In this document: piece by piece, positions 1-64,000 of the stretch | Layout: every line of letters starts with the position of its first letter | How positions within the stretch are numbered: the first letter of the stretch is position 1 | Virus record (IMG/VR): IMGVR_UViG_3300025127_006147 | Span: 124,001-188,000 of that record | DNA from: a virus | Reading direction: 5' to 3' (one strand) | Length of the DNA: 64,000 nucleotides | The notes under the pieces: model-generated | Database searches by the model: none | Seen by the model: only the letters and a program-made list of their open reading frames with translations | Told to the model about the DNA's origin: nothing | Position numbers and translations under genes: made by a program

Positions 1-327
1 ACTGATACATCTTTTACTTTCAGTGAAGAACAAGTTATAAAATTAGACTCCATTATACAGTCCCAAGAACAAACTATAGAAATACAACGTGAGAAGATAG
101 TAATATTAGAATCACAATTATATAACTATAAACTATTACATAGACAGGATAGTCTTCACATAAGTCTATTAAATCAAAATGTTAGTCTATTAGATGATAG
201 AATTAATCTTTACATAGATTTAAATAAAGAGTTAAGACCAAAGTGGTATAACAAACCTATTGTACATTTTTTCCTTGGTGCTGCCACTATAACCACTAGT
301 GCTGTAGTTCTCAATTTAATTCAGTAA
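1..327 (+). CDS. Partial coiled-coil protein with C-terminal membrane segment
   Basis: The gene is open from the first base of the window, so its start lies upstream. The visible 108 residues are rich in Q, E, L and I with heptad-like spacing (coiled coil). They end in a hydrophobic stretch, HFFLGAATITTSAVVLNLIQ, that can cross a membrane once. The layout resembles the membrane-anchored coiled-coil gene at the other end of the window (63509-63835). A spanin or holin accessory role is possible but not shown by any motif. Confidence 0.7.
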   Translation, partial: TDTSFTFSEEQVIKLDSIIQSQEQTIEIQREKIVILESQLYNYKLLHRQDSLHISLLNQNVSLLDDRINLYIDLNKELRPKWYNKPIVHFFLGAATITTSAVVLNLIQ

Positions 328-345
328 TAATCCTTAGTTTCAAAG

Positions 346-353
346 TATTTATA
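346..353 (+). promoter_or_regulatory. TATTTATA late-promoter-like octamer
   Basis: TATTTATA lies 17 bases before the ATG at 371, in the only gap between two genes. It is one of about eighteen copies upstream of virion or lysis-type genes in this window. Confidence 0.5.
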
Positions 354-370
354 TAATATACTTTATATAA

Positions 371-628
371 ATGGCACTTACCAATACAGATAAAAAAGAA
401 ATAGAAAGAATAGCACGTAAAGAAATCAAAGATTTTCTTAAGACCGCGTCGTTTGAAAAAGACGTTATAGACGTTGTAGATTCCCAACTCAAAAGAAAGA
501 ATACTAAACTTTCAAAAACACATCGTGCTGAAGTAGTTGACGTAAGCACTAAAGTATTAATAGAACTTTATAAAACATTCTGGTTAAGAAGAAATTTCTG
601 GGACAGTCAAATTAAAAACGTTAAGTAA
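371..628 (+). CDS. Hypothetical basic helical protein
   Basis: An 85-residue, Lys/Glu-rich, apparently helical protein without recognisable family. It is followed after two bases by the next gene, so the two are probably co-transcribed from the TATTTATA motif at 346. Late expression suggests a virion role, but nothing in the sequence proves it. The start is the first ATG after the upstream motif. Confidence 0.75.
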   Translation: MALTNTDKKEIERIARKEIKDFLKTASFEKDVIDVVDSQLKRKNTKLSKTHRAEVVDVSTKVLIELYKTFWLRRNFWDSQIKNVK

Positions 629-630
629 AT

Positions 631-1398
631 ATGAATGCATTAGACCAACATGAAAAAAATATGAAAAGAATGATTAACAATGTTAGTCAAGAACTAGGAC
701 CTAGAAAGGGAATTGAAGCCGTTAAGTCAAGAGACGAACTTATGAAAGTAGCTGAAATTGGTGAAGAGATTAACAAAGAGGAAGAAATGGATGAAGTGAC
801 TAGTGCTGGTTCCGCTGGAGCTTTTGTAGCTCCTATGGGTTGGAATAATGATACTGGTATGAGTAAACCTCAAAACGAAGAAGAACTGGATGAGATGACA
901 GGAAGTGCTTCAGCAGGTGCTTACTCCCAACCAGCTATATGGGCAAAAAATAGAAAAAATTGGAGAGCTGTTAGTGACCCCAACTTCCCTAAGTATGGGG
1001 GACCAGGAGCTAAATATGTTAGAGTAAAAGAAAAATGTAGAAAGTTCCCGTATTGTAATCAAGGAGATATAAACGCTTTAGAATTTTACGAAGATAAAAA
1101 TTTACAAGAAGCAATTAAAGTGGTTTCTAAAAAAACTAATAAGTCAGAAAATTATATAAAAAATATAATTCTACAAGAAATGGAAAGCATGTTTAAAAAA
1201 GACATGAAAAAATACCAGACAGAAAAAATGAAACCTTATAAAAAGAAAAAGAGTAAATACACCAAACAAGAAGTAGAAGAAATGATTAGAAGAGGTTTTT
1301 ACCACTCTCCTATCACATCATTGGTGGGTAACTTTAAAATGAATAAACCTATAGGTCAAATTTATTCTATGAAAGGTAATAAACCTAAGTACGAATAG
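631..1398 (+). CDS. Putative virion protein with duplicated SAG/GAF-GAY motif
   Basis: A 255-residue hydrophilic protein. Two copies of one motif stand about 40 residues apart: DEVTSAGSAGAFVAPMGWN (around residues 55-73) and DEMTGSASAGAYSQPAIWAK (around 90-109). Acidic D-E, then a Ser/Gly/Ala stretch, then an aromatic, Pro and Trp are conserved between them. The C-terminal half is Lys-rich and helical. Similar short Ser/Gly/Ala-Pro-aromatic motifs occur, from memory, in uncharacterised proteins of marine T4-like phages. A structural or scaffold role is inferred from that and from its late-gene setting. Confidence 0.75.
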   Translation: MNALDQHEKNMKRMINNVSQELGPRKGIEAVKSRDELMKVAEIGEEINKEEEMDEVTSAGSAGAFVAPMGWNNDTGMSKPQNEEELDEMTGSASAGAYSQPAIWAKNRKNWRAVSDPNFPKYGGPGAKYVRVKEKCRKFPYCNQGDINALEFYEDKNLQEAIKVVSKKTNKSENYIKNIILQEMESMFKKDMKKYQTEKMKPYKKKKSKYTKQEVEEMIRRGFYHSPITSLVGNFKMNKPIGQIYSMKGNKPKYE

Positions 1399-1409
1399 GA
1401 CCGAAGATA

Positions 1410-1417
1410 TATTTATA
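1410..1417 (+). promoter_or_regulatory. TATTTATA late-promoter-like octamer
   Basis: TATTTATA stands 19 bases before the ATG at 1437, in the 38-base gap after the preceding gene. Confidence 0.5.
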
Positions 1418-1436
1418 TATTATAAAAGAAAAAATT

Positions 1437-2180
1437 ATGTCTAATATTAAAGTAAACAAAAAATTGAAAACTACCATTCAAGATATATTCGAGAGTGAAT
1501 TAAAACCTATGGTTCAAAAAGAAATGTTAAAAAAGAAACTTAAAAAACAAATTAAAGAAGCAAAGGACACCTATAATTTTCCTGGTTATGTTATAACTAA
1601 TCAGGCATTAAAAGATTCTGCTAAACAGAATACTGATGCTATGGATATGGTGTCAGATAAAATTAAAAAATATTTAGACTTTAAAAATAATTCTAATCCA
1701 GAATTTCCACATCAGAATAATTCTAAAACGGACTATCAGTCACCAATGTATAGAAATAGTACAGAAGAAGAAGAATATATTGAAGATTGGAGAGGTATGG
1801 GACTAAATAATATCCAATATCAAAATAAACCTAACAAACAGTTTGAAGACCAGGTAAACGACTATATTGATGGTTCTATTAGAACTGGTAATAATACAGG
1901 TAAAGATAGTAGTGGTCAACAAGTGGGTAACGTAGTACCTTCTAACCTTGGTAAAAATATTAAAAAACAAACTCAAAGAAAATACAAAAAACTTCAAAGT
2001 GATGAATGGGCTGAAGCTATACCAAATAAATACGGTAAGAGAAAAGCAAACGCAAATTATATGGTAGCTGAAGCAATCAATGAATTAACACAGAATGTGT
2101 TAAAAGAAGGTATTAAGAATAAATCACAAAGACAGTTTATTTCTGAAGAGGTAAAAAAAGAATTAAAAAGACGAGGATAA
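1437..2180 (+). CDS. Putative virion protein, Lys/Asn-rich
   Basis: A 247-residue protein with helical, basic ends and a hydrophilic Asn/Asp/Tyr-rich middle. The N-terminus contains IQDIFESELK, with an I-x-E tripeptide near residue 18 as in other late proteins here. The C-terminus (NYMVAEAINELTQNVLKEG) is amphipathic and also carries an L-x-E. No family is recognised. Late motif and tripeptide suggest a head-packaged or structural protein. Confidence 0.75.
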   Translation: MSNIKVNKKLKTTIQDIFESELKPMVQKEMLKKKLKKQIKEAKDTYNFPGYVITNQALKDSAKQNTDAMDMVSDKIKKYLDFKNNSNPEFPHQNNSKTDYQSPMYRNSTEEEEYIEDWRGMGLNNIQYQNKPNKQFEDQVNDYIDGSIRTGNNTGKDSSGQQVGNVVPSNLGKNIKKQTQRKYKKLQSDEWAEAIPNKYGKRKANANYMVAEAINELTQNVLKEGIKNKSQRQFISEEVKKELKRRG

Positions 2181-2221
2181 TTTTAAATTATTAATTCTTT
2201 ATTAAGCCTAATGTTTCCATA

Positions 2222-2229
2222 TATTTATT
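2222..2229 (+). promoter_or_regulatory. TATTTATT late-promoter-like octamer, 3 bases from ATG
   Basis: TATTTATT followed by three bases and the ATG at 2233. The 3-4 base spacing recurs at many late genes and implies a leaderless or nearly leaderless transcript. Confidence 0.5.
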
Positions 2230-2232
2230 ATT

Positions 2233-2700
2233 ATGGAAGATAAAAGAAGATTTTCACCTATAGAATTTTATAGATACGTTAGTGAACCTGTACCTCAGAG
2301 AGACTTGGATATTTGGTTTAAGGCTAATGATATAGTTCAAGAGAAGTCCGAATTATTTTTTTATTTTATAAAGTCATTATACATTTTAGTGGATAAAACT
2401 TATCTTGGTTCAGACGTTATAAAAAATGAAGAAAGTAAAAATCATTTTAACTGGTGTTGGAATAAAGTGATAAATGATTTAGAAAAAGAAAATATTAAAT
2501 TTAGTAAGGATGGGCCACACTTCGACTACTTTTGGAACTTCTTTTTAGAATCTTTTTACACCAATGATAATACATTAGTCATAGACAAAGTGGATAAATT
2601 TTTTTCTACACTATTTGTTATTAATGACCCCAAAACCAAGTCTGAATTAGACATATACACAGAACTTTACAAAACTTTAGATAATAATCTTATCAAATAA
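2233..2700 (+). CDS. Hypothetical protein
   Basis: A 155-residue acidic, aromatic-rich globular protein (many F, Y and W) with no recognised motif. The start is fixed by the TATTTATT octamer three bases upstream. Its late-type promoter suggests a structural or assembly role, nothing more. Confidence 0.75.
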   Translation: MEDKRRFSPIEFYRYVSEPVPQRDLDIWFKANDIVQEKSELFFYFIKSLYILVDKTYLGSDVIKNEESKNHFNWCWNKVINDLEKENIKFSKDGPHFDYFWNFFLESFYTNDNTLVIDKVDKFFSTLFVINDPKTKSELDIYTELYKTLDNNLIK

Positions 2701-2736
2701 AGTTGACTTCTCAGTATCTTATAGTTAATTTTTTTA

Positions 2737-2755
2737 CATACGTCAAACACGTATG
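2737..2755. repeat. Short inverted repeat upstream of histone-like gene
   Basis: CATACG, seven bases, CGTATG form a perfect 6-bp inverted repeat 30 bases before the histone H1-like gene. It may be an operator or a small hairpin; no promoter of the TAnnTTTG class is obvious here. Confidence 0.35.
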
Positions 2756-2785
2756 CAATAATAAAATTTAAATTAATAGAAAAAA

Positions 2786-2962
2786 ATGGAAACATTAACA
2801 CAACTTAAAGAACTAGTAGAAAGTTTATCGGTAGATACTGGTAAGTTTTTTGAAAACACAAATAAAAGTGCAGGAATTAGAGCAAGAAAAACAGCACAAC
2901 AGATTAAGAATTTGTGTCAAGACTTAAGAAAAGAAATTTTGGAAGCAAATAAATCTAACTAA
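2786..2962 (+). CDS. Histone H1-like DNA-binding protein
   Basis: A 58-residue protein beginning METLTQLKELVESLSVD, with the pattern KFFENTNKSAGIRARK followed by QQIKNLCQDLRKEI. This matches what I recall of the small histone H1-like (Hc1-type) proteins common in Bacteroidota: an acidic N-terminal helix, an A-G-x-R-x-R-K basic centre and a second helix ending D-x-R-K-E-I. It probably binds nucleoid or phage DNA. It is followed two bases later by a membrane-protein gene. Its presence supports a Bacteroidota host and recent gene exchange with it. Confidence 0.8.
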   Translation: METLTQLKELVESLSVDTGKFFENTNKSAGIRARKTAQQIKNLCQDLRKEILEANKSN

Positions 2963-2964
2963 AA

Positions 2965-3156
2965 ATGGTGACAATAAAAGGGTTCTTATTTTTACTTTCT
3001 ATATTAATAATGGGTAAATATTTGGCCGTATTTCTTATCAATTTTTTAAGTAATCCACCTAAAAAAATGAAAATGAGATATTACAAAGATATCGCCGTGG
3101 ACGAAATGATAATTTATTTTGTAGTTTCTTATTTTTTCACATATATAATTTTTTAA
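2965..3156 (+). CDS. Small two-helix membrane protein
   Basis: A 63-residue protein with two hydrophobic segments (residues about 5-28 and 47-63) separated by a short Lys-rich loop. It ends directly against the next gene, whose ATG follows the stop codon. No family is recognised; a small inner-membrane protein is the safest description. Confidence 0.65.
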   Translation: MVTIKGFLFLLSILIMGKYLAVFLINFLSNPPKKMKMRYYKDIAVDEMIIYFVVSYFFTYIIF

Positions 3157-3642
3157 ATGAGTTTATTCGACAGTATACAAAGAATAGGTAAAAGTTTTTA
3201 TGGTATAAGAAAACATGAAAATTATTTTATTTTAGATTTAACGTTTCCAGTCAATTGGAGATATGAAGGTTTATACAATAAGGAAAAAATAGCCGCTAAA
3301 GTAAATAAAAATTCAAATGGCACCTTTGTTATTTCATTTTATTGTATAGACACTAAAGATGAGGTTAGTTTTTTAGAAACTGAGGTTTTAAGAATAATTA
3401 AGGTAAACCAAGACGAAGAAGAAAAACAAAGACTATTGATAGAGAAGAAAGAAGAATTGGAAAAACTTTTTATGTCTAAAAATTTAGAAGAATTGAAAAG
3501 TATTACTTTTAACCATAAAAAAGAAATAGATTTACCAAACATACCAATAACAACATCTAATGGAAAAGATAACAAGGAAGTTGGAGTGGTTACAGAAACA
3601 AGTAAAGAAGGACAACAATCAGATTCAAAACCACAAAAATAA
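3157..3642 (+). CDS. Hypothetical protein
   Basis: A 161-residue protein. The first half looks like a compact beta-rich domain (NYFILDLTFPVNWRYEG); the second is Glu/Lys-rich and helical with a Ser/Lys tail. No family is recognised. Its end overlaps the longest form of the next gene by 83 bases. Confidence 0.7.
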   Translation: MSLFDSIQRIGKSFYGIRKHENYFILDLTFPVNWRYEGLYNKEKIAAKVNKNSNGTFVISFYCIDTKDEVSFLETEVLRIIKVNQDEEEKQRLLIEKKEELEKLFMSKNLEELKSITFNHKKEIDLPNIPITTSNGKDNKEVGVVTETSKEGQQSDSKPQK

Positions 3643-3991
3643 AACAATACAGAAAATTAAAAAAGAATTACCTGTATTCAACAAAAACGAATTAAATATG
3701 CCACAGTTTAGTGAAAAATATTTAAGAGAAAAAGCGGAAGAAAACAAACCTAAGATAATGGAGGGATATCTAGCATCCCTCCTTAATCTTTCAGAAAATT
3801 TACCTTTTCAAACCCTAGACGCAAACATGACTTTTACTTTACCACCTAATGAATATGTTAAGGTACTTAAAGAAGTTGAAAGAATTAAAATGGGTGGTGA
3901 GATAGAACCAGAATTGATTAATATAGACCCAACCTTTGACGTTCAGGTTGGCAATATATCTATGACATTCGTAATGGAAATTAAAGATTAG
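3560..3991 (+). CDS. Hypothetical protein, start uncertain
   Basis: From 3560 this gives 143 residues and an 83-base overlap with the preceding gene, which is unusual here. A second in-frame ATG at 3699 (MPQFSEKYLREKAEENKP) would leave a 56-base gap instead and is a credible alternative. The C-terminal part ([10 protein letters not shown]) is beta-rich. Function unknown. Its stop overlaps the end of the convergent gene on the other strand. Confidence 0.6.
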   Translation: MEKITRKLEWLQKQVKKDNNQIQNHKNKTIQKIKKELPVFNKNELNMPQFSEKYLREKAEENKPKIMEGYLASLLNLSENLPFQTLDANMTFTLPPNEYVKVLKEVERIKMGGEIEPELINIDPTFDVQVGNISMTFVMEIKD

Positions 3992-4620
3992 TAGGTATAA
4001 TGTTTATATAATAGTTTTCTAGAAAATCCTTTACTCTCCAGTAAATTATATAGTTCTTTTCTTTGAACTGTTGATAAATCCCTACTTATTAAAAAATTAA
4101 ATTTACCTTGTGTAGTAAAATATTTCTTTATACACGACAAAAATCTAGAAGATTCACTAACAGTTTTTAAACTAAATAAATTAAATAAATCATTATTTTG
4201 GATAACTATTTTATTATTTAAAGAATATACTTGCATTATATTTTTACTGTTTAAATACCTATCGTATAATTCTTTAAACTCTATTCTTTTTGCTAACTGG
4301 TGGTCGTAAATCTTCTCCTCCACCTCAAAAGGTTTTATTTTAATAATTTGGTATTTTTTATTTTTCATTGTGACCTCTGTTAATCTACCTAGTTCGTCAC
4401 GACGATGTATAGGATTTTTTTTACACTTCCCAACACATACTAAAGCCAATTCAAATTCACATTCTATTTTTTTATTATATTTTACTGGGAATATAACATT
4501 TGATTTTTTATGTATTTCTTTGTATTTTTTGTTAATGTTAGTAAAAATACGAGAACTCGCAACAATTCTTTTTTTAGACTTGTTGTTAAATAAAACAATT
4601 TGGTAACTAGTAATATCCAT
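3988..4620 (-). CDS. Hypothetical protein
   Basis: A 210-residue basic protein read leftwards, convergent with the preceding gene (4-base overlap) and divergent from dnaJ, whose ATG follows directly. It contains CVGKCKKNP, a possible metal-binding Cys pair, but nothing else recognisable. Because it is head-to-head with dnaJ with no space between, the promoter of each must lie inside the other gene or further away. Confidence 0.65.
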
Positions 4621-5571
4621 ATGAAAAATTATTATGAAATTTTAGGTGTAAGTAAAGAGGCAACCGCGGCAGAAATAAAAAAAAGTTATCGTAAACTTTC
4701 TTTAAAATATCATCCAGATAAAAATCCAGAAGGCGAAGATAAATTCAAAGAAATTTCTGAAGCTTATACAATATTAGGAGACGAAGAAAAAAGAAAAAAA
4801 TATGATAATGGTGGAAATAGATTTGAAGACCTATTTTCTGGAGGTGGAAATCCTTTTGATATGTTTAACGATTTATTTGGGAAGGGTGGTTTTAATCAAC
4901 CCCCACGTACTAGAAGAGGTAAAGACATTAGTCTTAGTCTTAATATAACACTGGAAGAATCTTATTTCAGTAAAGAAAGGACAGTAAAATTTAATAGGGT
5001 AACAACTAACAACAAAATGTGTGGAACTTGTAAAGGTAGTGGGATGGTACAACAAATGGTACAATCAGGACCTTTTAGACAAATGTTAAATTCGGTATGT
5101 CCTAATTGTAATGGGAATGGTTTTGAAGGGGGTGGTTTTAGAAAAATAGAAGAAGTTAAATTTAAAATTCCTAGAGGTATTGATGATGGATTACTTATGA
5201 AATTAAGAGGAAAAGGTAATGCTGTTTGGGGAGGTATAGATGGAGATTTATTAATAAAAATTAATATATTACCTCATAGTAAATTTAAACGTGCTGCTGA
5301 ACAGTTACATTATACAGAAGATATAAATTTTGTTGACATATGTTTAGGTAAAGAAATTCTTATAGAACATTTTGACGGACCAATGAAAGTTGATATCCCA
5401 CCTAATTCAGATTTTAAAAAACCATTACGTGTAAAAGAAAAAGGTTTTTATGACCCATCTGGTTTTAAAGGTGATTTATATGTATTTTTAAATCCGATAA
5501 ACCCTGAAGATATAACAGATAAAGAAAAAGTTTTATTAGAAAAACTAAAAAAAGAAGAAAATTTTAAATAA
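4621..5571 (+). CDS. dnaJ: DnaJ-type co-chaperone with reduced zinc finger
   Basis: An Hsp40 co-chaperone that stimulates the ATPase of host DnaK. The J domain is at the N-terminus ([23 protein letters not shown] loop in KYHPDKNP). A Gly/Phe-rich linker (residues about 70-95) follows, then a cysteine region and a C-terminal substrate domain. Canonical DnaJ has four CxxCxGxG repeats; only two are visible here (CGTCKGSG and CPNCNGNG), so only one zinc site can form. The first ATG of the open frame is seven codons upstream, but 4621 gives the exact family N-terminus. The adjacent gene overlaps its stop. Phage use in folding or replication-complex remodelling is inferred. Confidence 0.9.
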
Positions 5572-5756
5572 TGGAGAAAAAAAAGTGTAAAGGTTGCAAA
5601 AACAAACCACTAACTGACCTTAGTAAAGAAAAAATAGAAGAAGAGGGTTTCTCCCCCCTTGTCAAAACGTTAATTTTTTTGTATACTGCTTTAGCAGTTT
5701 ATGGAAGTGTGAGTTTAGTCATAGACATAAAAGAATTAATTAAAACCTTATTTTAA
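5571..5756 (+). CDS. Small Cys-motif membrane protein
   Basis: A 61-residue protein: a Lys-rich N-terminus with CKGC (potential metal or redox pair), a linker, then one membrane helix (residues about 30-52) and a short basic tail. It overlaps both neighbours by one base, so it belongs to a dnaJ-DruA-like operon. Function unknown. Confidence 0.7.
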   Translation: MEKKKCKGCKNKPLTDLSKEKIEEEGFSPLVKTLIFLYTALAVYGSVSLVIDIKELIKTLF

Positions 5757-6925
5757 TGAAAGAACAATTAAATTTATTTCCTACCGAAGAAGAAACTTTT
5801 GATTTTGAGTTTATGAAACAAGAGTTAATTAATAACTTGGATATGTTAAAAGAAATGACCGTCCAAGAACAAACTCTATATAAAAAATGGCAAGAAATGA
5901 ATAAAGGTGGTAAGATGTCTAAGATTAAAAAGAAACTTTTAAGTTATAAACAAAACTTATGGAAACCCACCGATATCAATAATTTAGAATTAACAATATC
6001 AGAAATATTAAATATAGACCCTTATGTGGTAATGGCAGAAAGTGGAAAAGGGGTAACAGAATGGGTTAATTATAGAAAATTAATTCACACTATGGAATGG
6101 GTTGCTAATCCAGGGAGAAATATGAAGTTTTGGGTTAAGGACCGTAACACAGATACTGTACTTGGTCAAATATGTTTAGGTTCTGATGTTACTAGTATAA
6201 AAGTAAGAGACGCATATATTGGTTGGGATAAAAAAAATAAGTTTGAACAAGGTAAACTTAATTGTACTGCAATCGCAACTACTATATGTAGTACACAACC
6301 AGGTGGATTTAATATGTTAATGGGTAAATTGGTGGCGTCCCTCACTACCTGTAAGACCATTAGAGAAGCTTGGGAAACAAAGTACGGAAATAAACTAATC
6401 GCGGTAGGGACTACTTCATTATATGGGATAAACTCTATGTATAACGGTATCCCACACTTTAAAACTATGGGAGAAACTACTGGACAAGTTAGATTAAAAC
6501 CAGACGATAGTGTTTATTTGCCCTGGAACCAGTGGTTAAAGGAAACTCATCCAGACGAACACAAAAAAGCTATAAGTGCTACAGGCCCTAAACAAAATGT
6601 AATAAATAAAGTATTTAAACATTGTGGAATTAAACCCTCAGCGTATGACCACGGATTCAAAAGAGGTGTTTACTTGGCGATGATGTATGAAAATGGTAAT
6701 GAGTTTTTAAGAGGAGAAATAGGTGAGAATGAACTTAAATTAAAATTAAAATTTGAAGAAGATATTCCATATACTAAAAGATGGTGGACCAAAAAAGCTA
6801 TCAGAAGATATGAAAGTTTATACAAACAAAATAGATTAAAACCAGAAACTTTATTCTATTGGGACGCGATAGACATATCTTGGGAAGAGATGAAAGAAAA
6901 ATATTTAAAAGAAGTTGGACGTTAA
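5756..6925 (+). CDS. DruA-like (DUF4338) protein
   Basis: A 389-residue protein resembling the DUF4338 family, whose best-known member is DruA of the Druantia anti-phage system. The core (residues about 134-260) has the family order: LGQICLGSDV, then RDAYIGWDKKNK, a TTICSTQPGG stretch, LMGKLVASLTTCKTIREAW, and KLIAVGTTSLYG followed by GETTGQVRL. The C-terminal third (KRWWTKKAIRRYESLYKQNR) is basic and helical. The molecular activity of DruA is not firmly known to me; a nucleic-acid enzyme is likely. It is co-transcribed with dnaJ and not with other Druantia genes, so a stand-alone phage role is more likely than defence. Confidence 0.75.
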   Translation: MKEQLNLFPTEEETFDFEFMKQELINNLDMLKEMTVQEQTLYKKWQEMNKGGKMSKIKKKLLSYKQNLWKPTDINNLELTISEILNIDPYVVMAESGKGVTEWVNYRKLIHTMEWVANPGRNMKFWVKDRNTDTVLGQICLGSDVTSIKVRDAYIGWDKKNKFEQGKLNCTAIATTICSTQPGGFNMLMGKLVASLTTCKTIREAWETKYGNKLIAVGTTSLYGINSMYNGIPHFKTMGETTGQVRLKPDDSVYLPWNQWLKETHPDEHKKAISATGPKQNVINKVFKHCGIKPSAYDHGFKRGVYLAMMYENGNEFLRGEIGENELKLKLKFEEDIPYTKRWWTKKAIRRYESLYKQNRLKPETLFYWDAIDISWEEMKEKYLKEVGR

Positions 6926-6937
6926 AAAAATAAATAA

Positions 6938-7156
6938 ATGAAAAAAACAAGAACATTAAACGAATTGAGACAAGTAAAAGACACGGTATACACACACCCC
7001 TTATCACATCAAGAACAACTAAGTCAATGTGAATTAGATAAGAAAAGAATGTACACTAGAGAACAAGTAACAGATTTAATATACAGATATATTAAAGACA
7101 ATGAAAATACTATAAGTGATTTAGATATGGTATGGATAGAAAAAAATATTAAATAA
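6938..7156 (+). CDS. Hypothetical protein
   Basis: A 72-residue charged helical protein with no recognised motif, 12 bases after the DruA-like gene and probably in the same operon. It ends in an Asp/Lys-rich segment (DLDMVWIEKNIK). Confidence 0.65.
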   Translation: MKKTRTLNELRQVKDTVYTHPLSHQEQLSQCELDKKRMYTREQVTDLIYRYIKDNENTISDLDMVWIEKNIK

Positions 7157-7188
7157 TTTGTTTTATAGAAATAAATTATTTAGATTTG
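7157..7188 (+). promoter_or_regulatory. Bacteroidota-type promoter for 7227
   Basis: TTTG (7157-7160), 20 bases, TAGATTTG (7181-7188). This matches TTTG-N19/20-TAnnTTTG, the Bacteroidota housekeeping promoter. The following gene starts 38 bases on. Confidence 0.75.
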
Positions 7189-7226
7189 TGTAAAGAAATT
7201 AATAATTATCAAAAATAAAAAATCCA

Positions 7227-7514
7227 ATGAGAGCAACTAAAAAAGAAAAATTAGGAAACTATATTTGTAAAGTAGGAAAATATGATGTCAGACAAATTAT
7301 TAAGGCTGGTGGACTGAGTAAAAGTTTTGGAAAAGTAACCCAAAGTAAAGGGAGTTGTGAAGGTAGGATATACTTAGGTAAAAAACTAGTTGAGGGTAAT
7401 CTTAAAAGTGCTAGTGATGCGGTTCAAAAAGCTTTTGCTTTAACTTGTAAAGAAGGTAATGAACAGTACGTAGATAAACGACTAATCAAAAAACATAATT
7501 TAGTCTGTGAGTAG
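7227..7514 (+). CDS. Hypothetical basic protein
   Basis: A 95-residue Lys/Gly-rich protein with its own promoter (7157) and terminator (7538). It has two cysteines in a possible CKVG and SCEGR context, but no family is recognised. As a single-gene transcription unit with a host-type promoter it may be expressed early. Confidence 0.7.
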   Translation: MRATKKEKLGNYICKVGKYDVRQIIKAGGLSKSFGKVTQSKGSCEGRIYLGKKLVEGNLKSASDAVQKAFALTCKEGNEQYVDKRLIKKHNLVCE

Positions 7515-7537
7515 TCTTAATCACAGAGTAAAGAAAG

Positions 7538-7572
7538 GGAGGGTAAATAACTTTACTCTCCTTTTTTTTTTA
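7538..7572 (+). terminator. Rho-independent terminator
   Basis: A 10-bp stem (7538-7547 with 7552-7561, one G-U pair), TAAC loop and a run of ten T. It ends the 7227 transcript and insulates it from the late gene at 7636. Confidence 0.9.
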
Positions 7573-7607
7573 AACATATTATAGAAGTATTTATTACATA
7601 GAAGTGA

Positions 7608-7615
7608 TATTTATA
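7608..7615 (+). promoter_or_regulatory. TATTTATA late-promoter-like octamer
   Basis: TATTTATA 20 bases before the ATG at 7636, immediately after a strong terminator, so it is the only obvious transcription signal for that gene. Confidence 0.55.
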
Positions 7616-7635
7616 ATTAAACAATAAATCTAGAA

Positions 7636-9000
7636 ATGAGTTTTACAAGTTTATTAAACGAGGTTAGAGAGATATTAGAACAAGAGTTATCACGTTTAGA
7701 CGTGATGATGGATAGATATGCAAAACCTAAAAAGAAGGCGAGTGGAAAAGTAATCCCAGCAAAAATACCAGAAGATATACTAATAAAATTAATCATTGCA
7801 GACCCTACTAGTAGACACGAGGGTGACACCGAAGGTGTAGACCCAGATGTGATGGATAATATACAAGTCCAAAAAGTAGGTAAGTATGTTCAATGGATAA
7901 TTAAACAATGGTTAGGATTACAACAAAAAGCTCAAGAGGAATACCCTTATGACCCAAAACCTAACTCACCATTCCAAGGTAAACTTAACCAATTACAAGA
8001 ACTATTTTTAGAAGACCTTTACAAAACAACTGAAGATTTAATTAAGTTTGATAGATTTAAATCACAAATAGATGCGAGTAAAAGAGATATTAATAAGATT
8101 ACTTCTACTGATGAATTGTATGATTTAACCAAAGATTTTTCATTAGAAAAAGCCACCACTAGTAAAGCGGAACAAAAAGAAAAAAGAAAACGTGAAGAGG
8201 TTGATTATGTTTACGATGGGAACAGATGGGAAGTAGTTGTCCCAAAAACTAAAGCGGTGAGTTGTGATATGGCAGGTGCACCTTTAACTAGATGGTGTAC
8301 AGCTTCCGACAATTGGAATTACTATGAAAGATATTCAGGACAAGGTCCTTTATACATGATTAGAGATAAGAATGATATTGTGACTAGTGGAGGTAAAGGT
8401 GAAGGTGAACCACGACCTAAATACCAATTCCATTTCCCATCCAATCAATATATGGACCAAGATGATAGAAGTGTTAACTTGGAACAAATGTTACAAGATG
8501 GTGGGGAACTTAGTGAGTTAAAACAATTCTTTAAACATGAATTTGCAAAAGCACTTAACAAAGACTTTGGTGACCAGGTACAAATAAACTACCCTAATGA
8601 CCAAGTATCTAGATTCATAGGTCTATATGGTTTTGATGAATTTTTTGATAAACTTCCACAATCATTAAAAAGATTTGATTTTGAAAAAGGTAGAAGTGGA
8701 TACGGTAGAGACGACCAAGACTTACCAGCAACACCTCTTCATCCTAAAGTTTTAAATTTCCCTAACTTAGAGGTATTACATATTGAAGGTTTACTTAGTG
8801 AGTTACCAGAAGATATTAATAGATTACAAAATCTAATGTTTATTTCTATACCTAATAATCCAGAATTAAAAACACTACCAGAATCATTAGCAGACTTACC
8901 AGCCTTACAAGTTTTAAATATTAGAAACAATCCTAAATTACAAATAGGTCCTAGAGTTCAAGCGATGATTGATAGTGGTGATGTAACTGTAGTACAGTAA
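7636..9000 (+). CDS. Virion-associated WCTA-module protein with leucine-rich repeats
   Basis: A 454-residue protein. The N-terminus MSFTSLLNEVREILEQE contains L-N-E within the first ten residues, like a head-targeting peptide. The centre (residues about 185-280) has the module also present in two genes at 11567 and 13254: a Tyr-Asp-Gly-hydrophobic strand (YDGNRWEVVVPKTKA), a Cys, and RWCTASDNWNYYERYSGQGPLYMI. The C-terminus (about 355-445) holds leucine-rich repeats (LPEDINRLQNLMFISI and LPESLADLPALQVLNI). LRRs suggest protein binding. In this copy the GAGTKWCT core reads GAPLTRWCT. Function unknown; packaging in the head or a host-interaction role is inferred. Confidence 0.75.
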   Translation: MSFTSLLNEVREILEQELSRLDVMMDRYAKPKKKASGKVIPAKIPEDILIKLIIADPTSRHEGDTEGVDPDVMDNIQVQKVGKYVQWIIKQWLGLQQKAQEEYPYDPKPNSPFQGKLNQLQELFLEDLYKTTEDLIKFDRFKSQIDASKRDINKITSTDELYDLTKDFSLEKATTSKAEQKEKRKREEVDYVYDGNRWEVVVPKTKAVSCDMAGAPLTRWCTASDNWNYYERYSGQGPLYMIRDKNDIVTSGGKGEGEPRPKYQFHFPSNQYMDQDDRSVNLEQMLQDGGELSELKQFFKHEFAKALNKDFGDQVQINYPNDQVSRFIGLYGFDEFFDKLPQSLKRFDFEKGRSGYGRDDQDLPATPLHPKVLNFPNLEVLHIEGLLSELPEDINRLQNLMFISIPNNPELKTLPESLADLPALQVLNIRNNPKLQIGPRVQAMIDSGDVTVVQ

Positions 9001-9399
9001 TTAGGATATTTTATCCCATTTCCCATTATTCATTAATTTAAAACTACCAATATATTTTTTATCCCATTCGGTAGGTTTAATTAAACTTAAGAATAAATTT
9101 TTATTTTTTCTTTCATATAAAAAGTATTCTTCCCCTAGTAAAGGTTGAAAGTTGTATTCTGATTCATATACTAACTTAGTCCAATTATACTCATCAACTA
9201 ATTTTTGATACTCTTTTTTTAATTCTTTTAATCTAGAATCAAAATAATTATCAGCTTTATAACTATCACTTTTATCTACCTTAATAGGTTCAAATTTTTG
9301 TGAACCAACAGTCGTAGGATAAGATTTTAAGTTAGCGTCAAATTTGTCCGTATCTTCGTTATAAACTATATTATCTGGGTACTTTTTTTTCATAAACAA
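9001..9399 (-). CDS. Hypothetical protein
   Basis: A 132-residue charged protein rich in Lys, Asp and aromatic residues, with no recognised motif. Its start overlaps the end of the cysteine synthase gene by 10 bases, so the two form one leftward operon. It abuts the end of the convergent 7636 gene. Confidence 0.65.
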   Translation of the reverse strand: MFMKKKYPDNIVYNEDTDKFDANLKSYPTTVGSQKFEPIKVDKSDSYKADNYFDSRLKELKKEYQKLVDEYNWTKLVYESEYNFQPLLGEEYFLYERKNKNLFLSLIKPTEWDKKYIGSFKLMNNGKWDKIS

Positions 9400-10274
9400 C
9401 TAAAATATCTTTCACCTCTATCACAGAGTATTGTTAAACCGTTATTACTATCATTATCTCGTAACCACTCAAAACATACTTTAACATTAGCTGCTGCACT
9501 AACACCAACAAATAAACCAAATTCAGAAGCTAATTTTTTAGCAAATAATTTAGCACATTCAGTTTTAATTGTCCTAACTTCATCTACTAACTCTAGGTCA
9601 ACTAAAAATTTACTACCATCCCCTATTCCTTGTATGCCGTGAAGTCCTGGTTCACCCCCTGACATTACTGGAGATTCAGCTGGTTCTACAGCGACTACTT
9701 TTATATCGGGCCATTTTTCTTTTAGATATTTTGCTGTACCCATTAAACTTCCACCAGTACCCGTTCCCAAAACTATTACATCTGGTTTACTAGTATATAA
9801 GGGATATGTGGAGTAAAATTCAGGTCCCGTAGTTTCGTAATGAGCTTTTATATTTAAAGGATTGTGGAACTGATTACAATTAAACCAACCTTCTTCTTCA
9901 CACATTTTATCTCTTAATGCTATTGCTCCATCGAAATCACCTTCATCTACTTCTATTAACTTTGCTCCATATATTTTAAACATATTCTTTCTTTCTTCGG
10001 ACATATTAGAAGGCATGATAATAACCATCCTATAACCTCTTTCCGCAGCTAACATAGCAAATGCAATTCCACTATTACCTGATGTTGCTTCACAAAGGGT
10101 ACTTCCTTTTTTTATTAAATTTCTTTTTTCTGCATCATTCAAAATGTAAGTAGCCATACGGTCCTTTACTGAACCAGACGGATTCATAAATTCTGCTTTT
10201 CCCCATACAGTAAACTCACCAATCTCTATTGGTATTAATGGGGTTCGACCTACGTAATCTGATAATTTTTTCAT
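9390..10274 (-). CDS. cysK: Cysteine synthase (O-acetylserine sulfhydrylase)
   Basis: A PLP-dependent enzyme making cysteine from O-acetylserine and sulfide. Residue landmarks: NPSGSVKDRMA with the PLP lysine (around residue 38), the substrate loop ATSGNSGIAFA (about 64-74), the phosphate-binding loop GTGTGGSLMG (about 170-179), and GIQGIGDGSKF near 215. At 294 residues it is slightly shorter than cellular CysK/CysM (about 300-320) but has all key motifs, so it should be active. CysK and CysM cannot be told apart by eye. As phage auxiliary metabolism it could supply cysteine or draw on host sulfide. No TAnnTTTG promoter is obvious upstream. Confidence 0.9.
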   Translation of the reverse strand: MKKLSDYVGRTPLIPIEIGEFTVWGKAEFMNPSGSVKDRMATYILNDAEKRNLIKKGSTLCEATSGNSGIAFAMLAAERGYRMVIIMPSNMSEERKNMFKIYGAKLIEVDEGDFDGAIALRDKMCEEEGWFNCNQFHNPLNIKAHYETTGPEFYSTYPLYTSKPDVIVLGTGTGGSLMGTAKYLKEKWPDIKVVAVEPAESPVMSGGEPGLHGIQGIGDGSKFLVDLELVDEVRTIKTECAKLFAKKLASEFGLFVGVSAAANVKVCFEWLRDNDSNNGLTILCDRGERYFSCL

Positions 10275-10362
10275 ATCATAAGTTTAATATTTTAGGTGAT
10301 AAAGTCCACATCATCTTGATAAGTATTTTACTTTAATGTATTATTATTTAACTAATTTCAAA

Positions 10363-10370
10363 TATTTATA
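10363..10370 (+). promoter_or_regulatory. TATTTATA late-promoter-like octamer, 4 bases from ATG
   Basis: TATTTATA followed by AATT and the ATG at 10375. Confidence 0.5.
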
Positions 10371-10374
10371 AATT

Positions 10375-10710
10375 ATGAATGTAGATGTGGAAATATATTG
10401 TAAGAACTTTAAAAGTTTTTTTCTTAATAACCCTACCAGTAAAGAAGAATTATTGTCGACAGTTCCTGGGGTTAGTTTTGAAAATTTTATAATAGAAGTT
10501 ACTAAAATAGCTGAAGATAATTTTGAAAAAGGAGGTGACCCCGCAGTAAGTAGAAAACAAATTTTAGATATACTAAATGATTTGTATATTGAACATGTTA
10601 AGGAAAATTACAGAGAATTTGGTGAAGATGTGGGATTAATAGATAAAGTTAATATAGACGAATCTAAAGTTTTTCAAAATCTAAAAGGATTTAACATAGG
10701 TTTAAATTAA
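10375..10710 (+). CDS. Hypothetical acidic protein
   Basis: A 111-residue helical acidic protein (VDVEIYCKNFKSFFLNNP at the N-terminus). No family is recognised. Late-type motif directly upstream; its last four bases overlap the convergent gene at 10707. Confidence 0.7.
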   Translation: MNVDVEIYCKNFKSFFLNNPTSKEELLSTVPGVSFENFIIEVTKIAEDNFEKGGDPAVSRKQILDILNDLYIEHVKENYREFGEDVGLIDKVNIDESKVFQNLKGFNIGLN

Positions 10711-11564
10711 GCTATATTTTCTATAGTTGCTTTATAACTAGATTTAATTATAGTGGCTCCCGACTCTCCCTGTATTAAAGTGTAAGAAATCAGAAAATGG
10801 GTTGTACACTCAGTTATTTTGTCTTCCCCATTAGTGACATTCATACTCCAACACGTGGTAACTCCCGTCGCTTCTCCTTCTGGTTGTAGGAGTTCTAATA
10901 TCAGTGTAAATAACAGAGTTAAAGTTGGGGTATTACTACCTTCCACACATTCAAACTTATAAATTTTTATATGTACATTGACTGTTTCTCTATGTCCCCC
11001 AACGTATAAATTACCACATACATTTAAAGCATTACTTACAGAACCATCTATAGTATGTGGAAAGGGTACCCCGCAATTTAAATTTGCATAAGTAAAACTA
11101 GTTTTAACTAAATTCCAAGCTCCATTACCTGAACCTGAATTAAATCCACTATTTATATTTCCTATATATTCAAATCCACCTTTTGGTTTTTCTACATGCA
11201 TAGAATTAGAAACAATTAATATTGGGGTAATTGAACTATCAGGAACGTCTATTTTTATTAAATTAGTGGAAGGGTTACTTAAAGTAACATTACTACCTCC
11301 ACTTAACATTAATACTTGTTGAGAATCATTTCTGGTGGTGTAAGACTTATTACCAGATAATGTAGTACCAGTTACAAAAGTATCGGTACCACTACTACCA
11401 CTTACACAATGTTTTATTAAATCACAGTCAAAAGGAGTCGGTTCGGGTAAACAACTCTTATAATCTTCAGTAATAGATGAATAAATTGGTTGGGTGTTAA
11501 CTATTCTATCATACTCAGGACAAGGTCCATCACAACCGTAATATTGGTCAAACCAGTTAGACAT
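10707..11564 (-). CDS. Putative fibre or surface structural protein
   Basis: A 285-residue Ser/Thr/Asn/Gly-rich protein predicted to be mostly beta (SGTDTFVTGTTLSGNKSYTT, LMLSGGSNVTLSNP). The N-terminus MSNWFDQYYGCDGPCPEYD has a Cys pair. Composition is typical of phage tail fibre, head decoration or appendage proteins, but no family is identified. It lies two bases downstream of the WCTA-module gene at 11567, in the same leftward unit. Confidence 0.65.
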   Translation of the reverse strand: MSNWFDQYYGCDGPCPEYDRIVNTQPIYSSITEDYKSCLPEPTPFDCDLIKHCVSGSSGTDTFVTGTTLSGNKSYTTRNDSQQVLMLSGGSNVTLSNPSTNLIKIDVPDSSITPILIVSNSMHVEKPKGGFEYIGNINSGFNSGSGNGAWNLVKTSFTYANLNCGVPFPHTIDGSVSNALNVCGNLYVGGHRETVNVHIKIYKFECVEGSNTPTLTLLFTLILELLQPEGEATGVTTCWSMNVTNGEDKITECTTHFLISYTLIQGESGATIIKSSYKATIENIA

Positions 11565-11566
11565 AC

Positions 11567-13252
11567 TTATCTATATTTAATTCTAAGTAACTCACCTCTA
11601 GTCCAAGGTTCGTAATTAGGACCTAAGGTATAAACAAACTGTCTACCTTTTCTATCCATTTTTACTATGCCAGAGTCGTTTATAACTGCAAAGAATTCAG
11701 AGTTGTGACCTGGAGTATAAGTTCTACCAATAGAATCATAAAATTCTTTTCTGGTTTTACCAGGGTTGTTCTTAACGAAGTCTACAAATAATTGAGTTAA
11801 TGAACCTTCTTTAGGTGGGTATTTAAAAGTTAAAGGTGTTCTACCTCTCATAGGTTCCCAAGTCTTACTATCTTTTGTAGTAAGGTCTTTAACTTCCGGT
11901 CTAGATAAAAGAAACCTTAAGTTTCGCAATAGGACTCCATTTAAGAAAGCTTTTTCTGGGAAACCTCTATAGTAGTTATTCTGATACCTATCATTATCTA
12001 AGAACCTCTCTTTGAATTCATCCCGAGGAGGCAAACCTAACTTTATTCCATCAGTTTCTCCATCAATTTCATAATAGCCAAGATTATTACTGGCAGCTAC
12101 AATATGTCCAGGAAGAAGTCTAAAATACCAACCTATATCTTCCGCTAAGTCGTTCTCTGCTGTGGGTTCTATATATCCATTAAAATCGGAAACAATAATT
12201 TCATATTCCGTGTCGTTAAACACCTCAACAGAAAATTTATATTTATTATCTCCGATAGGACTTACGTACCATTCATTACGACCAACCACTTCAAGTTCCC
12301 ATGGACCACTTTCCGTGTTAAATTTAATTTTCTCACCTTGTAATTTATCTGTGATTAAATTAACAAATTCATTAAGACTTTTGTATCTCTTAAAGTCTAA
12401 CACTTCCGAATAAGAATCTAATTCTTTTTTATATAAATCGTCAATTACTTGAATAGCCTTATCTGGTAACATAGAACTAACTATGGATGCTGTCCTACTA
12501 TCTAATAGATTATCTTGCATATCATACCACTGGTCATCAGGTGCCCTACCTAGTACTCTTCTATTTGTTCTATAATCAGTGCCTAATTTAGGTAATTCCT
12601 TATAAAGTGCTATTTTATAATCCTTACCAGATTGTTTTTTTATGACATAATATAACACACCCTCGTTATTATATTTATTAAAAAATGACATATCTTTTGA
12701 TGTTGTACACCATTTGGTACCTGCACCGTAATAACAAGAAGCACCATGACTTTTAGGTCTAATAATTACCCAGTTATCATCTTCATATACCTTATCAACC
12801 TCCGACTTAAGCATTTTCTCTTTATCTTTTCTAGTCATTATAGATTCTACTTCATCCATAAGTCTTTCTAATACCGCTAAGTCATCATAAGAGTCTATGT
12901 TTTTTGGAGCCTTTATCATCTTCTGATTAACATCCATAAATGGTAATTGTTCTATAAGTTCAGGTGTCATTCTAGGTGAGTTAATGTCGAACCTCATAGC
13001 TAGAGACGATATGTCTATAGGGCTTGTGGATTGTTCGTCAATGTACCTTTTAACCATCCACAAAAGATATTTCTGGTTATTTGAAGGGTCCGAATTAACA
13101 AAATGTTCTAAAACAGATTCTAAATTAGTTCCCACACCAATCCCAGCTGGATTACCTGGTTCTGCAACAGGCCAAGACCCAACAGCTTTTTCAAAATATT
13201 GTTGTGCGTCTTCTACTCTCCCTTCTAATAATATGTGTTTATTAAATCTCAT
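11567..13252 (-). CDS. Virion-associated GAGTKWCT-module protein
   Basis: A 561-residue protein starting MRFNKHILLEGRVED, with L-L-E at residues 8-10 (possible prohead-protease site). Residues about 20-60 share NNQKYLLWMVKRYID with the next gene upstream (NNQKYLEWIARDYMN). The module at about 150-215 reads VYEDDNWVIIRPKSHGASCY, then YGAGTKWCTTSKDMSFFNKY and GVLYYVIKK. The C-terminal part (about 455-560) has a helix-turn-helix-like segment (FVKNNPGKTRKEFYDSIGR) and WTRGELLRIKYR. Function unknown. The conserved Cys, Gly-Ala-Gly and Trp-Cys-Thr look like a binding or catalytic site. Confidence 0.7.
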   Translation of the reverse strand: MRFNKHILLEGRVEDAQQYFEKAVGSWPVAEPGNPAGIGVGTNLESVLEHFVNSDPSNNQKYLLWMVKRYIDEQSTSPIDISSLAMRFDINSPRMTPELIEQLPFMDVNQKMIKAPKNIDSYDDLAVLERLMDEVESIMTRKDKEKMLKSEVDKVYEDDNWVIIRPKSHGASCYYGAGTKWCTTSKDMSFFNKYNNEGVLYYVIKKQSGKDYKIALYKELPKLGTDYRTNRRVLGRAPDDQWYDMQDNLLDSRTASIVSSMLPDKAIQVIDDLYKKELDSYSEVLDFKRYKSLNEFVNLITDKLQGEKIKFNTESGPWELEVVGRNEWYVSPIGDNKYKFSVEVFNDTEYEIIVSDFNGYIEPTAENDLAEDIGWYFRLLPGHIVAASNNLGYYEIDGETDGIKLGLPPRDEFKERFLDNDRYQNNYYRGFPEKAFLNGVLLRNLRFLLSRPEVKDLTTKDSKTWEPMRGRTPLTFKYPPKEGSLTQLFVDFVKNNPGKTRKEFYDSIGRTYTPGHNSEFFAVINDSGIVKMDRKGRQFVYTLGPNYEPWTRGELLRIKYR

Positions 13253-13253
13253 T

Positions 13254-15002
13254 CTATCCTATTCTATAAATATAAAACCATTCACCATCATAGACTATTT
13301 CATTTTCTTCACCATCATAACCAGCAAGACCATTTCCTCTTCCATCAGAAGATATGACTTCTCTAACAAATTCATCTTCATCTATAAAATGTGTAATATC
13401 TAATTCGTACATTTGGATATATTCCATGGGGTCATTTCTAATCTCATCCAATTTGTATTCCACAGCTTGGTCTATAGCATCCTCAGTCCATTCATAACTG
13501 TCCTCGTCTTCTATAATATCTTGTTTTTGTTCTTCTAATGCGTCTATTTGGTCTTGGATGTATTCTTCGTCTGATTCTCTATCAACCTCGTCTAACTCTT
13601 CCAGATGTTCTCCTATTTGTTCATCTATTGCTTCTATTTGTTCTTTATAATATGCTATCATCACTCTATCATCCTCTTCATCTAAATAACTTTCAGGACT
13701 TTCTTCAACATCTTGTCTAATATAATCTTCTACATAGTCCGCAACCTCATCACCATTTACGTGGGATTCATAGAACCATGAATTAAAACCTTCATACCCG
13801 ATATCGTCAACTAAGTTTCTTACTTGTTCCTCAGCAGCTTCATCCGCTTCATCATCATCACCTACAGCATATTCAGCTCCATCGTACTCAAATATAGGCA
13901 TTTCACCATAGTGAGTAGTTCCTTCATACATAATATCATAAACTGTAGAAATATTTTCCCTTTCTTCTTCTAGTTCTTCCTCTAAATTATTTAAATCCAT
14001 CCCATAATCTTGAGCTCTTTCCCCATTAGGGTTTTCTATAACTTCAGGGTCATTTTCCATATCACTACGAAGGTCTCTAATTTGTTCCTCTAAGTACTCG
14101 ATTTCGTCACTGTTGTCCGACCACTCACCTTCATCTTTTAGGAATTCCATTAATGCGTTAGCTCTTATACCAACGGAGTCAGTATCTTCAGGATTCCACT
14201 CCTCATTTTCTCTTCTTAATTCTGCTTCAGCATTTAATCTAGCTATTCTTTCTCTTCTACGTTGAGCCCATTCATTTTCTCTCGCCTGTCTCTCCAGTTC
14301 CCTAGCTTTTACTTCTGCACCTATTTTATCTATTTCCTCTTTATATGTGTATTCGAAAAAACTTTCTATCGCACTCATTAAAGGATGTTCTAAAATATAA
14401 TCTATATTTGTTGTATCACTAATTAAATTATCAGGTGCGTCATAAAAACTTTTACCTCCCGAATATTTTCTATTTAAAGCTACTTTATAGTAGGGGTTAG
14501 AAGTAGGTAATGTTTTATCTAGTATGTAAAAAAGTTTACCTTCTTGATTATAATTTTTAAATTGATAATCACTATCTTTAGCTGCTGTACACCATTTGGT
14601 ACCCGCACCATAATAACAAGAAGCGTCATGAGATTCTGGTACCACAACTTTAAAACGGTCATCCTCGTAAATAACTTCAGATTGTTCATGAGTCTTAATA
14701 ACTCTTTGTCGTTTTTTTAAATTATCTAAAGCATCATTAAGGTCAGTGTAAGAATTATAAGAGTATAAATCTTTTATCTTTAAGTTATTTCGTTTCCTAT
14801 CGAAAGCTTCTACCGCGTCTAATACCATTTCTAAATAAATGACATTTTGTACAATAGAGTTCATATAATCTCTAGCTATCCACTCCAAATATTTTTGATT
14901 ATTTGCTATAGCACCACTACCAGTTACCATCTGGTCCCAGACATCTAAAGGTACGTTGTACTTTTCTTTTACTCTTGAAATTCTATTTTCTACTAGTAAC
15001 AC
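13254..15002 (-). CDS. Virion-associated GAGTKWCT-module protein with acidic coiled coil
   Basis: A 582-residue protein read leftwards from a GTG start, MLLVENRISRVKEK, with L-V-E in the first five residues. Residues about 110-185 carry the module: VIYEDDRFKVVVPESHDASC, YGAGTKWCTAAKDSDYQFKN and GKLFYILD. From about 230 onward it is extremely acidic and helical (long Glu/Asp runs, EEELEEERENISTVYD), probably coiled coil. The TATTTATA motif is 14 bases upstream of the GTG. It is a paralogue of 11567-13252, which follows after one base. Function unknown. Confidence 0.7.
   Translation of the reverse strand: MLLVENRISRVKEKYNVPLDVWDQMVTGSGAIANNQKYLEWIARDYMNSIVQNVIYLEMVLDAVEAFDRKRNNLKIKDLYSYNSYTDLNDALDNLKKRQRVIKTHEQSEVIYEDDRFKVVVPESHDASCYYGAGTKWCTAAKDSDYQFKNYNQEGKLFYILDKTLPTSNPYYKVALNRKYSGGKSFYDAPDNLISDTTNIDYILEHPLMSAIESFFEYTYKEEIDKIGAEVKARELERQARENEWAQRRRERIARLNAEAELRRENEEWNPEDTDSVGIRANALMEFLKDEGEWSDNSDEIEYLEEQIRDLRSDMENDPEVIENPNGERAQDYGMDLNNLEEELEEERENISTVYDIMYEGTTHYGEMPIFEYDGAEYAVGDDDEADEAAEEQVRNLVDDIGYEGFNSWFYESHVNGDEVADYVEDYIRQDVEESPESYLDEEDDRVMIAYYKEQIEAIDEQIGEHLEELDEVDRESDEEYIQDQIDALEEQKQDIIEDEDSYEWTEDAIDQAVEYKLDEIRNDPMEYIQMYELDITHFIDEDEFVREVISSDGRGNGLAGYDGEENEIVYDGEWFYIYRIG
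13265..13272 (-). promoter_or_regulatory. TATTTATA late-promoter-like octamer inside upstream gene
   Basis: On the minus strand TATTTATA lies 12 bases before the start of the 11567-13252 gene, inside the last codons of the preceding gene. It may give that gene its own transcript. Confidence 0.4.
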
Positions 15003-15016
15003 AGTTTTCTTTTTAT

Positions 15017-15024
15017 TATAAATA
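15017..15024 (-). promoter_or_regulatory. TATTTATA late-promoter-like octamer
   Basis: On the minus strand TATTTATA is 14 bases before the GTG start of the 13254-15002 gene, in the divergent gap shared with the M23 peptidase gene. Confidence 0.5.
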
Positions 15025-15044
15025 CTTATTAAAAGACTTATATT

Positions 15045-15608
15045 ATGGATAAAAGTAAATCATATATTATCGGATTTACCATCACCTTATTTTTCGTATT
15101 GTTAATGGTAAATCAAAATTCAAACAGCAACTCCAAGGAACTTACCTATAAACAGACTTATGTAGATTCTTTAAAGTATGAAATACAGTTAAGAGACTCT
15201 TTAATTAAAGATTTTAAAAATTATATACCTATTGGTTCTCCTTTAGATAGTACTAAAATTAATAGTAAATACGGTTGGAGATGGGGAAGAATGCATCAAG
15301 GAGTAGACCTTAGAGGTAGGTATAGAGATACAGTGTTCTCAACAGCCGCAGGGGTTGTAGTAGAAGCGAAACGTATGGGTGGTTACGGTAAGTGTGTAAA
15401 AATAAGTCATAACAATGGTTATCAAACACTATATGCACATTTAAGTAAAATATTTATTAAAAAGGGTGACATAGTAAAAGACTCAACAGCTATCGGAAAA
15501 GTGGGTAATACTGGTTTTAGTACTGGGTGTCACTTACATTACGAGATAATTAAAGACGGTGAAAAAATTAACCCAGAAGAATTACTTTACAAAGAAATAG
15601 ATAACTAG
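15045..15608 (+). CDS. Membrane-anchored M23 zinc peptidase (endolysin-type)
   Basis: A 187-residue protein. An N-terminal uncleaved signal/membrane helix (IIGFTITLFFVLLMVN, residues 7-24) is followed by a short coiled linker and an M23 (LytM/lysostaphin-like) domain at about 70-185. Zinc-site motifs are visible: GRMHQGVDL (His and Asp), HLSKIF, and the final HLHYEI. It cleaves peptide cross-links in peptidoglycan. The membrane anchor and periplasmic orientation suit a lysis role rather than a virion one. A second M23 domain is in the virion-type gene at 51759. Confidence 0.88.
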   Translation: MDKSKSYIIGFTITLFFVLLMVNQNSNSNSKELTYKQTYVDSLKYEIQLRDSLIKDFKNYIPIGSPLDSTKINSKYGWRWGRMHQGVDLRGRYRDTVFSTAAGVVVEAKRMGGYGKCVKISHNNGYQTLYAHLSKIFIKKGDIVKDSTAIGKVGNTGFSTGCHLHYEIIKDGEKINPEELLYKEIDN

Positions 15609-15611
15609 TAC

Positions 15612-15619
15612 TATTTATG
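15612..15619 (+). promoter_or_regulatory. TATTTATG late-promoter-like octamer
   Basis: TATTTATG 32 bases before the ATG at 15652. The spacing is longer than at most other copies. Confidence 0.4.
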
Positions 15620-15651
15620 GGTATAATAAAAGTAACTCAAAACAAAAAACT

Positions 15652-15873
15652 ATGCAAGAACATGAATTACCAATGAAAGAGACTGATAACTCTTTAGAAA
15701 TTACATTATGTGGGAAAGGAAGTTGTAAATGTCCAGCGGTAGATATCCATACGGACCGTGATGATGTTATAATTGGAGGAGACGATGAAGGTTTTACTAC
15801 ATTCACTAAAGAACAATTTGAATTGTTAGTAAACGAAGTTAAGAATGGTAGATTTGATAAATTCATCAAGTAA
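15652..15873 (+). CDS. Small acidic Cys-motif protein
   Basis: A 73-residue acidic protein with CGKGSCKCPAVDIH, three closely spaced cysteines and a His that could bind metal. The rest is acidic and helical at the end (FTKEQFELLVNEVKNGRFDK). Next gene follows immediately. Function unknown. Confidence 0.7.
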   Translation: MQEHELPMKETDNSLEITLCGKGSCKCPAVDIHTDRDDVIIGGDDEGFTTFTKEQFELLVNEVKNGRFDKFIK

Positions 15874-15874
15874 C

Positions 15875-16009
15875 ATGGGGTGTGGTTGTAAAAAAAATAA
15901 AGGAAAAGAAAAAGACCCTAAAGAAGTAGGTGAAAAACTACAAAAAATGATTAGGGATAAAATCCAGGAACAACTAGACAAAAATCGTAATTTAAAGAAA
16001 GGGGTATAA
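15875..16009 (+). CDS. Tiny Cys/Lys-rich protein
   Basis: A 44-residue protein beginning MGCGCKKNKGKEKDPKEVGE with a C-x-C near the N-terminus, then a charged helix. It starts one base after the preceding stop and its end lies in the terminator stem at 15998. Function unknown; the tight spacing supports a real gene. Confidence 0.65.
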   Translation: MGCGCKKNKGKEKDPKEVGEKLQKMIRDKIQEQLDKNRNLKKGV

Positions 16010-16025
16010 AACCCCTTTTTTATTT
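15998..16025 (+). terminator. Rho-independent terminator
   Basis: AAAGGGGT pairs with ACCCCTTT (8 bp, 5-base loop) followed by a T-rich tract. It overlaps the end of the tiny gene at 15875 and ends the 15045-16009 transcript. Confidence 0.85.
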
Positions 16026-16034
16026 TTCACAAAC

Positions 16035-16042
16035 TATTTATG
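16035..16042 (+). promoter_or_regulatory. TATTTATG late-promoter-like octamer, 3 bases from ATG
   Basis: TATTTATG followed by GGT and the ATG at 16046. The ATG within the octamer (16040) is probably part of the promoter, not the start codon. Confidence 0.5.
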
Positions 16043-16045
16043 GGT

Positions 16046-17149
16046 ATGAAATTACTTCATACAATACAAACCCTAGTAGAACAGGAAGGACAACCTTTTT
16101 GGGTTAAACAAGCACTCGATAGTTGGGATTGGGATGACATTCACGACACTCTTAAACTATTTGGTGGTGACCTACATGAATATTACAAAGCTTTAGAGAG
16201 TAGAGGTTTCGGTGAAGACTTTTTAAATCAAATAACTCATTGGGAAGAATCTCCAAATTACTATATCACACAAGCTTTAGGTGGTAGAGACGCTTATAGG
16301 AGGGGTCTAATAGATGAAGACTTACTAGTAAAGTATGTAGTAGATAATATAGTAGAGAATGAGATTAGGGATTTAAAAAAATACGAAACTGGTAAGATAT
16401 ACCTTACTTTAGACATGTATAGTAAACCTGATTTTTTTGAGAAAGATTCATATGACCGTATAAGTTGTGAGGAAACCGCAAGATTAGTATTTGAAGATAC
16501 TTTGTGGGAAAATTGGGAGAATACGGATACCTGGACACCTAACCTAGATGGGTTACTTGAAAATTTATCACCACAAAATTACAAAAAATTAATATCTAAC
16601 ATCTTAAATAATCACCAAACGTTAACTTGTTTCAGAGAAGAGTTTGAGTCTTGGGTAGAACAAGACAATATTGGTGAAGATACTTTTTATGTAGATGTTT
16701 CTAGAATGAATTGGTTTTTAAATGACCCAGATAGATATAATTTCGAAGTATTACTTGGTTGTGCGGAAGAGTTAGAGGATTATGTAGATGAAATGAAACG
16801 AAGTTATCAAAGAGCTTATAATGATGAATTATTGTCGATTTACTACAATCAATACCATAAGGATTTAGAAAGGTTACTAGGTAAACCTGTAGGTAAAGAT
16901 AAAACCTATGACTACAGAGGAAAAGAAAAAATTGAACTTGAGGCAGATGTTTATGAAGTTACAGATTTGGTAAATAAAATATTAATTGAGGCCGCTTTAA
17001 GTGGAGAAGAACTACAATACTCGGAGTTTGGTGAAATATATAGAGATTTAAATAGTGGGGGTGGATTATGTCCAGGTCATTTTGATGACGTTTATGACGA
17101 TGAAAAACTTTGGGAACAGTACAATGAACGATTTAGTGAGTATTTATAG
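16046..17149 (+). CDS. Putative head-packaged protein, unknown function
   Basis: A 367-residue acidic protein beginning MKLLHTIQTLVEQEGQPFW. The N-terminus resembles T4 internal-protein head-targeting peptides: short, amphipathic, ending in L-V-E with Q after it. The body is helical, rich in Trp, Tyr and Asp, with no recognised catalytic motif. The ATG at 16040 would add two residues, but the constant 3-4 base spacing from the TATTTAT octamer in neighbouring late genes favours 16046. It follows a strong terminator. Confidence 0.7.
   Translation: MKLLHTIQTLVEQEGQPFWVKQALDSWDWDDIHDTLKLFGGDLHEYYKALESRGFGEDFLNQITHWEESPNYYITQALGGRDAYRRGLIDEDLLVKYVVDNIVENEIRDLKKYETGKIYLTLDMYSKPDFFEKDSYDRISCEETARLVFEDTLWENWENTDTWTPNLDGLLENLSPQNYKKLISNILNNHQTLTCFREEFESWVEQDNIGEDTFYVDVSRMNWFLNDPDRYNFEVLLGCAEELEDYVDEMKRSYQRAYNDELLSIYYNQYHKDLERLLGKPVGKDKTYDYRGKEKIELEADVYEVTDLVNKILIEAALSGEELQYSEFGEIYRDLNSGGGLCPGHFDDVYDDEKLWEQYNERFSEYL
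17141..17148 (+). promoter_or_regulatory. TATTTATA late-promoter-like octamer
   Basis: TATTTATA overlaps the last codons of the previous gene and lies 14 bases before the amidase ATG at 17163. Confidence 0.45.
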
Positions 17150-17162
17150 TTAAAACAAAATT

Positions 17163-17999
17163 ATGGAACTCAAAAAGATTTATTTAGAGAGTGAGGAGTA
17201 TTATCATGACATAGTCCCTAAAAAGACAATATACTTACATCACACAGCTGGTAGTCACAGACCTGATTGGACTGTTGCTAACTGGGAAAGAGACAAGACC
17301 AAAAGTGGTGGAGTAAGACACATCGCTACTGCTTATGTTATCGGTGGTAAATCAACCAGAGACGGTAATACTAAATGGGATGGTACTGTCATAGAATGTC
17401 ATCCACCAGAAAAGTGGGCACATCATCTGGGAATCAAAGCAAGAAACAATAGAACACTAAATAAAGAAAGTATTGGTTTAGAGATATGTAACTATGGTCC
17501 TATTAAAGTTAAAGATGGGGAGTATTTCAACTACGTTAATAGTAGGGTACCTAAAGAAGATGTTATTGATTTAGGATTCACCTTTAAGGGTTACAGACAC
17601 TACCATGCTTATACAGACGCACAAATAGAATCTACAAGACAACTTATACATTACCTAAGTGATAAATTTGATATTGATATTGCTAAAGGAATGAAAAGAA
17701 TCATCAACAAATCTTTAAAGATGCCAGAAGATTTAGATTTACTAGGAAAACAAAAATGGTTAAACATTCAAGGATATCTAGGAGCTAACGGTAGGGTATT
17801 AGCGGAAGATGGTGTAGATGGAAGAAATACACAATACGCTGTAGATTCTTATCTTCATGACAAAAAAGGAGATGCTTTTGCATTGAATAAACAAGCTTTA
17901 GTTGGAGCGGAAGGAGTATGGACACATACTAATGTAAGAAAAGATAAATTTGATTTATCCCCACAACCTAAGTTAATTGAAATGTTAAGTGAATTATAA
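17163..17999 (+). CDS. N-acetylmuramoyl-L-alanine amidase (PGRP/Amidase_2 type)
   Basis: A 278-residue peptidoglycan hydrolase cutting the bond between MurNAc and L-Ala. The zinc amidase fold spans residues about 20-175: YLHHTAGSH (first zinc His), GTVIECHPPEKWAHH with HLGIKARNN, SIGLEICNYG, and YRHYHAYTDAQ. The C-terminal third (about 195-260) looks like a peptidoglycan-binding helical repeat (GVDGRNTQYAVDSYL). There is no signal peptide, so it would need a holin or virion location. Late motif upstream fits lysis. Confidence 0.85.
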   Translation: MELKKIYLESEEYYHDIVPKKTIYLHHTAGSHRPDWTVANWERDKTKSGGVRHIATAYVIGGKSTRDGNTKWDGTVIECHPPEKWAHHLGIKARNNRTLNKESIGLEICNYGPIKVKDGEYFNYVNSRVPKEDVIDLGFTFKGYRHYHAYTDAQIESTRQLIHYLSDKFDIDIAKGMKRIINKSLKMPEDLDLLGKQKWLNIQGYLGANGRVLAEDGVDGRNTQYAVDSYLHDKKGDAFALNKQALVGAEGVWTHTNVRKDKFDLSPQPKLIEMLSEL

Positions 18000-18055
18000 A
18001 CCTTAAAGGTTTACGCTTAACATTTAGTTGTGTATAATTTATAAAAATATAAGTT

Positions 18056-18256
18056 ATGAAGATAATTACACACAAATTTAAAAGAACAGATAATGACATT
18101 GTATATCTAGTTAATCTAGTAGATGTCACTGGTCACCCTCTTGAGAGTTTAGTGGCAGAAAATAAAGATGAACGTACTAGTGTTGCAAACTCTTTAGCCA
18201 TTAAACATAACATTAAAAATGTTTTACACAATCCAGGTTTTTCAATAGTATCATAA
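18056..18256 (+). CDS. Hypothetical small protein
   Basis: A 66-residue protein (MKIITHKFKRTDNDIVYLVN at the N-terminus), mixed alpha/beta. Its stop overlaps the next ATG by one base (TAATG), indicating translational coupling. Function unknown. Confidence 0.65.
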   Translation: MKIITHKFKRTDNDIVYLVNLVDVTGHPLESLVAENKDERTSVANSLAIKHNIKNVLHNPGFSIVS

Positions 18257-18432
18257 TGAAACAAGAATCATTAAATAAAAAAATAGATAGAGTTATTGAA
18301 AAATTAAGGATAGCACAATCTGAAAAAAATGAAAAATCTATTCAAGAGAGTATAAACGAGCTAAATAAGTTGTGGGAAGAATCTAGTGTAGAGATGAAAA
18401 AAAATGCTCGTAAAGATGGTTTTGATGTTTAA
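18256..18432 (+). CDS. Small coiled-coil protein
   Basis: A 58-residue, highly charged helical protein (MKQESLNKKIDRVIEKLRIA) starting on the last base of the preceding stop codon. No family recognised. The coupling and codon use like its neighbours support a real gene. Confidence 0.65.
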   Translation: MKQESLNKKIDRVIEKLRIAQSEKNEKSIQESINELNKLWEESSVEMKKNARKDGFDV

Positions 18433-18452
18433 GGCCATCCAAACAATTTTAA

Positions 18453-18674
18453 ATGGAAGAAAAACAAAAACTGAGAGACCTAGTTTCTCAAAAAGACAAA
18501 ATCACCAAGGAGATAGAACAAATTCAAAACGAATGTTCTCATTCTGATAAACACATTAAGTTTATAAGTGATGACAAAGGAAGTACATCTAAACCGATGT
18601 GGGTCTGCAAAATATGTGAAAAAGTGTTAAACATACCCACACAACAAGAGATAGAGAATTGGATGAAAAAATAA
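18453..18674 (+). CDS. Small coiled-coil/zinc-ribbon-like protein
   Basis: A 73-residue protein: an N-terminal coiled coil (residues 1-25), then CSHSDKH and later WVCKICEKVLN. Cys and His (C-x4-H, C-x2-C) could form a small zinc site. Function unknown; third gene of the 18056 operon. Confidence 0.65.
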   Translation: MEEKQKLRDLVSQKDKITKEIEQIQNECSHSDKHIKFISDDKGSTSKPMWVCKICEKVLNIPTQQEIENWMKK

Positions 18675-18686
18675 TGTTGTATTTTA

Positions 18687-18717
18687 TTGGTTAAGTGTAA
18701 AAATTTTTTTAATTTTG
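18687..18717 (+). promoter_or_regulatory. Bacteroidota-type promoter
   Basis: TTG (18687-18689), 20 bases, TAATTTTG (18710-18717). The TATTTATA octamer follows at 18724, so the gene at 18753 seems to have both promoter classes. Confidence 0.6.
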
Positions 18718-18723
18718 TATAAA

Positions 18724-18731
18724 TATTTATA
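18724..18731 (+). promoter_or_regulatory. TATTTATA late-promoter-like octamer
   Basis: TATTTATA 21 bases before the ATG at 18753, just downstream of a host-type promoter. Confidence 0.5.
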
Positions 18732-18752
18732 TTAACCTGACAATAACATTAT

Positions 18753-18941
18753 ATGCTAATAGTAAAAGTACAAAAAAACAACATAGATAGAGCCATCAAA
18801 CAGATGAGGAGAAAAGTAATTAATACACAACTCCTAAAAGAGTGTAGAAAAAGAAAACACTTTACCAAACCATCAATCATCCGAAGAGATGAAATTCAAA
18901 AAGCAAGTTACGTACAAAAAAAGTTTGGAGACGAAGATTAA
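18753..18941 (+). CDS. Ribosomal protein S21-like small basic protein
   Basis: A 62-residue very basic protein: MLIVKVQKNNIDRAIKQMRR, then KECRKRKHFTKPSIIRRDEI. The layout (N-terminal strand, helix with alternating K/R, then a F/Y-x-K-P-S-x-x-R-R element) resembles bacterial ribosomal protein bS21, which is known from several phages. The resemblance is by eye. If right, it could replace host S21 on ribosomes and favour phage mRNAs that lack Shine-Dalgarno sequences. Its last four bases overlap the convergent gene at 18938. Confidence 0.7.
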   Translation: MLIVKVQKNNIDRAIKQMRRKVINTQLLKECRKRKHFTKPSIIRRDEIQKASYVQKKFGDED

Positions 18942-21900
18942 GATTCAAACATGGTAGGACTTTGTACATAAGTTACAAAATCCTCAAATGATTTAACATA
19001 CCTTTCTTGATTCATACGACTGTCGTTTCCTACGTTCTCCCTTACCTCCACGTCAAAAACAATAGTTTCGTTCTCAGTATCTATTTTTCTAATACCCACT
19101 TTCCTATCTGGTTTATTGGGGTTACCATACTTTTTACTAAAGTTATATATACCCCAGTCATGAGATTCAAATTTTTCTTTCGTTAAATAATCATTAACCT
19201 TTTTTATAAAATCTTTTCTTCTTTCTATATCCACGTCATCTATTTTTTCTAAAAAGCTATCAATTTCAGATTCAACATTTTCTTCTGTTCCTTCTGACCA
19301 CTCATATGTGTCATAATACACATCCTGAGGTTCAGTAGGGATGTAGTTGATTTGTTTATCTTGACTAAAGAGTGTATCTAAAGTACCACCCTCTGAAGGT
19401 AAGTTTTCACTAACAAGATAAAGTAAAGGTTCCCAACCTATATGTATTCTTACACTGTCTCCTCCTATATGGTCATATTCTAAAAATATTTCATTTTTGA
19501 AGAATTGTTTCATTTCTTCTACTCTACTTTCACCAACACCTTTACCTACTTCATATAATATATCTGGAGCAGCGTTGTCCCATTCTGTAGGAAAGTACTT
19601 TTCAAAAAAGTCATTTATTTCCCCATCTTCAAATTGATGACACGGTCTATCTATAGGTTTGTCGGTACCCTCTATTAGATTCATTAACTCGGTTACTTTT
19701 CTCAATTGACTATCATTAAACCAACAAGACATATAATTTAATTCGTCATCATCTATCTCCTCATAATAATCACTATAACCATAATCATGAGCTAAATTAT
19801 AATAATATTCACCATCACCAATTACTAAAACGTTTTGTATCCAGTCATCTTTTTTTAAATAAACGTTAATTCCGTCAGGAACAATCTCTATTTCATCTTC
19901 ACCCCCTCGAGTGTAATAACTTTCCGTATAAGGTTCAAACTCACCATAATATTCTTCTAAATCTGCAGGGTCACCATTATTATTAATTATATTGTATATA
20001 AGTTCACCCAATTTACTATGTTCTTTACCGTCCAATAAAACATCTTCATCAAATTCCATATTGTATTTAATTCTTTCAGGTAAACTATATTTTACATGAA
20101 AGAACTTTTGTAATTCTTTTTCTTGACTTAGGAGTTCTTTAAGATTTTCCACCATACCATTAGTATTATACATATACTTCTGACTCTTAGGTTCACGTAA
20201 AAAAGGAATTTTACCTCTATCTATAAGTAAAAGTTGGTTAGGGCCACCTATTCTAACAGGGGATGAATCTTTTTTAAATTCAATAATATAAGGAGTTCCC
20301 ATACTTGCTTGACTCTGTAAAATTGTATTTAAGGACTCACAATATTTAGTGTTTGGTATATTACAAATACCATCTTTGTCAAGTGGTACATATATCCTGT
20401 AATCTTCGTTATCCAGGACCACCTTTTTACGTATGTTTACTTTATTATCTGTTTGTTCATATAAATCTTCACCTCTTCTAAAACCAGGTCTTAATATCCA
20501 CTCGTCCGAACCTTCACCACCTACCATTGTGATTTCTGGACCGTCACCATCTATTGGCATTATGTTATAAATTCTCTTGTCATAATTCGGTAAACCCGAT
20601 TTTGGCACTTTGGGATGATACCGAACACCAAAATTCCATCCAGTAACTACGTATGGTTTGAATAACTCCATGTGTTTAGATGAACCAAGAGATTTGTGGA
20701 TTATTATAATTTCATCACCCACATCTAATGTCATGTTTTTTTTTAAATCTTTAGATTCTTGTAAAGACTCTTTACCATACCTTTCTGTAATATCTTTTAA
20801 AAGTATATCATAAAGTTGTTCTCCTTCTTCATTACTTAACCCATGTCTTAGTTTTGTATTCTCTACAGAACCTCTAATGACTTCCTCGAAGGACCTACCT
20901 TGTTTTATTCTTCTTGCGTTAAGACCAGAAGTCTGTGCATCGATTTCATGGTCTTGAGTATAATATGGTAAACCTTTTAAATCTTCTTCAGTTTCTCCAG
21001 GGTGAGTACCCATAACTTCTTGTTCCGCATGTCTAATTTCATGCCTAATATATTCAGTTAAGTAATCTTCTATATGTGTATAACTTTCAGGTTCCATAAG
21101 TGGATTGATAATTAAACCAATCTCTATTGTATCATCACCAGCGTAATAAGCATCTATATTAAATTCATCTTCTATCTCTTCATCTCTACCAAGAGTTAGT
21201 TCTAAGGTGAATGAATAATTTTCTATTGCATAAAGCATTTCATCTGGTCTTAGGTCTTCAGGTAAAAAGTAAGTCTTAGTTTCTGGTTCAGTAACTGTGT
21301 CCTTAACAACTTTCATAACGTCATCAACCATCATTAAAGTTTCATTATAAAAATCAGTTTGTTCGTTTAAGTTATCTCTACCTCTATCTAATGATTTTAA
21401 TTTACCACCTAATTTCTTTATTATATGATTAAACACATTTTTAAATCCTATTATGCCCACACCTACAAGAACACTTTTTAAGTAACCTGTGGGTGAACCA
21501 GGATGTATGAGACCCTGATTTATTAAGAAAAGTAAACCATCTAATATAGGGAAAGCTAAAAATGTAAAAGCTACTACATCAGCTAATGAGTTAGCTGTAT
21601 AACCTAAGGATTCACCTATTTTAATCGCTATATCTTCAACCGATTTTAAGAAATCTAAAACTACAGACAGTCCTTTAGTAAGTCCTTTTTCTCTTATAAT
21701 ATCCATAAGTTTTTGAACTTTATCTTTATGTCTCCCCACCAAAATCCACATAGCTGTTATGTACAGTAAGATTACATCTTGTTCAGTTAAAGTAGGCATT
21801 GTTCCCGACATTAACTCTTTAACCGCGGGTAACATAGCTGTAATACCAGTTCCGAAAGTAAAGGTACCATCTATAACATCACCCAAATCCATTAAGGTTT

Positions 21901-21982
21901 TTTTAACTACAGAATCTTTTTCCTCTATCTTTTCTAAAATTAATCCTTTTTGATTAACACTATTGATTAAACTGATATTCAT
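18938..21982 (-). CDS. Large membrane HExxH metallopeptidase-like polyprotein
   Basis: A 1014-residue multi-domain protein. N-terminus MNISLINSVNQKGLILEKIEE contains I-L-E. Residues about 40-190 hold several hydrophobic segments (VILLYITAMWILV, VVAFTFLAFPILDGLLFLI). At 314-318 is HEIRH, an HExxH zinc-protease motif, in a context like EYIRHEIRHAEQEVMG. L-Q-E-S (407-410) and L-Y-E-Q (507-510) bracket a GD module (LDVGDEIIIIHKSL ... DEWILRPGF) related to repeats of the 53123 protein. The remainder is acidic with no known family. A head-packaged, self-contained membrane-active enzyme cut at L-x-E is inferred. Confidence 0.75.
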   Translation of the reverse strand: MNISLINSVNQKGLILEKIEEKDSVVKKTLMDLGDVIDGTFTFGTGITAMLPAVKELMSGTMPTLTEQDVILLYITAMWILVGRHKDKVQKLMDIIREKGLTKGLSVVLDFLKSVEDIAIKIGESLGYTANSLADVVAFTFLAFPILDGLLFLINQGLIHPGSPTGYLKSVLVGVGIIGFKNVFNHIIKKLGGKLKSLDRGRDNLNEQTDFYNETLMMVDDVMKVVKDTVTEPETKTYFLPEDLRPDEMLYAIENYSFTLELTLGRDEEIEDEFNIDAYYAGDDTIEIGLIINPLMEPESYTHIEDYLTEYIRHEIRHAEQEVMGTHPGETEEDLKGLPYYTQDHEIDAQTSGLNARRIKQGRSFEEVIRGSVENTKLRHGLSNEEGEQLYDILLKDITERYGKESLQESKDLKKNMTLDVGDEIIIIHKSLGSSKHMELFKPYVVTGWNFGVRYHPKVPKSGLPNYDKRIYNIMPIDGDGPEITMVGGEGSDEWILRPGFRRGEDLYEQTDNKVNIRKKVVLDNEDYRIYVPLDKDGICNIPNTKYCESLNTILQSQASMGTPYIIEFKKDSSPVRIGGPNQLLLIDRGKIPFLREPKSQKYMYNTNGMVENLKELLSQEKELQKFFHVKYSLPERIKYNMEFDEDVLLDGKEHSKLGELIYNIINNNGDPADLEEYYGEFEPYTESYYTRGGEDEIEIVPDGINVYLKKDDWIQNVLVIGDGEYYYNLAHDYGYSDYYEEIDDDELNYMSCWFNDSQLRKVTELMNLIEGTDKPIDRPCHQFEDGEINDFFEKYFPTEWDNAAPDILYEVGKGVGESRVEEMKQFFKNEIFLEYDHIGGDSVRIHIGWEPLLYLVSENLPSEGGTLDTLFSQDKQINYIPTEPQDVYYDTYEWSEGTEENVESEIDSFLEKIDDVDIERRKDFIKKVNDYLTKEKFESHDWGIYNFSKKYGNPNKPDRKVGIRKIDTENETIVFDVEVRENVGNDSRMNQERYVKSFEDFVTYVQSPTMFES

Positions 21983-21997
21983 TTAATTTCTTTTACT

Positions 21998-22005
21998 AAT
22001 AAATA
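21998..22005 (-). promoter_or_regulatory. TATTTATT late-promoter-like octamer
   Basis: On the minus strand TATTTATT lies 15 bases before the ATG of the 18938-21982 gene, in a divergent gap shared with the DUF192 gene. Confidence 0.45.
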
Positions 22006-22017
22006 TAATCTTAAAAC

Positions 22018-22025
22018 TATTTATG
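22018..22025 (+). promoter_or_regulatory. TATTTATG late-promoter-like octamer, 3 bases from ATG
   Basis: TATTTATG followed by TAT and the ATG at 22029. The ATG inside the octamer (22023) is probably not the start. Confidence 0.5.
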
Positions 22026-22028
22026 TAT

Positions 22029-22370
22029 ATGGAATTATCAATAAATAGAAAGACTATACCAATAGAAGTAATGGAGACTCCTAGTCAGAAGAGTTTAGGG
22101 ATGATGGGTAGAAAAAAATTGAATGGTGGTATGTTATTTACTTTCCCAGAAATACAGGAACAATCTTTTTGGATGAAGAACTGTCTAATTCCATTGGATA
22201 TACTTATGTTGGTTGATAATAAAGTAACTAAAATTCATTCTAATTGTCCACCTTGTACTAGTAATCCTTGTAAACATTACCAAGGAATTGGTAACAAAGT
22301 TTTAGAATTGAATGGAGGTGAGTGTAAAAAGTTAGGCATTAAAATAGGGGATGAGTTAGAATTTATCTAA
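22029..22370 (+). CDS. DUF192 family protein
   Basis: A 113-residue protein with the DUF192 signature: SQKSLGMMGRKKLNGGMLFT, then SFWMKNCLIPLDILMLVDN and a closing VLELNGGECKKLGIKIGDEL. DUF192 is a compact beta-barrel of unknown biochemical function, usually exported in bacteria; here no signal peptide is present. Two extra Cys (CPPCTSNPC) sit in the middle. Its 3' end overlaps the convergent DHH gene by 8 bases. Start chosen by the constant octamer spacing. Confidence 0.85.
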   Translation: MELSINRKTIPIEVMETPSQKSLGMMGRKKLNGGMLFTFPEIQEQSFWMKNCLIPLDILMLVDNKVTKIHSNCPPCTSNPCKHYQGIGNKVLELNGGECKKLGIKIGDELEFI

Positions 22371-24276
22371 GTTCCTTACCTATTTTATTAAGTAATTCGT
22401 GAGCTAAACCAACATTTTCCATAGCTTTAACTACATCACTTTTCCCAATAACAGGAATCTTATCTAATAAACCTCTTAACTTATCTAAAATTCCAGGTAC
22501 CTCATCTATAGCTAATCTTTCAAGACCTTGTTCACCTACAAAAGCTGCGAAGTCACTAATACCTGTTGGGTCAGGAGCCAGTTGAATTATTCTGGAAGTT
22601 AAATCCAAAAGGTCAGAAGTCACAGTAAACATTTCTTTTTCTATTGTTTTAAGGTCTTTAGCTGTAGGATTATTTTTAAATTTATCTAGAGCTATTTCTA
22701 AATCAGTATTATGTTTTTTAACCTCATAAATATTTTTACCTATTAAGGCGACCATGACTGGCATACCTACCACACCTGTTGCTCCTATAGCTGCAGCACC
22801 CAAATCACCTAACGCGTCTGAAACAAAAGAAGTTTCTAAAAGAGTATTTTTTATATTATGTTTAATTTCATTAATAGAACTCTGTTCTATTTTTTCTTTA
22901 AGTTTTTCTACCATTTGTTTCTGTACCCATTTAACAAACTCTACATAACGAGTTGTTTGACCAGCTTGTTTTCGGTAAGACCCTTGTGGATTTCTGGTAG
23001 CTCTTGAAAAGAAATTAAGTCCACTTACATTAGTTATACATTTATGTCCACCACTATTAGCCTGAATTACGTCCCAAGCAGATACAGTTATATTATCTAA
23101 AATTTGTTTTTGTTCTTCACTTAAATTTTGCCATGGTGTGTCAATAATTTTTACAGCTTCACTGTAGTAAGGTGAGTTCACGGGTGGCATGTTATTAAGT
23201 TTGTCTTTATATAAAGCAAACAAATCAGATGTTTTGAAACCTATACTACTTTCATCAGCTTTAGTCTCACCTATTCTTTTTATTACTGAAACAGGTACTT
23301 GATTTTTCTTAAGTTGAGGTTCGATACCACCTAATACTTCTTGAGCTATATCAGCTAAGTTAATTCCCTTTAAAGCTCTGTCTTTCTTAAACGGGTTACA
23401 TGACGCTTGTACCAATCCCATAGGCCAAGCTATAACTAAAAAGTCAGCATCTGGATATATTTTAAAAGGTGTATAACGGTCATACGACCCTGGTTTAAAA
23501 AGACTACCTCCACCATATTGTACTATAATATTATCCTCTAAAGTTAGATTATCACTTTCTTCTTGTGATTTAATATATTCTTGTTGATTAACCTTCATTT
23601 GTTCTGGACTAGCAAAATTTCTATCTCCAGCTATCGAGTTAATGTTATGAAAAATATTCATTAGTGAAGGTGATGACCTATCAACTAACGCTTCTAAGAA
23701 TCCTGGTTTATTTTTGTAAGCTAATAATAACTTGTTTGTTAAAAGAGCTAACATCCATTTATTACTAGGAACAGTACCATTAGCGTCAAACTTTTTAATG
23801 TAATTCATAACATCGTCTGGAGTTAAACCGTGTTTTGCATAATCAGCACTATCTACAGTAGATATTCTCATCACATCATCACTTGTAAAAATATCTTGGG
23901 GACTCACTATTTGTGAAAGAGTTTCCACGTTGGACCTAGCTCCTCTAAATTGAGTCGAAGTGTCTCCCTCAACACCCGATTGACTATCATGATGGTCAGT
24001 ATGTATAGTGAACATAGGTTTACCATGAGCAAAATCTACCAAAACCTGCATTGTGTCTCCTTCAGCTTTAGGTTTAGCTACAGAAAATTCTTTATCACCG
24101 TATTGAATAACATGAGTATCTACCACATCTATACCATACTTTTCTAAGTATTCTTTCATTGCTATTGCAGATACTACACCATCTAAGTCCTGGTGAAAAT
24201 AAATTTCAGCTTTAGGATATCTTTTAGCTATCTTATTAATATCCTGTATTCCACTTTCTTTAATTATCTTTTTCAT
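22363..24276 (-). CDS. DHH-family phosphoesterase, putative head-packaged
   Basis: A 637-residue protein. MKKIIKESGIQDINK carries I-K-E near the N-terminus. The DHH phosphoesterase fold (RecJ / oligoribonuclease NrnA / Orn-like superfamily) covers about residues 20-400: EIYFHQDLDGVVSAIAMKEY (motif I), LVDFAHGK (motif II), HTDHHDSQSG (motif III, the DHH), STVDSADYA (motif IV), and GHKCITNVSG near 405. Two metal ions would be bound by these Asp/His residues. The C-terminal 170 residues contain a hydrophobic segment (VVGMPVMVALIGKNIY). Substrate may be nano-RNA, ssDNA or a dinucleotide. TATTTATA four bases upstream of ATG marks it as late. Confidence 0.82.
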   Translation of the reverse strand: MKKIIKESGIQDINKIAKRYPKAEIYFHQDLDGVVSAIAMKEYLEKYGIDVVDTHVIQYGDKEFSVAKPKAEGDTMQVLVDFAHGKPMFTIHTDHHDSQSGVEGDTSTQFRGARSNVETLSQIVSPQDIFTSDDVMRISTVDSADYAKHGLTPDDVMNYIKKFDANGTVPSNKWMLALLTNKLLLAYKNKPGFLEALVDRSSPSLMNIFHNINSIAGDRNFASPEQMKVNQQEYIKSQEESDNLTLEDNIIVQYGGGSLFKPGSYDRYTPFKIYPDADFLVIAWPMGLVQASCNPFKKDRALKGINLADIAQEVLGGIEPQLKKNQVPVSVIKRIGETKADESSIGFKTSDLFALYKDKLNNMPPVNSPYYSEAVKIIDTPWQNLSEEQKQILDNITVSAWDVIQANSGGHKCITNVSGLNFFSRATRNPQGSYRKQAGQTTRYVEFVKWVQKQMVEKLKEKIEQSSINEIKHNIKNTLLETSFVSDALGDLGAAAIGATGVVGMPVMVALIGKNIYEVKKHNTDLEIALDKFKNNPTAKDLKTIEKEMFTVTSDLLDLTSRIIQLAPDPTGISDFAAFVGEQGLERLAIDEVPGILDKLRGLLDKIPVIGKSDVVKAMENVGLAHELLNKIGKELR

Positions 24277-24280
24277 ATAA

Positions 24281-24288
24281 TATAAATA
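24281..24288 (-). promoter_or_regulatory. TATTTATA late-promoter-like octamer, 4 bases from ATG
   Basis: On the minus strand TATTTATA then four bases then the ATG of the DHH phosphoesterase gene. Confidence 0.55.
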
Positions 24289-24292
24289 TTAA

Positions 24293-24910
24293 TTAGTTAT
24301 CTACACAACCACCATCTCTACAAAATAAATCTGCGGTTTCGTTTTTTCTTTCAGGATGACCCCAATCTAAATCATTTCTAATCCAAGATTGAGCACTTTT
24401 AAATTTACCAGTTTCAATTTTAGATATCCCTTGAGTCCTTATAAATGCAGAACAACCTAAGTTGTATGCAATATCTGACATCGCTATATACATACTAGTA
24501 GTTAATTTTCTTTCATTATGGTCTTTATCAGTCGCACGATTTTGCCATCTTTTAATACAGTTAGCCGCTTCTTGGATATCAGGTTTACTTAATTTTTCTG
24601 CCTCACTAACACTCATCGTTTTGTTCATGTAAGTTTTAATAACAGCAGGGTCAGTGGTTCCCCACCCTATAGTTAAAGTACCATATGTAGTTCCTCCAGT
24701 ATACTTAGGAGGCATTTTCATCTTTTTGTGTTTATTATAAACCCACTTTACTTTATCATCATAAACATAAGGTATGTGGTTACCTTTAACGTCCCCTTCA
24801 TTTCTTCTTAAATAATCAAATATTGGTTGTCCCGCAGACTTTTTATTCCAGTCATAAAAATTAACGGACTCCTGTTCGATTAATAAAGTAAGTTGATTTA
24901 TAAGTTTCAT
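24293..24910 (-). CDS. GH24-type lysozyme
   Basis: A 205-residue muramidase of the phage T4-lysozyme family. Catalytic region: RRNEGD with the general-acid Glu at about residue 38, YVYDDKVKWVY, and TYGTLTIGWGTTDPAV for the Asp/Thr part of the cleft. The C-terminal helical lobe ends GHPERKNETADLFC, matching the R-x-x-E-x-x-L-F signature. The N-terminus MKLINQLTLLIEQES has L-I-E-Q like head-targeted proteins here and adds about 25 residues to the minimal domain. It may therefore be a virion lysozyme rather than, or as well as, the endolysin. No signal peptide. Confidence 0.88.
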   Translation of the reverse strand: MKLINQLTLLIEQESVNFYDWNKKSAGQPIFDYLRRNEGDVKGNHIPYVYDDKVKWVYNKHKKMKMPPKYTGGTTYGTLTIGWGTTDPAVIKTYMNKTMSVSEAEKLSKPDIQEAANCIKRWQNRATDKDHNERKLTTSMYIAMSDIAYNLGCSAFIRTQGISKIETGKFKSAQSWIRNDLDWGHPERKNETADLFCRDGGCVDN

Positions 24911-24913
24911 ACC

Positions 24914-24921
24914 TATAAATA
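24914..24921 (-). promoter_or_regulatory. TATTTATA late-promoter-like octamer, 3 bases from ATG
   Basis: On the minus strand TATTTATA then GGT then the ATG of the lysozyme gene. Confidence 0.55.
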
Positions 24922-24940
24922 CTATAATAAGTAATAATGA

Positions 24941-25159
24941 TTATTTTTCTACTTCTCTTTTTAGATACCAAAGAGCTTTCTCTAAATCTTGTTTAATGTC
25001 ATCTTTTTTACCTGCACGTGAAATATATTTAACCACATTCCCCAGATTAAAATTTAAGTCCCATGCTTCAATAACTTTTATAGCTTCATATAGGTTATCT
25101 TCTCCACCATAATGTTTTGGGTGATTTACCCAGTTACTTTGAGGTTTCTTCGTCATCAT
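24941..25159 (-). CDS. DUF3310 protein (T7 gp1.7-like)
   Basis: A 72-residue DUF3310 domain: VNHPKHYGGEDNLYEAIKVI, then NLGNVVKYISRAGKKDD and DLEKALWYLKREVE. This is a widespread small phage family related to the T7 gp1.7 nucleotide kinase; enzymatic activity is shown for gp1.7 and only inferred here. It is the last gene of a three-gene leftward operon, overlapping the gene before it by 26 bases. Confidence 0.85.
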   Translation of the reverse strand: MMTKKPQSNWVNHPKHYGGEDNLYEAIKVIEAWDLNFNLGNVVKYISRAGKKDDIKQDLEKALWYLKREVEK

Positions 25160-25460
25160 TTGATACTGACATTAATACATCTTTATATTCCTTTTCTAAG
25201 TCACCTATTAAATCTAAAACTCTATTAGTTAGGTCCTCTACCTTTTTAACATCTGTTTTAAGTACACTAATTAATTCTACTTTAGTTTCTATATCTCCAG
25301 GTAATACTAATACCTTATAACCAAATTGTTCAGAAAGACCCTTTGCAAAAGCTTGTAGTTCTTCTTGTGGAGGAACTCTTAATAGTTGAACCACCAAAAT
25401 AGGTTCATATTTTTCATTTAATAAATCTTCTAATTTAGACAGTAGTTTTTTCTCTTCCAT
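25134..25460 (-). CDS. Hypothetical protein
   Basis: A 108-residue alternating alpha/beta protein (YEPILVVQLLRVP, YKVLVLPGDIETKVELISVL) of unknown family, middle gene of the DUF3310 operon. It overlaps both neighbours by 26 bases. Early or middle expression is likely because no TATTTAT motif lies upstream. Confidence 0.65.
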   Translation of the reverse strand: MEEKKLLSKLEDLLNEKYEPILVVQLLRVPPQEELQAFAKGLSEQFGYKVLVLPGDIETKVELISVLKTDVKKVEDLTNRVLDLIGDLEKEYKDVLMSVSNDDEETSK

Positions 25461-25674
25461 TTTTTTCTTTTAATATTAATTCTGCAATTTTATTCCATTT
25501 TTCAGGTAAGTTTAATTTTTCACTCAATAATACATCAACAATTTCAGAAGATAAATCATCTTCGGTTATTAATGCGTCTGCTCCACCTATATACTTTTCT
25601 AAACCTAACAGACCTCGGTCCTCGTAAACTCGTATAATGTTATCTTTATTTAACCACCTTTTATGAAAACTCAT
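25435..25674 (-). CDS. Hypothetical protein
   Basis: A 79-residue acidic protein starting MSFHKRWLNKDN at the ATG at 25674; a longer form from a TTG at 25704 is less likely because it would lie in the divergent promoter region. First gene of the DUF3310 operon. No family recognised. Confidence 0.6.
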   Translation of the reverse strand: MSFHKRWLNKDNIIRVYEDRGLLGLEKYIGGADALITEDDLSSEIVDVLLSEKLNLPEKWNKIAELILKEKNGREKTTV

Positions 25675-25691
25675 ATTTTTTTTAGATTTTA

Positions 25692-25722
25692 TTTGTATTA
25701 CCAAATTAATTTATTATATTTG
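25692..25722 (+). promoter_or_regulatory. Bacteroidota-type promoter for DUF932 gene
   Basis: TTTG (25692-25695), 19 bases, TATATTTG (25715-25722). A perfect match to TTTG-N19-TAnnTTTG. The leader to the ATG at 25763 is about 35 bases and A-rich. Confidence 0.85.
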
Positions 25723-25762
25723 TACTGTAATCATATTAATAAACACGAATAAATAAATAAAA

Positions 25763-26545
25763 ATGGTAGAAAAAATTATGGAACCTCTAACAAAAACTCA
25801 CATCGAATCAGTAGCACCTTCAGTATACGCTACATCACCCTCAACTAATGTCTCTGACAAATACAGTTTTATCCCAACAACCCAAATAATGAATGATTTG
25901 GGACAAGAAGGTTGGCAAGTTTATGACGCTAGTCAACGTAACTCTAGAACTGGACAAGGAATGTTTACTAAACATATGTTGAGATTTAGAAACAATGATG
26001 TACCTATGGTAGACGGTATTGTTCCAGAAATCGTTCTAACTAATTCACACGATGGTCGAAACGCTTTTAACCTACACGCTGGACTATTTCGTTTAGTTTG
26101 TTCTAACGGACTGGTAATCGCTGACCAAACTTTTGAAAAAGTAAAAATTAAACATCAATGGTATAACCTTAACGATGTTCAAGAAATTACAGATAAAGTA
26201 GTAACTTCAATTCCTAAAATTATGGGTTGTGTAGATAACTTCAAAAAAACTAACCTAACTGAGGCAGCTAAAAAAGATTTCGCTAAAAAAGCTATCCTTA
26301 CTCGTTGGAAAGATGGTCAAGATTATCTACCTCTATCTGAAATCCTTAAACCAACCAGAGGTGCAGACCAAGGAAATAAACTTTGGGAAGTATTCAATAT
26401 CATCCAAGAGAAAATTATTCGTGGGGGAATTACATACTACTTGGCTTCGGGAAGACAACAAACTGTTCGAGAGTTGACCAACATTGACCAACGATTAAAC
26501 GTCAACAAAAAACTTTGGACACTAGCGGAAGAGTATGTGTCGTAA
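25763..26545 (+). CDS. DUF932 family protein
   Basis: A 260-residue protein of the phage/plasmid DUF932 family: YSFIPTTQIMNDLGQEGWQV, MLRFRNND, IPEIVLTNSHDGRNAFNLHAG-type core with GLFRLVCSNGLVIAD (residues about 110-124). The function of DUF932 is not established; members are common in phages, plasmids and near restriction loci. It has its own perfect promoter and a strong terminator, so it is a monocistronic unit. Its codon use is slightly richer in C-ending codons than neighbours, suggesting high expression. Confidence 0.85.
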   Translation: MVEKIMEPLTKTHIESVAPSVYATSPSTNVSDKYSFIPTTQIMNDLGQEGWQVYDASQRNSRTGQGMFTKHMLRFRNNDVPMVDGIVPEIVLTNSHDGRNAFNLHAGLFRLVCSNGLVIADQTFEKVKIKHQWYNLNDVQEITDKVVTSIPKIMGCVDNFKKTNLTEAAKKDFAKKAILTRWKDGQDYLPLSEILKPTRGADQGNKLWEVFNIIQEKIIRGGITYYLASGRQQTVRELTNIDQRLNVNKKLWTLAEEYVS

Positions 26546-26569
26546 AAAGTTAAAACTTATTTAATAAAA

Positions 26570-26596
26570 AAAACCCTCCTACTGGAGGGTTTTTTC
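26570..26596. terminator. Bidirectional Rho-independent terminator
   Basis: AAAACCCTCC, TACT loop, GGAGGGTTTT, flanked by A-tract on the left and T-tract on the right. It can end both the DUF932 gene and the convergent gene at 26614. Confidence 0.9.
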
Positions 26597-26613
26597 GTTT
26601 AGATTGGTACTAC

Positions 26614-27030
26614 TTAAAAGGTATAGGATAAACCAATATTAATTGCTCCATCTCTATCCCCATTTTCGTTTTCTTTTAAACCAACATTATATCTAGGTTC
26701 AAAACACAACCCTTTCCACACATCTAGTGAATAACCAAGACCTAATTCCATATTGTCTATTACTTCTTCGGTTGGAGCTTGTATTGTTACAAATACATTT
26801 TCTTTCCATAAGTAACGACTATACAAATCATAGTCTTCACCATTCTTTACTAGTCCAAAAAAACAGTTATCAGCTACTTTGTAAGCTATACCTATATTTT
26901 CAGTGAAATTGGATGTTCCCCATTCTTCTCCTTCTCCAGGTTCTGTAACAGTAGTTACTGTTAAAAAGTTTTGTGAAAAAGAGAACAATGATAATGAACA
27001 TATAATGAAGGTTAAAAATAATTTTTTCAT
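26614..27030 (-). CDS. Secreted outer-membrane beta-barrel-like protein
   Basis: A 138-residue protein with a clear signal peptide MKKLFLTFIICSLSLFSFSQ (cleavage likely after SFSQ, a typical Bacteroidota end). The mature part alternates strands and ends NIGLSYTF with a terminal Phe, the usual signal for outer-membrane insertion. It could change the host surface, for example block superinfection; that is inference. Not a known porin by sequence. Confidence 0.75.
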   Translation of the reverse strand: MKKLFLTFIICSLSLFSFSQNFLTVTTVTEPGEGEEWGTSNFTENIGIAYKVADNCFFGLVKNGEDYDLYSRYLWKENVFVTIQAPTEEVIDNMELGLGYSLDVWKGLCFEPRYNVGLKENENGDRDGAINIGLSYTF

Positions 27031-27109
27031 AGTTTTAATCTTCTTTAATTTTTTATACTTTATTTTTTATTAAAGAGGAAAATAAAATAAAAAACCTCTT
27101 ATATATCAA

Positions 27110-27129
27110 GCCTCGGAATTAACCGAGGC
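27110..27129. repeat. Inverted repeat / possible terminator of 27146 gene
   Basis: GCCTCGG, six bases, CCGAGGC is a perfect 7-bp stem just downstream of the leftward gene ending at 27146. It lacks a T-run directly after it; a second stem (27073-27078 with 27095-27100) follows. Confidence 0.5.
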
Positions 27130-27145
27130 CTAATATAACATCATC

Positions 27146-27370
27146 TTATTTTCTGTCAATGATTTTTAACAGGAGAATTACAGCGATAAGTCCTACAAAC
27201 CCAGAATTCCCTAAAGAATCGATAAGTCCAGTAACATTACCCACTACATCCATACCAAAAACTGGTCCACCGAATAATACTTGGACTAATACGCCTACTG
27301 ATAAGAAAGTAATCAATAAATCTGATACTCCCGTAAAAAATCCTTTAATCATACCAAAAACATTTTCCAT
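27146..27370 (-). CDS. Small two-helix membrane protein
   Basis: A 74-residue protein with hydrophobic segments at about 14-38 and 52-70 and a Gly-rich hinge (FGGPVFGMD). It ends IIDRK. Size and topology would fit a class II holin, but it is not beside a lysozyme and has no specific motif. The roughly 290 bases between it and the next rightward gene (27371-27627) hold only AT-rich sequence with small palindromes and a promoter at the end. Confidence 0.65.
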   Translation of the reverse strand: MENVFGMIKGFFTGVSDLLITFLSVGVLVQVLFGGPVFGMDVVGNVTGLIDSLGNSGFVGLIAVILLLKIIDRK

Positions 27371-27627
27371 TTTACATTTTTTTATTTAAAGGTTTAGGTA
27401 CATACACGTGCTCTGTACTAGTGTTAAGAAATACTAGTTTCCTGTTCACTACTCAAATAATTAAGAACTTAATTTAAAAAAATTAAAACTGTAAAGATAT
27501 TTTTTTTATCGTAAATCTTTATAAAAAACCTATATGTTGAGTTTTGATTTAAGTAACCTTTAATTTTTTTATTAATAATGACAGTTGATAGTCTTGTAAA
27601 AACTATTTTTTTACGACAAAAAATAGG

Positions 27628-27659
27628 TTTGTTTCTATAAAATTTTTTACCTATATTTG
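27628..27659 (+). promoter_or_regulatory. Bacteroidota-type promoter, 4 bases from ATG
   Basis: TTTG (27628-27631), 20 bases, TATATTTG (27652-27659). The ATG at 27664 is four bases later, so the expected transcript starts at or beside the start codon (leaderless). Confidence 0.8.
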
Positions 27660-27663
27660 TTTT

Positions 27664-29580
27664 ATGAGTAAAAAAACCACAAAATGGGAAACAATTTTTA
27701 AAGATGTAGACGAAAAATTTGAACTATTATCTTATGAAGACAGTAATTTAATTCCCACAGACAATAATCAAAACGAAGAAGAAGAAGTGTTTGCCTTGAA
27801 TGGTAATAGAGTAATCACTCGACCACTTAGTGACCAGTGGGCAAAAAAAACTAGTGTACCTTACGTGCAAAAAAAAGATGTTAAGGGTATAAAACATGTG
27901 GAGGTGGGGTTCTTTACACCTAAAAGTGATATCCAATTTATAGGGGAGAAAGAGTGGTTAGAAAAATCTGTGGACATACTCAATAGTGCTTTGGTTAGGA
28001 GAACAACACTAGTCTTAGAAAAAAATGAAGATAAGATTAAATTATCTCTATTTAATTTTTGTAAAAGTAGAAGTGTCGGTCATAGGTATTTTGCTAAACA
28101 AAGTAATGACATTCACATTACCTTTAATTTAAAAACTAAAAACTTTTATATAACTACTTCTACTTTTGTTAATAGACGTAAAAGAACTAGTACAACCAAG
28201 AACGATTTTTCAAAAATTATAAACATAATTAACCCTTTAAAGTTCATTAATACATTTGGTGGGTTAGTACACCCCACCCAAACTACAGCAAGTAACTCAT
28301 TTTATCCGCTACATCGACCAACACCCAAAGTAGAACCCATAAAAGCGTTGATAGAATTAGTAGAAGAATTAGATGTGGATATTAGTGTGGTTCCACATGA
28401 TATCAATTCCCCCTCTGAACTATTAAGTCAAATTATTGTAAAATGGTTTGTTAAAGTATGGGGAATTAAAACTTCCAACGATTACACTTATTATTTACTC
28501 AAACATTATCCTGGGATTAAAAAGTTAAGAAAATATGATATGAACTTAATTCATACTATATTAGGTGAAAGAGAACTTAAAGGTAAGTTTTACAATAAAT
28601 TACTTAATCTAGAACCAGAGATTAATATAACAGACCTACACTTCCTCCAAAAAACTTTAGGTGATGATGGGGTAAAAAGAATATCGACCCATCTACTAGC
28701 TTATAGTAAAAATTTTGAGGATAGTAAGTTTACTCAACCAGAACATTTAATTACTAATATTGGTTATTGTGATGAACTATCCAAGTATGAGAAAAATAAT
28801 ATAATCAATATATACAATACCTGTAAAGACCCTACACGTATTGGAGGTTTTATAGATTTACTGTTAGACCATTTTAAAATTAAAAATAAACTACAAGGAT
28901 ACGGTATTCTTAAAAAGATAAAAGCTAAAACCTTGGATAAATTTAATGAGGAACATAGTGAATGGTCTAATTTACTTCATGAATGTGAAAGAACCACACA
29001 AGTCAATTATATCTACCCTAATGATTTTATTACTCACATAGAAAAACCTATACAATTAGATGGTGATATATATTTTGTAAAAGTATTAAAGGACGATAAT
29101 GATTATTTTAAAGAAGGGCAAATACAAAATCACTGTGTACGAACTTATTTGGATAAATACAAAAGTATTATAATTTCAGTAAGAAAAAATCACGAAAGTG
29201 GGATGGAAAGAATGACCTGTGAATTTGTTAGTAATTCTGAAATTACCAACATTAGACATATTAAAGATTATTCCAACACACCAACCCTGGTTCAAGCTAG
29301 AATGAAATATAATAATAATCCAGTAGGTAATTGGGAAGTCGCTATGAAAGTTTTACGAAAAGAGTTTTTAGATTATACTTGCAAACCTAGAAATAATACA
29401 AGACCTATTATTAAAATAAGTAATAAAATGACAAACCACATTGAGACTTTAAAATATGATGTGAAGGTTAATAGGTATATAAGTGATGATGAGGTAATCC
29501 GCCAAGACCCAAATGTTACTTTACCTACAATACCTAGAGTTAGACATGAAAATTATATGAGAGATGATTTACCTTTTTAA
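27664..29580 (+). CDS. PcfJ-like protein
   Basis: A 638-residue protein whose C-terminal third resembles the PcfJ family of plasmids and phages: QIQNHCVRTYLDKYKSIIIS (residues about 486-506) followed by MERMTCEFV and ITNIRHIKDYSN, the Cys/Tyr and Arg strands typical of the fold. The N-terminal 450 residues are helical and unassigned. PcfJ function is unknown; it is encoded with conjugation genes in Enterococcus plasmids. No other start codon lies near, so a leaderless start at 27664 is likely. The same Cys-x-hydrophobic-x-Tyr layout is remotely like the GAGTKWCT module, which I regard as unproven. Confidence 0.75.
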   Translation: MSKKTTKWETIFKDVDEKFELLSYEDSNLIPTDNNQNEEEEVFALNGNRVITRPLSDQWAKKTSVPYVQKKDVKGIKHVEVGFFTPKSDIQFIGEKEWLEKSVDILNSALVRRTTLVLEKNEDKIKLSLFNFCKSRSVGHRYFAKQSNDIHITFNLKTKNFYITTSTFVNRRKRTSTTKNDFSKIINIINPLKFINTFGGLVHPTQTTASNSFYPLHRPTPKVEPIKALIELVEELDVDISVVPHDINSPSELLSQIIVKWFVKVWGIKTSNDYTYYLLKHYPGIKKLRKYDMNLIHTILGERELKGKFYNKLLNLEPEINITDLHFLQKTLGDDGVKRISTHLLAYSKNFEDSKFTQPEHLITNIGYCDELSKYEKNNIINIYNTCKDPTRIGGFIDLLLDHFKIKNKLQGYGILKKIKAKTLDKFNEEHSEWSNLLHECERTTQVNYIYPNDFITHIEKPIQLDGDIYFVKVLKDDNDYFKEGQIQNHCVRTYLDKYKSIIISVRKNHESGMERMTCEFVSNSEITNIRHIKDYSNTPTLVQARMKYNNNPVGNWEVAMKVLRKEFLDYTCKPRNNTRPIIKISNKMTNHIETLKYDVKVNRYISDDEVIRQDPNVTLPTIPRVRHENYMRDDLPF

Positions 29581-29586
29581 TCATAA

Positions 29587-29598
29587 TTTGTATATTTT
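29587..29598 (+). promoter_or_regulatory. Possible weak promoter -7 element for glutamine synthetase operon
   Basis: TATATTTT (29591-29598) in the 48-base gap before 29629 resembles TAnnTTTG with one mismatch. The -33 part lies in the previous gene and is poor. Confidence 0.35.
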
Positions 29599-29628
29599 CT
29601 TAAAATAAATTTTTTTATAACAAATAAG

Positions 29629-30708
29629 ATGAAAGTAAAATTAGAGTACATTTGGTTGGACGGAAATGAACCAACACAAAAATTAAGAAGTAAAACCAAA
29701 GTTTGGGATTATGACCCAATGAATAATCCTAAGATGCAAACTAAAAGAACTATGGCATATAACGGTAGAGTGATACCTTGTCCTGAGGAATTACCTAACT
29801 GGAGTTTTGATGGTTCTTCTACACAACAAGCTATAGGGAATAGTTCAGATTGTATACTTAAACCAGTTCACGTTATAATGGACCCACAAAGATTAGATGG
29901 TTATCTAGTAATGTGTGAAGTTCTTAATTCAGACGGGACACCACACGTTAGTAATAAAAGGCATGACTTAATAGATGATGACCAGTACTGGTTTGGATTT
30001 GAACAAGAGTATACTTTAACTAAAACGGGAGGAGTTCCTCTAGGTTTCCCAGTTGAAGGTTTCCCTAAACCACAAGGAGATTACTATTGTGGTATTGGAG
30101 CGGAAAATGTCGTTGGACGTGATATAGTGGAAGAACACTTACAAGTTTGTTTAGAGGCTAATCTTAACATAACTGGAACCAATGCTGAAGTTATGTTAGG
30201 ACAATGGGAATACCAGTTGTTTTCTGAAGGGGCAAAAAAAGCTAGTGATGAATTGTGGTTATCTCGTTTCCTTTTAATGAGACTTACGGAAAAATATGAT
30301 TTGAAAGTAGATTTTACCCCTAAACCAGTAGAGGGAGATTGGAATGGTTCAGGACTTCACGTTAATTTCTCAAGTGACTTAACTAGAGAAGTGGGAGGTG
30401 ATGAAATGTTTAACTCTATTTGTGAAGAAATGGGAAAAAACCATAAAGAACACATTGATGTTTATGGTGAAGAAAATGAAAAAAGATTAACTGGTTTACA
30501 CGAAACACAACATATTAGTAAATTTAGTTATGGGGTAAGTGATAGAGGAGCTAGTATTCGTATTCCTATTTCTACTGTAGAAAATAACTGGAAAGGTTAT
30601 TTAGAAGATAGAAGACCAGCGAGTAATGCGGACCCTTATTTGTTAACCAGAACAATTTACGCTAGTCTAGTGAGAGCCGAAAATAAATTTAGAACAATAG
30701 AAGTATAA
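29629..30708 (+). CDS. glnII: Type II glutamine synthetase
   Basis: ATP-dependent synthesis of glutamine from glutamate and ammonia. At 359 residues and with LEYIWLDG, LPNWSFDGSSTQQA, YWFGFEQEYTL (metal-binding Glu), GDWNGSGLHVNFS and DRRPASNADPYLL, it matches the short, eukaryote-like GSII rather than the about 470-residue GSI or 700-residue GSIII usual in Bacteroidota. All substrate and metal motifs are present, so it should be active. It heads an operon with three thioredoxin-fold genes (spacing 2, 2 and 1 bases). For a phage this is a rare auxiliary metabolic gene, presumably feeding nitrogen to nucleotide synthesis. Confidence 0.93.
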   Translation: MKVKLEYIWLDGNEPTQKLRSKTKVWDYDPMNNPKMQTKRTMAYNGRVIPCPEELPNWSFDGSSTQQAIGNSSDCILKPVHVIMDPQRLDGYLVMCEVLNSDGTPHVSNKRHDLIDDDQYWFGFEQEYTLTKTGGVPLGFPVEGFPKPQGDYYCGIGAENVVGRDIVEEHLQVCLEANLNITGTNAEVMLGQWEYQLFSEGAKKASDELWLSRFLLMRLTEKYDLKVDFTPKPVEGDWNGSGLHVNFSSDLTREVGGDEMFNSICEEMGKNHKEHIDVYGEENEKRLTGLHETQHISKFSYGVSDRGASIRIPISTVENNWKGYLEDRRPASNADPYLLTRTIYASLVRAENKFRTIEV

Positions 30709-30710
30709 CA

Positions 30711-30989
30711 ATGAAATTAACTTTATTTAGTCAATGGGAATGTAAAACTTGTCTAGCTTTAAAAGATAAATTAAAAGACGAAAACCTACCTTATAAATTA
30801 ATAGAAGTTCTAGAACATCTAGAGTTGTGGGAGGGAATAAGACAACAACAATTAAAAGTAGACCCTAGTAGTATAATGTATACACCTACACTATTAGTAG
30901 AAAATAATGGAAAAGCTACATATGTTTCCGCTGGTAGAGATTTTGATACAGTTGAAGAGGCATTAGACAAACTAAAACAATATTTATAA
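30711..30989 (+). CDS. Glutaredoxin/thioredoxin-fold protein (CKTC)
   Basis: A 92-residue thioredoxin-fold protein: strand KLTLFSQWE, active site CKTC (residues about 12-15), and the cis-Pro loop MYTPTLLVEN. The second gene of the glutamine synthetase operon. Redox partner unknown; reduction of ribonucleotide reductase is the usual phage role. Confidence 0.8.
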   Translation: MKLTLFSQWECKTCLALKDKLKDENLPYKLIEVLEHLELWEGIRQQQLKVDPSSIMYTPTLLVENNGKATYVSAGRDFDTVEEALDKLKQYL

Positions 30990-30991
30990 TT

Positions 30992-31303
30992 ATGGAATTA
31001 ACAGATAATACATTAAAGACTACATTGAAAGACAATAAAGTAGTCTTAGTAGATTTTTGGGCAGAGTGGTGTGGACCGTGTAGAGTATTAGGACCCACAA
31101 TTGAAGAACTTGAAATAGATTTTAAAGATAAAGCTATTGTAGGTAAAGTTAATGTTACGGATAATCCAGAAGTTTCTTCCCAATACAAAGTAAGAAGTAT
31201 ACCTACTGTTATTATATACAAAAATGGTGAGGAAGTGGAAAGATTAGTGGGATTAAGAGACAAAACATTCTATAAAGATAAAATTAATTACTATTTAAAT
31301 TAA
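30992..31303 (+). CDS. trxA: Thioredoxin
   Basis: A 103-residue canonical thioredoxin: VDFWAEWCGPCRVLGPTIEE with the WCGPC active site (about residues 28-32), the KVNVTDNPEVSSQYKVRSIP segment with cis-Pro, and a final helix. Complete length for the family. Disulfide reductase for ribonucleotide reductase or, as in T7, a polymerase factor. Third gene of the operon. Confidence 0.95.
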   Translation: MELTDNTLKTTLKDNKVVLVDFWAEWCGPCRVLGPTIEELEIDFKDKAIVGKVNVTDNPEVSSQYKVRSIPTVIIYKNGEEVERLVGLRDKTFYKDKINYYLN

Positions 31304-31304
31304 A

Positions 31305-31577
31305 ATGAAAACATTATTAATATATTCAGAGGAAGGATGTCCGTGGTGTACTAAAATGAAAGCTATGTTAGAAGAAAATGGTATAAAATTTTTAGTAAGG
31401 GACATTGATAGATATGATAAAGAATGGGAAAAAGTTAGTAAAGAAGCTAAAACTGACTATATACCCACCGCATGTATAGTAGACCACCAAGAAAAAAGTA
31501 AAACTTATTTAACACCAGATGTAGATTTCGAAGAAATTGAAGAAGGTGTAGAAAAAATTAAAATATTAATGAAATAA
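31305..31577 (+). CDS. Glutaredoxin (CPWC)
   Basis: A 90-residue glutaredoxin-like protein: LLIYSEEGCPWCTKMKAMLE with CPWC at about residues 13-16, then YIPTACIV with the cis-Pro. Fourth gene of the operon; the next gene starts on its last base. Confidence 0.88.
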   Translation: MKTLLIYSEEGCPWCTKMKAMLEENGIKFLVRDIDRYDKEWEKVSKEAKTDYIPTACIVDHQEKSKTYLTPDVDFEEIEEGVEKIKILMK

Positions 31578-32188
31578 TGGGATTAGATATTTCATATTAC
31601 CCCAATGTAAAACGTATACCTGATGAAGAAGTTCCAGAAGGTGTAGAAGCATTCAACAAAGAGTATGAGGAGTGGGAAAAAAAGAGATTTAATGAAGGTA
31701 ATAACACTTACTTATATTATTTAGACCCAGACCGGGGTTATTTTGGAGGTCATATGAAAGGTATAGAACCTGGTTGGTATGAAGTCCCACGAGATGATAG
31801 TAGTGTTAATTATTTTAGAGCGGGAAGTTATTCTGGATATAATAATTGGAGAAATGACCTTGCATTAGCTGCAGGATATGAAGGAGGAGCTGAAGAAGTG
31901 TGGTCAATGAGTGACCGACTCTATGAACCAGATAGTCCACCATTTTTAGAATTAATTAACTTTTCAGATTCAGAGGGCGTAATAGGTCCTGACGTAAGTA
32001 AAAAACTTTATAATGATTTTGTTAATTACGAAAACAAAATTAAACAAGAAGTAGATAGGTGGTATCTTAAAATACATCCAGAAAAAGCATATGGTGTAGA
32101 TGACACTAAATGGTTTTTATCTAAATATGAAGATTGGAAAAAAGCTTTTGAATCCGCATCCAAGGGTGGATTCGTTTCTTTCCACTAA
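31577..32188 (+). CDS. Hypothetical protein
   Basis: A 203-residue acidic, aromatic-rich protein beginning MGLDISYYPNVKRIPDEEVP. The MGLDxxxY opening and the later YFRAGSYSGYNNWRNDLA recall a widespread, uncharacterised family in phages and bacteria, but I cannot name it. It overlaps the glutaredoxin gene by one base. Confidence 0.7.
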   Translation: MGLDISYYPNVKRIPDEEVPEGVEAFNKEYEEWEKKRFNEGNNTYLYYLDPDRGYFGGHMKGIEPGWYEVPRDDSSVNYFRAGSYSGYNNWRNDLALAAGYEGGAEEVWSMSDRLYEPDSPPFLELINFSDSEGVIGPDVSKKLYNDFVNYENKIKQEVDRWYLKIHPEKAYGVDDTKWFLSKYEDWKKAFESASKGGFVSFH

Positions 32189-32235
32189 CCCTTGTCTATT
32201 CATTTTATTTTTCTTATTATTTTATCAAACATAAA

Positions 32236-32511
32236 ATGATGACCGAAGAAAATACAACCCTAGAACATATCAGAGAATTAAATCCCGAAGCTATAGTATT
32301 AGATGGTTTAGATGACGCTATAGTTGGAGTAGGACATTCAAAAGATTTAGAACCTAGGTTGATTTATTCAGTTAACATTATTATATTAACCCTTATGAAA
32401 CGTGACAAAATGACATTACCTGAAGCTAGAGAATTTTATGACTATAACATAGCTGATGGTTATTTCGGAAATCACGGACCCATATTTTTAGAATTACCCA
32501 GTAACAATTAA
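32236..32511 (+). CDS. Small conserved-type phage protein
   Basis: A 91-residue protein with LNPEAIVLDGLDDAIVGVGH and LPEAREFYDYNIADGYFGNH followed by GPIFLEL. The D-G-x-D-x-A-I-x-G and E-x-x-x-Y-N-x-x-G-x-x-G-x-x-x-P-x-F pattern is one I associate with small accessory phage proteins of unknown role. Start could be 32236 or 32239. Confidence 0.7.
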   Translation: MMTEENTTLEHIRELNPEAIVLDGLDDAIVGVGHSKDLEPRLIYSVNIIILTLMKRDKMTLPEAREFYDYNIADGYFGNHGPIFLELPSNN

Positions 32512-32526
32512 AAAAAATTATCAAAC

Positions 32527-32757
32527 ATGGACGGAAAACAATTAATGTACAACGCACTCAAAACTCAATGTGAAGCAGAAAAAGCAGAAGCTGAGTTCAC
32601 ACTTAACAACTACATGATGAACAGTGTAGGGATTGGGGAACACCCACAACAAGTTGAAGAAGCTATGGCAGCTTTGGATAAACTTGCTGCAGCTAATGAC
32701 AAAATAGAAAATCTGGAAAGATTTATTGAAAAAGATAGAATGCACGGAACCAGATAA
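32527..32757 (+). CDS. Small coiled-coil protein
   Basis: A 76-residue Ala/Glu-rich helical protein (ALKTQCEAEKAEAEFTLNNY, AMAALDKLAAANDKIENLER), probably a coiled-coil dimer. Followed directly by a terminator. Function unknown. Confidence 0.7.
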   Translation: MDGKQLMYNALKTQCEAEKAEAEFTLNNYMMNSVGIGEHPQQVEEAMAALDKLAAANDKIENLERFIEKDRMHGTR

Positions 32758-32775
32758 AAAAAAAATTAAAAAAAA

Positions 32776-32809
32776 TACCCTCTGGGGGTTGACGGAGGGA
32801 TATTTTTTT
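32776..32809 (+). terminator. Rho-independent terminator
   Basis: CCCTC (32778-32782) pairs with GAGGG (32795-32799), extended by T-G and G-C pairs, followed by a T7 tract. Ends the 32236-32757 unit before the Ro60-like gene. Confidence 0.75.
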
Positions 32810-32893
32810 ATATAATTGAAGGACGTTAGTGACTTTTACTATTTTATTAACTACTTATAATACTATTCAAAAATTACTTTAACACTAGAAACT

Positions 32894-40639: not shown

Positions 40640-41542
40640 ATGAAAAAAGTAATTGTAACTGGAGGGGCAGGATTTATAGGTTCTCACATAGTAGATGAAT
40701 TAATTAAAATGGGAGTACAAGTTACCATTATAGATAACTTCTCTACAGGTAAAGAAGAAAATGTTAATAAAGCAGCATATTGTTGGAAACAAGATTTGAC
40801 TACTATAGATATTGAATACTTAACTAAATTCATGGAAGGTGTTGATACAGTTTTTCATTTAGCTGCGTTACCTAGGGTACAACCTTCAATAGATGAACCT
40901 ATTGAGTATCACAATGTAAATGTTACAGTCACACATAATTTATTAGTTGCTGCTAAAAATGCTGATGTTAAAAAGTTTGTATTCAGTTCTTCAAGTTCGG
41001 TATATGGTGACGCTAAAAGGTTCCCAACACCCGAAGAGTACCCACTTAATCCAATCTCACCCTATGCAATGCATAAATTAATGGGTGAACAATACTGTAA
41101 ATTATTTAGTACATTGTACGGTATGAACACAGTTTCACTTAGGTATTTTAATGTTTACGGGGATAGAATGTCATTGGATGGTGCATACAGACTAGCAATC
41201 CCGATATTTGCTTCTCAAATCAAAGAAGGTAAACCTTGTACTATTAATAATGACGGAAACCAAAAAAGAGATTACGTTAATGTAAAAGATGTTGTTAAAG
41301 CTAACATAATGGTAGCTACTACAGATAAGTTATTTAAAGGTGATGTTTTTAACATTGGAAATGGTACTAATGTGTCCGTTAACGAATTAGTAGATATGAT
41401 GGGTGGTGAAAAATCCTATGGTAATGAAGTGATAGAACCCTTCCAAACTTTAGCTGATACCTCTAAAATTGATTTAGAATTAGACTGGAGACCGTCTACT
41501 AGCTTAAATCAATGGATAAAAAAATACATAAAATCTCTTTAA
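40640..41542 (+). CDS. NAD-dependent nucleotide-sugar epimerase
   Basis: A 300-residue extended short-chain dehydrogenase of the UDP-glucose 4-epimerase group. VTGGAGFIGSHIVDEL is the NAD-binding G-x-x-G-x-x-G; catalytic Ser in SSSSSVYGD and the Y-x-x-x-K in PYAMHKLMGE; YFNVYGDRM and RDYVNVKDVV follow. All motifs are intact. It starts on the base after ClpP B. With the cupin gene at 38978 it suggests a small sugar-modification pathway. Confidence 0.92.
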   Translation: MKKVIVTGGAGFIGSHIVDELIKMGVQVTIIDNFSTGKEENVNKAAYCWKQDLTTIDIEYLTKFMEGVDTVFHLAALPRVQPSIDEPIEYHNVNVTVTHNLLVAAKNADVKKFVFSSSSSVYGDAKRFPTPEEYPLNPISPYAMHKLMGEQYCKLFSTLYGMNTVSLRYFNVYGDRMSLDGAYRLAIPIFASQIKEGKPCTINNDGNQKRDYVNVKDVVKANIMVATTDKLFKGDVFNIGNGTNVSVNELVDMMGGEKSYGNEVIEPFQTLADTSKIDLELDWRPSTSLNQWIKKYIKSL

Positions 41543-41543
41543 A

Positions 41544-42008
41544 ATGTTTGATAGATATATAAAATTTTTAGATAAAATAGTAGAAAAATTTAATAATAAA
41601 GATAAGATATTAGGGTTTTTAAAATCCAATAAATGGAAAATAATAATATTTTTCTTTTTATTTAAAACTATTGAAACAATGTATGTAGTTTATGATAGGG
41701 GACATTGTATTAATTGTGAAATTGTAACTAAAGAAAAAATAGAAAGTCTTGAAGGTGATACTGAAAAGTTAATAGAGTTTACCAATCAAGAATTAGTATT
41801 CGTACCATACACTAACATTAAAACTTACTTAATAGACCTTATAATACCACTTATTTTAAACCTAGGAACTATGTTCATAGGACTTTCAATAATTTATGTT
41901 TTATATATGATAAGTATAAAATTACTTAAGGCTTTGAGAGTTAGGGTAAACGAAAAAATAAAAAACCGAATGGAAGAAGAATTAAAAAAACAACAAAGAA
42001 AAAAATGA
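41544..42008 (+). CDS. Membrane protein, unknown
   Basis: A 154-residue protein with membrane helices at about 30-48 and 95-122, a CINC pair in the loop between (GHCINCEIVTK) and a long basic helical tail (VNEKIKNRMEEELKKQQRKK). No family is recognised. It overlaps the next gene by four bases. Confidence 0.7.
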   Translation: MFDRYIKFLDKIVEKFNNKDKILGFLKSNKWKIIIFFFLFKTIETMYVVYDRGHCINCEIVTKEKIESLEGDTEKLIEFTNQELVFVPYTNIKTYLIDLIIPLILNLGTMFIGLSIIYVLYMISIKLLKALRVRVNEKIKNRMEEELKKQQRKK

Positions 42009-42508
42009 AATACGGAGGACTTAAGTTAACTAACAAAGAAATAAAAAAAAGAAGAAAAAAAGCTGATAAATACTTTGCTTCATTAGGTATTAATCCTGAC
42101 ACTAAAGGTAATATGCATCAAGAAAGAATCTTAGATAGAAAACCAGTTTATAAACCTAAAGGAGATGTTGCAAATGCACAATCTATGATTGAGGTGGATT
42201 GTTATTTATTCTATACCCATATTGAAATAACAATGCAAGTGGGAGATGACACTTATGTTTTTTACGGGAACTCTGGTGGTGTAGGACTTCCTGGAGGAAT
42301 GACCCAAGTAGGTAATACAACCTATAATGATTTAGATACTTTACTAGCAACTACAACTTTTGGTGTGTTCTTTGCTGGTGATGAAGGAGGTGCAGTTGAA
42401 ATAACTTGGGGTAGTCATGGTAATTGTGTTGGTGCGGGTACAGCAGATTGTTTCCCTTGTTGTGCGGGGTCTTTTGGTGGTAGTGGTAACTGGGTTAAAA
42501 AAAATTAA
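42005..42508 (+). CDS. Glycine-rich hypothetical protein
   Basis: A 167-residue protein: basic N-terminus (LTNKEIKKRRKKADKYFASL), a beta domain with YVFYGNSGGVGLPGGMTQVG, and a Cys-rich end (GTADCFPCCAGSFGGSGNW). The S-G-G-V-G-L-P-G-G turn recalls small beta-barrel families but is not diagnostic. Function unknown. Confidence 0.65.
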   Translation: MKYGGLKLTNKEIKKRRKKADKYFASLGINPDTKGNMHQERILDRKPVYKPKGDVANAQSMIEVDCYLFYTHIEITMQVGDDTYVFYGNSGGVGLPGGMTQVGNTTYNDLDTLLATTTFGVFFAGDEGGAVEITWGSHGNCVGAGTADCFPCCAGSFGGSGNWVKKN

Positions 42509-42520
42509 AAAATAAAAGAA

Positions 42521-42937
42521 ATGAGAATAATAACTGAACACGGAGACATGATAATTTCATTATATGATGAAACTCCTATAACTACTAAAAATTTTAAAAA
42601 TTTAGTTAATAATAATTTTTATAAAGATTTAAATTTCCATAGAGTCATTCCAGGTTTTGTAGTACAAGGAGGATGTCCAAACGGTAACGGTTCAGGTGGA
42701 CCAGGTTATAATATAAAATGTGAATGTGATAGTGAAAAACAGTATCATGATAAAGGTATATTGTCTATGGCACACAGAGGTAAAGATACTGGTGGTTCAC
42801 AATTCTTTATTTGTCTTAATAGACACACCACAGAACATTTAGATGGGCTACATACGTGTTTTGGAAAAATAGTAAAAGGTATAGAAATACTTGACAAAAT
42901 AAAACAAGGTGATAAATTTAGTGTAGTAAAAAAATAG
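42521..42937 (+). CDS. Cyclophilin-type peptidyl-prolyl isomerase
   Basis: A 138-residue short cyclophilin that speeds proline isomerisation. Core motifs: FHRVIPGFVVQGGCPNGNGS, GILSMAHRGKDTGGSQFFIC and HLDGLHTCFGKIVKGIEILD. Catalytic Arg (in FHRV) and the SQFFI motif are present. No signal peptide, so cytoplasmic. One of several chaperone or redox genes of this phage (DnaJ, ClpP, Trx, Grx). Confidence 0.93.
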   Translation: MRIITEHGDMIISLYDETPITTKNFKNLVNNNFYKDLNFHRVIPGFVVQGGCPNGNGSGGPGYNIKCECDSEKQYHDKGILSMAHRGKDTGGSQFFICLNRHTTEHLDGLHTCFGKIVKGIEILDKIKQGDKFSVVKK

Positions 42938-42940
42938 ATT

Positions 42941-43438
42941 ATGGAGAAACCTGAAATTTTTATGTATACAATGCCAACCTGTGGTTATTGTGCAAAAATG
43001 AAACAAGAATTAAATGAGGCTGGTGTCTCATACATTGAAAGAGATTATAAAGAGTATAAAGAAGATTGGGACCATATTAAATCCCTAACTAGAAGTGCTG
43101 TATTCCCAACCTTTACTGTAGGTAATGAGTATCTCATCCCCAATAGAGATTTTAATAGTCCACAAGAAGCGATACAGTCGTTACAGTATTACCAGACTGT
43201 AAAACATAGAGCACAAACAATTGAAGATGTGGTAGAACTTGTTAAAAATAATATGTACATGACAAAAATGTTAGTTGATAAAGTAGATGTTATTCTACAA
43301 AAACTCCAAAAAGAAGAAGAACAAAAAAAACATTTTGAAGAGTTACAAAAAAGAAGACGAGAGAGTGTAGAAAAAAATAAAAAAATGGCAGAGTCTCTAA
43401 AATTAAAAAGACAAGGTTTAGACCCTTCTGATTTATAA
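42941..43438 (+). CDS. Glutaredoxin with C-terminal coiled coil
   Basis: A 165-residue protein: an N-terminal glutaredoxin (FMYTMPTCGYCAKMKQELNE, active site CGYC, cis-Pro loop AVFPTFTVGN) followed by a 75-residue charged helical tail. The fusion is unusual and might serve oligomerisation or partner binding. Confidence 0.85.
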   Translation: MEKPEIFMYTMPTCGYCAKMKQELNEAGVSYIERDYKEYKEDWDHIKSLTRSAVFPTFTVGNEYLIPNRDFNSPQEAIQSLQYYQTVKHRAQTIEDVVELVKNNMYMTKMLVDKVDVILQKLQKEEEQKKHFEELQKRRRESVEKNKKMAESLKLKRQGLDPSDL

Positions 43439-43443
43439 ATAAG

Positions 43444-43451
43444 TATTTATT
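43444..43451 (+). promoter_or_regulatory. TATTTATT late-promoter-like octamer, 3 bases from ATG
   Basis: TATTTATT, TAC, then the ATG at 43455. It marks the switch from the metabolic run to late genes. Confidence 0.5.
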
Positions 43452-43454
43452 TAC

Positions 43455-43592
43455 ATGAAAGTACATGTACCCATGATTATAAGACATTTAACCAGTAACC
43501 AATTACTAGTTGCGGTACCTGATTACCCCAGACCCTTAGTTATGTCATATGAACAATTCGAAAGAGAACAAAGAAAATACGGACAACATTAA
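43455..43592 (+). CDS. Small hypothetical protein
   Basis: A 45-residue protein (MKVHVPMIIRHLTSNQLLVA ... YEQFEREQRKYGQH). Supported by the octamer exactly three bases upstream. Its last 44 bases overlap the next gene in another frame. Function unknown. Confidence 0.55.
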   Translation: MKVHVPMIIRHLTSNQLLVAVPDYPRPLVMSYEQFEREQRKYGQH

Positions 43593-43812
43593 ATCACTTG
43601 AAAATCAAAATAAAATATTTGATAAAATAGTAGAGTGTATTCTTAAAGACCAAATTAAAGAGAGGTCAGACCTTAAACTTTTTGGTATCACCGAACCACA
43701 ACTACAAAAAGAAGTTTTGTGGGCACTTTTTGAAGAAAAGGTGGTTACTACAGAAAACAAAAAAGAAAAACATAGATTAATCAATAAATTTCATAGAGCG
43801 AATCTTCTATAG
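43549..43812 (+). CDS. Hypothetical protein
   Basis: An 87-residue hydrophilic helical protein (ENQNKIFDKIVECILKDQIK, FGITEPQLQKEVLWALFEEK). The start overlaps the preceding small gene. Unknown function. Confidence 0.65.
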   Translation: MNNSKENKENTDNIKSLENQNKIFDKIVECILKDQIKERSDLKLFGITEPQLQKEVLWALFEEKVVTTENKKEKHRLINKFHRANLL

Positions 43813-43819
43813 TCTCAGA

Positions 43820-43827
43820 TATTTATG
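43820..43827 (+). promoter_or_regulatory. TATTTATG late-promoter-like octamer, 4 bases from ATG
   Basis: TATTTATG, ATTA, then the ATG at 43832 of the giant PPK2 protein. Confidence 0.55.
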
Positions 43828-43831
43828 ATTA

Positions 43832-46800
43832 ATGAGACAAAATTCACCACATATCAAAGAAAATATTGACCCAGAGTTACAATGGGCTATAGATAATCAA
43901 TATCGCACAAATCCTGAATTGAGAGATGAAATTTTAGATTATTTAAGTGATGATGATTTAGATTCATACATTGTTAATGTGGAACATGGGGACGTAAAAT
44001 TTAAATTACCACCAGAAAAAATATTAGAAAAACTGACAGGACTATCCGATTTAGGTAATGTAGTAACTACAATGCGGGGAGGGAATGGTGTAGCTATAAT
44101 AACCGATAAAAATTTAGTAGTTAAGATTACGGGAGATAAAGCAGAATATATAACAGCTAAAGAACTTGAGGGTATTAATAGTAAACACATAGTTAAAGTT
44201 CATGAAAGTAAAGTTATAGACCCAGACGACCAGAGTATTTATACCGAAGATAGTAAACCAGCATATTTAATTATAATGGATAAAGTAGATTCTCCCACAC
44301 CCCAACAAGAAAAGGATTGGTTTGATTGTTGTTGTAGTGAGGATAAACCCATATATGTAGATTTTACTGACCCTAATGGTGATGCTGTAGTACATCCACC
44401 AGTGGATGATTATGATAAATGTAATAAGATTTATGATGATATAATGAATATTAGGAAAGAGGTTGAAAAGACAGGGAGAAGATGGGTAGACATCGGTATA
44501 GATAATGTAGGGATGAAGGATGGTAATTACGTGTTAATTGATTTGGGAACAAATGACCCACTACCACTTACTGAAAGTAAAAAAATTATAAACGAAGGAT
44601 TTTTTGACATCCTTAGTAATCTTTTTAAAAGACCAGAACAAAAAAGTGACACTCCTGACGAGTTAAATCAATACCTACAACAACTACAGGATACTCTGGA
44701 TGAAAATGAAATTTATGATGAACAAGTTTCCAAGTTAGTCGACCAGTTAAAAGATTCAGATTATATAGACCTGGTAGATTTCCCTACCATGTTAAGAGGA
44801 TTAGAAAACAAACTTTTAAAAAGTGGAGAAAATAATGAAATAGTTATAGACTATTTGACTAGGTTAAATAACTCTTTACCTAAAAGAGCTAAATACGAAA
44901 AGAAATTATTACAAGGTCAAGTACCACAAGATAGTGAGTATTACGATGAGGTAGAACAAGAAAAATCTAGGATACCCAAAAAAATATTTAAAACTGAAAA
45001 AGAACTATTACAGATAGAGTTATTAAAACTACAAGAATGGGTTAAGAAAAATAACGTACCCGTTGCGGTAGTATTTGAAGGTAGAGATACTGCGGGTAAA
45101 GGTTCGACAATCAAAAAGTTAACAGAATATTTAGACCCTAAATATTTTAATATTGTCGCATTAGGAATTCCTAGTGAAGACGAAAAAAAGAACTGGTTTA
45201 AGAGATATGAAAAATATATTGAACCAGGAAAGATAACTTTTTTTGATAGGAGTTGGTATAACAGAGGAATAGTAGAACCAGTGATGGGTTATTCTTCAAA
45301 AGAAGAGTACGAACAGTTTATGAAAGAAGTTGTTCCTTTTGAAAAAAGTTTATTAAGTAGAGGTGTAGTATTGATTAAGTTCTGGTTATCAATCACTCAA
45401 GGAAAACAAGAACAAAGATTTACAATTAGACAACAATCTCCACTTAAATATTGGAAGTACTCTCCAAACGATGAAGCTTCCAGAGAAAAATGGGATGAAT
45501 ATACTGACTACAAAGAAAGAGTATTAAAGGATACTTCTCACAGTGGTGCACCTTGGGTGGTTCTAGATTCTAATGATAAAAGAATGTCTGCTTTAAATGC
45601 TATGAGACATGTGTTAGACCAAGTAGATTATGATGGTAAAGATACTGAAACGGTTCGACCAAAATATCCTGAAGCTATTAGTACCATTAGAAGAAGATTA
45701 GACGAACAAAGTGAAGAGGAAGTTAAGTTTACAAAAAGTGCAGAGAGAGTATTAAACACTGCGTGGTCCATGTCGAAAGATTCAAATCATAAGTTTACAG
45801 AGTTTAGGTCAGTCTTAGTTAAATTTTTTAACATACCTCTTACTACCGCTGAAGAGTTAACTTTTTTATGTAAATACAATATAGCAAGGGGTAATGAAAA
45901 AGTAGAAGAATGGGTTATACCCTACATTTATGAATCCACAGTTTACGTTTATGGTGATTATGACACAGAATCTTATTATGATGAGTGTGATGAAGAAGGT
46001 ATGAGTGGAGCTTATGGGCAGGAGTGTGAATGTCTTGAGGGTGAAATTATGGATGAAGACGAGGCGGAATACAGACCTTGTGATGAACAGGAGTTAGAGG
46101 ATATCCACTATGATGATGAGTGTGAGTGTAATAATTGGGAAGACCCAACAATAGAATTATATTATTATCCAATATATAGAAAAACAGTATACAGTACATC
46201 TGACCCAAATGAGTTAGGGTGTGTATACGACAGTCACCATGACCTAGATGATTATGTTAATTGTCTAGAAGTTGACGATGAACTAGTACAAGTAATGAGT
46301 GAAGAGCATGAAGATGATACTGATAGGGTCATTGAAGATGAGTTCGAATGGGATAAAGACCAAACAATAGTGGATTCATGGGAGTATGAGATAGACACGG
46401 ATGAATGGTCAGGGAGTTATATGATAAATAAAATAAATGAAATATATCCTGATAAACCAACTAAACTTAACGAACAACAGATGTCTTTGTTTCCAACTGG
46501 AGAATGGAGACTACCAGTGGGTGAAGAAGATGAATTAGAAAAGTTAGAAAGAATGTTACCCGAATCTATAGTCAAGATAATATTTGAACGATGGGACAAA
46601 GAAGAACCTCTTAGAATGGATGATAGGGATTTTAAGTTGTTTGGCCTACCTAAAGATGAGAGATTATTATTATTTTTAATAGTGAGGTACTTACAAAATA
46701 CCACCAGACCTATTCCTGTTGGTAGAGTGTGGGACTGTGATGATTTAGTTTCCTTATTTAATGATGAAGATAGGAGCACAGCACAAAAGTATTTGTGTGA

Positions 46801-48838
46801 AGAAGACTTTGATTATGAGAGTATGTACGGATATGATGAGTGGTACGATGGGATGTTGGATAACTTAGACGATATGAGTTGGAAATATATTACCACTTTA
46901 CTAGGTGTAGATAAATCTACAGCAGAAAAACTTTTAGATGATAGTTACACAACTGAAGAAGAGGGAGAGATATGGAGAGAAAAAGAAGATGATATTGATA
47001 GGATTAAAGACTTAATGAGGTGGGCCAATGAACGTGCAGCAGCTGCCACTACCTTTTCTGCTATTAGACAAGATATTAAAGATGAAATAGAAGAACATTT
47101 TGAAAATGAAGGAAAATTTGAGTACGACCATAATGGTAGTATTGTATATGAAATTAAAGGAGATTTAAAAGATTACGTACAAGACCCCGACACTTGGGAC
47201 AACATAGAAAGATTTAATAACCATGAAGAGTTTAGAGATAGACACTTACAGGATATTTTATATGATTTTGACTTAAGGTATAAAGGTCGTGACGGATTTC
47301 AACAAAGTCTTTCTGATGTAATATTCAATTTATTCATGGAAAATGATTTTGCAATTTGGTGGGATAGTGAAAAAGATTATTTAGATATTGACGGTAAATT
47401 TACAGACGGTTACTGGTACCCAGACTATGACTTTAATCAAGATTTTAGGGAGTACATGATGGAGGAATATTATGACGAACTAAGAGGAAATATAAATGAA
47501 CAAAAAAATTACGATGCTGAGATAGAACTAACGAGTAATGACGCTTACATTGAAGAAACACCAATTACAAAACAAGAAGCTACTATTCTTAATTTAGTAT
47601 TGGATAGATTTTCTATAGAAGAACTTAATGAATTAGTGTCAAATGATGTAGCAGAAATAGGGAGTGATGTTGAAAATAAGTGGATAAATTTTGTTAAGTT
47701 AATCGGTGAAACGGCAAATACTCCAGAAACATTTACTAAAAGTACCAGATGGGCAAAATGGATGTTGGATAACCTTGATAAAGCAGAGTATGAAAATGAA
47801 GAAGGTGAAATTAATATTGATTTTAATAATGTGGACATTCTAACTAAAAATTACCCATCGGTTTATGAAGTAGAAGGAGATGAACGTATATGGCAACAAG
47901 AATATAGAAAAGCTACAGTACACATACCAGCATTTGATAGTGAAGATGCAAACAATAGAGGTCAAAATAGTTTCTGGGAATATGACCCTGACTTTGAAAC
48001 TTATGATTATGGGGATATGGACCCTGATTATTTTGATGTTGGAGATATCCAACATTACAATGTTTTAAAAGAACAAATCATAGATACTGAAAATTTACCA
48101 GAAGAAGAGATAAGTCCTGACTTAGTTGAAGGTGACAAAGTATTTGTGTGGGATATAACACCTGACCCCGTACCACCAGGTGGAACTTCTAACATTATCC
48201 CTTCTACAGTTATTGGGGTGGTGACAGAAGTAATGCCAGATGATATACAACAGAGAAGAGGTGAGTACCGAGGAGGTATAAAATACATTATAGACACTTC
48301 TTCAGGTTTGATAGGACTATACCAAGGAGTGGAAGATTATAACCATTATGCCGATGATGGTGGAGGTAGAGATAAGTGGGTTAAACTAAACAAACAAAAC
48401 CTACAAGAGATTAAAAAAATCACCGACCTCAAGAACATTGAAAGACAAAAAGATTTTACATTAAAAAAATCTTTTATGGAATCAATAAACAATTTAACCG
48501 AAAAAGATATTACACCAATTAAAGAAAGTGTGGTAGAAAGTAGAGTTATATTATTTAATTACTTAGATGGAATCACAAAAACGAATCTAATAAAAGAAGA
48601 AGAGTTACCTAACCTTTTAATTGGTGGTAGAACCTGGACTGATAGACTTACAGTATCCAATTCAATAGATTTAGATGACATCAAGGAAAACTCTAATAAG
48701 GTAAGAGATATCATATTTAATAATACAAAACTAAAATTAGATAACCCTTCCTTTATTGAAACTAAAAGAGATTTGTTAGAGACAGCTAAACAAACTGTAA
48801 CTCTCTGGAAAGAAACTTCAAATACTATTTCTAAGTAG
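43832..48838 (+). CDS. Giant polyprotein: kinase-like domain + PPK2 polyphosphate kinase + repeats
   Basis: A 1668-residue protein. MRQNSPHIKENID has I-K-E at the N-terminus. Residues about 60-250: degenerate protein-kinase fold (VVKITGDKAEYITAKELEGI; WVDIGIDNVGM as catalytic loop; YVLIDLG for DFG). I-N-E at 253. Residues about 385-615: intact PPK2 with VFEGRDTAGKGSTIKKL (Walker A), ITFFDRSWYNRGIVEPVMGY (Walker B) and IRQQSPLKYWKYSPND. L-D-E-Q at 623, L-N-E-Q at 879, I-N-E-Q at 1221 and L-K-E-Q at 1412 fall between later segments. One segment is acidic and Cys-rich (about 720-770). After 1412 there is a GD module (LVEGDKVFVWDI). PPK2 moves phosphate between polyphosphate and nucleotides. Packaging and cleavage at L/I-x-E are inferred. 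Confidence 0.85.
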   Translation: MRQNSPHIKENIDPELQWAIDNQYRTNPELRDEILDYLSDDDLDSYIVNVEHGDVKFKLPPEKILEKLTGLSDLGNVVTTMRGGNGVAIITDKNLVVKITGDKAEYITAKELEGINSKHIVKVHESKVIDPDDQSIYTEDSKPAYLIIMDKVDSPTPQQEKDWFDCCCSEDKPIYVDFTDPNGDAVVHPPVDDYDKCNKIYDDIMNIRKEVEKTGRRWVDIGIDNVGMKDGNYVLIDLGTNDPLPLTESKKIINEGFFDILSNLFKRPEQKSDTPDELNQYLQQLQDTLDENEIYDEQVSKLVDQLKDSDYIDLVDFPTMLRGLENKLLKSGENNEIVIDYLTRLNNSLPKRAKYEKKLLQGQVPQDSEYYDEVEQEKSRIPKKIFKTEKELLQIELLKLQEWVKKNNVPVAVVFEGRDTAGKGSTIKKLTEYLDPKYFNIVALGIPSEDEKKNWFKRYEKYIEPGKITFFDRSWYNRGIVEPVMGYSSKEEYEQFMKEVVPFEKSLLSRGVVLIKFWLSITQGKQEQRFTIRQQSPLKYWKYSPNDEASREKWDEYTDYKERVLKDTSHSGAPWVVLDSNDKRMSALNAMRHVLDQVDYDGKDTETVRPKYPEAISTIRRRLDEQSEEEVKFTKSAERVLNTAWSMSKDSNHKFTEFRSVLVKFFNIPLTTAEELTFLCKYNIARGNEKVEEWVIPYIYESTVYVYGDYDTESYYDECDEEGMSGAYGQECECLEGEIMDEDEAEYRPCDEQELEDIHYDDECECNNWEDPTIELYYYPIYRKTVYSTSDPNELGCVYDSHHDLDDYVNCLEVDDELVQVMSEEHEDDTDRVIEDEFEWDKDQTIVDSWEYEIDTDEWSGSYMINKINEIYPDKPTKLNEQQMSLFPTGEWRLPVGEEDELEKLERMLPESIVKIIFERWDKEEPLRMDDRDFKLFGLPKDERLLLFLIVRYLQNTTRPIPVGRVWDCDDLVSLFNDEDRSTAQKYLCEEDFDYESMYGYDEWYDGMLDNLDDMSWKYITTLLGVDKSTAEKLLDDSYTTEEEGEIWREKEDDIDRIKDLMRWANERAAAATTFSAIRQDIKDEIEEHFENEGKFEYDHNGSIVYEIKGDLKDYVQDPDTWDNIERFNNHEEFRDRHLQDILYDFDLRYKGRDGFQQSLSDVIFNLFMENDFAIWWDSEKDYLDIDGKFTDGYWYPDYDFNQDFREYMMEEYYDELRGNINEQKNYDAEIELTSNDAYIEETPITKQEATILNLVLDRFSIEELNELVSNDVAEIGSDVENKWINFVKLIGETANTPETFTKSTRWAKWMLDNLDKAEYENEEGEINIDFNNVDILTKNYPSVYEVEGDERIWQQEYRKATVHIPAFDSEDANNRGQNSFWEYDPDFETYDYGDMDPDYFDVGDIQHYNVLKEQIIDTENLPEEEISPDLVEGDKVFVWDITPDPVPPGGTSNIIPSTVIGVVTEVMPDDIQQRRGEYRGGIKYIIDTSSGLIGLYQGVEDYNHYADDGGGRDKWVKLNKQNLQEIKKITDLKNIERQKDFTLKKSFMESINNLTEKDITPIKESVVESRVILFNYLDGITKTNLIKEEELPNLLIGGRTWTDRLTVSNSIDLDDIKENSNKVRDIIFNNTKLKLDNPSFIETKRDLLETAKQTVTLWKETSNTISK

Positions 48839-49387
48839 TATCCTGGTATTCCATATACTAATCAAAATTATAAAAGCTATTTCAGCAACTCCATAACTAG
48901 GGAAAGGTATAACCAGTAATGAGGTAAGTAACATTAAAGTTCCCATACCCACAGAGAAAATCCCTTTCTTTAAATAATTTAAAGACCTTACAATTCCAAA
49001 CATAAAAACAAAAAGGTTGTAACCACAAAAGAAAATTAGAGCCACAATTTTGTGGGTCCAGTGATAAGACATATCTATTACCGCAGTTAGGACTAAACAT
49101 AACACCGATACTCTTAGTATTATTTTTAATAAAGGTTTCCATGGTTCTCTCTTTATAAGTTCCTTTATCCTATACTCTCCATTTAACCACAATCCTAAAG
49201 ATATAGCGATTAAAGACCAAAACCATATTTTAGAAGTTTGGGTGGAGATACCGAACTTTGAAAGGGGTTCACTTTGAATGTTAAAGTCTGGTAATAAAAA
49301 GTAACACAGGAGAGGTGCTGTCATACCTATAATGATAGAAATGATTATATAAATTCTTCTTAACCTTTTTATTTTTTTATAATCCAA
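48818..49387 (-). CDS. DUF998-like membrane protein
   Basis: A 189-residue protein with six hydrophobic segments (for example IYIIISIIIGMTAPLLCYFL and YGVAEIAFIILISIWNTRIL). Size and pattern match the DUF998/FrrS-like six-helix membrane family, an assignment of moderate strength. Its 3' end overlaps the giant gene by 21 bases in convergent orientation. Function unknown. The 112 bases upstream hold GTTAAC repeats and no clear promoter. Confidence 0.7.
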   Translation of the reverse strand: MDYKKIKRLRRIYIIISIIIGMTAPLLCYFLLPDFNIQSEPLSKFGISTQTSKIWFWSLIAISLGLWLNGEYRIKELIKREPWKPLLKIILRVSVLCLVLTAVIDMSYHWTHKIVALIFFCGYNLFVFMFGIVRSLNYLKKGIFSVGMGTLMLLTSLLVIPFPSYGVAEIAFIILISIWNTRILLRNSI

Positions 49388-49499
49388 AACTCATGTAATG
49401 TGTTAACATTTTGTTAACGTAAAATTAACTTAATAATTTAATATTAGTAACCCCCATAAGGTATGTATTGTTAGAAATAAAATAAATAAAAAAAAGATA

Positions 49500-49736
49500 A
49501 TGGAAAGAAAAAAAATTGATATAACCCCACTAGTATATGTTACACTTATGATTGTAGTATTTTTATTAGGGTCCTGTAGTACATCAAAAAGAGTTGTACC
49601 AGCAGCAAAGTATCAAAAGTCTACATGTTGTAAATCTGACACGACTTCATGGAATGGTCTTAAGATTAGTGACTATGAAAGTCAGGGAGGATTCAATTAC
49701 CTGGAAGATATTATAAAAATATCAAAGAAAAAATAA
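49500..49736 (+). CDS. Lipoprotein
   Basis: A 78-residue protein with a lipoprotein signal: hydrophobic helix VYVTLMIVVFLLG and lipobox LGSC (Cys at about residue 25), followed by STSKRVVPAAKYQKSTCC. Small lipoproteins in phages act as o-spanins or superinfection blockers; no further evidence here. Confidence 0.75.
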   Translation: MERKKIDITPLVYVTLMIVVFLLGSCSTSKRVVPAAKYQKSTCCKSDTTSWNGLKISDYESQGGFNYLEDIIKISKKK

Positions 49737-49743
49737 GTTTACC

Positions 49744-49774
49744 TTGACGGTTTATAAAATTATACCTATATTTG
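49744..49774 (+). promoter_or_regulatory. Bacteroidota-type promoter of RNA candidate 2
   Basis: TTG (49744-49746), 20 bases, TATATTTG (49767-49774). Transcription would start near 49781. No protein gene follows, only structured RNA up to the terminator at 50148. Confidence 0.85.
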
Positions 49775-49914
49775 TTATGTCAAATGACAAACCGATTGAT
49801 AAAAGTGAAAGAAGGTTTTAACTAACGTATTAAGGCACAACAATCTATACAAGGAAGGAGTTACGCAATGATATCTGGAACTACGTAACTTTAAAAAAGA
49901 ACCTTCCTTTATAA

Positions 49915-49986
49915 GCGGGTGTAGTTTAACGGTAAAACACCTAACATCCAGTTAGGAATTGGGAGTTCAAATCTTACCCATCCGCT
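49915..49986 (+). tRNA. tRNA-Gly(UCC)-like element, probably degenerate or mimic
   Basis: Cloverleaf: acceptor GCGGGTG with CATCCGC (one G-U), D stem GTTT/AAAC with GG in the loop, anticodon stem CCTAA/TTAGG, loop CATCCAG (anticodon TCC at 49947-49949). The T arm has TTCAAAT but needs one bulge and one mismatch. Position 33 is A instead of the near-universal U. CCA is not encoded. It lies inside RNA candidate 2, between two helical domains. Either a divergent tRNA-Gly that is cut out, or a tRNA-like domain of the larger RNA. Confidence 0.6.
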
Positions 49987-50147
49987 CTAAATTAAGAGGT
50001 TGCAGTAAACTATAAGGGATACGCAATACAAACTATCGGGTGTCACGGTGGGTATCGAAAAAAATACCTAAATAGCGTATGAGAGACACCGTCGAACTTC
50101 TTAATTTCCCGAAAGGGTGGTGGAACCCGAATCCAATTCGGCCCCAA

Positions 50148-50177
50148 AGCCAGAGTTTAATTACTCTGGCTTTTTTT
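50148..50177 (+). terminator. Rho-independent terminator of RNA candidate 2
   Basis: AGCCAGAGT pairs with ACTCTGGCT (9 bp, 6-base loop), followed by a T7 tract. Confidence 0.95.
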
Positions 50178-50221
50178 ATTGACAATAGTATAAAATTCAT
50201 ATAAGTTTAAAAAAAAAGATT

Positions 50222-50407
50222 ATGCCAAAAAGTAAACACAGAAAAGGTCAAAAACAAAAAGCTAAACAACGTACTTTACGTATGAGAAGTCAACAAAAGA
50301 AACAAATGGAACAATATGTTGAAATGTTAAAAAAAGCACAAGAAGAACAACAAACACAGTCTGCTGTAACACCTCCACCTAACCCATACGACTTGAGTAG
50401 TAAATAA
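50222..50407 (+). CDS. Small basic protein
   Basis: A 61-residue protein, very basic at the start (MPKSKHRKGQKQKAKQRTLR) and Gln/Pro-rich at the end. It could bind RNA or DNA, and it lies directly after RNA candidate 2, but its own function is unknown. The preceding gap has an A-rich leader. Confidence 0.65.
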   Translation: MPKSKHRKGQKQKAKQRTLRMRSQQKKQMEQYVEMLKKAQEEQQTQSAVTPPPNPYDLSSK

Positions 50408-50430
50408 TAATAAATTCCATTAATATGAAG

Positions 50431-50438
50431 TATTTATA
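50431..50438 (+). promoter_or_regulatory. TATTTATA late-promoter-like octamer, 4 bases from ATG
   Basis: TATTTATA, GTTA, then the ATG at 50443. It probably drives the three-gene late operon 50443-59146. Confidence 0.6.
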
Positions 50439-50442
50439 GTTA

Positions 50443-51753
50443 ATGGAAAGAAGAAAAACTATAAAAGAACAAACACCTAACTTAACTCCTGATGAGATTG
50501 TTGGTGATTTCCTAGATTTTTGTCAAGATAATTTAGGTTACAAAACACCAGCGTCTGTAGAATTAGTAACAGATAGAGATAAGTTAGTTACTTTAGCTTC
50601 TTACAACTTAAATGACAACAGTGTAAGGGTATACTCTAAAAATAGAGCACTTGCAGATATACTAAGAAGTATAGCACACGAACTAGTTCACCACAAACAA
50701 TTAGAAGATGGTAGAATTGACATTAACAATCCCCCACAGGATGTTGGTGGTGAAATTGAAGATGAAGCAAATGCTGTAGCTGGACAATTAGTAAAAGCTT
50801 TTGGTTATACTGGTGTAAACATATATGAAAATTGGGATAAAACTGGTTGTGCAGACCCAGACCAAGGGAAATTCTTTTGTCAAGATAAAGGGGAAAATAT
50901 TGGAATAAGTGACATCTTTAAAGGAGATGGACACAATATAATCCATGGTTTTGCACAAAAGTTTCACTTATCCGATGTAACACCAGAATCAGAAGAAACT
51001 TATAATGACCCTGCTCAGGTAAAACCAAAAGAAAATAATTTCAAACCTAACCTTAGAAAAGGACCATTTAGTATTCCAGCACAGAGTAGAGATTTACTAA
51101 CTTTAATTAATGAAGAGAAAGACCCAAATAAATTAAAGTTAATACAAGAAGTAATTCATAACCAATTAAGGTATCTTAAGGAAAATAAAGAAATTTTAAA
51201 AGAACAAGTGGAATCTTCAGAGGGTGAAACTATAACACCTATGGATGTTAAAATAATGAATCACATTATTAAAGATTATAGTAAAAATGAAATAGAGGAG
51301 ATGGTAAACACTTCCGTTTATGATGTGGATTTAAGAAATGTTTTAAAACTATACGGTGAACATGACTTAGGAGGAATGAAACCAAAACAATTAATACAGT
51401 TTATTTATGATAATAATTATAATGTTACTGAAAACAATGTAGGTGATTTACTTCCACCATTAAATACATACCGAGTAGTACAAAATTCAGTTACAGTACA
51501 AAGAGTAGCACAAGATTATGAAGTCGAAGGTAAAGACACTAACTTTAACGGGTTTATGTGTGGGGTTAAAGAAGACTTCTGGGGTTACGACCCAGAAATT
51601 ATTAATCGGGAAGTCATAGATGAGGATTTTATTGGTGATGAAGAATGGATATCCGCATCTGAGAACGGTAAAAGGATGTGGGACGGAACTGGTAGTATGA
51701 TAAAAGGAAATGAAAAATTCAACCCGTATAATATAGAGTGTGACGAAGATTAA
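50443..51753 (+). CDS. HExxH metallopeptidase-like virion protein
   Basis: A 436-residue protein. MERRKTIKEQTPNLTPDEIV has I-K-E-Q at residues 7-10. A zinc-peptidase-like domain (about 20-130) contains ILRSIAHELVHHKQLEDG (HExxH) and, 30 residues later, GGEIEDEANAVAG, a likely third Glu ligand. L-K-E-Q at 252-255 stands directly before a module starting ITPMDVKIMNHIIKDYS, also found in the 43832 and 53123 proteins. The end is acidic with GYDPEIINREVIDEDF. It is the first gene of an operon; 5 bases to the next. Processing into two parts is inferred. Confidence 0.8.
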   Translation: MERRKTIKEQTPNLTPDEIVGDFLDFCQDNLGYKTPASVELVTDRDKLVTLASYNLNDNSVRVYSKNRALADILRSIAHELVHHKQLEDGRIDINNPPQDVGGEIEDEANAVAGQLVKAFGYTGVNIYENWDKTGCADPDQGKFFCQDKGENIGISDIFKGDGHNIIHGFAQKFHLSDVTPESEETYNDPAQVKPKENNFKPNLRKGPFSIPAQSRDLLTLINEEKDPNKLKLIQEVIHNQLRYLKENKEILKEQVESSEGETITPMDVKIMNHIIKDYSKNEIEEMVNTSVYDVDLRNVLKLYGEHDLGGMKPKQLIQFIYDNNYNVTENNVGDLLPPLNTYRVVQNSVTVQRVAQDYEVEGKDTNFNGFMCGVKEDFWGYDPEIINREVIDEDFIGDEEWISASENGKRMWDGTGSMIKGNEKFNPYNIECDED

Positions 51754-51758
51754 AAAAT

Positions 51759-53123
51759 ATGAAAATTGTAATTACAGAAGAACAACTTCAAAAAATATTA
51801 AAGATTAAGTCAACTTTAAATGAAGCTGCTTTAGCTTCTCCTTTAGCTAACGTAGATGTAAAAATAAATAGTGGTTATGGTGGAAGATGGGGGAGAATGC
51901 ACCATGGTGCAGACCTAAAAGCTTCAAGTGGTACCCAACTAGTAGCTCCAGCAGATGGAGAAGTCATAGATGCAAAGATAAGAAGAAACGCGTGTGGAGG
52001 AACTTTATATATAGACCATTTGAACGGTTTAAAAACTCGTTATTGTCATTTAAAAAGAATAGATGTTAATAAAGGTGATACTGTAACTAAAGGACAAGTT
52101 GTAGGATTGACAGGGGGTGCTAGAGGTGATAGAGGTAGAGGAAGGTCGACTGGAGCTCACTTACATTATGAAGTATATAAAGATGGTAAAACAGTAGACC
52201 CAGAACCATATTTAAGTGGGGCAGACATAATTAATAATGTAGCTCCAGACGAACATGGTAAGAATACCCAAGTACCAGAAGGTTCTATTACCTTATATGA
52301 TGGTATGGGTAAAGGTAGAAGAGGAATGAGACCCCAGGTAAAAGAAATGCAACAAGACCTAATTACTCTTAATTATGTATTACCACGATTTGGGGTTGAC
52401 GGTAAATTTGGTCCAGAAACTTTAAAAGCGGTCAACGCTTTTCAGTCTGACCACGGATTTGAGGAAAGTAATATTGTTGATGAAGAGACTTTAAAAGCAA
52501 TGAAGAATTCTGAAAATATAAATAAAAATCCTGAAATCAACGACCCAAAAGAAATTAAAAGACAAGCTAGAGAAGGTAATATAAAACCTTTTGACCCAGC
52601 CGTAATAGACGCCATCAATAAAGCTAGTGATGATAATGGGTTAAGTAGAGAGTTAATGTTTACTATAGCTAATATAGAATCAGGTGGTAACCCTACTGCT
52701 AAAAATAGAAGAAGTGGAGCATCAGGACTTTATCAAATAATGCCTAAATATTTTAGTGATTATGGAGTTACAAGAACTACTGTTTGGGACCCTTACACAA
52801 ATGCAGATGCAGCTGCTAAGGGATTAAATAGAAAAATAAATCGTATAAATAGTAAACTAGGTATTGACCCCACAAATCCCCAAATTTATATGGCACACAA
52901 TCAAGGGAGTCAGGGTTTTCAAATAATATACACTGCTTGTAAAGAGTTTGGTAATTTAGACGGAAAAGAATCTTTACAACAAGCTTCTAACAGTTTAGGA
53001 TTTGGAAGGAGAGTGGGTAGTAGAATATATAGAAATATGAGAGGTAATAAAGGAAACCACCCATGTCAGTTTATGGATAGTTGGGTGGATATATATAATA
53101 GTAAAAAGACTTCTTACGCGTAA
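51759..53123 (+). CDS. Virion peptidoglycan hydrolase: M23 + PG-binding + SLT
   Basis: A 454-residue three-domain protein. MKIVITEEQLQKILKIKSTL is followed by L-N-E at about 25-27. M23 peptidase (about 30-145): GRMHHGADLKASSG, YCHLKRIDV, GAHLHYEVY. Peptidoglycan-binding domain (about 190-248): GMRPQVKEMQQDLITLNYVL and FGVDGKFGPETLKAVNAFQS. Lytic transglycosylase (about 275-395): ELMFTIANIESGGNPTAKN with the catalytic Glu and SGASGLYQIMPKYF. It can cut both glycan and peptide parts of the wall, as needed for DNA entry. The stop overlaps the next ATG by one base. Confidence 0.9.
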   Translation: MKIVITEEQLQKILKIKSTLNEAALASPLANVDVKINSGYGGRWGRMHHGADLKASSGTQLVAPADGEVIDAKIRRNACGGTLYIDHLNGLKTRYCHLKRIDVNKGDTVTKGQVVGLTGGARGDRGRGRSTGAHLHYEVYKDGKTVDPEPYLSGADIINNVAPDEHGKNTQVPEGSITLYDGMGKGRRGMRPQVKEMQQDLITLNYVLPRFGVDGKFGPETLKAVNAFQSDHGFEESNIVDEETLKAMKNSENINKNPEINDPKEIKRQAREGNIKPFDPAVIDAINKASDDNGLSRELMFTIANIESGGNPTAKNRRSGASGLYQIMPKYFSDYGVTRTTVWDPYTNADAAAKGLNRKINRINSKLGIDPTNPQIYMAHNQGSQGFQIIYTACKEFGNLDGKESLQQASNSLGFGRRVGSRIYRNMRGNKGNHPCQFMDSWVDIYNSKKTSYA

Positions 53124-56100
53124 TGTATACACTAAAAGAAATAAGAAAGATTTTAAATATTCAAGAACAAGACCGTAATGAAGACTCTTGGTCTGATGAA
53201 GATGCTATCGAAACAAATGAAGGAGACGGTAAACCTTTCACCCCTTTTGAATTAGCCATACTCAAATTAATCCACCAAAACTTAACTAAAGGAAATATGG
53301 AGGATGTCCTACGTGACCACGCTTATCCTGGAAACGTGGGTAAGAAATGGATTAACATTGCAAAATTAGTTGGTCTAAGACATAGTATTCAACAAGGACA
53401 TTCAATAAATGATATTGCATATGATAAAAAATATGTTAAGTGGGCATTAGATAATTGGACTGAAGACGGTGACTATGCTTCTATAGAAAAACCAATAAAA
53501 GTTCCACCTAAAAGATATGAAGTTGACCGAGAAGAATCAGGTTCCCAGGTAGTATATAAAGACGGTTCAACAACTGTAATTGCATATGATGAAGACATGG
53601 CAGGTGATACCGCAAATAATCAGTTTTGGGACTGGGGTGGTGAAATGGAGACTAATGATTATGGTGATTATGAAACTTATGATAGTGAAATTACTGGTGT
53701 TAGACCCTTAGAAGTATTAAGTGAAGAAAAACAAAAAGAATTTAATGAGTTAGTTAAATTGTGTGAATTGGGTGAAAAGTACACACCTAGAATTGTTGGT
53801 GGAGTTACCAGAGAAACTCTCACACAATTTTTAAAAGAAAATATAAATGATATGGTTTATAGGGATGAACCCAAAGAAAAACATGTCAGAAGAATGAATC
53901 GTCCTTTGGGACCTTTGGAGGGATTCCCGATAGAGAAATTCAAAAACATACCTCCACCTAAAAACGAGTCCACAGAAACTGAAGAAGAAATAGATTATCT
54001 TGATAGTATTCCAGTAGAGAAAGGATTTGTTAATAGTGCAGACGATGTAGATGGACATTTCAAAAAGTTTTTAGAACCAAAAGGGTTAGAGTTTCCAACA
54101 GAAGAATTAAAAGACGTAATGAAAGGAGTTAAATCTATAATACTCCAATTGAAGTACCATTACAACAGACCTAGACCTTATCAAGTAGCGGATGCTAAAA
54201 ATTTAAAATTAGATTCAGAAAATTTAAAGTCTGCTAGTACACCTTCCTATCCTTCTGGACATGCAACACAAGGTACTTTCTTAGGTAGATATCTAGCTGA
54301 CCTATACCCAGAGTACGAAAAAGAATTAAGACAGATAGGTGAGGATATTGCATTCAGTAGAAACATGGCAAAGGTTCACTACCCTAGTGATTCAGAGTTT
54401 GGTAAAATGTTAGGTAATGATTTGTATGAGTTCGTATATCAACGAGAAGTAGAACTACAAGAACACTTTGAAGAATCTTCTTCAGAATATGGTGGAGACA
54501 AACTTCTCGTACCAATAAAAGCCTTGGAACAGTACGCTAACACATATTTAAAAGAAGATTTTAAAAATGAAATGAGTAATGTATTAGAATGTCTTGAGAG
54601 GACTTGTTATCAGATAGGTGAACCATATTATCTTTCAATGGTAGACGAGGATGGAGAATTAGTTCAACTACAATCAAATTGTAATGATTGTACTCACTTA
54701 TTGGATGAGATACTACAAACTTTAGATGCGGAACTAATTAAAATGGGATTTTTAAAAGGGAATGATAATGGTATGTTAGTAAAACCATTCCCAAAAGAAT
54801 ATAATAGATGGGTAGAAGACATAATGCAAGAGATTAACCCAGGTTTTTTTATAGATGATAACGATGAGGTGAGTTATAAAGATTTAGGAAATGCTCATGA
54901 CGCATATTATGACTTGAGTGAACAAATTTCACCAGAAGCCTTACAAGACTTATATGCATTTCATGGTGAAGAATTAAAAGAACGTAAGTTCGGTGAAAAA
55001 ATTAAAGGTTTTACACAGAAAAAAAAAGAAGATTTAAAAAAGTTTTGGTTTGAATTAACAAAGGGTGCTAAACGTGAACGTAAAGAAACGGCAGAAGCAG
55101 TTAAGATATTAGCAAGACTTATTAAAAATAGAGACAGTGTTACCCAAGAGGACCTCACATTTCTAAAACAACAATCAGGAGATATAGCGAGAATTATCGC
55201 CTTAATTAGTTTAGGTGCTGTATCAGTTGTAATACCAGTAGGTTTAGAAAAACTATTAAACCAGTATGGTATTTCTATTATGCCTAGAAAGAGAAGTAAA
55301 GACGAAGATGGTAATGGGATAGATGACTATATAGATGTTACACAGAATGATAATCTACTAAACGAACAACAAGAAATTAGTCCAGTTTTAAAATATGGTG
55401 ATATAATAACCATTCTAGATATACCAACACCCGAAATTGGCTTTTGGGAGGATGTACCTAGAGAAAAAAGACAAAGTTATGCATTTGGAGAACCAGAATT
55501 ATTTAAACCTTACTGGGTATGGAAACCAAGTTATGGTGCACCAAAAAAAGAAGGAACTTACATTATAGTACCTCTCGATGAGGTATCTGAGTTACAAAAA
55601 TTAGGACACTTAAAGCCAGAAGATGAAGGGTTACCGGGACATTTACATAAAAAACTAAGAACAATAAGAAGAAGTAGAGGTGACCAATGGTTAATGATAA
55701 ATCATACAGAACCATTAAATGAATCAAAACAACAATTCAATCCAGAACTTAAAGAAGGTGATTTTATAAGAATTTATGATGTTGATAAAGACTCACCAAT
55801 CATTAGTCGGGAAGGTTATACAGACCAAGACCGTTATACGATGTATGGTGGTGATAGTATACCAGAAATATTTAAAGTTTATGTTGTTATGTTGGTAACC
55901 AAATATAAAACAACACAGTTTGGAAGAGAGGGTGAAAAAATTTATGTATTAATGGGACCAGACATGAACCCAAGTCGTCCATATTATATATTTCCCTCAC
56001 ATGATACTTGGGTTAAAGTACCAAAAGAAGAAGGGTTGGAAGCGTTTAAAGAGGGTTTAGAGTCCTATCACCGTATGCATTTAAATGAGTCTGACCCTAA

Positions 56101-59100
56101 AAAAGGTACGGGAAAAAAACCAAAAGGTAGTGGTAGAAGATTATATACAGATGAAGACCCTAGTGACACAGTATCAGTTAAGTTTAGAACTAAAGAAGAC
56201 ATTGTAGACACATTAAATAAACCTTCGTTTAAATCTAAATCACACAAAAGACAATCACAAATCATTAATCTTATACACCAGAGAGTAAGAGCTGCACATA
56301 AAAACGCAAAAGACCCTAAAACCAAGAAAAGACTTAAAAGAGCTTTAGATTATATTACAAACAAAAAAGAAAGGTCAAAAGAAAAAACTAAAAGATTAAA
56401 TAAATTAAACGAGTCTACTCAAACAAACCAACCACTTAATAGGGGTGATGAGATTATGATTGTAGACTTAGACCATAGTACACAAGGATACATGACTGGT
56501 AGACTTCCTATATCTATGGTAACACCAGACACCTTCAAACCTTATAGGATTTTTGGAATCACACACAGACGAAGAGAAAACTGGGAGGGTCCAGATGCAG
56601 ATACAAGAATTTATCAATTAGAACCTGTAGATATCACTGACGAAGAAAGAACTCAAGACATGATATCTGGTGGAGGCCAAAGAAGAGGTTTACATATGAT
56701 ACCAGGAGATACTTGGATACTACAAAAAAGACCAGAAAATTGGTATGATAATTTACATGAATCAAAACAAGAAATCAGTCCTAGGTTAGAAATTGGGGAT
56801 AAAATTAAAGTAATTCAAATCGACGGGGAACACGAGAATGAATTAGGTGAACAACCAAACGAGGCCGCTAGAACATTAGCAAACACAAGAAAACATGGTA
56901 TTGGAACTAGATTTTCAAAACCTGCTATAAAAGCCAACCCACAAAGATTTAGAAAATACACAAGAGACAAATATTTAAATGAACAACAAGAAATTAACCC
57001 AGAGTTAGAAATCGGTGATAAAATTAAAGTAATTGAAGTTGATGGTGAACACGGAAGAATGCCTAAATTATTTACAACAGTTTATGAAGTTATAAGAAGT
57101 TGGAGAAGGAATGTGAATGAAAATGGAGTGAGGGGAGAATGGTATGACTTGCTTCCAGAAAATTTTAGGGAACAGAAAAAGGTTGGAGAAAGGGATGTTA
57201 GGAATGATTCTAAAACAATATATCACGGTGATATCTGGATAAAGGTTAACCCAACTGAAACCCTGAATGAACAAAGAGAACCCACAGAATTAAATCCTGA
57301 ATTAAAAATGGGGGATGAAATTATGGTAGTGGATGTAAATAGTGAAAGAGAAAGTGGTGAGACATCGTACACGACTCCACCTACAGGACGTAAATCAGAA
57401 AGATATATTCCTTATGTGGTTGTAGAAAAAAATTCTAATGGACATCAGTCAGAATGGCGTTGGAAATACGTGGTTGTGGAAAAGAGATTTTTAGAAAAAA
57501 TTCTTAAACTAATGGAGGAACGACCAGGTTATGTGAAAAGTGTTCCTGGTCGAAATTTAGCCCCTGGTTATGATACAGATTGGACAGGAAACCTTATAGA
57601 AATGAATGCTAAGTTTTTATATCCTTGGGTATACCAGTGGATAAAAACTGGTGAGTTTAATGAACTTAGTAAATTTGGACTAACTGAAACTTTAAATGAA
57701 GAGACTACTATCTTTGGACAAGGTTTAATGAATAACATTAAACCAGAAGAGTTTGAAGGTACGGATGAAGAATGGGAAGAAATGGTAACATTAAATTCAG
57801 ATGAGGTATTAGATATAGAAGATGATTATGAATATGTTGGAGGTATAACTGACCCATCAACAGGATTTGTTGCCCCATCTAAAGAAGTCACCAATAATAT
57901 ATGTAAAGTAAAAGGTTTCTGTAAAGCACAAGGACCTATTACTTTTGGACAATTAAGAGAATTAGTGAAAGCTGCAAGTAGTAAAAGACTTAAATCTGAC
58001 ATGGGACGTGGTACATTTAGAGAACTATGGAGAATAGTACCATTCTTTATACCACAAGTTTTATTAGCTGCTGTTGGAGCAGAACTAGCAAGAGTCATTA
58101 ACAAAATAATATCTCCAGCTTTAAAGGAAGCTGGAAGTTATAAATCCTGGTGGGGTCAAGTAGTTATGAAAACTATGAATGTTGCGGAAGGAACAGCTTT
58201 TCCTAATATGGTTTTAGGTGATGACCCACTTACCAAAGTATTTTTTATCTCCGATGGTCTATTACATATGATTAGTGATAAGTACAAATTAAAGTTTGCG
58301 AAATATGTTGCGGATGTAGCAGCAAGTAAACCTGACGATGAACCAGTTCCAGATTGGTTTGTTGAAAATTTATTAAGAGATTATTTAAATCAAAAGTTTT
58401 TATTAGACCCACCATTACCAGTCAAGGTAAGTAACGAACCACTAAATGAACAACAGTTCCCTTTTAATCCCAACAACAAAGATATAGAAAGGGACCATCC
58501 AGAAGGTGAACCAGACTGGTCTATAAGACGTGGTGACCAACACTACGCTATGAATGTAGAAAATACACCTAACGAACCCGTTGCGGCGTTTAATAACTAT
58601 TTGGTTAAGAATTCACCTTTTATAATTGAAGGTTTTGATTTTTATCTAAGTGCAGTTCCAGGTAATATGCCTCAATCAGCTATTGTCGATGTGTATGTTC
58701 CCATGATGGATGATAGTGCAGTTGCGGATGATATTTGGAATAAGGATAGAATTTATTATGAAAGAACCCAGGATGGGTCTAGTGACCGTATGATATACCA
58801 AGGAAGAAAAGAGAAACTGCATAATCTTGATTATGACCAAAAATTTCCTGAATTTACATACTATGAAGATTTTCAAGACCAACATCCAGAATATATTGAG
58901 TACTTAGAAAAAGAATTAGGTGATAGCAATTTACTTAATGAACCTGGGGCACAATATGAAATGATTTGGAGAACCAAAAGAATGAACTTACAAAATGAAT
59001 TAGATAGTATGGCTAAATTATTTGGTGTAAGTCGGGCTTTAATCAATAGGAACCCTAGAAAACCATGGAAGAGACAAAGAGACAATTATAATAATGAAAA

Positions 59101-64000: not shown

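What the first reader, a model, noticed from the sequence alone, without database searches (positions are those of the whole stretch)
43832..45720. Kinase-like domain fused to an intact PPK2 polyphosphate kinase in a late phage protein
PPK2 Walker motifs GRDTAGKG and FDRSWYNRG are complete. Before it stands a degenerate kinase fold with K, catalytic-loop N and DLG. Late-type promoter and [L/I]-x-E sites suggest virion packaging. PPK2 could turn host polyphosphate into NTPs at the start of infection, or the reverse. I know of no described phage system in which a polyphosphate kinase is delivered by the virion.
Basis: partly seen in the sequence, partly recalled or inferred. Interest (0 to 1): 0.8.

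Follow-up and report, generated by a model that had tools for sequence, protein, structure and literature searches.

The report
Polyphosphate kinase cassette in phage polyprotein
A large marine phage carries an intact polyphosphate-using kinase as one of several swappable cassettes in a long precursor protein that looks built to be cut apart inside the forming virus head, so the enzyme may be carried in the particle and injected into the host to make GTP and ATP at once.

Summary
The PPK2 is real and intact. It is a class I enzyme by its signature residue; its AlphaFold model matches Francisella PPK2, and its catalytic residues are invariant in 37 of 37 viral relatives. That ORF looks like a modular precursor. 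Its segments are bounded by [L/I]-x-E|, the cut site of T4-type prohead protease gp21.

In close relatives the modules are inserted, lost or reordered at these sites. One relative at 82% identity lacks exactly the PPK2 module. Stand-alone viral PPK2s start with a short leader (such as MRLLTEIDRIKSVMGILNE|Q) ending at the same kind of site. Similar leaders occur on lysozymes, M23 peptidases and small kinases, and the site is enriched at protein N-termini in these genomes. Of 20 PPK2-phage contigs searched, 13 encode the S77 prohead protease; capsid proteins of relatives carry a LINE| propeptide. The window's own contig stops about 5-7 kb short of the syntenic head module.

Virion packaging is therefore well supported by inference but not shown. 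The kinase-like domain is weakly supported and the late promoter is not supported. Phage-encoded PPK2 is already reported as an auxiliary gene; its role as a prohead-protease-released virion cassette appears new.

The parts
43832..48838 (+). whole gene, 1668 aa, putative virion precursor polyprotein (kinase-like | PPK2 | module C | module D | module E)
   Evidence: single ORF; module boundaries from comparison with relatives
43853..43861 (+). possible N-terminal leader site IKE|N (residue 10); INE|N in relative L002, absent in L155
   Evidence: sequence
43832..44596 (+). module K, residues 1-255: kinase-like (K98, E111, D220, N225, D237-L-G); fold unproven
   Evidence: phrog_4301 E 0.001; catalytic-type residues invariant in 3 homologues; no Pfam/NCBIfam/PDB match; AF2 pLDDT 36
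44567..44575 (+). LTE| (residue 248), end of kinase-like module; LNE| in L002 and L155
   Evidence: L155 has LPLNE|NTNT joined to module C, PPK2 missing
44588..44596 (+). INE|GFF (residue 255), predicted N-terminus of mature PPK2
   Evidence: same junction is the N-terminal propeptide site in stand-alone phage PPK2s: TITE|GFFKDL (L027), VLSE|GFFKDL (L030), LISE|GFFKDM (L033)
44597..44956 (+). N-terminal extension of the viral PPK2 (residues about 256-375; helical domain 275-361 in the model)
   Evidence: confident helices in the AF2 model; most cellular homologues match only from about alignment residue 114-138
44981..45643 (+). PPK2 catalytic domain, class I type
   Evidence: PF03976 E 3.2e-71; TIGR03707 E 2.5e-83, under its cut-off; Foldseek to FtPPK2 TM 0.95-0.96 of target, rmsd 1.4 A
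45080..45103 (+). Walker A GRDTAGKG (417-424)
   Evidence: all but the variable T/A/S position invariant in 37 viral homologues
45242..45268 (+). Walker B FDRSWYNRG (471-479); Asn after RSWY is the class I signature
   Evidence: class rule in PMC11641546
45416..45430 (+). lid arginines R529 and R533 (R-x3-R), equivalent to FtPPK2 R174/R178
   Evidence: invariant; alignment to 4yeg; roles in PMC4748334
45698..45706 (+). LDE|Q (residue 625), predicted C-terminal end of the PPK2 module
   Evidence: W/L020 blocks break here (626/627); LNE| in L020
45707..46474 (+). module C, residues 626-881, unknown function; N-terminal module in relative L020
   Evidence: 38% identity to L020 3-254; no Pfam match
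46466..46474 (+). LNE|Q (residue 881); L002 has a 248-aa module inserted here
   Evidence: inserted module carries a peptidoglycan-binding domain PF01471 E 1.2e-17
46475..47500 (+). module D, residues 882-1223, unknown function
   Evidence: conserved in L002, L155, L020
47492..47500 (+). INE|Q (residue 1223); L002 has a second module of about 490 aa inserted here
47501..48838 (+). module E, residues 1224-1668; last about 130 aa constant in all these precursors, candidate packaging element
   Evidence: constant segment found in W, L002, L155, L020

Best explanation
The gene encodes a modular head-precursor polyprotein of a T4-type (gp21/gp23) jumbo phage. The full-length chain would enter the prohead, where a gp21-family protease cuts after [L/I]-x-E at the module joints. 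One product is a class I PPK2 of about 370 residues (256-625). This enzyme would be carried in the virion and ejected with the DNA, where it would use host polyphosphate to turn GDP and ADP into GTP and ATP before phage metabolism starts. Shown here: intact PPK2, class I signature, fold, module exchange at sites, leaders on stand-alone PPK2s, and the protease and cleavable capsid protein in related phages. Inferred: cleavage of this protein, packaging, ejection, and direction of catalysis in vivo.
For: PPK2 intact and class I-like. L155 (82% identity in module K) lacks exactly the PPK2 module, with LNE| at the joint. L002 (90%) has two extra modules at LNE| and INE|, the first with a peptidoglycan-binding domain. 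L020-L023, four contigs, have module C before PPK2. PPK2 is followed by (I/V)NE|Q and a lysozyme (PF00959 E 8e-12) in L094, or a cell-wall hydrolase (PF07486 E 9e-20) in L097. 19 of 30 distinct stand-alone viral PPK2s match the RIKxxMG-type leader pattern, against 3 of 83 cellular; the strongest hits of the leader profile in whole phage genomes lie at the N-terminus. [L/I]xE+[QSAGNHD] at N-termini is 2.7 times background, p 3e-38, in three relatives and 1.9 times, p 3e-6, in the window's phage plus its nearest relative, with most control motifs flat. Prohead protease PF03420 in 13 of 20 PPK2-phage contigs, E to 2e-30. Major capsid proteins with a propeptide ending LINE|[SA] at residue 60. The contig's left end is collinear with genes 5-7 kb from the head module of G002 and G003. 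T4 gp21 specificity L/I-X-E and CTS-driven enzyme packaging: PMC9026906. FtPPK2 makes ATP and GTP from NDPs, not from NMPs: PMC4748334.
Against: No virion proteomics. The window's own contig has no recognisable protease, capsid, portal or terminase. The window polyprotein lacks the canonical RIKxxMG leader at its own N-terminus; its short IKE|N site is not conserved in L155. [L/I]xE triplets also occur inside modules (28 in 1668 aa). Automatic alignment ends fall within 3 aa of a site in only 11 of 33 cases, though 3.6 are expected. N-terminal enrichment of [L/I]xK also reaches 1.3 to 1.8 times in some sets. Class I PPK2 is reversible with similar efficiency both ways.
Confidence: 0.6

Rival explanations
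1. Ordinary auxiliary metabolic enzyme: the PPK2 (or the whole polyprotein) is made and works in the infected cell to supply NTPs or tap phosphate stores, and the LxE joints are only flexible linkers.
For: Virus-encoded ppk1/ppk2 is reported as an expressed auxiliary gene (PMC13188868). This phage also encodes ribonucleotide reductase. Some viral PPK2s have no obvious leader (L044, L047).
Against: Does not explain length-variable leaders that end in xE, exchange of modules at those sites, or fusion to peptidoglycan hydrolases.
Confidence: 0.22
2. Virion-delivered, but running in reverse: PPK2 uses NTPs to make polyphosphate, or drains GTP/ATP to disarm host signalling or defence.
For: FtPPK2 kcat/KM is similar in both directions (PMC4748334).
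Against: NTP drain early in infection would hurt the phage (inference). No PADLOC match.
Confidence: 0.1
3. The N-terminal leader and LxE joints serve another purpose, such as phage-nucleus import, membrane targeting or cutting by another (host or phage) protease.
For: Leader function is inferred from T4 by analogy; the T4 and viral leaders differ in sequence.
Against: The same kind of site, LINE|[SA], ends the major capsid propeptide of the relatives and the gp21-family protease is encoded; leaders sit on cell-wall enzymes typical of virions.
Confidence: 0.06
4. Catalytically dead PPK2 kept as a structural part of the head.
For: Enzymes are sometimes recruited as structural parts (general knowledge, not tested here).
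Against: Catalytic residues invariant in 37 viral sequences down to 44% identity.
Confidence: 0.02

Closest known systems
F. tularensis PPK2 (4YEG, 5LL0, 5LLB), class I PPK2, family PF03976
   Same: Fold (TM 0.95 of target, rmsd 1.4 A), 48% identity in the structural alignment, Walker A/B, lid arginines, Asn class I signature
   Different: Extra helical N-terminal extension of about 110 aa; embedded in a phage polyprotein between protease-type sites; scores just below the TIGR03707 cut-off (279 vs 302)
T4 internal proteins IPI-III and Alt with capsid targeting sequence and gp21 cleavage (PMC9026906, PMC5694885)
   Same: Short N-terminal leader ending L/I-x-E, gp21-family protease, enzymes or effectors as cargo
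   Different: Here enzymes are stand-alone or strung together in polyproteins with several internal sites and exchangeable modules; cargo is metabolic; leader sequence differs; packaging not yet shown
phiKZ/SPN3US head proteins processed by S80-type prohead protease (PMC5694885)
   Same: Many inner head proteins processed after x-E; ejected enzymes such as vRNAP
   Different: S/A-x-E specificity, long propeptides; no modular polyprotein or PPK2 in the passages read
Virus-encoded ppk as auxiliary metabolic gene (PMC13188868; Li 2025 Water Res. cited there)
   Same: PPK2 gene in phage genomes
   Different: Those reports treat it as an intracellular auxiliary gene; no processing or virion delivery in the passages read

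Membership tests
Class I polyphosphate kinase 2 | PPK2 domain with Walker A, Walker B and lid arginines | tested here: met
Class I polyphosphate kinase 2 | Asn directly after Walker B RSxY (Gly = II, Glu = III) | tested here: met
   RSWYN, invariant in 37 viral sequences; rule from PMC11641546
Class I polyphosphate kinase 2 | NCBIfam TIGR03707 equivalog score over cut-off | tested here: not met
   279.3 bits against 301.8; a diverged member, so the name rests on fold, Pfam and signature residue, not on this equivalog
Class I polyphosphate kinase 2 | polyP-dependent NDP to NTP activity | not testable with these tools
   needs enzyme assay
T4-type prohead-protease-processed virion protein | L/I-x-E cleavage sites at propeptide or module ends | tested here: met
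T4-type prohead-protease-processed virion protein | gp21-family (Peptidase_S77) protease in the genome | tested here: inconclusive
   absent from the own incomplete contig; present in 13 of 20 contigs of PPK2 phages; head module predicted just off the contig end by synteny
T4-type prohead-protease-processed virion protein | capsid targeting sequence at the N-terminus of the packaged chain | tested here: inconclusive
   leader clear in stand-alone viral PPK2s; the window polyprotein has only a short IKE|N start and an internal LTESKKIINE segment
T4-type prohead-protease-processed virion protein | presence in the mature virion | not testable with these tools
   needs virion mass spectrometry
Protein kinase-like fold (residues 1-255) | significant profile or fold match to a kinase family | tested here: not met
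   no Pfam, NCBIfam or PDB match; AF2 pLDDT 36

The most novel reading that the evidence does not exclude
A widespread group of T4-type jumbo phages builds exchangeable head-precursor polyproteins, cut by the prohead protease into separate virion enzymes, and uses them to inject a ready-made metabolic and cell-wall toolkit including a polyphosphate kinase that powers the first minutes of infection from host polyphosphate.
Probability: 0.5. Interest if true: 0.85.

Novelty: new variant of a known kind. Interest (0 to 1): 0.74.

Why it matters
If true, phages would carry their own starter energy enzyme in the particle and tap the host's polyphosphate before any phage gene is expressed. It would also give tailed phages a polyprotein strategy for loading many enzymes into one head, and a sequence signature (leader plus [L/I]-x-E) by which virion cargo can be read directly from metagenomic genomes, where most phage genes are unannotated.

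Tried and rejected
Late promoter: TATAAATA not enriched and not in front of the gene. gp21, gp23, portal, scaffold and terminase in the own contig: none found with Pfam or with profiles from relatives; explained by synteny with genes bordering the head module. The tandem ClpP-like genes at 39367-40639, the first named 'head maturation protease' by PHROG, were not taken as the processing protease because the profile also hits ATP-dependent protease families, they look ClpP-like, and the sites fit gp21. Three cellular PPK2s inside the viral clade were checked as possible misbinned phage contigs and look bacterial. Defence system: no PADLOC match. A weak gp23 hit in G022 lies in a frame with stops and was taken as chance.

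Full report
WHAT IS THERE. Residues 384-604 are a PPK2 domain (PF03976, E 3.2e-71). The nearest solved chain is F. tularensis PPK2 (E 8e-74). An AlphaFold model of residues 256-622 built on 37 viral sequences is confident (pLDDT 85, pTM 0.86) and superposes on FtPPK2 with TM 0.95-0.96 of the target and rmsd 1.4 A. The Walker A, Walker B and lid residues are invariant in all 37. The residue after RSWY is Asn, the class I mark (PMC11641546). Characterised class I FtPPK2 converts ADP and GDP to ATP and GTP, does not accept AMP or GMP, and is reversible (PMC4748334). Compared with cellular homologues the viral enzyme has an added helical N-terminal extension of about 110 residues.

THE GENE IS A STRING OF MODULES. 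Comparison with close relatives shows five modules: kinase-like (1-255), PPK2 (256-625), C (626-881), D (882-1223), E (1224-1668). The joints are LTE|/INE|G, LDE|Q, LNE|Q and INE|Q. L002 (90% identical) carries two additional modules, at the LNE| joint (248 aa, with a peptidoglycan-binding domain PF01471, E 1.2e-17) and at the INE| joint. L155, from a 190,908-base contig whose module K is 82% identical, lacks exactly the PPK2 module and joins LPLNE| to module C. L020-L023, four contigs with PPK2 at 87%, have the order C, PPK2, D and no kinase-like module, again with LNE|, INE|G and LNE| joints. More distant phages fuse PPK2 to a lysozyme (L094), a SleB-type cell-wall hydrolase (L097) or an HExxH-containing protein (L024), behind (I/V)NE|Q or a nearby [L/I]xE. 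Alignment ends computed automatically over ten pairs fall within three residues of [L/I]xE in 11 of 33 cases against 3.6 expected (p 5e-4); these ends are noisy because BLAST over-extends, and some are not independent, so the number is only a guide. Agreement between several contigs argues against assembly chimeras.

THE JOINTS MATCH THE CUT SITE OF THE T4-TYPE PROHEAD PROTEASE. T4 gp21 cuts after L/I-X-E and removes 10-20-residue capsid targeting sequences from internal proteins; such leaders suffice to bring foreign enzymes into the head and into the next cell (PMC9026906, PMC5694885). Stand-alone viral PPK2s start with a leader such as MRLLTEIDRIKSVMGILNE|Q, MRNLLTEVSKMKNMMGLQE|A or MGLLTETHRIKELMVNNKKTITE|GFFKDL. 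The distance between the RIKxxMG part and the final xE varies while the xE stays. The window's internal joint KIINE|GFFDIL is the same junction as the N-terminal site of the stand-alone forms (TITE|GFFKDL, VLSE|GFFKDL, LISE|GFFKDM). 19 of 30 distinct stand-alone viral PPK2s match the leader pattern against 3 of 83 cellular ones. A profile of the leader finds other proteins of the relatives G002, G003 and G004, and its strongest hits are N-terminal. Proteins bearing such a leader, or a similar N-terminal [L/I]xE site, include an M23 peptidase, a peptidoglycan-binding protein and a P-loop kinase in relatives, and a lysozyme, a DHH-domain protein, a DeoC-like aldolase and a zeta-toxin-like P-loop protein in the own contig. 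Across whole genomes [L/I]xE followed by a small or polar residue is 2.7 times enriched at residues 6-30 in G002-G004 (224 against 82 expected, p 3e-38) and 1.9 times in the own contig plus G022 (58 against 30, p 3e-6); controls with D or N at P1 or V/F/M/Y at P3 are flat in G002-G004, while a K control is modestly raised (1.3-1.8 times).

THE PROTEASE AND THE CAPSID. Peptidase_S77 (PF03420) is found in 13 of 20 PPK2-phage contigs, E down to 2e-30, and weakly in three megaphage records that also carry PPK2 with starts of the MxxNFxKFINE kind. In G002-G004 the order is terminase, portal, protease, scaffold, major capsid protein, as in T4, and the capsid protein has a propeptide ending LINE|[SA] at residue 60. 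The own contig lacks this block. But its first eight genes are collinear with G003 genes 115-122 and G002 genes 73-66, which lie 5-7 kb from the capsid gene, and about half of its genes have counterparts in those phages at a median of 43% identity. So the head block most likely lies just beyond the contig's left end. This is inference from synteny.

ORIGIN. In a maximum-likelihood tree of 120 PPK2 cores the viral sequences fall in one supported group together with three cellular sequences, next to Bacteroidota and Campylobacterota enzymes. The three cellular members have bacterial neighbours and no extension. A Bacteroidota host is plausible, and a cultured relative by capsid protein is Flavobacterium phage immuto. 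Immuto has the protease and the leader type (MKKQILSEQFRRMQKLAGIITE|S) and the N-terminal enrichment (34 against 13.9, p 4e-6) but no PPK2 in the 150 kb read.

HOW IT MOST LIKELY WORKS. Shown: an intact class I-type PPK2 in a modular precursor whose joints match the prohead protease site, with comparative signs that the joints matter. Inferred: the precursor is packed in the prohead, perhaps through the constant C-terminal segment of about 130 aa shared by all these precursors, or through short leader remnants; the protease frees the modules; the mature PPK2 enters the cell with the DNA and phosphorylates GDP and ADP from host polyphosphate. The packaging signal of this particular polyprotein is not identified. 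Direction of catalysis in vivo is open.

The ORF is 1668 aa, not about 630. The kinase-like module keeps K, E, D, N and DLG in three close homologues, but no profile, PDB or structural support was obtained. TATAAATA is not enriched (19 against 17). Virus-encoded ppk genes are known (PMC13188868); no paper on virion delivery of PPK2 or on prohead-protease polyproteins in phages turned up in the open-access library, which does not cover most subscription journals.

LIMITS. Genes were called as longest ORFs; metagenomic contigs may be incomplete; nothing here measures protein in a virion or enzyme activity.

Noticed in passing
window 53123-59146 (+): A second, 2007-aa precursor with a PAP2 phosphatase domain and many LNE|Q/S sites; its module 990-1097, bounded by LNE| on both sides, is 78% identical to part of a leader-bearing stand-alone protein in another phage (G004 131287-132021), and relatives G015 and G022 lack large middle parts.
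   Followed up: partly
window 51759-53123 (+) and 50443-51753 (+): M23 + peptidoglycan-binding + transglycosylase protein starting ...LKIKSTLNE|A, and a 436-aa protein starting MERRKTIKE|Q: further probable virion cargo next to the polyproteins.
   Followed up: partly
window 22363-24276 (-) and 24293-24910 (-): DHH-domain protein starting MKKIIKE|S and phage lysozyme starting MKLINQLTLLIE|Q.
   Followed up: partly
contig 45276-48332 (locus L006:5276-8332), left of the window: Cluster of enzymes with leader-like starts: zeta-toxin-like P-loop protein, DeoC-like aldolase, HAD-type phosphatase.
   Followed up: partly
window 39367-40035 and 40037-40639 (+): Two tandem ClpP-like serine protease genes, the first named head maturation protease by PHROG; an ATPase partner was not looked for.
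   Followed up: no
window 42521-42937 and 42941-43438 (+): Cyclophilin-type peptidyl-prolyl isomerase and a glutaredoxin-like gene directly upstream of the polyprotein, conserved in L002 and L155.
   Followed up: no
L013:14678-18379 (-) in megaphage LR756501: 1233-aa ORF next to PPK2 with repeated DPYGEEDW and NENVDE-type spacers and what look like deaminase and nucleotidyltransferase segments: perhaps a polyprotein of the same kind.
   Followed up: no
Flavobacterium phage immuto NC_055915 25061-25456 and 111675-112139: Cultured phage with paralogous leaders MKKQILSEQF.RMQ.LAGIITE|S; a ready test system for the leader rule.
   Followed up: partly

What the first reader, a model, noticed from the sequence alone, without database searches (positions are those of the whole stretch)
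49781..50177. Previously unrecognised structured RNA with its own promoter, pseudoknot and terminator
About 400 bases without a plausible gene lie between a TTG-N20-TATATTTG promoter and a 9-bp terminator. A 13-bp helix (49989-50001/50095-50107) encloses a pseudoknot of two perfect 6-bp helices, with GAAA-capped and other hairpins outside. A tRNA-Gly-like cloverleaf sits in the middle. It matches no RNA family I can name.
Basis: seen in the sequence. Interest (0 to 1): 0.82.

Follow-up and report, generated by a model that had tools for sequence, protein, structure and literature searches.

The report
Odd glycine-tRNA-like phage RNA locus
A virus of bacteria carries a small self-contained RNA gene whose heart is a glycine tRNA look-alike; relatives in about 30 other phage contigs keep its cloverleaf and its glycine marks but have lost most of the features that ordinary protein-making tRNAs need, so it is probably a tRNA mimic with another job.

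Summary
In detail: promoter box, 13-bp helix, two interleaved 6-bp helices, GAAA hairpin, tRNA-Gly cloverleaf and terminator are at the stated places. The reading changes. (1) The conserved core is the cloverleaf (49915-49986), which matches Rfam's tRNA family (43.5 bits). (2) The helix/pseudoknot module (49988-50107) is the least conserved part: the closest covering relative lacks this 111-nt block, others carry an unrelated ~357-nt insert, and no homologue was found. (3) I found 26 distinct homologous cloverleaves in about 30 phage contigs, none in bacterial genomes. Their helices covary strongly and all keep the bacterial glycine identity set, but 24/26 have A33 instead of U33, 16/26 have 8-nt anticodon loops and 22/26 lack GG in the D-loop; 80 of 81 other tRNAs in these and related phages have U33. 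In 12 contigs of one clade the cloverleaf lies 150-670 nt upstream of a TROVE/Ro60-like gene; in the window that gene is 15.6 kb away. Best explanation: a tRNA-Gly-derived mimic, processed from a short transcript, possibly a partner of the phage TROVE system. An eccentric but working tRNA-Gly is the main rival.

The parts
49744..49774 (+). Bacteroidota-type promoter: TTG-N20-TATATTTG
   Evidence: Sequence; TATATTTG kept upstream of homologues in G003, G010, G012, G013. The promoter type is from general knowledge.
49851..49909 (+). Leader hairpin: P1 AAGGAAGG/CCTTCCTT, P2 AGTTACG/CGTAACT, A-rich 3' strand
   Evidence: Kept in G003 and G007-G010; 100% paired; two pairs with compensatory changes in four sequences
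49915..49986 (+). tRNA-Gly-like cloverleaf, loop CAUCCAG (A33), bulged A in the T-stem, U73
   Evidence: Rfam RF00005 43.5 bits, ARAGORN, 26-member alignment A4 with strong covariation
49988..50107 (+). Lineage-specific insert: 13-bp helix closing an interleaved pair of 6-bp helices
   Evidence: Exact helices; absent in G003, replaced in G007-G010
50108..50124 (+). CCC-GAAA-GGG hairpin followed by TGGTGGA
   Evidence: CCCGAAAGGGTGGTGGA is identical in distant G014; hairpin kept in G003 and G010 with other loops
50127..50141 (+). Hairpin CCGAAT/ATTCGG
   Evidence: C-G becomes U-G (G003) and U-A (G010): pairing kept through change
50146..50178 (+). Intrinsic terminator AAAGCCAGAGT/ACTCTGGCTTT plus T-run
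   Evidence: kept in G003 and G007-G010
32894..34330 (+). TROVE/Ro60-like protein gene (phrog_850, DUF2828/DUF7788): candidate partner, 15.6 kb away
   Evidence: Foldseek best hit is TROVE structure 9kop, E=1.1e-10
34702..35436 (+). CCA-adding tRNA nucleotidyltransferase-like gene, possible 3'-end maturase
   Evidence: phrog_24229 E=2.5e-57, PF01743 E=3.6e-15

Best explanation
The locus is a short, self-contained RNA transcription unit of a large phage. Its functional core is a tRNA-Gly-derived cloverleaf made from a primary transcript whose leader hairpin, trailer hairpins and terminator flank it; in this phage lineage the trailer has also acquired a 111-nt helix/pseudoknot insert. Shown: the cloverleaf is conserved and covaries across phages, keeps the glycine identity set, and has systematically lost U33, the 7-nt anticodon loop and/or the D-loop GG. 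Inferred: host RNases trim it, CCA is added (the phage encodes such an enzyme), it may be glycylated, and it acts as a tRNA mimic rather than as an ordinary decoding tRNA. The most likely partner is the phage's own TROVE/Ro60-like protein, in the manner of the tRNA-mimicking bacterial Y RNAs; acting as a decoy for tRNA-binding or tRNA-cutting host proteins is the next most likely role.
For: 26 distinct homologues from about 30 contigs; covariation score 0.301 against 0.144 for shuffles (0/500), 97.6% of cells paired against 38-48% when slid. A33 in 24/26, 8-nt loop in 16/26, D-loop GG in 4/26, against U33 in 80/81 and GG in 79/82 of other tRNAs from these and related phages. Rfam scores are 27-48 bits against mostly 55-76 for other tRNAs in the same genomes. 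U73, G1-C72, C2-G71, G3-C70 and CC in the loop are in all 26, which is the bacterial glycine set (PMC9976931). G059 and G065 keep a tandem pair of cloverleaves about 30 kb away from their tRNA cluster; G069 also has a separate tRNA-Gly(UCC) with an ordinary U33 loop. In 12 contigs the TROVE gene starts 154-663 nt downstream on the same strand. The TROVE fold is supported. Tentative: the leader hairpin shares AGGAAGG/CCTTCCT, and its 55-nt GGAAGG-to-CCTTCC length, with a hairpin in the RNA next to the window's TROVE gene; 0.005 such hairpins are expected per shuffled window.
Against: Deviant tRNAs such as tRNA-Pyl (6-bp anticodon stem, 4-5-nt D-loop, no GG or TPsiC) do translate (PMC7609411). 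The 12 adjacent contigs are one clade and their locus also holds an ordinary tRNA-Arg; in the window, G003, G007, G012, G014, G059 and G065 the TROVE gene is 11-200 kb away. Covariance models of the TROVE-adjacent hairpins do not find the window's leader convincingly (R2 none; R3 8.8 bits, E=3.7, with the antisense strand scoring higher; best relative 17.3 bits, E=0.017). A candidate RNA already lies next to the TROVE gene in the window. No expression or binding data exist.
Confidence: 0.45

Rival explanations
1. An eccentric but working phage tRNA-Gly(UCC) that supplies GGA decoding, perhaps altered in its anticodon loop to escape host anticodon nucleases; the flanking hairpins are ordinary leader and trailer.
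For: Cloverleaf and full glycine identity set are kept; GGA is 169 of 531 glycine codons in the genes counted; it is the only RF00005 match in G000 and in G003; tRNA-Pyl shows that such loops can translate; phage tRNAs with loop mutations that evade nucleases have been proposed (PMC10264068).
Against: A33 in 24/26 and 8-nt loops in 16/26 against U33 in 80/81 other tRNAs; G069 has another tRNA-Gly(UCC) with a U33 loop; location away from the tRNA cluster in G059 and G065.
Confidence: 0.33
2. One integrated ~400-nt structured RNA in which the pseudoknot and the cloverleaf work together.
For: Low folding energy (z -3.6), exact helices, shared promoter and terminator.
Against: The pseudoknot block is missing in the nearest covering relative and replaced by an unrelated insert in others; more distant homologues have only the cloverleaf, without leader hairpin or trailer.
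Confidence: 0.1
3. A cis-acting tRNA-like element in an untranslated region, controlling the next gene.
For: In many class-2 contigs a start codon lies 15-24 nt after the cloverleaf.
Against: In the window, G003 and G007-G010 a strong terminator separates it from the next gene; the downstream gene differs between clades, and the two small basic proteins are not detectably related.
Confidence: 0.08

Closest known systems
Phage-encoded tRNA-Gly(UCC) (Rfam RF00005)
   Same: Cloverleaf, acceptor stem GCGGGUG/CAUCCGC, discriminator U73, CC in the loop; clear descent from tRNA-Gly
   Different: A33, 7- or 8-nt loop closed by C32-G38, T-stem bulge or 6-8-nt T-loops, mostly no GG in the D-loop
Bacterial Y RNA YrlA with Ro60/Rsr
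   Same: tRNA mimicry; a Ro60-fold (TROVE) protein gene in the same phage and adjacent in 12 related contigs
   Different: No match to the recalled Ro-binding motif GNCGAAN0-1G in the unit; a full acceptor stem instead of a long Ro-binding stem; not adjacent in the window
tRNA-Pyl and other non-canonical but active tRNAs
   Same: 6-bp anticodon stem, very short D-loop, loss of GG/TPsiC
   Different: Glycine identity elements, altered anticodon loop, no dedicated synthetase seen
Stable RNAs encoded near phage tRNAs (T4 RNA C/D, GOLLD, ROOL)
   Same: Structured RNA encoded beside a phage tRNA-like gene (T4 example from memory)
   Different: No Rfam match outside the cloverleaf; here the tRNA-like part is the conserved part

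Membership tests
Functional elongator tRNA (Gly) | Cloverleaf with covarying helices | tested here: met
Functional elongator tRNA (Gly) | U33 and a 7-nt anticodon loop | tested here: not met
   A33 in 24/26, 8-nt loop in 16/26; the window has A33 with 7 nt; controls 80/81 U33
Functional elongator tRNA (Gly) | G18G19 and an unbroken 5-bp T-stem | tested here: inconclusive
   The window has GG but a bulged A in the T-stem; 22/26 lack GG
Functional elongator tRNA (Gly) | Bacterial glycine identity set U73, G1-C72, C2-G71, G3-C70, C35, C36 | tested here: met
   26/26 in A4, set taken from PMC9976931; numbering of CC is uncertain in 8-nt loops
Functional elongator tRNA (Gly) | Aminoacylation and decoding | not testable with these tools
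   needs biochemistry
Bacterial Y RNA (YrlA) | Ro60/TROVE protein encoded with it | tested here: inconclusive
   Adjacent in 12 contigs of one clade, 15.6 kb away in the window
Bacterial Y RNA (YrlA) | Ro-binding motif GNCGAAN0-1G (recalled from memory; the source paper is not held) | tested here: not met
   No occurrence within 49781-50177; GTCGAAC at 50091-50097 is followed by T
Bacterial Y RNA (YrlA) | Binding to the TROVE protein | not testable with these tools
   needs biochemistry
tmRNA | Split tRNA domain with tag reading frame | tested here: not met
   ARAGORN finds a continuous tRNA only
GOLLD / ROOL / other Rfam 15 families | Covariance-model match | tested here: not met
   Only RF00005 reaches its gathering score

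The most novel reading that the evidence does not exclude
A phage-specific family of glycine-tRNA mimics that has left translation and serves as the tRNA-like partner of a phage Ro60/TROVE ribonucleoprotein: a virus-encoded Ro60-Y-RNA analogue that evolved from tRNA-Gly independently of YrlA.
Probability: 0.25. Interest if true: 0.85.

Novelty: new variant of a known kind. Interest (0 to 1): 0.6.

Why it matters
TROVE/Ro60-like proteins are common in phages (682 of 50,697 records), but I found no phage study that tests their RNA partner. A conserved, phage-only tRNA-Gly mimic that lies beside the TROVE gene in one clade gives a concrete candidate. It also shows phage 'tRNA genes' drifting away from canonical decoding features while keeping synthetase identity, which bears on host defences that cut tRNAs.

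Tried and rejected
Direct Y-RNA reading of the 49988-50107 insert from its GTCGAAC: the full recalled motif is not met. Homologues of the insert: none by pattern (the one hit is a GC-rich chance match) or by BLAST over held loci. The pattern CCGCT..CCC..GGGTGGTGGA gave chance hits apart from G014. blastn of the region against annotated phages: none. Pairing of GGTGGTGGA with the anticodon loop: possible on paper, no covariation. Homology of the leader hairpin and the TROVE-adjacent hairpin by covariance model: weak. TTGCAGTAA at the top of the 13-bp stem as a variant of the TROVE-RNA motif: that pattern occurs 14 times on the window's plus strand, so no weight is put on it. Homology of the downstream small basic proteins in the two classes: not detected.

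Full report
The window is 124001-188000 of a 194-kb IMG/VR virus record. Nearby genes encode a PPK2 polyphosphate kinase domain within a 1668-aa protein, an M23/SLT lysin-like protein, a TROVE-type protein and a CCA-adding enzyme.

Observation. The interleaved pair occurred in 16 of 2000 shuffles and a helix of at least 11 bp in 48 of 2000. Folding energy is lower than shuffles for the whole and for the 3' half, but not clearly for the 5' part.

What is conserved. Relatives were reached through the TROVE protein and searched with the region's DNA. G003 (190.9 kb) matches 49767-49990 at 94% and then jumps straight to 50102-50187 at 90%: it lacks the helix/pseudoknot block. G007-G010 match the 3' part of the leader, the cloverleaf and the tail, with an unrelated ~357-nt insert in between. 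G014 (245.9 kb) has the cloverleaf followed directly by the identical CCCGAAAGGGTGGTGGA and a covarying hairpin. So the conserved backbone is promoter, leader hairpin (in close relatives), cloverleaf, trailer hairpins and terminator. The pseudoknot block is a lineage-specific insert with no homologue found. It may still be functional, but comparative evidence cannot speak for it.

The cloverleaf family. Model R1 and a degenerate pattern found 26 distinct cloverleaves in about 30 viral contigs. The same pattern in one genome for each of 84,980 prokaryote species gave one ordinary tRNA-Gly and one chance match. On a MAFFT alignment that was not fitted to any structure, 97.6% of cells pair, against 38-48% for slid versions; the covariation score is 0.301 against 0.144 for shuffles, and 8 pairs have changes on both sides. 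The D, anticodon, T and acceptor stems all vary with compensation. All 26 keep G1-C72, C2-G71, G3-C70, U73 and CC in the loop, the bacterial glycine identity set (PMC9976931). Yet 24/26 have A at position 33, 16/26 have an 8-nt anticodon loop (CAUUCCAG), 22/26 lack GG in the D-loop, D-loops run from 5 to 9 nt, and class-1 members, the window's included, have a bulged A in the T-stem. Of 81 other tRNAs with a 3-nt anticodon call in these and related phages, 80 have U33, and 79 of 82 have GG in the D-loop (ARAGORN's own filters may favour canonical ones, though it does call the A33 tRNA of the window). The deviation therefore looks systematic and not a general looseness of these phages' tRNAs.

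Context. In 12 contigs of one clade the TROVE gene starts 154-663 nt downstream of the cloverleaf on the same strand; four further contigs end before that point could be seen. In the window and in G003, G007, G012, G014, G059 and G065 the two are 11-200 kb apart. The protein is a TROVE/Ro60 relative by fold (Foldseek 9kop, E=1.1e-10), with DUF2828/DUF7788 matches and an invariant DVSGSM motif, and is common in phages. Bacterial Y RNAs mimic tRNAs and are encoded with Ro60, and Y RNAs have been proposed for mycobacteriophages and for a Listeria phage (PMC12282133; PMC7790460); TROVE proteins in jumbo phages are noted in PMC7824862. The ordinary tRNA cluster and the cloverleaf pair are separate in G059 and G065, and G069 has another tRNA-Gly(UCC) with a U33 loop.

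A second RNA. Directly downstream of the TROVE gene lies a separate conserved structured RNA (window 34331-34655), with a motif T[AGT]CAGCAA enriched 37-fold in the 450 nt downstream of TROVE in 53 of 72 loci (many of these are close relatives), and hairpins whose P1 covaries. The window's leader hairpin has the same 6-bp P1 and the same 55-nt length as one of its hairpins, and these are the only two such hairpins in the window (0.005 expected for the 7-bp form). Covariance models do not confirm the homology, so this link is a lead only.

Reading. I commit to a tRNA-Gly-derived mimic, released from a short transcript and most likely acting outside ordinary decoding, with the TROVE system as the preferred partner (0.45). 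The strongest rival is an eccentric but working tRNA-Gly (0.33), because tRNA-Pyl shows that similar loops can be translated (PMC7609411) and phage tRNAs with altered anticodon loops have been proposed to evade host nucleases (PMC10264068). Shown here: anatomy, conservation, covariation, identity elements, deviations and gene context. Inferred: transcription, processing, charging, binding and role.

Noticed in passing
window 34331-34655 (+); also L003, L005-L007, L010, L015-L022: Conserved structured RNA directly downstream of the TROVE/Ro60-like gene, with no Rfam match: outer helix TGGGTAG/CTACCCA (TGAGTAG/CTACTCA in L010) and a GGAAGG/CCTTCC hairpin with TACAGCAA. A better Y-RNA candidate than the finding itself.
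   Followed up: partly
450 nt downstream of TROVE genes in L003-L081: Motif T[AGT]CAGCAA in 53 of 72 loci on the sense strand, 2.5 per kb against 0.07 elsewhere, at the top of ~55-nt hairpins with covarying 6-7-bp stems (GGTTCC/GGAACC, GGCTTC/GAAGCC, GGGTTAT/ATAACCC): apparently an undescribed TROVE-associated RNA family in phages.
   Followed up: partly
L278 7321-7502 and L285 5812-5989: Tandem pairs of the tRNA-Gly-like cloverleaf, about 30 kb from the phages' ordinary tRNA clusters.
   Followed up: partly
L103-L106 (G007-G010), between cloverleaf and trailer: A ~357-nt non-coding insert at the place of the window's pseudoknot block, itself with fairly low folding energy (z -2.3) and unrelated in sequence.
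   Followed up: no
window 43832-48838: PPK2 polyphosphate kinase domain (residues 384-604) embedded in a 1668-aa phage protein.
   Followed up: no
window 5756-6925: DruA (Druantia defence protein) match, E=3e-25, in the phage genome.
   Followed up: no
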